From: Alkalicoccus chagannorensis DSM 18086
GTDB taxonomy: Bacteria; Bacillota; Bacilli; Bacillales; Salisediminibacteriaceae
Reading direction: 5' to 3'
Length of the DNA: 38,561 nucleotides
NCBI RefSeq assembly: GCF_000429725.1
Contig: NZ_KE386946.1
Coordinates: forward strand, 1-38,561
A model generated the notes under the pieces. The model saw nothing but the letters and a program-made list of their open reading frames with translations, was not told the origin of the DNA and searched no databases. Shown piece after piece: positions 1-38,561 of this stretch. The position numbers and the translations under genes were made by a program. Numbering within the stretch: the first letter of the stretch is position 1; each line of letters starts with the position of its first letter.

Positions 1-1
1 A

Positions 2-133
2 AAAATGAACATGAAGCTCGAAGGCCGCATTCGACAAGTGCGGTACTACGATGGGGACTACTACGATTCGATCCGCATGGGCGTGCTGCGCGAAGAGTGG
101 CAGAAGACTGCGGGAAAGAATCCCGTTCACTGA
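2..133 (+). CDS. GNAT-family N-acetyltransferase, C-terminal end (gene cut by window edge)
   Basis: An open frame enters from the left edge and stops at TGA 131-133, giving about 43 residues. The stretch RYYDGDYYDSIRMGVLREEW resembles the C-terminus of RimJ/RimL-type GNAT acetyltransferases, where an R-x-x-x-Y-x-D-G-x-Y-Y-D segment is followed by a Leu-rich end. The acetyl-CoA binding core lies outside the window, so the substrate cannot be judged. A ribosome binding site for the next reading frame starts 8 bases after the stop, so the two were probably co-transcribed. Confidence 0.7.
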   Translation, partial: KMNMKLEGRIRQVRYYDGDYYDSIRMGVLREEWQKTAGKNPVH

Positions 134-158
134 CAGCAGCAAAGGAGGCAGAGGATGC

Positions 159-530
159 ATGGAAGAACTGCTGGCTCGACTGGCATCATGGATACAAAAG
201 CAGCCGGACCGGCCTGTGATCGGCATCACCGGTCACGGTGCCGCCGGCAAAACGACGTTCGCCCAAAGCTTGATTGCCTGCCTCGGTGAAGACGTGAATC
301 ATCTGAACACCGATCCATATATTATGTCCAACGTGCGCCGGTACACGATGATGCACTATGACTATGAGGGGGAAACGCAGACGCATCCAATGACGGCCTG
401 CCATCCGGATGCCCATCATCTCGACGGGCTGGAGCGTGATATTCACATGATGCGCGCCGGCCTGGATTTCTATACGATCGACGCGTGGTACGACCGCATC
501 GGGGATGGGAGTAGAGCGGGAGGATGTTCC
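159..530 (+). pseudogene. Uridine-kinase-like P-loop kinase, 3'-truncated
   Basis: The start ATG at 159 follows AAAGGAGG (141-148). The first about 120 residues look like Firmicutes uridine-kinase-like P-loop proteins: Walker A is GITGHGAAGKTT (about residues 20-31), followed by LNTDPYI, YDYEGE, a TACHP segment and GLDFYTIDAWY. Family members are about 200 residues and continue after this point with a strand carrying an acidic residue and a lid region. Here similarity stops at about position 510-520. The frame stays open to 791, but it runs across a terminator hairpin and into the 3' end of the opposite-strand chemoreceptor gene, so that tail is not credible protein. A deletion has probably removed the 3' half. 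A functional short protein is unlikely because the phosphate-acceptor side is missing. Confidence 0.65.
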
Positions 531-660
531 CATCCAATCAAGAAAACAAAAGATACCGAGGCTGTGACTTCTACTGAGGGCTGCTGCCGGACGCAGGTTC
601 CAATGTCGCCGTCGCAGCAGGGAAGCAGTTCATGCACGCTGAAATCGAACCTGATTGAGG

Positions 661-699
661 AAAAAAGAACCGGCCCCGACAGTTGTGTCGGGGCCGGTT
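661..699 (-). terminator. Rho-independent terminator of the chemoreceptor gene
   Basis: A perfect 14-bp stem (668-681 with 686-699) closes a 4-base loop. Read on the minus strand it is followed by six T residues (plus-strand A run 661-666). It lies about 80 bases downstream of the chemoreceptor stop at 782. Confidence 0.85.
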
Positions 700-781
700 A
701 CAGCTGGCCGTGTGGTCTTGCTCGGCGTACGGAAGGGCCCGGGGGAGCCCGGCACGCCCCAGAAGAAGAAGGGGCATCCCG

Positions 782-2752
782 CTATACGTGAAAACGGTTT
801 GTTTTCTGCTGCAGTTCGGTGCTCAGGTCGTGCAGCTGCTCGGCAGATTCTCCCACCGAGTGGACCGCTTTGACCTGTTCATCCGCGGAGGCGGACACCT
901 CTTCCGCTGTAGCGGCTGCCTGTTCTGACACTTCCGCAATATCTGACATAGAGACAGCGATGTCTGTTTTGTACTGCTGTACCTGCTGCAGATCACCGCT
1001 CAACGATGCGATGGAGCTGCTCAGGTGATCGACAGAGCTGATGATCGACTGCATGGATTCATGTGTATCCTGAACGGAAGCCTGCTGTGTATCCTGCACC
1101 TCCCCGGCCTGCTGTATCGCCTGTTCCACCCGGCCGGTCTCTCCTTTCACATCGTCGAGCGTGCTGCGGATCTGGTCTGTTGCCTGCATCGACTGTTCGG
1201 CCAGTTTCCGGACTTCATCAGCTACGACCGCAAACCCCTTCCCCTGCTCTCCTGCACGTGCCGCTTCAATACTTGCATTCAGTGCCAGGAGATTCGTCTG
1301 GTCGGCAAATCCGGAAATCGTATCTACCACGAGAGTGACGTCTGCTGTTTTTGCGGCTAATTCCTGGACGGCCGTGTCCACTTCGCTGAACATGTTGGCT
1401 GTCGCAGCAGCATTGGCTTCAAGTGTCTGAAGACGTTCACTGCCGGTTTAATTCGCTTCGCGCATATGGCCGGACACGTCCGTCATATCGGCGGTCTGCT
1501 TTTCAGCTTGATCGATGCTTGCTGAAAGCTGCTGCATTTTATCATTGATGTCCTCAATGGCACCTGCCTGCTGCGTACTGCCTTTCGCCACGTCTTGTAC
1601 CGCATTGAAGATATCTTCACTCGTCGCGGCGGTCTCTTCCGATGTCGCGCTCAGCCCTTCCGACATGGATCTTGTATTGTCGGCAGAGCGCTGCAGGGAG
1701 CCGATCAGCTCCCGCAGCTGAGCCGTCATCATATTGAGGGCGGTCCCCAGTTCCCCAACCTCGTCCCTGCTGCGGACTGGCACTTCCTCCGTAAAGTTAC
1801 CTTCTGCAAGATTCCGGACGTGGTTACGCATTTCCCTCACCGGTCGGGTGAAGCGGCTTCCTGCAAAGTAAGCACCGACCATGCCGACAGCAAGTGCAGC
1901 GAAAGTTACGACGAGAAAAGTCTGCTGGATGGTGGAAAGCTCCTGGTAGAGCACGTCGTCATCGTAGTGGGCGACGATCGACCAGTCGAACCCATCAATC
2001 GTGCGGTGGTAGGCCGTTTCACCGCCGCTGCTGATGCTGCCGGCTTCTTGATCCGCAGCTGCCTGAGCTGTCAAGGAGCCTTCTGCAGCCTCCTCTCCAA
2101 TCTGTGCTTCATCGGTGTGCGCGATGATCAGTCCCTCGTCATCTACTAGCGCGAGTTCTCCTTCATAACCGATATCGACTGATTCCAGGGCGTCGACCAT
2201 GGCGTTCAGCGAAATGTCGACACTTTTTACCCCTCCAGTCTCAATGGTGCGGGCTGCCGTAATGACAAGCTCTCCTGTATCAATATCGATGTAGGGCGAC
2301 GTCCATGCTGTCGCTCCTTCATTTTCTTCTGCTTCGATGTACCATGGACGTTCGCGGACATCGAAGTCATCCGGCACGTCGATTTCCGGCGTGGATGTAA
2401 ACGAACCATCCTCTTCGCCGATATACATCAACTGTATGCCGTCATCGCCCTCCATGTAGGCTTCGTGAATGGAAGTGATGTCCTGCCAAGCGTCCTCTGC
2501 ATCATCGCCTGCCGCGAAGTTTTCCACCTGTGGGTTCTGCGCGAGCGTATCCACGGTGATATCGTACTTTTCCATGAATTCCTGTATATATCGTTCTGTG
2601 TCTTCTGTAAATGCTGTCGCATTCTCATCGACGGACTGTTCGATGTCACCTGCCAGTTGAAAATAGATGGTCACAGAGGTAATCAGCATCACGGCAATCA
2701 AAATAGCCGCAGCAGCTGCAACAAATTTCGCTTTCATCGAACGTTGTATCAT
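782..2752 (-). pseudogene. Methyl-accepting chemotaxis protein (dCACHE-HAMP-MA), interrupted by an in-frame TAA
   Basis: The frame starts at 2752 (MIQRSMKAKF), 7-8 bases after a GGGAGGGG ribosome binding site; a longer start at 2794 lacks one. Order of parts: TM1 (about residues 8-30), extracellular dCACHE-type sensor with the typical RERPWYIEA and AWTSPYID motifs (to about 270), TM2, HAMP (about 300-352) and a methyl-accepting signalling domain whose hairpin tip carries [20 protein letters not shown]. The same frame is broken once, at TAA 1448-1450 after about 434 residues. The downstream 221 codons are intact and end in a normal MCP C-terminus. No frameshift is involved. As read, the product would have sensor and HAMP but no kinase-control tip, so the gene is probably inactive, unless the stop is a sequencing error or is read through. 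The ligand is unknown. Confidence 0.9.
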
Positions 2753-3117
2753 ATGTATGCCCCTCCCAAGGTTGGTGAAACTTAAGTCATGCATAGTGTA
2801 GTTTAACGAAAATTCTGACCGGTTGTAAGGGACTATATACTCAAGTGTATGGATGTAATTGCTTCATTAATGGAGGGACTTGCAGGTCGAACAGGAAGGG
2901 GAAAAGCCATGACGGAGCTTTGACGCACAAAAAGCCGTGCTGCACGGCTGGAAGAAGGAGAGGGAGTTTGGCGGTTGTCATCGACCAAGACAGAGGTCTC
3001 GTTCATGTTAAAGAAAAAATCGGATGCCTTTTTCTTCACAAACAAGGAGCAGGCAGGAACCCTGCGTATGGCTGGACCTGACCTGCTCAGACAGTAGAGG
3101 ATCAACCTTTCAGCTGA
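2753..3117. other. Gene-free stretch between chemoreceptor and small membrane protein
   Basis: This holds the 5' region of the chemoreceptor and the 3' region of the small membrane gene, both on the minus strand. A hairpin with an A-rich left side (2929-2949) is listed separately. Another weak hairpin (7-bp stem) spans about 3105-3133 and overlaps the 3' end of the small gene. The open frames here have no ribosome binding sites or recognisable content. No convincing sigma-A or sigma-D promoter was seen upstream of the chemoreceptor. Confidence 0.5.
2929..2949 (-). terminator. Possible terminator of the small membrane protein gene
   Basis: A 7-bp stem (AGCCGTG/CACGGCT) with a 3-base loop is followed on the minus strand by five T residues (plus-strand A run 2929-2933). 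It lies about 170 bases past the stop at 3118, which is rather far, so the assignment is uncertain. Confidence 0.45.
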
Positions 3118-3306
3118 TTACAAAAATGAAAGGCTGAGGACGGTATAGGCTATTGCGGATAGTAAAAGGAAAGCGGAAAAGAAACCTGCCTTTTGATAGT
3201 TCGACCAATGACTCATCCACCCCCACCGCTTCTTGTCGCGGTCGAGCCAGTAAAAGTCGATAAGAACGGCAGCGAAGATAATAAGGACAGCGGCAAGCGT
3301 ACCCAC
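3118..3306 (-). CDS. Small two-helix membrane protein, function unknown
   Basis: A 62-residue product is expected from a GTG start at 3306, seven bases after AAAGGAG. An ATG 11 codons upstream (3339) is in frame but overlaps that ribosome binding site and has none of its own. Two hydrophobic helices (about residues 2-17 and 41-60) flank a charged, aromatic loop (DFYWLDRDKKRWGW). No family is recognised. The good ribosome binding site and clean helix-loop-helix layout argue that it is real. Confidence 0.6.
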   Translation of the reverse strand: MGTLAAVLIIFAAVLIDFYWLDRDKKRWGWMSHWSNYQKAGFFSAFLLLSAIAYTVLSLSFL

Positions 3307-3489
3307 AGCAAAACTCCTTTCTAAAATAAAGGTTTTCAATCAGTGGGACAGAAAGCCCATTTGTTATATGATACCATATTTTCCTTCATTCAGTATTCGT
3401 GTTTCCACATACCCTGCACCATCGGGCACGAACGGCAGGGCAGGAGGGGAGCTGGATGTAGTAGGATGATAAAGAAGGGGAGGGATACG

Positions 3490-4362
3490 ATGAAAGATTG
3501 GAATGAGGCGGTCGCGTATATGGAAGCCCGGCTGACCGGAGACATTGATGTTAAAAAAGCAGCGGCGGCTGCGGGGTGTTCGGAATTTCACTTCCGCCGT
3601 ATGTTTTCTATGCTGGCGGGCATTCCGCTTTCGGAATACATCCGTCGACGGCGGATGACGCTGGCCGCAGCTGAATTGATACAGACCGGGATGCGGGTGA
3701 TTGATGCTGCTGCAAAATATGGGTATGATTCCAGTGATGCGTTCACCCGGGCGTTCCGCAGTGTTCATGGCGTGACGCCCTCCGCGGTACAGCGGGAGTC
3801 CGTCTCGATTCGTTCCTATCCCCGCATTCACATTCAACTACAGATTACTGGAGGCGATGCTATGAACTGGAGAATCGAAGAAAAGCCGGCGTTTCGACTG
3901 ATTGGAAAGATGGAACGGGTGCCGATCGTTTTTGAAGGAGAAAATGAGCATATTTCTGCTATGTGGAAAAAGATGACGCAGGAGGAAATGGCTCAATTGC
4001 AGGCGTTGTCGGACATGGAACCGTCCGGCATCATTCAAGCAACGGCGGACTTCTCAGAAGGAAGAATGGAAGAAGAGGGGGACGTAAGCCACTACATCGG
4101 CGTTGTCTCTTCCCGAAAGGCACCGGAGCCTTTTTCCGAAAGGGAAGTCCCCGCTGGAACGTGGGCTGTATTCACAGCGAAAGGATCATTTCCGGAAGCG
4201 CTTCAGGAAACGTGGGGGCGGATTTATTCCGAATGGTTCCCGTCCAGCGGATATGAACAGACAGGCGGACCGGAAATGCTCTGGAGCGAACAGGAGGATA
4301 CAACAGATCCTGCCTTTCACAGTGAAATCTGGATCCCTGTCATTTATAACGGAAAAGAATAA
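3490..4362 (+). CDS. AraC-family regulator with C-terminal GyrI-like effector domain
   Basis: This 290-residue protein starts at ATG 3490 after GGGGAGGGA; the upstream in-frame ATG at 3343 has no ribosome binding site. Residues about 1-100 form two helix-turn-helix motifs of the AraC/XylS type (MEARLTGDIDVKKAAAAAGC, then SEFHFRRMFSMLAGIPLSEYI and the conserved A-x-x-Y-G-Y-x-S-x-D-A-F-x-R-A-F). After a short linker, residues about 125-290 match the GyrI/YdeE-like small-molecule binding fold (EEKPAFRLIGKMERV). With the HTH in front this resembles Rob/SoxS-plus-GyrI regulators that sense hydrophobic compounds. The target genes are not evident: the following genes are separated by a terminator and a repeat element. 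Confidence 0.85.
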   Translation: MKDWNEAVAYMEARLTGDIDVKKAAAAAGCSEFHFRRMFSMLAGIPLSEYIRRRRMTLAAAELIQTGMRVIDAAAKYGYDSSDAFTRAFRSVHGVTPSAVQRESVSIRSYPRIHIQLQITGGDAMNWRIEEKPAFRLIGKMERVPIVFEGENEHISAMWKKMTQEEMAQLQALSDMEPSGIIQATADFSEGRMEEEGDVSHYIGVVSSRKAPEPFSEREVPAGTWAVFTAKGSFPEALQETWGRIYSEWFPSSGYEQTGGPEMLWSEQEDTTDPAFHSEIWIPVIYNGKE

Positions 4363-4386
4363 AGAAAGAAGCACATCCAGTATTCC

Positions 4387-4420
4387 CCCACGTCAGAAGC
4401 AGGTCTGGCGTGGGTTTTCT
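4387..4420 (+). terminator. Terminator after the AraC-type regulator
   Basis: An 11-bp stem (4387-4397 with 4404-4414, one G-T pair) and 6-base loop are followed by TTTTCT. It begins 24 bases after the regulator stop codon. Confidence 0.85.
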
Positions 4421-4435
4421 GTGGAAAGAGTGATT

Positions 4436-4778
4436 AAGCTAATCCCTTTAGGGTTACGTCTGACGGCACAGCCGCGGAAATGAGGTGGATGAGGTGTAGG
4501 GCGTGTCCGTCGTTTGAAGCAGGAGCGGACGTTCGCGGCGGAGGAGCAGACGTTCAAGGGCTGAGAGCGGTCACTCAGAGGCACGGAGCAGTCATTCAAA
4601 AGCAAAAAGCGGACGCACGGGCGCTGGGCGGTCACTCAGGAAGCCGGAGCAGTCACTCAGCCGGCAGGGGCGGACGTTCAGCGAAGGCGAGCGGTCACTA
4701 AGCGCCCCCCTGCATTTCCGTCACCAACCACCTTCATACCGTCAGTGACCCAAGCCCCCTTTTCCGGTACACAGCCGC
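4436..4778 (+). repeat. Diverged single copy of the 21-bp-phased intergenic element
   Basis: Nine short elements beginning CGG or CAG (typical CGGTCACTC, CGGACGTTC, CAGTCACTC) start at 4526, 4547, 4568, 4589, 4610, 4629, 4650, 4671 and 4692, so the spacing is 21, 21, 21, 21, 19, 21, 21, 21. The left flank (4440-4485) has the CAGCCGCGGAAA segment and the right flank (about 4739-4765) has ACCGTCAGT and CCCAAGCC, both as in the other arrays. Bases between the element heads are strongly diverged from the 36-kb copies, yet the spacing is identical. It lies between a gene terminator and the promoter region of the next plus-strand gene. Confidence 0.85.
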
Positions 4779-4873
4779 TCTGATGCGACCGGCGCTTTAG
4801 GAAGAACCCCACGATTCCGGCGGCAACTATGGTATAGTCGACTACAGAAGGATAGGAACAAGGAGGAATATAG

Positions 4874-5239
4874 ATGGACACGCACGAGGATTACTTGGAG
4901 ACGCTGCAGCCGGAACAGCGCAGCCGCATGAGCGAGGTACTGCAATGGGTAAAGGAGACGTATCCCGATTTGACCCCGGTGATCAAATGGAAGCAGCCGA
5001 TGTTTACGAATCATGGTACGTTCATTATCGGCTTCAGCGCGTCTGCGAAACATCTGGCAGCCGCTCCCGAGCCCCAGGCGATCGACGCCCATGCAGAGGC
5101 CATCGAAGCGGCGGGACTGAACTATACGAAGCAGCTGATCCGCTTCCCATGGAAAAAAGAGATCCATTACGATCTGCTCCGGCAGCTGATCGACTTTAAC
5201 ATCGAAGACAAAGCCGGCCACACCTCCTTCTGGCGCTGA
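4874..5239 (+). CDS. DUF1801 (YdhG/frataxin-like fold) protein
   Basis: A 121-residue cytosolic protein with AGGAGGAAT just before ATG 4874. It matches the DUF1801 family: Y-L-E-T-L-x-P-E-Q-R-x-x-M near the N-terminus, PVIKWKQPMF (about 36-45), FIIGFSASAKHLAAAPEP and the C-terminal KQLIRFPWKK. B. subtilis YdhG (Fra), reported as a frataxin-like iron chaperone, belongs to this fold. The family is broad, so an iron role is inference. A second DUF1801 gene lies at 26578. There is no operon partner within 80 bases. Confidence 0.85.
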   Translation: MDTHEDYLETLQPEQRSRMSEVLQWVKETYPDLTPVIKWKQPMFTNHGTFIIGFSASAKHLAAAPEPQAIDAHAEAIEAAGLNYTKQLIRFPWKKEIHYDLLRQLIDFNIEDKAGHTSFWR

Positions 5240-5322
5240 ACGGTCTGCAAGACAGAGGTTTCCATTCCATGCTTCGAGGGAATCGCTTTCTAGACAGCAG
5301 AGGATAGAGGAGGAAAAACAAC

Positions 5323-6039
5323 ATGGAAGAACTTAAAGATATCGCAGGCAGTACAGCAGTGGTGACAGGAGCGAGCAGCGGGATCGGCGCTGGCATTGCA
5401 CGACGGCTGGCGGCTCAGGATGTGAATGTCGTCCTTGCGGCACGCCGCATAGAGAAGCTGGAAGAGCTGGAGCAGGAGCTGCAGGAAACCGGCAGCGGCG
5501 GCGTGCTGACGGTCCGGACCGATGTGACGAACCAGGTGGAAATGACGATGCTGGCGGATAAGGCGGCGGAGACGTTCGGCCAGGTCGATATTTATGTCAA
5601 TAACGCCGGGCAGATGCTGGCGGCACCCGTGCTGTCCGGAGAGGTGGATGCCTGGGATCAGATGATTGATGTAAACATCAAAGGCGTGCTGTACGGCGTC
5701 CATTCCGTTGTGCCCGGTATGATAGAGCGGGGCAGCGGTCATATCATCAACATCGCCTCGGTTTCCGGGTGGGAAGTGACGAAAATGAGCACCGTGTACA
5801 GCGCGACGAAATTCGCGGTCCGCGCGCTTTCCACCGGACTGGAGAAAGAACTCGCCAAAACTGGCGTGCGCGTCACGAATATTTCTCCGGGGATGGTCGA
5901 TTCCATAGAAGACGGCGAGTCGGCGTGGCACGGCGACCGCCGCAAGCTGGAAACGAACGATATCGCCCGGGCGGTCGTGTATGCGGTGACACAGCCGGAT
6001 TACGTCAATGTGAATGAAATCACCGTTCGTCCGGTGTAA
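5323..6039 (+). CDS. Short-chain dehydrogenase/reductase (NAD(P)-dependent)
   Basis: A 238-residue classical SDR starting at ATG 5323 after GAGGAGG. It shows the cofactor motif TGASSGIG (residues 15-22), the NNAG motif (93-96), a serine-rich strand IINIASVSG (141-149) and the catalytic Y159-x-x-x-K163 in YSATK. The RR at 41-42 after the second strand suggests NADP preference. The length is near the family norm of about 245. It resembles the YdfG/serine-dehydrogenase branch, but the substrate cannot be told. A terminator follows directly, so it is probably monocistronic. Confidence 0.9.
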   Translation: MEELKDIAGSTAVVTGASSGIGAGIARRLAAQDVNVVLAARRIEKLEELEQELQETGSGGVLTVRTDVTNQVEMTMLADKAAETFGQVDIYVNNAGQMLAAPVLSGEVDAWDQMIDVNIKGVLYGVHSVVPGMIERGSGHIINIASVSGWEVTKMSTVYSATKFAVRALSTGLEKELAKTGVRVTNISPGMVDSIEDGESAWHGDRRKLETNDIARAVVYAVTQPDYVNVNEITVRPV

Positions 6040-6045
6040 GCAGGA

Positions 6046-6076
6046 AGCCGGTCTGAAAGGTATCAGGCCGGCTTTT
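6046..6076 (+). terminator. Terminator after the SDR gene
   Basis: An 11-bp stem (AGCCGG.. pairing with ..CCGGCT, one G-T pair) and 5- to 6-base loop are followed by TTTT. It lies 7 bases past the stop codon. Confidence 0.85.
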
Positions 6077-6198
6077 GCAGTCGGTGATTGGCACGACGTC
6101 GCCTTACGCTGCGCGGAAAGAGCCGGCAGCGACTGCAGGCGCCGTGCCGGCCGGAAAGCGTTCTGCGCTTTCCAGCTTACATAAAGGAGGGGCTCGGA

Positions 6199-7068
6199 AT
6201 GAAGCGAGAGCAGGTGCTGTTCTGCGAAGGGGAAACCTGTATGGAATATACGGTGGAAGGGAGCGGGCCTCCGGTACTCGTGCTGCACGGAGGTCATTCG
6301 GACTGCCGGGAACGACTCGGAACCGAGGCGCTCACCGGAAGGCAGGTGATTCTGCCTTCGAGGCCGGGATACGGGAACACCAACGTGGATATCGGCCGCT
6401 GGATGGACGAGACGGCGGACTGGTACGAGAAGCTGCTGGACCATCTCGGCATCGGAGTCGTAGATGTAGTTGCCATGTCCGCCGGGGGTCCATCCGGCAT
6501 CCACTTCGCCGCACGCAAACCGGAGCGGGTTCGTTCGCTGACCCTTCAGGCCGCGGTCGTCATGCCATGGCTGACGCGGGAGGATCCGTTGTATAAAGGT
6601 GCGCAGGTCATGTTCCGCTCCCGCGTGGAACGTGTGACGTGGGGGATGATCCGGTTCGGCAGCAGGACGGTCCCGGAGAGGCTGTTTCAGCAGATGGCAT
6701 CGTCGTTCAGCCTCCTGCCGTGGAGTGAACTGCAGCACCGGGTCACCCCCTGGGAGAAAAATGACGTGCTGCAGCTGCTCACCCGGCAGCGGTCGCGCCG
6801 GGGATTTCTGCTGGATCTACACCATACCCAGAAGGACCATACGAAAAAGCTGTCGACCCTCACCTGCCCGGTGCTGATCCAGCACAGCCGGCTGGACGGG
6901 AGCGTGCCGTTTACACACGCAGAAGCAGCAGTCCGGGCGCGGCCCGATGCCCGGATGCAGGTCATCGACGGCTGGGGGCACTTAATCTGGTGCGGGCCGG
7001 CCGCGGCAGAAACTGCGGCGGGGCTGTGGACGTTTCTTGATGAACTGGACCACGAACGCGGAATGTAG
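6199..7068 (+). CDS. Alpha/beta-hydrolase fold protein
   Basis: A 289-residue protein with AAAGGAGG before ATG 6199; the in-frame ATG at 6088 lacks a site. The fold is visible as VLVLHGGHSD (oxyanion-hole HGG, residues 26-35), the nucleophile elbow A-M-S94-A-G-G (the usual first Gly is Ala), a late acid in HSRLDGSVPF and the catalytic His in GWGHLIWCG near the C-terminus. A cap region lies between. Such enzymes cleave esters, lactones or C-C bonds, and the sequence does not define the substrate. It precedes the phosphotransferase gene by 52 bases with no terminator between, so the two may be co-transcribed. Confidence 0.85.
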   Translation: MKREQVLFCEGETCMEYTVEGSGPPVLVLHGGHSDCRERLGTEALTGRQVILPSRPGYGNTNVDIGRWMDETADWYEKLLDHLGIGVVDVVAMSAGGPSGIHFAARKPERVRSLTLQAAVVMPWLTREDPLYKGAQVMFRSRVERVTWGMIRFGSRTVPERLFQQMASSFSLLPWSELQHRVTPWEKNDVLQLLTRQRSRRGFLLDLHHTQKDHTKKLSTLTCPVLIQHSRLDGSVPFTHAEAAVRARPDARMQVIDGWGHLIWCGPAAAETAAGLWTFLDELDHERGM

Positions 7069-7120
7069 CGGGGCAGCACGGCCTGCTTCAACATCTGTCA
7101 CGATAAAAAGGAGAGATAGC

Positions 7121-8032
7121 ATGAACGAGAGTGAGGTATTTGCCCTGGCAGAATCGCACGACTTGATTCTCCAGCCGAGTACAATCCGCATAGATGAGTC
7201 TGGGGTCGATTTTACCGCTGCCTCGGCAGAAGATCATAAAGGACGTCGGTGGCTGCTGCGGATGCCGCGCCGGGAAAGCTCGATGCGGTCGGCTGCGAGA
7301 GAGAAGCAGCTGCTCGACTACCTGCAGGATGCCGCATTTGAAGTACCGGAGTGGCGCATTTTCTCAGAAACGCTCATCGCGTATCCGCTGCTCTCCGGCG
7401 AGCCTGCGGCGGTGATCGACAAGGAGTTGATGGACTATGTCTGGAAGCTCGAGCGGAACCCGGTGCCGCAGACGTATACCGAGTCACTGGCGGAGGTGCT
7501 TGCAGAACTGCACCGGACGCCGGAAGCACCGGTGGAAACAGCCGGCCTGCCGGTGACGCGGGCGGAAGATATCCGGCTGGCCATGGAGTCGAGGATGACG
7601 TGGGTGAAGGCCCGGTATGATGTGCACCCGGCACTTCAGGAACGGTGGGATACGTGGCTGGCGGACATGGATCTCTGGCCGGACTATGCCGGGCTGCTGC
7701 ACGGCGACCTGCATCCAGGCCACATCCTGATTGACGATACGAGCCGGGTCACCGGTCTGATTGACTGGACCGAAGCGGCCGTCGGTGACGTGTCGCCGGA
7801 TTTCCTGACGCATTACCTGCTGTTCGGGGAGGAGGCGCTCGATGATTTGATCACCGCCTACGAACAGGCAGACGGTCGGACGTGGCCGGGAATGAAGCGC
7901 CATATTATCGAAATGATGACCACTTCCGGGATCACGACAGCAGAGTATGCGGAAGTATCCGGGCTGAAAGAAATGCATGAAACGGCAGCGGCGATGCTCG
8001 CCTCCCCCGATGGGAGCGGAAAACAAGGTTGA
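7121..8032 (+). CDS. Macrolide 2'-phosphotransferase-like kinase (Mph/YcbJ family)
   Basis: A 303-residue protein starting at ATG 7121 after AAAAGGAGAG. It has the aminoglycoside/macrolide phosphotransferase fold: N-lobe with a RWLLRMPRR strand, C-lobe Brenner motif LLHGDLHPGH (catalytic Asp about residue 196) and the metal-binding GLIDWTEAAVGD (about 211-222). The overall pattern, including MDYVWKLERNP and the DFLTHYLLFGEE segment, fits the Mph family including B. subtilis YcbJ (called Mph(K)). These enzymes inactivate macrolides by GTP-dependent 2'-O-phosphorylation. It lies directly before an attenuator-controlled ABC-F gene, which supports an antibiotic role; resistance itself is inferred. 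Confidence 0.85.
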   Translation: MNESEVFALAESHDLILQPSTIRIDESGVDFTAASAEDHKGRRWLLRMPRRESSMRSAAREKQLLDYLQDAAFEVPEWRIFSETLIAYPLLSGEPAAVIDKELMDYVWKLERNPVPQTYTESLAEVLAELHRTPEAPVETAGLPVTRAEDIRLAMESRMTWVKARYDVHPALQERWDTWLADMDLWPDYAGLLHGDLHPGHILIDDTSRVTGLIDWTEAAVGDVSPDFLTHYLLFGEEALDDLITAYEQADGRTWPGMKRHIIEMMTTSGITTAEYAEVSGLKEMHETAAAMLASPDGSGKQG

Positions 8033-8057
8033 TGATGTTTCCCATGTGAGGTATGAT
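8029..8057 (+). promoter_or_regulatory. Sigma-A promoter of the ABC-F leader
   Basis: TTGATG (8029-8034), a 17-base spacer and TATGAT (8052-8057). The -35 box overlaps the stop codon of the phosphotransferase gene. Transcription would begin near 8064, giving a leader of about 250 bases. Confidence 0.6.
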
Positions 8058-8063
8058 GCAAGT

Positions 8064-8314
8064 ATTACAAGGAAAGAGGGTGAACGGTAGGCACATGAAG
8101 TACTAATCCTATTCCAACGAACATCGAACAGCATCAGGCGAAAAACCACTTCCGACGGGAAGTCTCTTTGCTATGAGCTGTCTGCGTTCAGAATAGGATG
8201 TACATGATGCCTGCATATCCCTCTGCGGCAACGTATACCTTCTGTTCTGGACGTATGTCCAATCACGAACAGAAGGCTTTTTTGCGTTCTGTTCCAACAA
8301 GGGAGCGGATAGTG
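8064..8314 (+). promoter_or_regulatory. Attenuator leader of the ABC-F gene, with possible leader peptide
   Basis: This untranslated region ends in a perfect terminator (listed separately) before the ABC-F start. Near its 5' end is a tiny frame ATG AAG TAC TAA (8095-8106), with a possible in-frame GTG at 8080 and an AAAGAGGGTGA ribosome binding site. The sequence around the tiny stop codon (8106-8114) pairs perfectly over 9 bp with 8191-8199, and flanking GTAC segments extend this. A GAACAG at 8126-8131 could pair with the 5' arm of the terminator (CTGTTC, 8242-8247). A drug-stalled ribosome on the leader peptide could therefore switch the fold. Such leaders are known for vmlR/vga-type genes; the mechanism here is inferred. 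Confidence 0.65.
8238..8283 (+). terminator. Intrinsic terminator inside the ABC-F leader
   Basis: A perfect 10-bp stem (8238-8247 with 8267-8276) is followed by six T residues. It ends about 30 bases before the ABC-F start codon, so it acts on the leader and not on an upstream gene. Confidence 0.85.
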
Positions 8315-9880
8315 ATGCCATTAGTGGAACTGCAGTATATCACGTGTGATACAAAGGAACGTAACCTGTTTGAAACGAACCATGTCGTGGTGAATCAGGG
8401 AGCAAAAATCGGGCTGATCGGCCGGAACGGATCAGGGAAAACGACCCTGCTTCAAGCCATGACGGGGGAGCGGATCCCCGACGCCGGCAGCATTGTCCGC
8501 CATGCTTCGGTCTTTCTGTTTCCACAACTGAAGCCGAAAGACCCTGCAAGAAGCGGCGGGGAAGTGTCGCTGGCGATGGTGTATGATTTGCTGAATCAGG
8601 GGGCTGGGGTTTTCCTGCTGGATGAACCGACGACCCACCTCGACGAAGAACAGCGCACCGAGCTCGCGGACCGGCTGTCCCGCCGGGCGGAAGCGGTGCT
8701 GACCGTCTCGCACGACCGGGCGTTTCTCGAGCAGGTCTGCACGGAGATCTGGGAACTGGAAGGTGGAAAGCTGCACGTGTACCCGGGAAGTTACCGCGAG
8801 TACGAAGTCGAAAAGGACCGGCAGGAGCGCCATCAGGAAAAGGAACACGAGAAGTATGAAGCGAAGCGGCGGCAGCTGGAAGCAGCGATGGAGAAAAAAG
8901 AAGAGAGGGCGAGACGGGCAGACAGCACACCAGCCAGCGTGTCGAGATCCGAAGCGAAAATCACCGGTGCCAGGCCGTATTTTGCGAAGAAACAAAAAAA
9001 GCTCCATCAAGGAGCCAACGCACTGCAATCGCGTATCGACCAGCTGGAACCGGTGCCGAAACGCCGGGAGCTGCCACCGATCCAGATGGAAACCGACCAG
9101 AGCCGCCGCCTGAAAAACCGGGTGCTCATCCGGGCCGTCCGTGCAGCCGGCCGCATCGAAGGCCGGACGTTATGGGAGCCTGCCGACTTCACGATCCGTG
9201 CCGGTGAAAAGGTGGCCGTCACCGGCCGGAACGGGACGGGGAAAACGACGCTGCTGCAGCAGATTGTCGAAGAAGGCGAGGGCATCGACGTATCCCCCGC
9301 AGTCATATTCGGCTACTTCCGCCAGCAGCTGGAACAGCTGGAGCTCTCCCGCACGCTGCTCGAGCAGGTTCTCGATGACGCCGTCCATCCGGAAAGCCTC
9401 GTCCGGACGGTGCTGGCCCGCTTCGGCTTCAGCGGAATCGACGTCGACAAACCGCTGGACGTCTTAAGCGGTGGAGAGCGGGTCAAGACGGCCCTGGCGA
9501 CGCTGCTCGTCAGCCGGGCCAACGTCCTCGTTCTCGATGAACCAACAAACTTTTTGGACATTGCGGCGATGGAGGCACTTGAATCGCTCCTGCAGTCGTA
9601 TCCAGGGACGGTGCTGTTCGTCACCCACGACCGGCGGTTCCGCCAAGCGGCAGCGACGCGCACGTTCACGATCGAAGAGGGCAGGCTCCGGATCGACCAG
9701 CAGGATTCGATCGCGCCGGCTGCCGGAGAGCGGGAAGCGGAGCTGATGAAAGTGGAGAACGAGATCACTTCGGTGCTGAGCCGGCTCAGTCTGGCACCCG
9801 ATGAGGAATTGGAGGAAGATTTTCAGCGGCTGCTTCAGCGAAAAAAGCAGCTGCAGTTTCAAGAAAGCGAAGAAGAGTAA
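8315..9880 (+). CDS. ABC-F protein, probable antibiotic-resistance ribosomal protection type
   Basis: A 521-residue cytosolic protein with two ATPase domains and no membrane segment. ATG 8315 follows GGGAGCG; the in-frame ATG at 8198 lies upstream of the terminator and is unlikely. NBD1: Walker A GRNGSGKTT (about 36-44), SGGE (80-83), LLDEPTTHLD. A charged coiled linker (about 160-260) follows, then NBD2: GRNGTGKTT (about 304), LSGGERVKTALA, VLDEPTNFLD. NBD1 is unusually short between Walker A and signature, as in Vga/Msr/VmlR proteins. Such proteins displace macrolide, lincosamide, streptogramin or pleuromutilin drugs from the ribosome. The attenuator leader and the Mph-like neighbour support this. 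Which drugs are affected cannot be told. Confidence 0.85.
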   Translation: MPLVELQYITCDTKERNLFETNHVVVNQGAKIGLIGRNGSGKTTLLQAMTGERIPDAGSIVRHASVFLFPQLKPKDPARSGGEVSLAMVYDLLNQGAGVFLLDEPTTHLDEEQRTELADRLSRRAEAVLTVSHDRAFLEQVCTEIWELEGGKLHVYPGSYREYEVEKDRQERHQEKEHEKYEAKRRQLEAAMEKKEERARRADSTPASVSRSEAKITGARPYFAKKQKKLHQGANALQSRIDQLEPVPKRRELPPIQMETDQSRRLKNRVLIRAVRAAGRIEGRTLWEPADFTIRAGEKVAVTGRNGTGKTTLLQQIVEEGEGIDVSPAVIFGYFRQQLEQLELSRTLLEQVLDDAVHPESLVRTVLARFGFSGIDVDKPLDVLSGGERVKTALATLLVSRANVLVLDEPTNFLDIAAMEALESLLQSYPGTVLFVTHDRRFRQAAATRTFTIEEGRLRIDQQDSIAPAAGEREAELMKVENEITSVLSRLSLAPDEELEEDFQRLLQRKKQLQFQESEEE

Positions 9881-9886
9881 GGCGGT

Positions 9887-10270
9887 TCAGTATCGTCTGG
9901 CGAGAAAAACAAACGTCATCGGCACGGTAGTCGTCATCAGTGCCGCAACGAGACTCAAGGCCTGGTAAGCATCCAGATACACCACGTTAAACTGCGTGAT
10001 GCCCATGAGGAAGACAAGATAAAAGACGAGGAAAAAGTAGCTGAAGAGCATGCCTTTTTCCCGGATCATGCGGGCTCGTTCATCATTGTCTTTGAACTGA
10101 GGATGAAGCCAGGCAAGAGCGAAACAAAGGACGGAGAGAGAGAGGATGCCGATGTCATGGCCGGCGAAAAAGGTTCCGGTGTAGATAGAGCCTGCGGTAA
10201 GCAGAGCGCCGTATAGCAAAAACAGGATGCCGGCTATGACGAAAAAGCGGGGACTGGTGGTGGCGTTCAT
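9887..10270 (-). CDS. Small four-helix membrane protein, partner of the Xre regulator
   Basis: A 127-residue protein starting at ATG 10270 with AAAGGA upstream. It has four hydrophobic helices (about 8-28, 36-53, 71-94 and 100-122). The soluble loop between helices 2 and 3 carries HPQFKDNDERARMIREKG. No named family is assigned with confidence. It follows the Xre gene with only a 4-base gap, an arrangement common in Bacilli, where a YozG-type repressor is paired with a small integral membrane protein. It ends 7 bases from the convergent ABC-F gene, with no terminator between. Confidence 0.7.
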   Translation of the reverse strand: MNATTSPRFFVIAGILFLLYGALLTAGSIYTGTFFAGHDIGILSLSVLCFALAWLHPQFKDNDERARMIREKGMLFSYFFLVFYLVFLMGITQFNVVYLDAYQALSLVAALMTTTVPMTFVFLARRY

Positions 10271-10274
10271 ATAA

Positions 10275-10502
10275 TCAGGTCCTTTCGTTGTGGGATGGCT
10301 GGAGGTCGTCATCCTCCAGGATAAAGACGTTTTCGACGGTAGTCGTAAAGCAGCGGGCGATCTGCATGGCGAGCGGAAGGGACGGATTGTAGCGCTCCTT
10401 CTCGATCGAAATGACCGTCTGGCGGGAGACGCCGAGCATCGCGGCTAAGCGTTCCTGTGAAATGCCGTGCTGCTGTCGAAGTTCTTTCATCCGGTTCTTC
10501 AT
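10275..10502 (-). CDS. Xre/Cro-type HTH regulator (YozG-like)
   Basis: A 75-residue single-domain regulator starting at ATG 10502 after GGAAGAGG. The HTH is KELRQQHGISQERLAAMLGV with SRQTVISIEKERYNPSLPLA as recognition helix and following segment. The last about 15 residues are acidic and unstructured. Proteins of this type repress their own operon and the adjacent membrane gene. A perfect palindrome over the -35 region of its promoter (10537-10569) is a good candidate operator. Confidence 0.9.
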   Translation of the reverse strand: MKNRMKELRQQHGISQERLAAMLGVSRQTVISIEKERYNPSLPLAMQIARCFTTTVENVFILEDDDLQPSHNERT

Positions 10503-10536
10503 CGGCCTCTTCCTTTCTATTCCAGTTCAGCATAAA

Positions 10537-10569
10537 GTAAAGCACCCTTGACTGTCAAGGGTGCTTTAC
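10537..10569 (-). promoter_or_regulatory. 15-bp perfect palindrome over the xre promoter; operator and/or terminator
   Basis: Arms 10537-10551 and 10555-10569 are perfectly complementary around a 3-base centre. On the minus strand the centre supplies TTGACA (10558-10553), followed at 18 bases by TATGCT, so the palindrome covers the -35 box and spacer of the likely xre promoter. It may bind the Xre protein. It could also terminate the response-regulator operon that ends at 10681, although the following T stretch is weak. Confidence 0.6.
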
Positions 10570-10680
10570 ATCGTTCGGCGAGACGGATGCTGGAATAGCG
10601 AACGGTGTCGCCGGCTTTCCCAGCATGCCGAGGAGATCGATGGATCGTAGGACGCGGCGAGGCTGGCGTTCGAGTAAACA

Positions 10681-11343
10681 TCAATCCGCACGTTCGTCCG
10701 GCCGTTCCCCGGTAAGTGCGTAAATGGTGATATGGTTCCGCTCCCGCAGGTCCATTTTGTCCATGATATGGCTGACGTGATTCTTCACGGTGCCGGGGCT
10801 GATCGACAGACGGGAGCCGATATCCTGGTTGGACAGGCCTTTTTTCATCAGGGTGATGACCTGCAGTTCCCGGTCGGATAAGGCGTACCGCTCCTGCCAT
10901 TGATGTTCATATGCTGATGGGCTGCTGGTGGAGTGGATATAATCCAGGACCGTGGAAGTGACTGATTCGGCGAGATAGCCGCCTGTACGATGGACGGTAC
11001 GGACCGCCTCCGCGAGCTTTTCGATGGGGGCATCTTTCAGCATGTAGCCGTCTGCTCCTGCTTTCATTGCTTCAATAATGTAGCTGCGGTCATGGAACGT
11101 CGTTAACATAAGAATACGAAGCGATGGATACTTCTTTTTTGCGCGCCGGACGGTTTCGATGCCGCCAATGCCAGGCATGCGGATATCCATGAGCAGAATA
11201 TCCACGTCGATGGTATCAAGTGCCTCTAGACACTGCTCGCCGGTAGCGAACGTCCATGGGCAGCTCATGTCTTCCTGCATGTTCAAAAGAGACTGAAATC
11301 CTTCATAAACGAGCCGTTGATCGTCAACGACAGCAAGCTTCAT
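10681..11343 (-). CDS. Two-component response regulator, NarL/LuxR type
   Basis: A 220-residue protein starting at ATG 11343 after AAAGGAGGAG. The receiver domain holds the acidic pair D7-D8, phospho-acceptor D53 in LLMDIRMPG, a Thr in LTTFHD and the conserved Lys in YMLKDAP. A linker leads to a LuxR-type HTH (about 155-215: LSDREL QVITLMKKG LSNQDIGSRLSISPGTVKNH). Its start overlaps the kinase stop by 4 bases, so translation is coupled. It belongs to the LiaR/DesR/YxjL-like group. The target promoters are not evident; the neighbouring genes are possible targets. Confidence 0.92.
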   Translation of the reverse strand: MKLAVVDDQRLVYEGFQSLLNMQEDMSCPWTFATGEQCLEALDTIDVDILLMDIRMPGIGGIETVRRAKKKYPSLRILMLTTFHDRSYIIEAMKAGADGYMLKDAPIEKLAEAVRTVHRTGGYLAESVTSTVLDYIHSTSSPSAYEHQWQERYALSDRELQVITLMKKGLSNQDIGSRLSISPGTVKNHVSHIMDKMDLRERNHITIYALTGERPDERAD

Positions 11344-12476
11344 CGTTCTCCTCCTTTCGATGGAAGCGGCCATTCAATAAAGAGCTCTGAACGTTCTGCC
11401 AGATCGACGTGCAGCCGGCCGCCGGAAGCGTGGACACGCTCTTCCATCTGGCGAAGGCCGAACCCTTTCTCCCACTGTCCACCCGCCCCGGAGCCGTTGT
11501 CAGTGATCCGGATCGCCAGCATGCCGTTCTGTTTTTCGGCCAGAATCGAAACATGGTCGGCGCGGCCGTGCCGCCGGGCGTTGGTCAGGGCTTCCTGCAG
11601 CAGCCGGTACAGATCCGCCTGCTCGGGGAAGGGGAGTTCATAAAACTGGGCCAGTCCGTCGTGGTTGATCGTCATATCGGCTAGCTGGGCAAAGTCATCG
11701 AAGAGCTGTTCAAAAGGGGAGCCGGACGCTTCCACCGGAGCAATCATTCTGACCGACTGCCGCATATCTTCGAGCATGGTCCTTGCCGCTTGCTCAGATT
11801 CGTGGAGGCTTGCTTCGACGGCTCCCTGTTCGCCACGCTGATAGGCGTATTTCAATTTCTGCAGCTGGATGATCAGTCCGGTCGACTGGTGGGCCACCGT
11901 GTCGTGCAGATCTCTGGCAATTCGGTTCCGCTCCTGCTCGAGTGCCCACGTTTTCTCCCGCTCTGCATACGCCTCCAAGGCGGCATTTACTTGTTCCAGC
12001 TCTTCCTGCTGTGCTTCAAAACGCCGATAGAAAATCGCAAAACTGAGAAAAAACAGGATCATCAGTAGATAAGCAGATACTGCAGACCAGTTCAGCGCAT
12101 CGTGATACAGACGGTGAAAAATAGGTGCCGCAGCAGACAGCCCGGCTGCACTAAGCTGATCGGGCAGCGGTTCTAGCAGCGTCACAGAGGTAACGATGAG
12201 AACAATGAACAGCACGAAGTACGGGGTATAAGGAACGAAAGGCAGCAGCGATACGGCCGCAGCCCATTCGATGAGCAGAAGAACAAGCGCACCTTTTCTT
12301 CCCGGAAGCGGACGGAACAAGAGGAAGTAGTTGGAACAGAGAAAGAGAGTGGTGACCATGATGGTCATCCAAAATATCACGTTACTGCCGGCTTGACTGA
12401 TCAGCAGAAGCAGCACCACTCCCTGCACTCCTGCCCGGAGCAGGAGCGTGTTTCTGTTGATATCCTCCCGCTTCAT
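11340..12476 (-). CDS. Sensor histidine kinase, HisKA_3 (DesK/LiaS-like)
   Basis: A 378-residue protein starting at ATG 12476 after GGAGGTGAT. About six hydrophobic helices occupy residues 12-150 with very short outside loops, so the stimulus is probably sensed in or near the membrane. A coiled segment (150-180) leads to the HisKA_3 box QERNRIARDLHDTVAH with phospho-acceptor H191. The ATPase domain shows ALTNARRHG (N box), ITDNGSG (G1) and KGFGLRQMEERV (G2). It pairs with the overlapping NarL-type regulator. The ligand is unknown; related kinases sense membrane fluidity or envelope stress. Confidence 0.92.
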   Translation of the reverse strand: MKREDINRNTLLLRAGVQGVVLLLLISQAGSNVIFWMTIMVTTLFLCSNYFLLFRPLPGRKGALVLLLIEWAAAVSLLPFVPYTPYFVLFIVLIVTSVTLLEPLPDQLSAAGLSAAAPIFHRLYHDALNWSAVSAYLLMILFFLSFAIFYRRFEAQQEELEQVNAALEAYAEREKTWALEQERNRIARDLHDTVAHQSTGLIIQLQKLKYAYQRGEQGAVEASLHESEQAARTMLEDMRQSVRMIAPVEASGSPFEQLFDDFAQLADMTINHDGLAQFYELPFPEQADLYRLLQEALTNARRHGRADHVSILAEKQNGMLAIRITDNGSGAGGQWEKGFGLRQMEERVHASGGRLHVDLAERSELFIEWPLPSKGGER

Positions 12477-12713
12477 GACATCACCTCCGATCGGATTCAT
12501 TCAAGAGTAAGGATCCATGTACGTTTGTTGATCCTCCTATCTCATCCAAAGATCCTTTCGTGTTTCCTCTGCCAACAGGAAAGGGAGAACTTCTTCTTTC
12601 ATTGTACAGGATTCATCGGCGGAGAGAATGTGAATCGAGGCATATTCCCGGTCGGACTTTCCGCCGCTACAATGAGATCATCACAACCGCTGCGGCGGAG
12701 AGGGGTGGTAAAG

Positions 12714-14828
12714 ATGAACAAGCGGATGGATGTTCTGGATGTGCTGCGGGGGTTTGCATTGATCGGTATATTGATGGTGAACGTGCAATTGATGACCTCC
12801 GGCACGTGGGTGTATGAACAGACTGGCTCGAGGGTCGAGGTAAACGGAATCGATGCAGCGGCGGGGCTGATAGTGACGATCTTTTTTGAAGGCGCGTTTA
12901 TCACCTTGTTCACCTTCTTGTTCGGTGTCGGGTTCCATGTATTCATGTCCCGGGCCGAACAAAAGGGTCATCCAGCGCGGAAGCTGTTCTTCCGGCGGAT
13001 GACAGGGCTGCTGATCATCGGGCTTGCTCACCTGTTCCTCGTTTGGATGGGGGATATTCTGACGATCTATGCCGTGACGGGATTTTTGCTTCTCTTCTTT
13101 TATCAGCGTCAAGCACAGACGATGCTGCGCTGGGCATTGGGGCTTCTCGTCTTGTTTCTGATGCTGTTGTTCTCACGCCTGTTGATTCCTGCAGGTCAGC
13201 TGGAAGCGATGCGTCAGGAAGGGAAAACGATGGGTGCAGCTGTTACCGACGCTTATGCGGAGGCGGGGTCTTGGTCCTGGCTCGTTTTCCGTATGACAGA
13301 AGAAGTTCCGTGGGTCCTGTCGGAATCAGTGTTTCTTCTCCCGTTTGTGCTAGGTATGTTTCTGCTGGGTATGTATGGAGGAAAGCAGGGCTGGTTTGAG
13401 GAGCCATCGAGGTGGAAAGCCATTCCTCGCTCCGTTTATGCTGTCGTACTCCTGTTATTTGCCGGCATGGCAGGGGTAGTGGCCGCCATGGAAACAGGCT
13501 TTCTGGACGCAGGGGCACATCAGGTGTTTCTGCTGGATACGCTGACGCGCACAGCGGGAGCACTGCTGACGTTTCTTTATACTGCAGGCATCGTCTATCT
13601 ATTTTCACGGGTTGGAGGCAGAGGATGGTGGATGACGTCACTACGATGCATGGGACGGACGGCTTTGACGATGTATTTGCTGCAGAGCATCACGGCATTG
13701 ACAATCATCTACGCAGGGGATTTATACGGCCGGATCGGTACGGCGGGTTCGCTGCTGTTGGCCGTGGGTATTCTGTTTGGTCAAATACTGCTCAGCCGCT
13801 GGATTCTTTCTCGGTGGAAACAAGGACCAGTGGAGTATTTGTGGCGCCGTTTCACCTATAAAACAGTGAACGAGATCCGCCGTCCTGACTCCATCGAATC
13901 CGCGTCCCTTCTGCTCGGTGCCGGTGCCAATCTCCTCATGGCGGGAATGGCCTGGGTTACGTATTATTATTCCCATTCCGAAGCAATCCTTCTGGACGGC
14001 AATTACAGCTTCATTATGTTCCTTGGTGTCATCACGGCGCTTCAGGTATCGATCGTGAAAGCCCGTCGCACGAAAACATTCCCGCTTGGGCAGTTCTTCT
14101 ATGAGTCCCTGTACGCTTTCATGAAAGGACTGCTGATTCTCGGTGTGCTCTTGATGGCGGCATCCACGGCGGTCATCCGTATTTTTCTCTATGCGTCGGG
14201 ATCTACCGAGGGCATTCCCATGCTGGTTCCGGAGCCGATTTTCTACTACGCAGCAGCATGCACCGTCATCTGCTACAGCATGACGTTGTTTTACCGGCGG
14301 CAGTACAGGCGGACCGGGGGACAGAGTATCCTCATGCGGACCGAGCAGAAATCAACCCTCGTGGACGGAAGTCTCTCACTTGGTATTGCGGCAGGCGTCT
14401 TTTTCCTCATGCAGGGAGGCGGAGGAAATGCCGGATTCGTTCCTTACCTTGCGGATGCTATTTTCGTCCTGATTCTTGCTCTGCTGCTCGTCCGGGAACC
14501 GGTGTCGATGATTCGCGAATCCGTGATTGAGCTGGCTGGCGGCGCACTGCAGAATAAGGGAAGGCAGGCGTATTTTGAAGAAGTGATCGCCAGGCACAAA
14601 CCTGCTTCTTGGAACGTTGAAGATGTTTTCATCAGTAAAAACGGGAGCCGGTATATGCTGATGATTTATATACGACACGTGGACGGATACTTTGCTGTCG
14701 AAGAGGCCATTGGTATGAAAAGAAATGTGCTGAAGGAGGCGGGGGCTCATTATCCTCATCTGTATCTGGAAATTATCCCAGACAGCGGGTCGAGCTGGCA
14801 TGCAGCTGAGACGGAGCAGGTGCAGTAG
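12714..14828 (+). CDS. Fusion of a DUF418 membrane protein and a cation-diffusion-facilitator-like domain
   Basis: ATG 12714 follows GAGAGGGGTGG and opens an uninterrupted frame of 704 residues. Residues 1 to about 380 are a DUF418 (YeiB-type) protein: RMDVLDVLRGFALIGILMVN at the start, HLFLVWMGDIL and TYAVTGFLLL-type helices, and the usual DUF418 ending GPVEYLWRRFTY. From about 390 the chain continues as a CDF-like transporter: six helices, ILLDGNYSFI in helix 2, KSTLVDGSLSLG in helix 5 and a cytosolic C-terminal domain (about 610-700). In normal CDF exporters both metal-site motifs are H/D-x-x-x-D; here only single Asp residues remain. Both families are normally separate proteins, so function, and whether metal is moved, are unknown. 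Confidence 0.8.
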   Translation: MNKRMDVLDVLRGFALIGILMVNVQLMTSGTWVYEQTGSRVEVNGIDAAAGLIVTIFFEGAFITLFTFLFGVGFHVFMSRAEQKGHPARKLFFRRMTGLLIIGLAHLFLVWMGDILTIYAVTGFLLLFFYQRQAQTMLRWALGLLVLFLMLLFSRLLIPAGQLEAMRQEGKTMGAAVTDAYAEAGSWSWLVFRMTEEVPWVLSESVFLLPFVLGMFLLGMYGGKQGWFEEPSRWKAIPRSVYAVVLLLFAGMAGVVAAMETGFLDAGAHQVFLLDTLTRTAGALLTFLYTAGIVYLFSRVGGRGWWMTSLRCMGRTALTMYLLQSITALTIIYAGDLYGRIGTAGSLLLAVGILFGQILLSRWILSRWKQGPVEYLWRRFTYKTVNEIRRPDSIESASLLLGAGANLLMAGMAWVTYYYSHSEAILLDGNYSFIMFLGVITALQVSIVKARRTKTFPLGQFFYESLYAFMKGLLILGVLLMAASTAVIRIFLYASGSTEGIPMLVPEPIFYYAAACTVICYSMTLFYRRQYRRTGGQSILMRTEQKSTLVDGSLSLGIAAGVFFLMQGGGGNAGFVPYLADAIFVLILALLLVREPVSMIRESVIELAGGALQNKGRQAYFEEVIARHKPASWNVEDVFISKNGSRYMLMIYIRHVDGYFAVEEAIGMKRNVLKEAGAHYPHLYLEIIPDSGSSWHAAETEQVQ

Positions 14829-14857
14829 TCTTCATAAAGAGCCTGCCCCGTATGAAC

Positions 14858-15682
14858 CTACGTGTGCTGCGGATACCCCTGGCCTTTTTTCTTCCTTTTG
14901 GCGTGGTACATGAGATCATCCGCCTGTGAAATGGCCGCAGAGAAGCTCATAGAGTGCTGGTCGATTTCCGTTCCTCCGACACTCCAGTCAATGGGATGCG
15001 TCTGTTCATTGATGAAAGGGGGAGGATCGAATGCCCGGCTTAATTCGGCATCCATCTCCGCCTCGCTCATCATCCAGGGCACGAGGAGAACGAATTCATC
15101 GCCGGCATACCGGTACACGTGGACTCCCTGTTCGGTGCCCCACGCTCGCAGCCGCTCCCCGATCTGCCGCAGCAGTTCATCACCTGCAAGGTGGCCATGC
15201 TGATCGTTCACTTGTTTAAAGTTATTCAAATCCATGAAGAAAAGCCGATAGGTCGCTTGATCTGGAGAAAGGACGGCGAAATCGCGCTCCAGTGCTTTTT
15301 GATTTGGCAGCCCGGTAAGCGGGTCTTGCAGCAGCTCTTTTTCTTTCTGGGCGAGCTGTTCAATCGTGTGATTCAAGGCGGAAGTCAGCTTCTGCAGGAC
15401 ATCCGATCCCTGATAGGCAGATCGAATGCGGTAGTTGCCGGCCGCGACATCTCTCAAAATAGCGGCGTACCTCTCGAAGATATACTTCAAGGCGCTCCTG
15501 GCGATGATGTAGTTGATCCAACCGAGCAGCATTCCGGCGATGATCGAGAGGATGCTGAACAGGAGCATGTCTTCCGGAAGGATCTGCACGAGCGACGGTA
15601 CGGTAAACCGGAAGGCGATCCCGATGAGCATGCCGAACAGCAGATAAAACAACAGCAGGTAATGCATGAAATTGCTGCGCAT
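14858..15682 (-). CDS. Membrane-bound GGDEF diguanylate cyclase
   Basis: A 274-residue protein starting at ATG 15682 after AAAGGAG. Two N-terminal helices (about 5-30 and 38-62) are followed by a HAMP-like linker (about 63-110) and a GGDEF domain. The domain shows DPLTGLPNQKAL, FFMDLNNFKQVNDQHGH and the active-site loop as YAGDEF. The AGDEF variant is active in many cyclases, so c-di-GMP synthesis is likely. No RxxD inhibitory site is visible in front of the loop, which suggests absence of product feedback. No EAL domain or operon partner is present. It converges on the DUF418-CDF gene, with 29 bases between the two stops. Confidence 0.88.
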   Translation of the reverse strand: MRSNFMHYLLLFYLLFGMLIGIAFRFTVPSLVQILPEDMLLFSILSIIAGMLLGWINYIIARSALKYIFERYAAILRDVAAGNYRIRSAYQGSDVLQKLTSALNHTIEQLAQKEKELLQDPLTGLPNQKALERDFAVLSPDQATYRLFFMDLNNFKQVNDQHGHLAGDELLRQIGERLRAWGTEQGVHVYRYAGDEFVLLVPWMMSEAEMDAELSRAFDPPPFINEQTHPIDWSVGGTEIDQHSMSFSAAISQADDLMYHAKRKKKGQGYPQHT

Positions 15683-15910
15683 AATGTTTCTCCTTTACGT
15701 TTTGTTAGTCAAAAGTCCTATATTTGCGTGCGTGATCCTGATAATATATTTATTGTATAGGAAATGTATAAGTAAATCAAAAACGAAGGTCCCAAAAAAG
15801 AGAAAACTGAAATAGGTGCATGAAGTTCCATATGCCCATTTATTTTCGTTTCAGATTTACCCCATATATTGGATTTGTTGAATGGGAGGAGAGTACTGCG
15901 ACGTGTTGGA
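15683..15910. other. AT-rich upstream region of the GGDEF gene
   Basis: This stretch is clearly richer in A+T than its surroundings, with ATAATATATTTATTG at about 15741-15755. It is the likely promoter region of the cyclase gene on the minus strand. No single promoter could be fixed and no coding frame with a ribosome binding site is present. Confidence 0.4.
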
Positions 15911-16845
15911 GCCGGGAAGGGAAGGGCTTAGGTAACTGACGGTCTATTTGTTGCTCGAGGGTCTGGACCGAAGCGCCGTTGCGAGGTGCGGAGTGACCGA
16001 GCGCGGGTCCTGAACGTCCGCTGCGTCCTTCCGAGTGACCGCCCAGCACCGCTGTGACCGATTTTCCTGCTGGAGAGACTGCCCGCTCTCACCTAGCGAC
16101 CGCCCACGGCCGCGCTGCGTCCGAGCCGGCGCCGCGAGTGACCGATCCGCACCCGATGCACCGCCGCAGCGGTCCACGATCCAGCTTCGTTTCCGCGGCT
16201 GCTCCGGCAGCCGTAGACCAGAGGGGCTTGGGTAACTGACGGTCTATTTGTTGCTGTAGGGTCTGGACCGAAGCGCCGCTGGGTGGCGCGGAGTGACCGA
16301 GCGCGGCTCCTGAACGTCCGCTGCGTGCTTCCGAGTGACCGCCCAGCGCCGGTGTGACCGCTTTTCCGCTTCCAGCGACTGCCCGCTCCCTCCAAACGAC
16401 CGCCCACCGCCGCACACCGTCCGAGCCGGCGCCGCGAGTGACTGATCCGCACCCGATGCACAACCGCAGCGGACCATGATAACCTCGTTCCCGCGGCAGC
16501 CCCGGCAGCCGTAAACCGGAAGGGCTTAGGTAACTGACGGTCTAATGGTTTCTGGAGGAGACTGGACCGAAGCGCCGTTGCGAGGTGCGGAGTGACCGAG
16601 CGCGGATCCTGAACGTCCGCTGCGTCCTTCCGAGTGACCGCCCAGCACCGCTGTGACCGATTTTCCTGCTGGAGAGACTGCCTGTTCCCTCCTTGCGACC
16701 GCCCACCGCCTCCCAACGTCCGAGCCGGCGCCGCGAGTGACTGATCCGCACCCGATGCACCGCCGCTGCGGACCATGATGACCTCTTTCCCGCGGCTGCC
16801 CCGGCAGCCTTAAACCAGAGGGGCTTAGGTAACTGACGGTCTAGT
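15911..16845 (-). repeat. Tandem array of three about 299-bp phased elements plus a terminal part copy
   Basis: The landmark GGTAACTGACGG recurs at 15931, 16231, 16529 and 16828, so the copies are 300, 298 and 299 bp. Each copy has the same landmarks in the minus-strand direction: a hairpin segment with GGCAGCC arms, ATCATGGTCCGC, then a run of short elements (GAGTGACCG, GAACGTCCG, TGTGACCG, GCGACTGCC on the plus strand). It fills the gap between the 3' end of the ugp operon and the GGDEF upstream region. The element points along the transcription of the upstream ugpB gene. Any open frames inside are by-products of high GC and repetition. Confidence 0.9.
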
Positions 16846-16915
16846 ATCGAACAAGCGGCTCGTCTGGAGAAAAGCGTGGCAGGAATGCGGTCGTTTCTTC
16901 CTGCGCATGCAGCAA

Positions 16916-16953
16916 AGCGTGGCGCCAGAAGGATGTACTTCTGGCGCCACGCT
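16916..16953 (-). terminator. Strong hairpin downstream of the ugp operon
   Basis: A perfect 16-bp stem (16916-16931 with 16938-16953) closes a 6-base loop. The T stretch on either side is poor, so it may stabilise the 3' end of the ugp transcript as much as terminate it. Confidence 0.6.
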
Positions 16954-16960
16954 GCTTATT

Positions 16961-17080
16961 GTGTGATAGGAATGGATACGTTTTTATACAGGGGAACGGC
17001 GGCTATGTCGGCTGCGCGGGAACCAGCAGCGATGCCGCGCGCCGTTCCGAAGAAAAATCGCTTTGGTTCTGTTTGATTTG
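16961..17080 (-). repeat. 3'-flanking repeat, copy A (matches 28101-28236)
   Basis: Shared blocks with copy B, in the same order: TGATAGG, ACGTTTT followed by ATACAGGGG, ACGGC, CGGCTGC then CGGGAA, CAGCGA then GCCGCGCGCC, TTCGA or TTCCGA, and ATCG followed by GCTTTG. Both copies sit between a strong hairpin and the 3' end of the last gene of a minus-strand solute-transporter operon. No coding frame or known RNA family is recognised. Confidence 0.6.
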
Positions 17081-17129
17081 GAGAAGGCTGATCAGCCCTT
17101 TCCAGCCTTTGTCTTCCTTGACGAAAAGA

Positions 17130-18554
17130 TTATTCGCCGGCCCGGTCCGAGACTTCGATGGCTCGGTTGGATCCATCTACGGCCTGCTGAAGAGCTTCCT
17201 CTGGAGGAGTTCCTTGATACAGAGCTTCCAGTGAAGTTACGACCTGTTCACGGGATTCAGGGAAGACCGTGATCAAGGCTCCTTGCGTAGCAGGAGAAGT
17301 AACGGTTTCCTGCAGCTGGTCAATCGGAACCGTCAGCTGTGGAAATTCTTCGTGCTCTTCGGTAACGATATCTTCCTCATATGCGTCCGGATGGGTGGAG
17401 AAATAGCCGGTATTGACGTGCCATTCGGCTTGAACTTCCGGCTCGTTGAACCACTTCATGAATTCCCAGGCACCGCGCTGTTCTTCTTCGCTGATGCCGC
17501 TGCCCATCCAGACAGAGGCACCGCCGATGACGACCCCGTTCGGATCGATACTGTCTTCATGAGGCACAAACGACAGGTCGACCTCGAAATCCGCGTTTTC
17601 TACGGCGTCTTTTGTACCGGCTGAAGAATCCATGTACATCGCGACATCTCCATTTTGGAATGCGGCACGGAGATCATCCCAGTCGCGTCCAAAGTAGTTG
17701 AACGTTTCTGCTTCGTTCATGTCATTCAGCCATTCATAGACACGCAGGCCTTCTTCTCCGCCGAACGTCACTTCTGTTGCATCGGCGCTTCGACCGTTGT
17801 CGTTATCTACGTAGTTCTGTCCCTGCGTGGCAATCAGCTGTTCAAAGAACCAGCCGTGACCGAGCATCGAAAAACCGTACGTGTCCTCATCTGTCAACGC
17901 TTCTGCCGCCTCCGTAATTTCTGAGAAGGTACGCGGTGGATTGTCTGGGTCAAGGCCGGCTTCCTCAAATTTGTCGACATTATAGTAGAGAGCTGGAGTG
18001 GAGGAGTTGAACGGCATAGAATAAAGCTGGTCATCCACCGTGTAATAACTGAGAATGTTTTCTTCGAGCTGGTCTACATCGTAGCCTTCGTCATCGATCC
18101 AGTCCTGCACGGGAGTAATGTAATCACTCTCGATCATGTACTTGGTTCCTACTTCGAACATCTGAACGAGTGCTGGTGCCGTTTCGGTGCCGCTGACCGT
18201 TCTGAACTGGGTCAGCAGTTCCTCATAAGATCCCTGGTACTCCGGCTGGATGTGATAGTCTTCCTGGGATTCGTTAAAATCATCGACGAGTGCTTCAAGT
18301 GTATCGCCGAGGCCGCCGCCCATGCCATGCCAGAATTCAATTTCCACTGCATCCCCGGCAGCTTCAGCATTCCCGTCATGGTTGTTATCTTCCTCGTCAT
18401 TGCCCGCGCTGCCGTCTTCATTGCTTTCCTCTGCTTCATTGACGTTGTTGGCGGCTGCACCTGCTTCCTCGTTGTTCTCAACTTCCGTATCGTTTCCACC
18501 ACAGGCGGCAAGCAGCAGCATCGGTGCACTCCAGAGCATCATGGCACGTTTCAT
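17130..18554 (-). CDS. ugpB: UgpB-like extracellular solute-binding lipoprotein
   Basis: A 474-residue lipoprotein. The signal peptide ends in LLLAACGG with Cys18 as the lipid anchor. Next comes an about 50-residue linker very rich in Asp, Glu and Asn, then the binding domain opening with EIEFWHGMGGGLGDTLEALV, followed by PALVQMFEVGTKYMIES, SMPFNSSTPALYYN and the late GGASVWMGSGISEEEQ. These match UgpB, which delivers sn-glycerol-3-phosphate or its diesters to the UgpAEC importer. It is the last gene of the ugpC-A-E-B order. The acidic linker may suit a salty exterior. Confidence 0.88.
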   Translation of the reverse strand: MKRAMMLWSAPMLLLAACGGNDTEVENNEEAGAAANNVNEAEESNEDGSAGNDEEDNNHDGNAEAAGDAVEIEFWHGMGGGLGDTLEALVDDFNESQEDYHIQPEYQGSYEELLTQFRTVSGTETAPALVQMFEVGTKYMIESDYITPVQDWIDDEGYDVDQLEENILSYYTVDDQLYSMPFNSSTPALYYNVDKFEEAGLDPDNPPRTFSEITEAAEALTDEDTYGFSMLGHGWFFEQLIATQGQNYVDNDNGRSADATEVTFGGEEGLRVYEWLNDMNEAETFNYFGRDWDDLRAAFQNGDVAMYMDSSAGTKDAVENADFEVDLSFVPHEDSIDPNGVVIGGASVWMGSGISEEEQRGAWEFMKWFNEPEVQAEWHVNTGYFSTHPDAYEEDIVTEEHEEFPQLTVPIDQLQETVTSPATQGALITVFPESREQVVTSLEALYQGTPPEEALQQAVDGSNRAIEVSDRAGE

Positions 18555-18584
18555 GTAAAACTCCCCTTTTCTTTTTAGAATGAT

Positions 18585-19391
18585 TTATTTGACAGCACCC
18601 TTCGTCAATCCTTTCTGCAGCTGTTTTTGACCAGCAGCCAGAAGGATCAGCGTAGGAACGATCACAAGAATTACCCCGGCCATCACAAGTCCCCAGTTGG
18701 TTGCAACTTCGTCCGCCTGCAGACGGCGCAGGCCGATCTGTACAGTACGGACCGTGTCGTTCGTTGTCACGAGCAGGGGCCAGAGATACATGTTCCAGGT
18801 AGTCAGGAAGCCGAAAATCCCGAGCGTGACAAAACTCGTTTTGGCATACGGCACAACCACCTTGTAGAAGAACTGAAAGTGGGACAACCCTTCTACACGG
18901 GAGGCCTCATATAATTCCATCGGGACGGTTTTAAAATGCTGCCGCAGCAGAAAGGTCCCGAAAGCAAGCGCGAAAAAGGGAACCGTCAAGGCAAGATAAT
19001 TGTTCATCCAGCCGAGAGATTGAATGGTCAAGAAGTTAGGAATCATTGTCGCCTCCCAAGGGATCAGCAGGGTGGAAATAAACAAGAGAAAGACTGCCTG
19101 GCGCCCACGGAACGGGATGAATGCAAAGATGAATGCCGCGAGGGAACTGACAATCAGCATCCCGAGCGTTGCGGTAGAAGCGACGATGAAGCTGTTCATT
19201 AAGTAATGCAGGATCGGGACCGACTGCAGCACGTCGTAATAATTCGCCAGCGTAGGGTTCGTGGGAACGATCTGCCGGTTCGCAATGTCTTCACTTGTCA
19301 TGAAGCTGACTGAAAACGCATAGAGAATCGGGAAGAACATCACCAGTGCTGAGATGGTCAACAGCGTGTAAAGAAGACTTTTCCGCATCAT
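18585..19391 (-). CDS. ugpE: UgpE-like ABC permease
   Basis: A 268-residue inner-membrane permease with about six helices. The EAA loop is EASRVEGLSHFQFFYKVVVPYAK, the contact site for the ATPase. The start is one of two adjacent ATGs (19391 or 19388) with GGAAGG upstream; the first overlaps the ugpA stop by 4 bases. It belongs to the MalG/UgpE family and pairs with UgpA. It lies 30 bases ahead of ugpB. Confidence 0.88.
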   Translation of the reverse strand: MMRKSLLYTLLTISALVMFFPILYAFSVSFMTSEDIANRQIVPTNPTLANYYDVLQSVPILHYLMNSFIVASTATLGMLIVSSLAAFIFAFIPFRGRQAVFLLFISTLLIPWEATMIPNFLTIQSLGWMNNYLALTVPFFALAFGTFLLRQHFKTVPMELYEASRVEGLSHFQFFYKVVVPYAKTSFVTLGIFGFLTTWNMYLWPLLVTTNDTVRTVQIGLRRLQADEVATNWGLVMAGVILVIVPTLILLAAGQKQLQKGLTKGAVK

Positions 19392-20350
19392 TGGTAATGC
19401 ACCTTCCTTTCCCCGAACTTAAACTGGAGCAGTGTCAACAGGAGCACCGCGGCAAACAAGACGATAGCCATGGCGCTGGCAGGTCCAAATTGATAATAGA
19501 TAAAGGCTTCCCTGTAAATCGAATAGATGATCAGGTTCGTCGCTTCCGCTGGTCCGCCTCCGGTCAGGATGTCGACCTGACCGAAGGATTGGAAGGCATT
19601 GATGAACGTGATGGTGATGATGAAAAAGAGCGTCGGGGACAACATCGGCACGGTAATCCGACGAAGCTGGTAAAAGTAGCCTGCGCCGTCGATCCGGGCA
19701 CTCTCATACAAATGTTCATCAATGTTCTGCAGGCCGCCGAGCAGAATGAGAAACGAGAAGCCGGTATTCATCCAGATGGTGGTGATGCTGATCGAAATCA
19801 GCGCCATCGTGCTGTCCTGCAGCCAGGATACCGCCGGCAGCTGCAGGGCTTGAAGTGCTGCATTCAATACGCCGGTGGTCGGGTGAAACATGAACAGCCA
19901 GATGACTGCAGAAGCAGCGACGCTCATCCCGAGCGTGGAAGCAAAGATCGTCCGGTACCATCCAATGCCCCGCAGTTTTTCATTGGCCAGCAGCGCCAGG
20001 AACAATGCCAGGATGACACTGGCCGGCACTGTGAGCAGGACGAAGATGATGGTGACGAGCACGCTGCGGCGGAAAGAAGCCGATTCCCAAAGATAGGCGT
20101 AGTTTTCGAACCCGACGAAGGTGGTTGGATCGCCCTGGGCATCCGTGAAGAAAAAACTCAAGTACAGGGAATAAAACATCGGATAAAACATAAATACGCC
20201 GAAAAGTAGAAGCGAAGGAAGCAGATAGAGAAGGGCTGTCCGGTAGTTGACCGTCTTCTGCCAGAACGAGCGGCTCGAAGGAATCCGATAACGCTTCACG
20301 GCTTCATCGACGGTTTCGACTCTTCGCGGAAGTTCTTCTGCCTGTTTCAA
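19388..20350 (-). CDS. ugpA: UgpA-like ABC permease
   Basis: A 320-residue permease. I place the start at TTG 20350: the codon overlaps the ugpC stop as TTGA and sits 6 bases after GAGGAGG. The in-frame ATG at 20479 lies deep inside ugpC with no site. A basic N-terminal segment leads to six helices beginning NYRTALLYLLPSLLLFGVFM. The EAA loop is ESARIDGAGYFYQLRRITVP. The permease forms the translocation pore with UgpE. Confidence 0.88.
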   Translation of the reverse strand: MKQAEELPRRVETVDEAVKRYRIPSSRSFWQKTVNYRTALLYLLPSLLLFGVFMFYPMFYSLYLSFFFTDAQGDPTTFVGFENYAYLWESASFRRSVLVTIIFVLLTVPASVILALFLALLANEKLRGIGWYRTIFASTLGMSVAASAVIWLFMFHPTTGVLNAALQALQLPAVSWLQDSTMALISISITTIWMNTGFSFLILLGGLQNIDEHLYESARIDGAGYFYQLRRITVPMLSPTLFFIITITFINAFQSFGQVDILTGGGPAEATNLIIYSIYREAFIYYQFGPASAMAIVLFAAVLLLTLLQFKFGERKVHYQ

Positions 20351-21465
20351 AGGGTGACCTCCTCTTGGACAGGGGCCGATAAAGATGCTCCGATGTTTTT
20401 CCCGTTGTCCAGTGCAAAGAGATGCAGATGCGAACTGTTCAAGTAAAGGACTGCCTGCCGTTTCGCTTCGAGTGACCATTGTCCGGGGATTTTAGCTTTC
20501 CAGTCTGCCCCGCCGGCATCCATGGTGAGGAGCGTCTCATTTCCGAGCACCTCCACGGTCTGCAGGTGCACCGGCAGCTCCCAGTCCGAGTCCTCCTGTG
20601 GCTCCAGGTGGAGGTGTTCGGGCCGGATTCCGAGCTGCACCTCCTGTTCGGCAGGGAGAGGCTGGTCCATGACGAGTGGACGAGGGGCTCCTGGAACATG
20701 CAGCGTACCAGAATTGTCAACGGTGGCTGTCGTCAAGTTCATCGGGGGTGCCCCTATAAAGCTGGCGACGAAATCATTGGCAGGATGGTTGTACAAATCA
20801 AGCGGCCTTCCCACCTGCTGCACTTCGCCTTGGCGGAGCACCATCATGCGGTCTGCCATGGTCATGGCTTCCACTTGGTCGTGGGTGACGTAAATCATGG
20901 TGATGCCGAGTTCCTGCTGCAGCTGCCGGATTTCCGTGCGCATCTGGGCGCGGAGTTTGGCATCGAGGTTCGACAACGGTTCGTCCATCAGACAGATGGG
21001 CATTTGACTGACAACCGCACGCGCGAGAGCAACGCGCTGCCGCTGACCACCGGATAATTCCCTCGGCTTGCGCTTCAAATACTCGCGCATGCCGAGCATA
21101 TCAACAGCTTCATCGCAGCGGCGCCGCTGTTCCTGTTTGGATACTTTACGCACCTTCAAGCCGAAGAGGATGTTCTCCTCGACAGTCAGGTGAGGATAGA
21201 GGGCATAATTCTGAAAGACCATCGACAGCTCTCTTTTGCTTGGTGAAAGGTCGTTGGAGAGCCGGCCGTGCATATGAATTTCTCCCGCGGTGAGTTCTTC
21301 TAATCCCGCGATCATGCGAAGCATCGTACTTTTGCCACAGCCGGACGGGCCGACGAGGACAAAAAATTCTCCTTGTTCGATCGTGACGCTGGCATCCTGT
21401 ACGGCAAACTGACTGCCGTCAAAACTTTTCGTGACATGCTTCAGCGTAACCTGACCATCTGACAT
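20347..21465 (-). CDS. ugpC: UgpC/MalK-type ABC importer ATPase
   Basis: A 372-residue ATPase starting at ATG 21465 after AAAGGGGG. Motifs: Walker A GPSGCGKST (about 39-47), Q-loop NYALYPHLTV, signature LSGGQRQRVALARA, Walker B CLMDEPLSNLD and switch His in YVTHDQVEAM. The C-terminal third (about 235-372) is the TOBE/regulatory region of the MalK/UgpC group. It heads the operon, an order with the ATPase first and the binding protein last. It overlaps ugpA by 4 bases. No local regulator is present. Confidence 0.9.
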   Translation of the reverse strand: MSDGQVTLKHVTKSFDGSQFAVQDASVTIEQGEFFVLVGPSGCGKSTMLRMIAGLEELTAGEIHMHGRLSNDLSPSKRELSMVFQNYALYPHLTVEENILFGLKVRKVSKQEQRRRCDEAVDMLGMREYLKRKPRELSGGQRQRVALARAVVSQMPICLMDEPLSNLDAKLRAQMRTEIRQLQQELGITMIYVTHDQVEAMTMADRMMVLRQGEVQQVGRPLDLYNHPANDFVASFIGAPPMNLTTATVDNSGTLHVPGAPRPLVMDQPLPAEQEVQLGIRPEHLHLEPQEDSDWELPVHLQTVEVLGNETLLTMDAGGADWKAKIPGQWSLEAKRQAVLYLNSSHLHLFALDNGKNIGASLSAPVQEEVTL

Positions 21466-21680
21466 AGCATGGACCCCCTTTTGTTGAAGTACATGGTTCA
21501 TTCTACGGATGAAACATTAAGCCGTTGTGTTGTGCGTATGAAGGCTCGGTAAATGTCCGTTAAGAGTCTGCGTAGATTATGAATTCTATGAGCGGAGGAG
21601 CCCGTTGCAAAAAAGACGCAGGTACGGCGTGTGCAGTCCGCTTCTCATCCAAACGATGCCCACGCCCGAAAGCCACCTTG

Positions 21681-22590
21681 TTTCCGCGGCTGCCCAGGCA
21701 GCCGTAGACCAGAGGGGCTTGGGTAACTGACGGTCTAATGGTTGCTGGAGGGTCTGGACCGAAGCGCCGTTGCGTGGCGCGGAGTGACCGAGCGAGGCTC
21801 CTGAACGTCCGCTGCGTCTTTCCGAGTGACCGCCCAGCGCCGGTGTGACCGCTTTTCCACTTCCAGCGACTGCCCGCTGGCGCCTTGCGACCGCCCACGG
21901 CCGCGCTGCGTCCGAGCCGGCGCCGCGAGTGACCGGTCCGCACCCGATGCCCAACCGGAGCGGAGCATGATACCTTCGTTTCCGCGGCTGCCCCGGCAGC
22001 CGTAAACCAGAGGGGCTTAGGTAACTGACGGTCTATGGGTTGCTGGAGGGCCTGGACCGAAGCGCCGTTGCGAGGCGCGGAGTGACCGAGCGAGGCTCCT
22101 GAACGTCCGCTGCGTCTTTCCGAGTGACCGCCCAGCGCCGGTGTGACCGATTTTCCACTTCCAGCGACTGCCCGCTATCGCCTAGCGACCGCCCGCGACC
22201 GCGCTGCGTCCGAGCCGGCACCGCGAGTGACCGATCCGCAGCCGATGCACAACCGCTGCGGACCATGATACCTTCGTTTCCGCGGCTGCCCCGGCAGCCG
22301 TAAACCGGAAGGGCTTGGGTAACTGACGGTCTAATGGTTGCTGGAGGGCCTGGACCGAAGCGCCGTTGCGAGGCGCTGAGTGACCGAGCGAGGCTCCTGA
22401 ACGTCCGCTGCGTCTTTCCGAGTGACCGCCCAGCGCCGGTGTGACCGCTTTTCCACTTCTAGCGACTGCCCGCTATCGCCTTGCGACCGCCCGCCGCCTC
22501 CCAACGTCCGAGCCGGTGCCGTGAGTGACCGATCCGCAGCCGATGCACAACCAGAGCGGAGCATGATCCAGCTTCTTTTCCGCGGCAGCC
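21681..22590 (-). repeat. Tandem array of three 298-bp phased elements
   Basis: The landmark GGTAACTGACGG recurs at 21722, 22020 and 22318, an exact 298-bp period. The copies are very similar to each other and to the 15.9-16.8 kb array, in the same minus-strand direction. The hairpin segment (GGCTGCC arm, CGG, GGCAGCC arm) is visible near 21686, 21985 and 22283. The array fills the gap between the alcohol dehydrogenase 3' end and the ugpC upstream region. At its right edge it runs into the dehydrogenase terminator, which replaces the last hairpin arm. Confidence 0.9.
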
Positions 22591-22601
22591 ACGACGAAAA
22601 A

Positions 22602-22650
22602 CCTCCAGGCCCCCTTTGCAGGAACAAAGGGGCCTGGAGGTGTGTTTTTT
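22602..22650. terminator. Bidirectional terminator after the alcohol dehydrogenase gene
   Basis: A 16-bp stem with one bulged C (22602-22618 with 22625-22640) has A-rich sequence on its left and a T run (22645-22650) on its right. It works for the minus-strand dehydrogenase ending at 22673 and could block plus-strand transcription out of the repeat array. Confidence 0.8.
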
Positions 22651-22672
22651 ATGTGATACGAATGAAGTGAGC

Positions 22673-23875
22673 TTACGCGGTGCCCTGCACGAGCCGGTAG
22701 ACGAGCGTCATGTCGCCGCGGCCGAAGATCACGGGCACGGGGTAGAGCGGATTCGCCTCCGCGAGCGCCTGCTCCACGAGAAAAGGGAGGTCCGCGGTGC
22801 GGATCGCCGGCAGGTGAGCCGGGAGTCCCATCTGTTCGTTCATCTTCTCGATGCGTCGGATGAACGCTTCCGCCCGCGCGGCCTCGTCTCCTGCGTCGAG
22901 CCCGGCTGCATCGGCGAGCGCCGCAAGCGGGCGGTGCACTGCCGTGCCGTAATAGCGCAGCACGTGTGGCATCACGACCGCATTCGCCCGGCCGTGCGGC
23001 ACCCCGTACCACGCGCTCAGCGTGTGCGCGACCGCGTGAATGTTGCCGACATACGCGCGGGTGAACGCCCGCCCTGCCTGATAAGCAGCCTCCAGCATCG
23101 CTCCGCGCGCCTCCAGGTCCTCCCCATCCGCATAAGCGGCCGGCAGATGAGATAGGATCAGCGGGACCGCCGACTCACTGAGCCGCTTCGTCTCCTTCGT
23201 CCCGCTCCGGCCAATGTACGCCTCCACCGCATGCGTCAGCGCATCCATCCCCGTTTCTGCCGTCACCGCCGGCGGCATCCCCACCGTGAGCAGCGGATCG
23301 TGGACGGCGATGTGCGGAATCAGCACCGTGTCATTCACGGCGTATTTCTCCTTCGTCTCCGGTTCCGATACGACGGCCGCCACCGTCGCCTCACTCCCCG
23401 TGCCGGCCGTCGTCGGGACCGCAGCAAGCAAAGGCAGATCCCGCCGTACCTTCAGCTGGCCGCGCATCTCCCGCAGGGTGCGCCCTGGTCTGGCGATGCG
23501 GGCGGCGGCGGCTTTGGCACAATCGATGACGGAGCCGCCGCCGAAAGCGGCGATGGCATCACACGCCGTCTTTTCATACAGCTGTCTGGCTGCTTCGATC
23601 TGCGCAGTCGTCGGATTCGGTTCGATCTGATCGTATAGAGAAACGCCGATGTCCTGCTCCCGAAGGAGGGAGAGGAACGGATCGGCGAGGCCGAGCTGCA
23701 TGATGCGGGCATCCGTAACGACGAGCAGCTGCCGCACACCTTTTGCCTTCAGAAGGGCAGGGAGCTGTTCGACGCTGCCGGTGCCGTGGAGTCGTTCCGG
23801 GGTGCGCCAGTGCATGAAGGGGGCGGCGGTGCGGTAGGCGGTCTGGTACAGGCGGCAGTAGCTGTGGTAGAGCAT
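22673..23875 (-). CDS. Iron-containing alcohol dehydrogenase (group III)
   Basis: A 400-residue enzyme starting at ATG 23875 after GAGGAGG, 2 bases behind the CapA-type gene stop. NAD(P) contacts are visible in FGGGSVIDCAK (111-121) and TTAGTGSEAT (155-164). The metal ligands are all present: D211 and H215 in GMDALTHAVEAY, H284 in HAVAHTLSAW, H294 in GVPHGRANAV. It reduces aldehydes or ketones, or oxidises alcohols, with Fe(II). The about 25-residue N-terminal extension (YCRLYQTAYRT) is longer than in FucO-type enzymes. The substrate is not defined. It is co-transcribed with the CapA-type lipoprotein, without an obvious functional link. Confidence 0.92.
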   Translation of the reverse strand: MLYHSYCRLYQTAYRTAAPFMHWRTPERLHGTGSVEQLPALLKAKGVRQLLVVTDARIMQLGLADPFLSLLREQDIGVSLYDQIEPNPTTAQIEAARQLYEKTACDAIAAFGGGSVIDCAKAAAARIARPGRTLREMRGQLKVRRDLPLLAAVPTTAGTGSEATVAAVVSEPETKEKYAVNDTVLIPHIAVHDPLLTVGMPPAVTAETGMDALTHAVEAYIGRSGTKETKRLSESAVPLILSHLPAAYADGEDLEARGAMLEAAYQAGRAFTRAYVGNIHAVAHTLSAWYGVPHGRANAVVMPHVLRYYGTAVHRPLAALADAAGLDAGDEAARAEAFIRRIEKMNEQMGLPAHLPAIRTADLPFLVEQALAEANPLYPVPVIFGRGDMTLVYRLVQGTA

Positions 23876-23877
23876 GG

Positions 23878-24981
23878 TTATTCCTCCTCGGGCAGGATGT
23901 CGAAGCCGTCGAATGTGGTGTTGTAGGAGTTGGCTTCAAGAAATTGCATGACTTGCTGCTGGTAGTCGCTGCCGCGGTCGATGATGCGGTCGTCTTCGAT
24001 CCACCATGGTTCGAAACGCATGGCCACCTCGCCGTCGTCGAGCTGCAGCTGGAGCAGACCGGTTTCGGCGGTCGGACCGTCGACGTAGTCGGGAAACAGG
24101 AAGTTGCCGAGGGAGTAGGCGACGGGGGTGCCGTCGATGTACTCAAATCCCTGCAGGACGTGCGGGTGTGCTCCGACGATCGCATCGGCGCCGGCGTCGG
24201 CCATGAGACGGGCGTAGTCCCGTGCTGCTTGCTCGGGGACGTGCTCGCCTTCGTTGCCCCAGTGCATGTAGACGAGCGTGTAGTCGTGGACGGTGCTCGT
24301 GTCTTCGATGATCTCGGCGGTGCGGTCATGCTGGTAGCCGCTGGCGATTCCGGGCTTATCGTCTCTCGCGTACCAGTCCACGGCGGGGAGTACCTCGGAA
24401 AAGGCGAGGACCGCGATGGAGGTGCCGTCGATGTCGACGGTGTGCGGGGCATAGGCGGCTTCTTTATTTTCCCCGGCGCCGGCAAAGTCGAGGGCGGACG
24501 CGTCGAGCGCGGCCACGGTATCCAGGAGGCCGTCTTCGCCGTAGTCCATCGTATGGTTGTTGGCAATCGAGACGAAGTCAAAGCCGGCTTCTTCGAGAGC
24601 CTGCAGGTACGACGGCGGCATGCGGAAGTTGTACGTTTTCGGGTACGGCGTGCCGCCCTCCGTGACGGCTGTTTCCAGGTTGGCGATGGCGTAGTCGGCT
24701 TCCTGGATCGTGCTGCTGATGTCTTCGAACGGATAATACGGTCCTTGTACGGCGGCGGTCTCTTCAAGAGACCATTCGTAGATGATGTCGCCGGCGAAAG
24801 TGATGTCGATTGGTTCGTCCGGCTGGGAAAGCCGCTCGGCCGCGGCTGTGTCTTCAACGGACGAGAGGGGCAGTTCTTCTCCTTTTGGCAGCTCGGGTGC
24901 TGCTTCGGCAGTCGGCTCATCCGGCTCGGACTGGCAGGCGCCCAGCAGGAGCAGCGTGCCGGCGGTTATGTAGGTTTTCAA
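23878..24981 (-). CDS. CapA-family lipoprotein (poly-gamma-glutamate synthesis type, metallophosphatase fold)
   Basis: A 367-residue lipoprotein. The signal peptide ends in LLLLGACQ with Cys16 as anchor, followed by a short acidic linker. The calcineurin-like core has ITFAGDII, ANLETAV, SIANNHTMDYG, VYMHWGNE and GAHPHVLQG...YSLGNFLF, the full set of CapA motifs. Bacillus CapA/PgsA helps make or anchor poly-gamma-glutamate, but no pgsB/pgsC genes are nearby, so this is probably a stand-alone relative of unknown substrate. It heads a two-gene unit with the iron dehydrogenase. Confidence 0.88.
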   Translation of the reverse strand: MKTYITAGTLLLLGACQSEPDEPTAEAAPELPKGEELPLSSVEDTAAAERLSQPDEPIDITFAGDIIYEWSLEETAAVQGPYYPFEDISSTIQEADYAIANLETAVTEGGTPYPKTYNFRMPPSYLQALEEAGFDFVSIANNHTMDYGEDGLLDTVAALDASALDFAGAGENKEAAYAPHTVDIDGTSIAVLAFSEVLPAVDWYARDDKPGIASGYQHDRTAEIIEDTSTVHDYTLVYMHWGNEGEHVPEQAARDYARLMADAGADAIVGAHPHVLQGFEYIDGTPVAYSLGNFLFPDYVDGPTAETGLLQLQLDDGEVAMRFEPWWIEDDRIIDRGSDYQQQVMQFLEANSYNTTFDGFDILPEEE

Positions 24982-25073
24982 TACAATTCCCTCCCTGGAG
25001 TGCTAGTTTTTATCAAGGCAGATTCCATCTCCTTACAGTGTATAGCCTGGAAATAGGAAGGGCAATGAGAGAA

Positions 25074-25103
25074 TTGGAAACGGCATGAAGAAAGCGGTAT
25101 AAT
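25074..25103 (+). promoter_or_regulatory. Promoter of the TPP riboswitch transcript
   Basis: TTGGAA (25074-25079), an 18-base spacer and a consensus TATAAT (25098-25103). Transcription would start close to 25110, just before the riboswitch 5' stem. Confidence 0.65.
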
Positions 25104-25121
25104 GGAAAGGCACACCATCAT

Positions 25122-25214
25122 CTGCTGGGGGAGCCGGTACGACCGGCTGAGAAAAAAGCGTGGACTTTTTGACCCTTTGGACCCGATCTGGATCATACCA
25201 GCGTGGGGAAGCAG
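25122..25214 (+). promoter_or_regulatory. TPP riboswitch (thi-box)
   Basis: The outer stem pairs CTGCT (25122-25126) with AGCAG (25210-25214). Conserved cores are present in order: GGGGAGCC, GGCTGAGA (25145-25152), GACCCTTTGG, ACCCGATCTGGATCATACCA and GCGTGGGGAA. These match the thiamine-pyrophosphate aptamer. An intrinsic terminator follows at once, so TPP binding should stop transcription. No thiamine gene lies downstream in this window; the next gene is an SDR about 560 bases away. Confidence 0.95.
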
Positions 25215-25230
25215 CCGACGTCTGGATGTC

Positions 25231-25263
25231 CAGGCCGGCCCGCTTTCCCGGGGCCGGCCTTTT
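25231..25263 (+). terminator. Expression-platform terminator of the TPP riboswitch
   Basis: A perfect 10-bp stem (25232-25241 with 25251-25260) is followed by TTTT. The upstream CTGGATGTCCAG segment (25222-25233) overlaps the stem and may take part in the alternative fold. Confidence 0.85.
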
Positions 25264-25264
25264 A

Positions 25265-25772
25265 AGCGTTCCCTGAAGGGGCCGGTGCCGGCAGCATCCG
25301 TCCTTTCGGGTGACTGATCGGTCCGATCGATCCGGTCATGGGAAGGGCTGCCTGCCGGCTGGCCCAACATGTTGAGCAGGCGTCGGCATTGCGGGTTCAA
25401 GCGGCGCAAACGTGCTGAGAAGTGGCTCAAAAAAAGCAAAGTGGCTCAAAAATTCCGGCGGGAGACCCGCATGCGGCGGGAAGCCGTCCCGCTTCCAGAG
25501 GCGAAGCAACGCAAAAAGGGAGCGGACCGACGCGCTTTTCTCCAGCCAAAGCAGCACGGGCGTCGAGGAGTTGATTTCCGCCGCCTGCGGCGGGAGGGCT
25601 TTTCAATGGATAGGAAGGAAAACGTCTCTTCGTGGAGGCCTGCGGTTGTTTCTGCTGTCCACGCAGAACGAAAAGCCTGCGCCTCCATAAGAGAGCCTGC
25701 GGAGACGCAGCAGGCCGTTCCGACAAAAAGTCCAGCACGCGTTCCACCAGCAGAAAAACAGGAGGAGATCCA
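25265..25772. other. Gene-free stretch between TPP riboswitch and SDR, rich in short repeats
   Basis: No convincing gene. AGTGGCTCAAAAA occurs at 25421 and, slightly changed, 19 bases later; related CGGCGCAAA and GTGCTGAGA lie just before. Several short inverted repeats follow, such as CCGCCGCCTGCGGCGG near 25578. A 58-codon frame from ATG 25606 has GGAGGG in front, but its composition is not protein-like and it runs into the SDR start. This may be a remnant of lost thiamine genes or of a dispersed intergenic repeat. Confidence 0.45.
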
Positions 25773-26534
25773 ATGGAGATGAAGGAACAGCTCGTATTTA
25801 TCAGTGGGGCGAGCCGTGGGCTGGGAGCCTCGCTGGCAAGGAGTTTTGCACGGGAAGGGGCCAGGGTTGTCATTAACTACTATCAGAGCCGGGACATAGC
25901 AGAGGCGCTGGCGGAGGAGCTCGGCGACCGGGCGTTTGCTGTTTATGCAGACATCCGCGATGAAACCGAGGTCGGGCAGGCCGTGACAGAAGCAGAGGCG
26001 CATTTCGATCGTCCGGTGACGACCATCGTGAACAATGCCCTCGTCGGATTCAAGTTCGACCCCGCCGCCCAGAAGGCCGCAGACCGACTGAGCTGGGAGG
26101 ATTACCAGACGCAGCTGGACGGCAGCCTGAAAGGACCCTTCCACCTCGTGCAGGCGTGCCTGCCGGGGATGAAAGCAGCCGGATTCGGACGCATCATCAA
26201 TGTCGGCACAAACCTCGTGCAGAACCCGGTGGTCGCCTACCATGAATACACCACAGCGAAGGCAGCGCTACTCGGCTTCACCCGCAACATGGCAAAAGAG
26301 CTCGGTGCCGAGGGGATCACCGTCAACATGGTCAGCGGCGGCCTGCTGCGCGAAACGGATGCGAGCCGCGTCACGTCCGACGAGGTCTTTGGCATCATTG
26401 AAGCGACGACCCCGCTGCAGCGGGTCACGACGCCCGACGAACTAGCCGATGCCGTCCTGTTCTTCTCCTCGCCGTGGTCACGCGCCGTCACCGGCCAGAA
26501 CCTCGTCGTGGATGGCGGACTGGTGATGGATTAA
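25773..26534 (+). CDS. FabG-like short-chain dehydrogenase/reductase
   Basis: A 253-residue SDR starting at ATG 25773 after GGAGGAGA. The cofactor motif is SGASRGLG (11-18), followed by NNAL (87-90) in place of NNAG, and the catalytic Y159-x-x-x-K163 is in YTTAK. The usual catalytic Ser in the strand before is not evident: the segment reads IINVGTNLVQ, with Thr146 at or near that place. The ending TGQNLVVDGG is typical of FabG-type oxidoreductases. It is the first gene after the TPP riboswitch, but an expression link is unproven because of the 500-base gap. Confidence 0.88.
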   Translation: MEMKEQLVFISGASRGLGASLARSFAREGARVVINYYQSRDIAEALAEELGDRAFAVYADIRDETEVGQAVTEAEAHFDRPVTTIVNNALVGFKFDPAAQKAADRLSWEDYQTQLDGSLKGPFHLVQACLPGMKAAGFGRIINVGTNLVQNPVVAYHEYTTAKAALLGFTRNMAKELGAEGITVNMVSGGLLRETDASRVTSDEVFGIIEATTPLQRVTTPDELADAVLFFSSPWSRAVTGQNLVVDGGLVMD

Positions 26535-26577
26535 CGGGAGAGCATTTTGAACAATCATGAAAGAAAGAGGGGATGAC

Positions 26578-27012
26578 TTGTCAGAAGTAGATGCATACAT
26601 GGACCGTATCGATGCCCGCTGGAAGGAGCCGTTCCAGCGGCTGATAGAAACCATCGAGCAAGAGCTTCCACCAGGGTTTGCTTTTCAGATGCAGGACAAT
26701 ATGCCTGCGTTTGTCGTGCCTCTTGATACGTATCCTCGCGGCTATCATGCAGTACCTGGAACCCCGCTGCCGTGGATGAGCCTGGCAGCACAGAAGAATC
26801 ATATAGCCTTGTATCACATGGGAATCTATGTCGATGAAGAACTTCGTACATGGTTTAAGGAGCAGTATCCTGTTCACATGAGCACAAAGCTAAATATGGG
26901 GAAAAGCTGCATTCGTTTCACCAATCCGAAAAAAATCCCGTATACGCTCGTAGGAGAACTGGCATCCAAAAGAGAGGTGGAGGATTGGATTCAGTTGTAT
27001 GAAGGCCGTTGA
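26578..27012 (+). CDS. DUF1801 family protein
   Basis: I prefer the TTG start at 26578, five bases after AAAGAGGGG, giving 144 residues beginning SEVDAYMDRID, where family members normally start. ATG 26557 is in frame but has only a distant GGGAGAG. Family features: the Trp-Lys-Glu-Pro-Phe segment, PPGFAFQMQDNMPAF, HIALYHMGIY and the late GKSCIRFTNPKKIPYTLVGEL. It is only distantly similar to the DUF1801 protein at 4874. The role is unknown, with iron or small-molecule binding possible. It is close behind the SDR gene and may be read with it. Confidence 0.82.
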   Translation: MSEVDAYMDRIDARWKEPFQRLIETIEQELPPGFAFQMQDNMPAFVVPLDTYPRGYHAVPGTPLPWMSLAAQKNHIALYHMGIYVDEELRTWFKEQYPVHMSTKLNMGKSCIRFTNPKKIPYTLVGELASKREVEDWIQLYEGR

Positions 27013-27107
27013 TACTGGAGTGTATAGAAGAAAAATCCGACCATATTCTGTGTAGTAACGACCAATAAGCATATGGCATTTTATGGTAAAAGCACCACGA
27101 AAATAAT

Positions 27108-27139
27108 GTCGCTCCCCGCGTGGGAGTGTGGATTGAAAT
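27108..27139 (+). CRISPR. Solitary type I-C CRISPR repeat (array remnant)
   Basis: This 32-base segment opens with GTCGCTCCCCGCG and ends with GTGTGGATTGAAAT. It has the stem CTCCC/GGGAG and the GTGGATTGAAAT 3' end typical of subtype I-C repeats of Bacilli. Only one repeat is present: no second copy lies within 100 bases on either side, and there are no cas genes in the window. The AT-rich 60 bases before it could be what is left of a leader. Translations across it give the phrases FQSTLPRGERH and FNPHSHAGSD that are typical of false genes over such repeats. Confidence 0.8.
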
Positions 27140-27174
27140 AGCACCCTGTATTCTTGTGTGGATAGGAGTTTCTT

Positions 27175-27531
27175 ATGTCAGCGATGGTTGTCATTATTCT
27201 GATTGTTTTTCTTGTCTGCTTTATTCTGCAGCGAATGATGATGAAAAAAGGCATGCTCATGCCAAAGGGAGAAAAAGACACATATTTCCATCCGACACAC
27301 CGGTCTGTGGAAGTGCTGCTTTATGTGTTGACGCTGGTTCTGCTTGCTGTCTCGTCGACGTTCGAGGTGGTACGGCCGTGGGTCTTTGTTTCTTTTGCTG
27401 TGGTATTTCTTTACCAGGGGACGCTGCAGCGCATGCATGAACCGGGATCAAAAGAGCCTCTCTTTACTTTCAGTGTGGTGGGTCTCCTCCTCCTCGGTGG
27501 AATTGTCTACAGACTGTTCTTTTATGGATAG
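27175..27531 (+). CDS. DUF4181 membrane protein
   Basis: A 118-residue protein starting at ATG 27175 after TAGGAG. Four hydrophobic helices are visible (about 3-22, 46-62, 66-82 and 96-116), with the family-like loop KGEKDTYFHPTHRSVE between helices 1 and 2 and QGTLQRMHEPGSKE between 3 and 4. It belongs to the DUF4181 family of small Bacillales membrane proteins of unknown function. It begins 35 bases after the solitary CRISPR repeat, which lies in its upstream region. Confidence 0.8.
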   Translation: MSAMVVIILIVFLVCFILQRMMMKKGMLMPKGEKDTYFHPTHRSVEVLLYVLTLVLLAVSSTFEVVRPWVFVSFAVVFLYQGTLQRMHEPGSKEPLFTFSVVGLLLLGGIVYRLFFYG

Positions 27532-27662
27532 CTGCTCATTTTCTGTGCAACGGAAGTTTTATTTTTCCAATTGCATAACTGGAACTGCCGCATACACAGC
27601 GAGCGCCTGCCTTGCATTAATACCTCCTACCGTATATCATCAACAACTAGGAGGCTGATGAC

Positions 27663-28052
27663 ATGAAAAAAGTAGCAGCAGCTCTCTCGGCATCCGCTTT
27701 GCTGCTTGCGGCATGCGGCGGGGGAGAGAATGAGGAAATGTCGACGGAGGAACTTCAGGACCATATCGAGGAAGAAGGTTTTGACGATGGGGTTCATTAC
27801 GTGGATGTGAGAGAAGAGCACGAGTTTGCAGATATGCACATTGACGGTTTCGACAATGTCCCGATGGATGACATGATGGGCGACCCGGAATCATATGCTT
27901 CGGTAGACGACCAAATCGTGATCATCTGCCAGACGGACAACCGCAGTCAGGAAGTGGCGGACAGCCTGATCGAGCAGGGCTATGACCCGGATCATCTGAC
28001 GGTGGTCCAGGGCGGTATCTCGGATTATGCCGGTGACACGGCTCAGCAGTAG
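27663..28052 (+). CDS. Rhodanese-like lipoprotein
   Basis: A 129-residue protein starting at ATG 27663 after AGGAGG. The signal peptide ends LLLAACGG with Cys18 as lipid anchor. The rhodanese domain has YVDVREEHEFADMHIDGFDNVP and an active loop C89-QTDN-R94, followed by SQEVADSLIEQGYD and VVQGGISDY. The active Cys and Arg are kept, so sulfur transfer outside the membrane is possible. It is small and very acidic. A terminator follows directly, so it is likely monocistronic. The partner substrate is unknown. Confidence 0.88.
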   Translation: MKKVAAALSASALLLAACGGGENEEMSTEELQDHIEEEGFDDGVHYVDVREEHEFADMHIDGFDNVPMDDMMGDPESYASVDDQIVIICQTDNRSQEVADSLIEQGYDPDHLTVVQGGISDYAGDTAQQ

Positions 28053-28059
28053 GCAGCAT

Positions 28060-28098
28060 AAAAAAGCTCCGATCCTCATACGAGGTCGGAGCTTTTTT
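28060..28098. terminator. Bidirectional terminator between rhodanese gene and TRAP operon
   Basis: A 17-bp stem with one bulged T is flanked by A6 (28060-28065) and T6 (28093-28098). It starts 8 bases after the rhodanese stop and also lies downstream of the minus-strand dctM gene. Confidence 0.9.
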
Positions 28099-28100
28099 CA

Positions 28101-28236
28101 TGATAGGCCTGAAGACGTTTTATACAGGGGGACGGCACCGGCTGCACGGGAAGCATGAGAAGAACCGATGCTTCCCTCAAAGAAGCTACAGCGACGCCGC
28201 GCGCCTTTCGACCAAATCGGCTTTGCGCTTTTTGTC
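28101..28236 (-). repeat. 3'-flanking repeat, copy B (matches 16961-17080)
   Basis: It carries the same ordered blocks as copy A (TGATAGG, ACGTTTTATACAGGGG, ACGGC, CGGCTGCACGGGAA, CAGCGACGCCGCGCGCC, AAATCGGCTTTG), with an extra about 30 bases in the middle that contain an AAGCATGAG / GATGCTTCC inverted repeat. It abuts the dctM stop codon. As in copy A, it sits between a hairpin and the end of a minus-strand transporter operon. Confidence 0.6.
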
Positions 28237-29511
28237 TTAATCAAACAATCCCGGAAGCCACATGCTGGTAGCTGGAACGAAGGCCATCAGCAGGATGACG
28301 AGGATGCCGGTGAGGAAGTAGGGCAGCACGTCTTTGATGGTGTCTTCGATGTTGATTTTGGCGATGAAGCACGAGATGAACAGCGTCGCGCCGACTGGTG
28401 GTGTGAACATGCCGAGCGCGAACGTGACGAGCATGATCATGGCAAAGTGCATCGGATCCATGCCGATGGTGTCGGTCGCAATCGGCATGAAGATCGGGAT
28501 GAACAGGAACAAGTTCGGGACGAGTTCGAGTACCATGCCGGCGACGAGCATGATGGCGACCATGACGAGAAGCAGTCCCCAGCCCGGGAGGCCGAGGCCG
28601 CCGAGCGCGTCGGAGATCATGTTCGGGACCCCTTCGGAAATGAGCACCCACGTGAAGATCATCGACGCACAGATGGTGATCATGACGATCGCCGTTCCCT
28701 GTACCGTCTCCTTCATCGCAAAGAGAATCTTGTCCCATTTCAGCGTCCGATAAATGAGCAGCCCGACGAGCAGGGCATAGACGACCGATAAGGATGCGGC
28801 TTCGGTAGCGGTAGCCACCCCGAAAACGATGGCACTGACGAGCAGAATCGGCAGGAGCAGCGCCAGCGACGCGCTGCGGATGTTGCGTCCGAATTCGCGC
28901 AGCGTCGGGCGGGGTTCGCTCGGATAGCCGCGGCGGAGCGCGATCAGGACGGTCGTACCTAAGTAGGCGAATCCGACGATCAGCCCCGGGATGACCCCGG
29001 CAAGAAACATCGCACCGACGGATAAGTCCGCGAGCCAGGCGATGATGATCATCGTACTCGACGGCGGAATGATAATGCCGACCACGGAGCTGGAGGCGTT
29101 GATCGCCGCAGCAAATGGGGCATCGTAGTTCTTCCGCTTCATCTCTGGAATGAGGACACTCCCGGTTGAGGCAGCGTCAGCTACCGAAGACCCGGACACG
29201 CCGGCCATCCCCATGCTGGTGACAACAGAGACACAGCCGAGACCGCCCGGCAGCTGTCGGACCATGGAATCGGCTACTTTGATGATCCGCTGGGCGATGC
29301 CGGCCTGGATCATCAGGCTTCCGGCGAAAATGAAGAAAGGGATCGCCAGAAAAGCAAATGACTGCGTATTCGAGAAGAACCGCTGGGACATCATTTCCAT
29401 CGGCAGTCCTTCGATTAAAAAGTATAGTAAGGCGGATGCCCCCATCGAGAAGGCGATCGGAACACCGAGGAGGATCAGGATAAAGAAGCTAGCGATCATC
29501 ATCCACAGCAT
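28237..29511 (-). CDS. dctM: TRAP transporter large permease (DctM)
   Basis: A 424-residue membrane protein with about twelve helices, starting at ATG 29511 after GGAGGAGG; it overlaps dctQ by 23 bases. Family landmarks are GVPIAFSMGASAL, AIPFFIFAGSLM, GMAGVSGSSVADAASTG, IPPSSTMIIIAWL and the late TPPVGATLFISCFIA. It is the Na+-coupled transport subunit that works with DctQ and the DctP binding protein. A GAxxGxxxPPS-type loop and the conserved TPPVG are intact, so it should be functional. Confidence 0.92.
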   Translation of the reverse strand: MLWMMIASFFILILLGVPIAFSMGASALLYFLIEGLPMEMMSQRFFSNTQSFAFLAIPFFIFAGSLMIQAGIAQRIIKVADSMVRQLPGGLGCVSVVTSMGMAGVSGSSVADAASTGSVLIPEMKRKNYDAPFAAAINASSSVVGIIIPPSSTMIIIAWLADLSVGAMFLAGVIPGLIVGFAYLGTTVLIALRRGYPSEPRPTLREFGRNIRSASLALLLPILLVSAIVFGVATATEAASLSVVYALLVGLLIYRTLKWDKILFAMKETVQGTAIVMITICASMIFTWVLISEGVPNMISDALGGLGLPGWGLLLVMVAIMLVAGMVLELVPNLFLFIPIFMPIATDTIGMDPMHFAMIMLVTFALGMFTPPVGATLFISCFIAKINIEDTIKDVLPYFLTGILVILLMAFVPATSMWLPGLFD

Positions 29512-30031
29512 CGAGTTCCTCCTCCTCTCTCGGCACCGACATGCGTCCGCGGACGACCTGCACAATATGATAAATCAGCACAAGAGAAATGAGAGCGAAC
29601 GCAATCATCATCGAGGTGCTGAGCCACCCGCGGGAAATCCGAAGCACCGGCATGACCTGGGTCGCCTGGTTCTCGGTATACATCCAGGAAGCGTACGTCA
29701 TCATCACAGCAAAAAAGAGCATGACCAGCTTCGAAAACAAAAACATGCCGTGCTGGATTTTCGGCGGCATTCGTCGGCGTACAAACGTAATGGCGAGATG
29801 ATTATCATGGAACGTCACCGATACGCCGGCGATGAAAATCATCCACGGGAATAAAAGCAGCGTCAGTTCATTCGAGTAGACCAGAGGCAGAGAAAACACG
29901 TAGCGGCTGAAAACTTCGAGGAAGACGACTGCCGTCAGCAGCGCCAGCATCAGCGCCGAGATCAAATCGATCCCATTGGCAGCGCCGGTCATGATCCGGT
30001 TCGACCGGCTGTTCGTATGGGCTTCCGTCAT
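29489..30031 (-). CDS. dctQ: TRAP transporter small permease (DctQ)
   Basis: A 180-residue protein starting at ATG 30031 after AAAGGAGG. Four helices are present, with the family signature VVFLEVFSRYVFSLPLVYSNELTLLLFPW (read as EVFSRY then SNEL), HLAIT after helix 2, and STSMMIAF. The C-terminus is highly acidic (EEEELDAVDDDR). DctQ holds the large subunit in its membrane form. It lies between dctP and dctM, with a hairpin in the dctP-dctQ gap. Confidence 0.9.
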   Translation of the reverse strand: MTEAHTNSRSNRIMTGAANGIDLISALMLALLTAVVFLEVFSRYVFSLPLVYSNELTLLLFPWMIFIAGVSVTFHDNHLAITFVRRRMPPKIQHGMFLFSKLVMLFFAVMMTYASWMYTENQATQVMPVLRISRGWLSTSMMIAFALISLVLIYHIVQVVRGRMSVPREEEELDAVDDDR

Positions 30032-30055
30032 CGTAGTCCTCCTTTACAATAAGGC

Positions 30056-30085
30056 CGGGGAGCAGCCCGGAAAGGCAGCTCCCCG
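30056..30085 (-). terminator. Hairpin between dctP and dctQ (partial terminator or 3' stabiliser)
   Basis: An 8-bp GC-rich stem (30056-30063 with 30078-30085) is extended by 3 bp after an A-A mismatch around a 6-base loop. There is no strong T run. It lies 9 bases past the dctP stop and before the dctQ ribosome binding site, a place where binding-protein mRNAs are often protected or partly terminated. Confidence 0.6.
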
Positions 30086-30093
30086 TTCCTGTA

Positions 30094-31278
30094 TTACTCC
30101 GCGCGGTAGTCGTCGAGGAAGTCCTGCATCTGCTGGATGATGTCAGCTCCCATCACGTCTTCCACTTCTTCATAAACCGGCTCGACTGCTTCCTGGAACG
30201 GCTCCAGGTCCGGGTAGGATACTTCTTCAAATTCGTCTTCCGCCCGCTCCAGGGCTTCTTCTTCTTCCGCTGCGATGAACTCCCTTGCAGCATCGCGGGC
30301 TTCGATCGCACCTTCGCGGATGATGTCCTGCAGTTCCTCATCCATGCCGTCAAACAGCTCATCATTGACGATGAAGTACGAGTAGTAGTAGGAGTGGTTC
30401 GTAATAGAGAGATAGTCCTGCACCTCATGCATGTCCTGGTCGTAGATCGACGGCATCGGGTTGAACTGTCCGTCAATGACGCCCTGGGAGAGGCCGCTGT
30501 ACAGCTCGGTGTAGGCCATCGTCGAGACGCTCGCCCCGAGGGTATTGAACGTTTCGATCAGGCTGACATCGTCAGGAGAGCGGATCGTCAGTCCTTCGAC
30601 GTCCTCCGGCGCTTCGATCGGACGGACATCGTTGGTGATTTGTGCGAAGCCGAGCTCGACGTCGGAGAGTGCGTAAAATCCGGTACCTTCACTCAAATCG
30701 AGAAGGTGGTCGCCCACTTCACTGTCGAGGACGGCGTGTGCTTCATCCGCTCCTTCGGTTAAAAACGGCAGCGAGAGCGCGGCATATTCCGGCACGACGC
30801 TCGCAAGCTCGTTCGCTCCCGGAAGCGCCATGTCGAGCGCGCCGACCTGGACGGCTTCGATCATTTCCGGCGACGTGGCATACGTTTCGTTCGGGAAGAA
30901 TTCAAAGGCGACGTCGCCTCCGCTTTCTTCGGCGACGTAGTCCGCAAAGGCCTGAGCGGCGACGCCTTTCGAGTCATCTTCAAGTCCGGAGTTCCAGCCG
31001 ATCTGGATTTCATGTTCTGCGTCTTCCTCGCCGACGGTTTCGCCCTCGCCGTCGTTGGCTGCGTCGTTCTCGTTGTTATCGTCATTGTTATTGTCGGCTT
31101 CGTCGTTGTTTCCATTGTCGTTTTCGCCGTCGTTGTTGTCGGCTGCTTCGTCGGCGTTGTTGTTTCCGCCGGCATTGTTATTGTTGTTGTTGGCGTCATC
31201 GCCGCTTTCGACTCCGCATGCAGCAAGCATGAGCGCTGCGGCGGCGGTTCCGATGGATAGTTGAATGGCTTTCTTCAT
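30094..31278 (-). CDS. dctP: TRAP transporter solute-binding lipoprotein (DctP)
   Basis: A 394-residue lipoprotein: signal peptide ending LMLAACG with Cys21 as anchor, then a long linker (about 27-90) made almost only of Asn, Asp, Glu, Gly and Ala. The DctP domain begins EIQIGWNSGLEDDSKGVAAQ. It has FPNETYATSPEMIEAVQVGALDM, PFLTEG, the substrate-contact region around PIEAPEDVEGLTIRSPDD, and GVIDGQFNPMPSIYD. A carboxylate ligand is typical of the family. Its start overlaps the M20 hydrolase stop by 4 bases, so uptake and hydrolysis are coupled in one operon. Confidence 0.9.
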   Translation of the reverse strand: MKKAIQLSIGTAAAALMLAACGVESGDDANNNNNNAGGNNNADEAADNNDGENDNGNNDEADNNNDDNNENDAANDGEGETVGEEDAEHEIQIGWNSGLEDDSKGVAAQAFADYVAEESGGDVAFEFFPNETYATSPEMIEAVQVGALDMALPGANELASVVPEYAALSLPFLTEGADEAHAVLDSEVGDHLLDLSEGTGFYALSDVELGFAQITNDVRPIEAPEDVEGLTIRSPDDVSLIETFNTLGASVSTMAYTELYSGLSQGVIDGQFNPMPSIYDQDMHEVQDYLSITNHSYYYSYFIVNDELFDGMDEELQDIIREGAIEARDAAREFIAAEEEEALERAEDEFEEVSYPDLEPFQEAVEPVYEEVEDVMGADIIQQMQDFLDDYRAE

Positions 31279-32588
31279 GATAATGCCCCCTTATTTTTCT
31301 GCTGCGCCTGTTTCATCACAGCTTCGGTTAATGATTTAAGTACGTGAATCGTTTCGACACAGTCGTTCAGCGAAGACCATTCTGCCGGGTGGTGGCTGAC
31401 GCCGTCGAGGCTTTTCGTGAACAGCATCGCAAATGGTGCTTTTCTGCCGATGATCATCGCGTCGTGCCCGGCGCCGCTCGGCATGGTGACGGCTTTCGTC
31501 CCGAGCGTCTGCTCGACGGCCTCGGCCGCTAGCTGCTGCAGCTCTTCTGCTACCGGCTGCGGCGGGGTGGACATGAGCGTTTCGACGGCGCTGCTGACGC
31601 GGCGGTCGTCGGCGATGTACTGGGCCATGGCCTTCGTGCGTCGGATCACTTCGTCGCGTGCTTTTTCGTCGATGTCCCGGATGTCGACGGTCAAGGTGAC
31701 TTCTCCCGGAATGACGTTGACGCCGTTCGGCTTCACTTGGAGTCTGCCGACCGTCGCCACGGCCGTGCTGCTGACGGCAGCCGGAATGTTTTCGACTTCG
31801 GTGACGAAGCGGGAGGCCGCGATCAAGGCATCTTCCCGATCGTTCATCGGCGTATTGCCGGCGTGCCCGGCGCGTCCGGTGAATGTCACCTGAAGCCAGG
31901 CCGGCCCGGCGATTCCTTCGACGACCCCGGTGGAGAGGCCCGCTCGTTCCAGGCGCTTGCCTTGTTCGATGTGGACTTCAAGAAATGCTTCGACATCGCT
32001 GAAATCGGCTTCGGCGCTGCGGATCGAGTCCAGGCTGAGATGCTGTTCGGCAAGGACGTCTTCATAGCTTCGGCCTGTTTCGTCGGTCAACCGTGCTTTT
32101 TCGTCGGTGCTTATCTCCCCGGTCATCGCGAGGCTTCCGGTCAGGCCGCTGCGGAAGCGGGCGCCTTCTTCGTCGCTGAAGATGACGGCTTCAAAGGAGA
32201 GCGGCGGTGCGGTGCCTTCGTCCTGCCAGGCCTGGGCGACTTCAATCGCCGCGAGCACACCGAGCGGGCCGTCAAAATGGCCGCCGTTCGGGACGCTGTC
32301 CAGGTGGGAACCGCTCATGATACGGCGTTCCGGAAGCGCGGCGCCGTCGATCCGGCCGATGACGTTGCCTGCGCCGTCCCGGCGGACCGTCATGCCGGCT
32401 TCTTCCATCCATCCGGCAGCGAGGTCTTTGGCGGCTTTCTCTTCCGGACTGAAGGCGATGCGGTAGCTGCCGCCGTCTGCTGTCGCTCCGATTTCCGCGA
32501 GAGCAGCCAGCCGGGTGGCGAGTCGTTCGCCGCTGACGCCGGAATGCGAGAGCGATGCATCATAAGGTTCGATTAATTGTTGTTTCAT
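31275..32588 (-). CDS. M20-family amidohydrolase (N-carbamoyl-L-amino-acid hydrolase / allantoate amidohydrolase type)
   Basis: A 437-residue cytosolic enzyme starting at ATG 32588 after AGGAGG. The two-metal centre is complete: H95 in GSHLDSVP, D106 in HFDGPLG, E140-E141 in SDEEGARF, H206 in EVHIEQG and H399/H400 in SHHPAEW. The lid has GRAGHAGNTPM. This layout is that of the HyuC/AllC group, which splits N-carbamoyl amino acids or allantoate. It leads the operon with the TRAP genes. With the PucR-type regulator next door, a ureide or N-carbamoyl compound is the likely substrate. Confidence 0.9.
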   Translation of the reverse strand: MKQQLIEPYDASLSHSGVSGERLATRLAALAEIGATADGGSYRIAFSPEEKAAKDLAAGWMEEAGMTVRRDGAGNVIGRIDGAALPERRIMSGSHLDSVPNGGHFDGPLGVLAAIEVAQAWQDEGTAPPLSFEAVIFSDEEGARFRSGLTGSLAMTGEISTDEKARLTDETGRSYEDVLAEQHLSLDSIRSAEADFSDVEAFLEVHIEQGKRLERAGLSTGVVEGIAGPAWLQVTFTGRAGHAGNTPMNDREDALIAASRFVTEVENIPAAVSSTAVATVGRLQVKPNGVNVIPGEVTLTVDIRDIDEKARDEVIRRTKAMAQYIADDRRVSSAVETLMSTPPQPVAEELQQLAAEAVEQTLGTKAVTMPSGAGHDAMIIGRKAPFAMLFTKSLDGVSHHPAEWSSLNDCVETIHVLKSLTEAVMKQAQQKNKGALS

Positions 32589-32625
32589 GGCGTTCCTCCT
32601 GCTGACATAGTCGGTATGAGTTTCA

Positions 32626-32695
32626 AGTATAGACTATTCTGACAATAACGACAGATGCCTTTCCGACAAAAAATCAGCCCCCTCTTTGTCGGAAA
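32626..32695 (-). promoter_or_regulatory. Promoter and inverted-repeat operator of the M20-TRAP operon
   Basis: On the minus strand TATACT (32631-32626) lies 17 bases after CTGTCG, a poor -35, as expected for an activated promoter. Upstream, a perfect 11-bp inverted repeat, TTTCCGACAAA (32660-32670) and TTTGTCGGAAA (32685-32695), has 14 bases between the arms and is centred near -58. It is a good candidate activator site for the adjacent PucR-type protein. Its right arm lies inside the regulator's terminator stem-loop. Confidence 0.55.
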
Positions 32696-32712
32696 CCAAC
32701 AAAGAGGGAGCT
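32666..32712 (-). terminator. Terminator of the PucR-type regulator gene
   Basis: A 10-bp stem (32680-32689 with 32699-32708) is extended by AGC/GCT after a mismatch and followed on the minus strand by six T residues. It begins 2 bases after the regulator stop. Part of it can pair instead with the 32660-32670 arm. Confidence 0.8.
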
Positions 32713-32713
32713 G

Positions 32714-34474
32714 CTAGCGATTCGTCCGCTCCAAATAACGCTGAATATAGAGGGCCAGCTGCAGTTCAAATAGAATCTTTCCGTTGAATTCCTCTAATTG
32801 AAGCAGCTGCCGGATCGAATTCAGCCGGTACTTGAGCGTGTTGACGTGAATGAAAAGGGTGTCCGAGGCGGCGCGCAGCGACTGGTTTTCGTTCACGTAC
32901 GCTTCCAGGGAAGCGAGGAGAACCGAGCGGCGCTCCGGCTCGCATTGAAGGATCGGCTCCAGCTTCTCGATGACGTACCCTTCCAGTTCGCTGTGTTCCA
33001 TGCTCATAAACAGCCGCTCCGGTCCCAGGTCGGCAGGCGACAGCAGCGTACCGCTCGTCCGGGCTGCTTCCGCGCATTTCAATGCATCCCGATAGGAGGC
33101 GCGCACGTATTTCAGCTGAGGAACCGACCGGCCGAGACCGGCAGCCGGTCGGAAGCCGGTGTAGCGTTCGACTTGGGCGGCATATTCCTCGATCCGCCGG
33201 CGGACAATGGCCATGCTCTGTCGTTCCTCGGGTGTGGTCAGCGTGAACATGATGGTCATCTCCTGTCCCCGGTGCAGCAGGTACGTGTGCTCCTCGTCCT
33301 GCAGCAGCTCCCTCGTCAAGTAACGGAGAAGTGGATGTTCTGCTTCTTCCCACTGCCCCTGCGGAAGCGTCATGTGTGCGAGCACGTAATCGGCCTCGCC
33401 CGCATGATGGTAGGGCAGGGAGGAGATCTGCATGTAGGAAAGCTCCTCCCATTCATGGTCCAAAAGCGGTTTGAGCAGCTGTCCCCGGGCGGTTGCTGTT
33501 TCGATGATGTCTTTTTTCCGACGGAGCATTTCCCCGGCGAAGACGACGCTCGTCTGCTCGATGGCGAACCGGTCGAGGGGATCGATCCGGCTGTTTTCTT
33601 TCATAATAACCGCCAGCCAGCCGAGCGTCGTCCCTTCGGAGCGGACGGGAAAGAAGACGGCCCGCCGACCTCCTGCCGGCATCTGCCAGTGGAGTATCGA
33701 AGGACCGCTGTGCTGGACCTCCTGGATGAGCCGGTCTTTTTGGGCTTCTAGTAACGAAAGCGCCTCTTCACGGGCACCAGCGGAAGAGGCTTCGAGCAGG
33801 TCAAAAACATCGTTGACGAGCACCACTTTTTCCTCGATCAGGCCGGCCAGGGTGCGGGTGATATCCCGAGTGCCTCCGCGTGCGAGGGCGACGTTGGAGA
33901 GGGCTTCGTGAATCATCTGGGTGCGCTGCTGGCGGGCGAACAGCATGGCGTTCTCGATGGCGATGGATGCCTGGGCGGCGAAGGTTTCCAGCACGTCGAG
34001 GTCTTCTTCGGTGAAGGTGATGCTGTCGTCGAAGGCATCGACGGTCAGGACGCCGATCGCTTTTCCGCGTGCCATCATCGGGACGGAGAGGACGCTCGTC
34101 GGAATGTGATACCCGCCGAGCGCTTCGGAGTATTCGGCGGCGGTTTCTTTCCGAATGTTGGCCATGGTGGCCTCGGCTTCGGCGGCGGTGTGGAGAATGC
34201 GGCCTGTGCCGGAAGCAAAGACGCTCCCGCTGATCCCTTCTCCCGGCACGAGGACGGTCTGCCGCATGGCGTCGAGTTGAAAGTAGCCGCCGGTCATGCG
34301 GATGCGCAGAAGCTGATGTTCTTCGTCATAAAGAAACAGGAGAATGCCATGGACGCCGTCGATGACGCGGCTGACTTCTCCTGTCAGTTGGAGCAGGACG
34401 GTTTCGAGATCGAGCGAAGAGGTGAGTGCTCTGGCCGCGCCGATCAGGCTGAGCAGCTTCTGGTGCTGTTCCAT
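32714..34474 (-). CDS. GAF-domain PucR/CdaR-type transcriptional regulator
   Basis: A 586-residue protein starting at ATG 34474 after GCGGGG. Residues about 20-175 form a GAF sensor domain (VPGEGISGSVFASG, TSVLSVPMMARGKAIGVLTVDA, ETFAAQASIAIENA). The middle (about 190-480) has a PucR-like region, including RPAAGLGRSV. The C-terminal HTH (about 525-580) shows NQSLRAASDTLFIHVNTLKYRL, the PucR_HTH/HTH_30 signature. Relatives activate catabolism of purines, proline, sugar acids or GABA in response to a ligand. The position next to the M20-TRAP operon and divergent from the symporter suggests control of both. Confidence 0.88.
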   Translation of the reverse strand: MEQHQKLLSLIGAARALTSSLDLETVLLQLTGEVSRVIDGVHGILLFLYDEEHQLLRIRMTGGYFQLDAMRQTVLVPGEGISGSVFASGTGRILHTAAEAEATMANIRKETAAEYSEALGGYHIPTSVLSVPMMARGKAIGVLTVDAFDDSITFTEEDLDVLETFAAQASIAIENAMLFARQQRTQMIHEALSNVALARGGTRDITRTLAGLIEEKVVLVNDVFDLLEASSAGAREEALSLLEAQKDRLIQEVQHSGPSILHWQMPAGGRRAVFFPVRSEGTTLGWLAVIMKENSRIDPLDRFAIEQTSVVFAGEMLRRKKDIIETATARGQLLKPLLDHEWEELSYMQISSLPYHHAGEADYVLAHMTLPQGQWEEAEHPLLRYLTRELLQDEEHTYLLHRGQEMTIMFTLTTPEERQSMAIVRRRIEEYAAQVERYTGFRPAAGLGRSVPQLKYVRASYRDALKCAEAARTSGTLLSPADLGPERLFMSMEHSELEGYVIEKLEPILQCEPERRSVLLASLEAYVNENQSLRAASDTLFIHVNTLKYRLNSIRQLLQLEEFNGKILFELQLALYIQRYLERTNR

Positions 34475-34591
34475 AGCAGAGACCCCGCTTTCTGTGTGTA
34501 ATCATGTTTCTATTATAGTACTTTGGTTGTTAGAAGAAAATCTTCGATGGAAAAAGAGTGAATGATTGTAAAAGAGGGAAGGGAAAAAAGA

Positions 34592-34608
34592 GTTTAATCA
34601 TATTAAAC
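34592..34608. promoter_or_regulatory. Palindrome in the DASS symporter upstream region
   Basis: GTTTAAT (34592-34598) and ATTAAAC (34602-34608) form a perfect 7-bp inverted repeat with a 3-base centre, 36 bases before the symporter start. It may be an operator. The AT-rich content makes chance more likely than for the GC-rich sites. Confidence 0.4.
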
Positions 34609-34644
34609 CAGAAAAAGACCGAGACGAAAAGAAGGAGGGGTTTT

Positions 34645-36306
34645 ATGGTGACATGGATGCGGGAGACGTGGGCGGCTGCCTGGCGCAGCCACGATCGTAC
34701 GAAGGAGCTGCTGAAGTTCGTCACGTTCATGGCGGATGGACCGCCGAGCGATGAGCGGAAGCAGATGGAGACAGCTTCCGGGAAGATGACGAATACATAC
34801 CGGCAGCCGTCGCCGGACGGACAGGATTTTTCGCTGAAACAGAAGGTGGGGCTGCTGCTCGGACCGCTGTTGTTTTTAGCAATTTATTTTCTTTTTGATG
34901 CGGAAGGTCTCGCCGATGAGGCGCGCGGGGTGCTTGCGGTCACTGCGTGGATTGCGACGTGGTGGATCACCGAAGCGATTCCGATTCCGGTAACGGCACT
35001 GATTCCGGTGATTTTATTTCCGCTGGTCACGGAGCTGGAAACCGGGGAAGTCACCCCCAACTACGGGGATGGTATCGTTTTTCTCTTCCTCGGAGGGTTT
35101 ATTATTGCATTGGCGCTGGAGCGGTGGAACCTGCACCGGCGGATTGCTTTAACGATCATTAATTTTGTTGGAACGAGCACGAAACGACTGGTGCTCGGAT
35201 TTATGCTGGCGACAGCCTTTCTGTCGATGTGGATCTCGAACACGGCGACCGCGATGATGATGGTGCCGATTGGTACTGCGATCATCTTTCAATTCACCCA
35301 GCTGATGAAAGAAGGGGACATTGAAGATGCGGAGAATCAGGAGAAGACTTTTTCAAAAGGATTAATGATTGCGGTTGCATTTGCTGCGTCGATCGGGGGG
35401 CTCGGTACGATCATCGGGACACCGCCGAATACGATCCTGGCCGGGCAGCTTGATGAGATCTTCGGCATCGACCTCTCCTTTGCGAACTGGATGATGTTCG
35501 GTGTGCCGCTGGCAGCCGTGCTGCTCGTGCTTGCATGGCTCTACCTCGTCAACATTGCCTTCCCGATGAAGCTGAAGGAAATTCCGGGGAGTGGAGAGCT
35601 GATCCGAAAAGAACGTGAGGAATTAGGGAAGATGTCCGGCGATGAAAAGCTGGTCATGACGATTTTTACTATGACAGCGCTTGCTTGGATTTCGCGGGAG
35701 TACGTGCTTCAGGAATTCATTCATGAAGGTATTGATGATACCCTCATTGCCATTACCGGGGCGGTGACGCTGTTTTTAATTCCGTCTGTGAAGTATCAGG
35801 GTGTGAAGCTCATGAACTGGGCGACGGCGAAGAACGTGCCGTGGGGCATTCTGCTCCTGTTCGGCGGTGGTCTCGCGATTGCGAGCGCCTTCGGGGATAC
35901 CGGGCTCGATGAGTGGATCGGAACGCAGCTGACGGTTCTCGGCGGCGTGCAGCTGATTGTGATGGTGCTTGGTATTGCTGTCATGGTCATGTTCCTGACA
36001 GAAATCACCTCCAACACGGCCTCTGCGACGATGCTCATGCCGATCATGGCTTCTCTGGCGGCCGCAGTAGATGTGCACCCATTTGCCATGATGGTTCCGG
36101 CCGCGGTAGCCGCTTCCTGTGCGTTCATGCTGCCGGTAGCGACGCCGCCGAACGCGGTCGTCTTCGGTTCCGGTTATTTGAGAATGGGCGACATGATCAA
36201 AGCCGGTATATGGATGAACTTGATTGCCATCGTGGTACTGACCGCCTTCGTGGTGCTGTTGCTGCCAGTTGTCTTTGGCATTGATTTGACAAGCTTCCCG
36301 TCATAA
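34645..36306 (+). CDS. DASS/SLC13-type sodium:dicarboxylate symporter
   Basis: A 553-residue membrane protein. ATG 34645 follows AAGGAGGGG; the in-frame ATG at 34558 has no site. A hydrophilic N-terminal segment (about 65 residues) leads to about twelve helices. The two Na+/substrate hairpins carry the SNT motif: WISNTATAMMMVPIG and TSNTASATMLMPI. Also present are WWITEAIPIPVTAL, TIIGTPPNTI and the late PVATPPNAVVFGSGY. Bacterial relatives (SdcS, VcINDY) import succinate, malate or fumarate with Na+. It is divergent from the PucR-type regulator, so it may take part in the same carboxylate metabolism. Confidence 0.92.
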   Translation: MVTWMRETWAAAWRSHDRTKELLKFVTFMADGPPSDERKQMETASGKMTNTYRQPSPDGQDFSLKQKVGLLLGPLLFLAIYFLFDAEGLADEARGVLAVTAWIATWWITEAIPIPVTALIPVILFPLVTELETGEVTPNYGDGIVFLFLGGFIIALALERWNLHRRIALTIINFVGTSTKRLVLGFMLATAFLSMWISNTATAMMMVPIGTAIIFQFTQLMKEGDIEDAENQEKTFSKGLMIAVAFAASIGGLGTIIGTPPNTILAGQLDEIFGIDLSFANWMMFGVPLAAVLLVLAWLYLVNIAFPMKLKEIPGSGELIRKEREELGKMSGDEKLVMTIFTMTALAWISREYVLQEFIHEGIDDTLIAITGAVTLFLIPSVKYQGVKLMNWATAKNVPWGILLLFGGGLAIASAFGDTGLDEWIGTQLTVLGGVQLIVMVLGIAVMVMFLTEITSNTASATMLMPIMASLAAAVDVHPFAMMVPAAVAASCAFMLPVATPPNAVVFGSGYLRMGDMIKAGIWMNLIAIVVLTAFVVLLLPVVFGIDLTSFPS

Positions 36307-36321
36307 ATGATGATGTTGACT

Positions 36322-36369
36322 GCCCCAGTCTCCCTCCGGATCTCCGGATGGGAGGCTGGGGCTTTTTTT
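36322..36369 (+). terminator. Terminator of the symporter gene
   Basis: A long stem with arms GCCCCAGTCTCCC (36322-36334) and GGGAGGCTGGGGC (36350-36362) holds an inner TCCGGA repeat and is followed by seven T residues. It starts 16 bases after the stop codon. Confidence 0.92.
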
Positions 36370-36409
36370 GTTAGGGAGATGCCCATCCGGTTTTCTGCTG
36401 GAGGAAATG

Positions 36410-37251
36410 CTGCGGGAAAAAGTGATATGGATCGTTGGTGCCGTGGATGGGGAGCGGATCGGTCACTCGCGGTGCCGGCTCGGACGTTCGGAGGCGGTGG
36501 GCGGTCGCAAGGTGGGGACGCGCAGTCGCTAGAAGCGGAAAAGCGGTCACAGCGGAGCTGGGCGGACACTCGGAAGGGCGCAGCGGACGTTCAGGAGCCG
36601 AGCTCGGTCACTCAGGATAACGCAGCGGCGCTTCGTCCGAGACCGGCGACCTCTCCACCGTAAACCAAAAGACCGCCAGTCACCCAAGCCCTTCTGGTAT
36701 ACGGCTGGCGGAGCAGCCGCGGAAAAGAGGGTATCATGGTCCGCTCTGGTTGTGAATCTGGCGCGGAGCGGTCATTCGCGGCGCCGGCTCGGACGTTCGG
36801 AGGCGGTGGGCGGTCGCAAGGCGGGGACGCGCAGTCGCTGGAAGCGGAAAAGCGGTCACACCGGCGCTGGGCGGTCACTCGGAAGGACGCAGCGGACGTT
36901 CAGGAGCCTCGCTCGGTCACTCAGCGCCATGCAGCGGCGCTTCGGTCCAGTCTCCTCCAGAAACCTTAAGACCGTCAGTCACCCAAGCCCATCTGGTTTA
37001 CGGCTGCCGGGGCAGCCGCGGGCGGACGCAAGGCGGGAGCGGGCAGTCGCTGGAAGCGGACAAGCGGTCACATTGGCGCTGGGCGGTCACTTAAGAGGAC
37101 TCAGCAGACGTTCAGGAGCCGAGCTCGGTCACTCAGCGCTACAAAGCGGCGCTTCGGCCGAGATCGGCGACGTCTCCACCGGAAACCTTAAAACAGCCAG
37201 TTACCCAAGCCCTTCTGGTTTACGGCTGTCTGGGCAGCCGCGGAAAAGAGG
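36410..37251 (+). repeat. Array of three phased elements (third copy shortened)
   Basis: Element heads (CGG or CAG) in copy 1 start at 36460, 36481, 36502, 36523, 36544, 36563, 36584, 36605 and 36626. In copy 2 they start at 36769, 36790, 36811, 36832, 36853, 36872, 36893, 36914 and 36935. In copy 3, which lacks about 75 bases and the first two elements, they start at 37023, 37044, 37065, 37084, 37105, 37126 and 37147. The spacing is always 21 bp, except the step after the fifth element, which is 19. Between runs is a conserved block with ACCGTCAGTCACCCAAGCCC and the hairpin CGGCTGCCGGGGCAGCCG (37002-37019). The array fills the convergent gap after the symporter and points along its transcription. 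Confidence 0.92.
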
Positions 37252-37330
37252 TCGCTCATCTTTCTTCTTCTATGAAGGAAGCTGAGGTAGTTTTGATTAT
37301 CTTTGGAGAAGGCATCAGCAAGTGAAATGC

Positions 37331-37366
37331 AAAAAAGATTCCGCCCTCATGTTGGACGGAATCTTT
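37331..37366 (-). terminator. Terminator of the NERD-domain gene
   Basis: A 10-bp stem (AAAGATTCCG at 37334-37343 with CGGAATCTTT at 37357-37366) is followed on the minus strand by TTTTTT including the stem end. It lies 8 bases beyond the stop at 37374. Confidence 0.85.
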
Positions 37367-37373
37367 ACCTTGT

Positions 37374-38345
37374 TTAAAGTGTTTTTTCATAGGCTTCTTC
37401 TATTTTATCTATTAAGAGGAGGCGTTTGTTTCCGCTTCGCGTGGAAAATGGTGCAATGAGCCGAAGGGTACTTCTGGCGGGGATATTTCCAAAGATGAAA
37501 TCAAACGTTTTTCTGTGAAGTGGTGTTTGGATCAGTAGACTAATGTCTCTGAGAGTATGTATGTGGGTGTTCACGTCACGCCAATCACAGGAGGTACATT
37601 TCCAGGAGCGTTTGATGCGCATTATAGTTTGATTCCCGCAATGTTGGCAGGTTAATTTTCCGAGTATTTCCGTTTCAGCTAGGTGATACTTTTTTAATAC
37701 GTTGGAGCGATGCTCGGCATTGCTGTTCTTCAGAGTTTCGCAGATGCTTTTCATCTTTTCTTTCGTAATAACCCGTCGAGTATAAATCTTGCTTACATGC
37801 ATCAGCTCTCTCGGAAGGTTTGCTGCGTGGTAGATACCATCATGATCAGCAGGAGCTTCAATGATCGCCTGATAATTAGAAATGAGGACATGGTTCAGCA
37901 CAGGTGGATTCACGTCAGCGTATTTTTTCAGCCAAAGGCGAAAGTGAAATGCCTGGCGGCTGCTTTGATTCACGGGACAAGCGAAGGATTGGAGGCTGCC
38001 ATCCAGCATCCGGAGCAGCTGTCCATGTTTTAAGTCAAATGTTAATGTACCAGCCATGTTTTTTACTTCGCCTATGAAAGCGAAACAGGGATGGAGGATG
38101 AGGAGGTCTATTTGAAATGTTTCTCCATTAGCTGGAGAACGGAGCGTCATGTTCCGAAAAACTTTACAGTTTTCTGGAATCATTGGCATCTGCAAGTCGA
38201 GCGTCTGCTCGCCGGCGTGACCAATTTTGAAACGACGCAGATGCTCCGTTATTTCCTCTCTTTTTGGGTGAGGATTCGGCAGTCTTCTTAAAAGTGCCTG
38301 AAGTTGATCGATGATTATTGGCTGCTGTAGTGATGGCTGTTTCAT
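37374..38345 (-). CDS. NERD-domain nuclease-like protein with C-terminal zinc ribbon
   Basis: A 323-residue protein. I place the start at ATG 38345 (MKQPSL), seven bases after AGGGGGA; the ATG two codons upstream touches that site. The NERD domain (about 40-150) shows GHAGEQTLD, QIDLLILHP (Asp80) and FIGEVKN (Glu93-x-Lys95), which fits a PD-(D/E)xK-type nuclease core. The C-terminal part has a zinc ribbon with Cys233, Cys236, Cys250 and Cys253. The gene and its upstream region are visibly richer in A+T than the neighbours, which hints at acquisition. It is flanked on both sides by phased repeat arrays. NERD proteins are thought to process DNA; the target is unknown. Confidence 0.85.
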   Translation of the reverse strand: MKQPSLQQPIIIDQLQALLRRLPNPHPKREEITEHLRRFKIGHAGEQTLDLQMPMIPENCKVFRNMTLRSPANGETFQIDLLILHPCFAFIGEVKNMAGTLTFDLKHGQLLRMLDGSLQSFACPVNQSSRQAFHFRLWLKKYADVNPPVLNHVLISNYQAIIEAPADHDGIYHAANLPRELMHVSKIYTRRVITKEKMKSICETLKNSNAEHRSNVLKKYHLAETEILGKLTCQHCGNQTIMRIKRSWKCTSCDWRDVNTHIHTLRDISLLIQTPLHRKTFDFIFGNIPARSTLRLIAPFSTRSGNKRLLLIDKIEEAYEKTL

Positions 38346-38428
38346 CGGCATTCCCCCTACATAGAAATATGAGTTTATTATACCTGTAATTACAATAAAT
38401 GCAAACAAACATTCCCTTTTAGATAGGG

Positions 38429-38561
38429 CGGCAAAGAGATACGGGTCTGGTGTGTCCGTAGATCTAGCGCGGAGCGGTCACTCGCGGCGCCGGCTCGGAC
38501 GTTCGGAGGAGGTGGGCGGTCGCAAGGCGACAGCGGGCGGTCGCTGGAAGCGGGAAAGCGG
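38429..38561 (+). repeat. Start of another phased element array, cut by window end
   Basis: From GCGGCAAAGAG (about 38429) the sequence follows the array unit: TAGATCTAGCGCGGAG, then element heads CGGTCACTC, CGGACGTTC, CGGTCGCAA and CGGTCGCTG near 38475, 38496, 38517 and 38538, again 21 bp apart. It lies upstream of the NERD gene, pointing away from it. The remainder is outside the window. Confidence 0.85.

Follow-up and report, generated by a model that had tools for sequence, protein, structure and literature searches.

An interspersed repeat of nine asymmetric sites at fixed spacing in Alkalicoccus chagannorensis, a candidate protein-binding array

Dispersed repeats of bacteria are usually palindromes or decayed mobile elements. 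The hallmarks of MITEs are terminal inverted repeats and a target-site duplication, while REP and BIME elements carry a GTAG or CGTC tag at one end and have a cognate RAYT gene. Plasmid iterons are direct repeats of 17-22 bp at a two-turn spacing which are bound by one protein and mark a replication origin beside rep. REP sequences have been described as high-copy palindromes of 20-40 bp found outside genes (PMC3733652). Among the repeat families of Bacillus, bcr1 of the Bacillus cereus group and Bhal-1 and Bhal-2 of B. halodurans (167, 74, and 76 bp) are listed together with their stem-loop content (PMC2267715). The pneumococcal BOX, RUP, and SPRITE repeats have extensive secondary structure and were judged parasitic by the authors (PMC3049150). 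Finally, the parC site of pSK41 is composed of direct repeats of about 20 bp on which the small DNA-binding protein ParR assembles into a solenoid (PMC9426499).

Here, we focus on a repeat from Alkalicoccus chagannorensis DSM 18086. The stretch of DNA analysed, referred to as the window, comprises 38,561 nt, and its region 36460-37251 contains three units of an interspersed repeat, two complete and one shortened. In complete units, nine short sites (heads) of approximately CGGWCRYTC follow one another in steps of 21-21-21-21-19-21-21-21 bp, after which about 50 variable bases lead to a tail made of a CCCAAGCCC box and an inverted repeat. A sequence-only reading had proposed this exact spacing of nine sites, and it is indeed present in copies 1 and 2 (from 36460 and 36769). 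The shortened copy was said to keep it as well, and its seven heads from 37023 do follow the steps of a complete unit from the third head onward. This copy begins at head 3, immediately 3' of the copy 2 tail. Beyond the region, the window holds seven more complete arrays at three places and another that is cut by the window end:

36460..36634, plus strand: nine-head array of copy 1, heads at 36460, 36481, 36502, 36523, 36544, 36563, 36584, 36605, and 36626
36683..36740, plus strand: tail block of copy 1, with the CCCAAGCCC box and the inverted repeat CGGCTG...CAGCCG
36769..36943, plus strand: nine-head array of copy 2 (profile match, E 1.3e-38)
36982..37022, plus strand: tail block of copy 2, with the inverted repeat CGGCTGCCGGGGCAGCCG
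37023..37155, plus strand: copy 3, shortened to heads 3-9, whose spacing is unchanged (profile match, model positions 40-188)
37204..37251, plus strand: tail block of copy 3 (direct reading of the sequence)
38475..38561, plus strand: first part of another array that runs beyond the window end (the profile matches at model positions 3-99 only)
4526..4700, plus strand: single nine-head array with diverged linkers and the same spacing (nine-head layout scoring)
15970-16144, 16270-16444, and 16569-16743, minus strand: three tandem nine-head arrays (layout scoring and profile)
21761-21935, 22059-22233, and 22357-22531, minus strand: three tandem nine-head arrays (layout scoring and profile)

The window also carries a TPP riboswitch (25117-25226, plus strand; Rfam, 83.1 bits). 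A 159-residue open reading frame free of Pfam matches lies beside the single array (4742-5221, minus strand), and a NERD-domain gene free of NCBIfam matches adjoins the reported element (37374-38408, minus strand).

How does this repeat compare with the described systems? As far as the account of ParMRC of pSK41 goes, the likeness to parC lies in direct repeats that follow one another about every 20 bp, as they do in the nine-head arrays. However, parC is a plasmid site located upstream of parM, whereas the nine-head arrays number about 60 in one genome (3.52 Mb, 38 contigs). Neither parM nor parR was found beside the arrays of the window, where the flanking genes with a family match are of other kinds, and the ParR/parC solenoid would be an analogy rather than a case of membership. 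Iterons are likewise direct repeats at a two-turn spacing, but the nine-head arrays are dispersed. With REP, at least as portrayed in the cited work, the repeat shares a high copy number outside genes and an inverted repeat, here in the tail; in contrast to REP/BIME, the unit is not a short palindrome, as the heads are asymmetric and the array forms the main part. BOX, RUP, and SPRITE are also dispersed and species-limited, although by their published description they are extensively structured, whereas the nine-head arrays fold no better than shuffles. The families bcr1, Bhal-1, and Bhal-2 could be set against the arrays by description only, and the part of the description consulted does not mention head spacing. 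Neither Rfam at gathering scores (the only matches were the TPP riboswitch and a T-box, both elsewhere) nor a limited search of the open-licence literature returned a family or a description of the nine-head layout, in agreement with the first impression that no named family has it.

The spacing could be followed through the whole source genome. Pairs of heads 21 bp apart (up to two mismatches) are found at 273 places, vs 6 for the reversed pattern. Scoring of the nine-head layout on 20 stretches (the window and 19 fetched from the same genome) gave 53 elements, of which two are partial and low-scoring, and 33 of the 53 align over 190 columns without a gap. Head quality is uneven, with five to nine of the nine heads reaching at least seven of the nine consensus letters in the 51 better-scoring copies. 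A profile built from the 33 gap-free elements has 64 matches in the genome at E≤0.001, some of them outside the fetched stretches. Among the 60 best matches, 58 span exactly the model extent and hence have no net insertion or deletion, one is longer by 1, and one is shorter by 1. Across the 20 stretches, 935 of the 1054 head pairs no more than 170 bp apart (at most one mismatch) lie at exactly 21k or 21k+19 bp, with 193 pairs at 21 bp, none at 20, and one at 22. The genome-wide extraction of copies and count of head distances that the sequence-only reading had called for thus gave a fixed rather than a random spacing. The copies are unevenly spread, touching 11 of the 38 contigs, and 46 of the 64 profile matches fall on C10, C16, C17, and C29 (about 310 kb).

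The same reading had described the sequence between heads as loose, and this is borne out by comparing diverged copies. When 52 elements (one with an N was dropped) were grouped at 72% identity, 21 clusters resulted; between their representatives, heads are 72.6% and linkers 47.5% identical, so that about half of the linker bases are common between clusters, compared with 26.7% in a shifted control. All copies and arrays, those of other families included, were found by head-based patterns or profiles, and the conservation of heads and their common core are in part a result of this search. In 50 elements (the 51 better-scoring ones minus one with a single-base insertion), the least variable unit positions are C0, G2, and C4, with heterozygosities of 0.03, 0.00, and 0.07, respectively. 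The heads are asymmetric and the inverted repeat is confined to the tail, which was found for 38 of 51 elements, 28 of these 38 having at least seven paired positions. The array strand is poor in T (13.9%).

A related but longer layout is found in genus g18, which belongs to a different family (f11) from that of the source genome. Six genomes carry such arrays, one place being common to four genomes and another to three, and a profile built from nine of the longer arrays matches 14 of the 18 family genomes, with up to 44 matches per genome; the other four, including one genome of only 80% completeness, have none. From four genomes, 80 listed places gave 83 aligned matches, one of them weak and partial. 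Their consensus has ten heads of TTCGGWCA with steps of 21-32-21-21-21-21-21-21-21 bp, and this head is exact in 580 of 790 readable instances. Pair distances are 21 bp in 425 cases, 22 in 37, 20 in 4, 32 in 52, and 31 in 11. Length is less strict in these elements, as 58 of 83 deviate from the consensus over heads 3-10. Terminator-like perfect stems lie near 7 of the 83, vs 1 of 166 control windows.

Orthologous elements of this layout could be compared directly. Similarity of at least one flank defined 25 sets with 80 pairs. Over all pairs, 302 of 5935 head positions and 1580 of 9840 linker positions differ, with six pairs reversed; unaligned length differs in 54 of the 80. Taking only the most diverged pair per set, the values are 94/1879 (5.0%) for heads and 564/3139 (18.0%) for linkers, and heads are slower in 24 of the 25 sets (sign test, 1.5e-6). 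Some bias remains in this contrast since a head-rewarding profile found the copies, but it still exceeds a factor of three. In an earlier four-genome set, counted without the two search heads, 12 of 48 head positions are variable vs 58 of 123 in linkers, and in a three-genome set 2 of 48 vs 8 of 123. Within the head, T-2, T-1, G2, C4, and A5 change in 1-2% and G1 in 5.5%, while C0 (15.9%) and W3 (12.4%) change at linker-like rates. To judge from these alignments, the g18 heads seem to be constrained in place.

The picture outside these two groups is patchier. A DNA search with the unit gave no match at E≤0.001 in 59 related genomes, and the profile under stricter filters gave none in seven congeners, where the head-pair pattern (one mismatch) occurs at 4 places, vs 180 in the window genome. 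The gene at 34558-36306 has an ortholog in six of the seven (73-77% identity), and no strong 21-bp period was found within 1.5 kb on either side of it, the best 21-bp lag being 0.37 (L194, upstream). The profile gave weak matches in 13 of the other 298 genomes searched; many of the inspected ones have a similar head repeated every 21 bp, but others do not, such as L229, which looks like glycine-rich coding sequence, and L224, which is free of arrays. Counting the source genome, 139 of the order's 397 genomes have pairs of the core CGGTCRYT at 16-32 bp, many by chance or in coding sequence. A search of relatives for the spacing, also suggested at the outset, had a divided outcome: the nine-head profile has no match in the seven congeners, but CGGTCRYT arrays at 20-22 bp are present in other families of the order.

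From the genomes with high counts, eight were picked; pairs spaced by 19-22 bp occur in five of them (107 in total vs 0 reversed) and in none of the other three. With chain steps of 19-23 bp allowed, 89 of 93 steps are 21 bp in G392 and 7 of 7 in G161 (two of four loci), whereas 20 bp accounts for 34 of 34 in G158 (five or six heads per locus, eight loci) and 90 of 105 in G052. G376 has 16 steps of 21 bp and 5 of 22; its four- or five-head array, with complete steps of 21-22-21-21, sits within near-identical dispersed units (L331-L335, L337). A spacing survey, only indicative as it counts the matches listed, excludes the window genome, and includes one of ten rows of a 27-bp repeat in G397, placed 40 of 141 listed matches at 21 bp, 19 at 20 bp, and 15 or 16 each at 18, 24, 27, and 30 bp; the last four spacings, multiples of three, are probably coding. 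Its reversed-pattern control was not clean (39 in G113, 21 in G402). On other genome contigs, at least 111 stretches match, many of which look like coding or slippage repeats; among the 111 listed, 55 have a chain of at least four heads, and the 19-bp step is absent from all 55. A phage origin was also considered, and the three-head pattern matched 26 stretches of viral contigs, once each, which from the counts was taken as background. Upstream of the array at 1995-2087 of L306 there is a second array type with the core TATCGGCGA at about 21 bp, beside the CGGTCACTT array.

Gene context was read from rough open reading frame calls. In the source genome, where frames over arrays were set aside as spurious, the 34 arrays in the fetched stretches comprise 19 with tandem flanking genes, 10 with convergent, and 5 with divergent ones. 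Of these 34, 17 share their strand with the upstream gene, and 22 are on the strand opposite to the downstream gene. For g18, 69 gaps could be judged (35 tandem, 28 convergent, 6 divergent; 14 were unjudgeable), and 42 of the 69 arrays share their strand with the upstream gene. The scarcity of arrays in divergent gaps is only suggestive. Examined window genes beside arrays encode an anion symporter, a NERD-domain protein, an AraC-like regulator, and GGDEF, transport, and dehydrogenase-like proteins. Sequences such as KOPS are replichore-polar, and with dnaA as the origin and the terminus assumed opposite, all 18 loci of four genomes run in one direction (G392 7/7, G052 6/6, G161 4/4, G038 1/1). 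A general polarity was nevertheless dropped: the arrays of the window genome are not polar (19 positive, 15 negative), G069 is mixed, and by local GC skew G104 (3/3) and G182 (2/2) are opposite and G158 is split 4 to 4.

What, then, holds the heads at these distances? Ordinary minisatellites, which arise by replication slippage of a 21-bp unit and have a uniform step and variable copy number, would explain the near-uniform arrays of Sporosarcina L128, Lentibacillus L157, and part of G392 as well as the gain or loss of whole head units in G376 and L379. They do not explain a 19-bp step that stays after head 5 in diverged copies, neighbouring units with different linkers, or the fixed length of 58 of the 60 best copies; slippage, which the sequence-only reading had already found inadequate for this layout, is very unlikely to be its source. 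Repetitive coding sequence with RSL/RTF heptads might be suspected from a step of seven codons and from the open frames that cover many arrays, among them frames of 70 codons or more that run over 53 of the 83 g18 elements and a stop-free head frame in 38 of 50 copies. Yet open frames are expected anyway because the sequence is T-poor. Moreover, variability does not peak at the third codon position (0.401/0.303/0.352 and 0.415/0.294/0.379), the wobble base of CGG varies less than any other position, and no frame survives the 19-bp step, leaving a coding origin barely credible. The nine-head elements do not evolve like protein-coding sequence, and they fold no better than shuffles. This latter result bears on a non-coding RNA or other RNA-level element with repeated binding motifs, to which the strand asymmetry in T, the inverted repeat of many tails, and the same-strand upstream genes of g18 would lend themselves. 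However, folding z averages near zero across the 21 representatives (head strand -0.50, opposite strand -0.09), whole units have positive values (+1.57, +0.44, +1.89), an Rfam family is absent, upstream genes share the strand in only half of the source genome cases, and a flexible strand would need no exact spacing, all of which makes an RNA role improbable.

The main rival is a non-autonomous mobile element, whose heads would be sites for a transposase or similar protein acting in trans; spacing would be kept as only copies with an intact array spread, and the inverted repeat of the tail would be an end signal. Copies are indeed dispersed, both tandem and single, the distribution is patchy among congeners and within family f11, the G376 array lies inside near-identical dispersed units, the tails often hold an inverted repeat, and the authors' verdict of a parasitic nature for pneumococcal BOX, RUP, and SPRITE offers a precedent, within what that source covers (PMC3049150). 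Selection for spreading alone would not, on the other hand, make heads slower than linkers in the four-genome orthologs, and the spacing is kept across clusters joined only at 72% identity. We regard this explanation as rather unlikely, though deserving of serious attention.

We favour, with some reserve, another reading of these comparisons, in which the unit is a DNA-level platform of nine asymmetric sites for one candidate sequence-specific protein. An array of protein-binding sites would be expected to constrain heads at set distances and to leave the linkers looser. Each site would cover about 9-12 bp with the core GGWC, mostly two helical turns from the next, and copies of the protein may line up on the heads, touching one another in a presumably cooperative manner, to form a nucleoprotein array of set length. 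The sequence-only reading had placed such an array on one face of the DNA. The slower heads of g18 speak for the array, and steps of 21 and 32 bp come near to two and three turns of the helix. With 10.5 bp per turn, neither the 19-bp step nor the 20-bp spacing in two other genomes makes a whole number of turns, so a single face describes the geometry only approximately. Patchy occurrence counts against the platform, being more usual for self-spreading repeats, as does the looser length of the ten-site elements. From position and orientation, the likeliest role would be that of a boundary or anchor, namely insulation of read-through or supercoiling, or nucleoid attachment. Promoter control or an RNA role seems less likely, given the small number of arrays in divergent gaps and an orientation only loosely tied to genes.

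More tentatively, and with doubt outweighing confidence, the arrays may belong to an order-wide and so far unnamed class of GGWC-core site rows 20-22 bp apart, on which one conserved protein would form filaments of set length at dozens of intergenic places and so organise the chromosome. The lineage-specific layouts (nine sites including a 19-bp step, ten including one of 32 bp, or five or six spaced by 20 bp) would then be like rulers for different versions of this protein. The conserved feature here is the distance between sites. The array reading may account for the open frames over arrays, which are possibly annotated as repetitive proteins. If true, it would mean that a DNA-binding system with dozens of targets in each genome has gone unrecognised.
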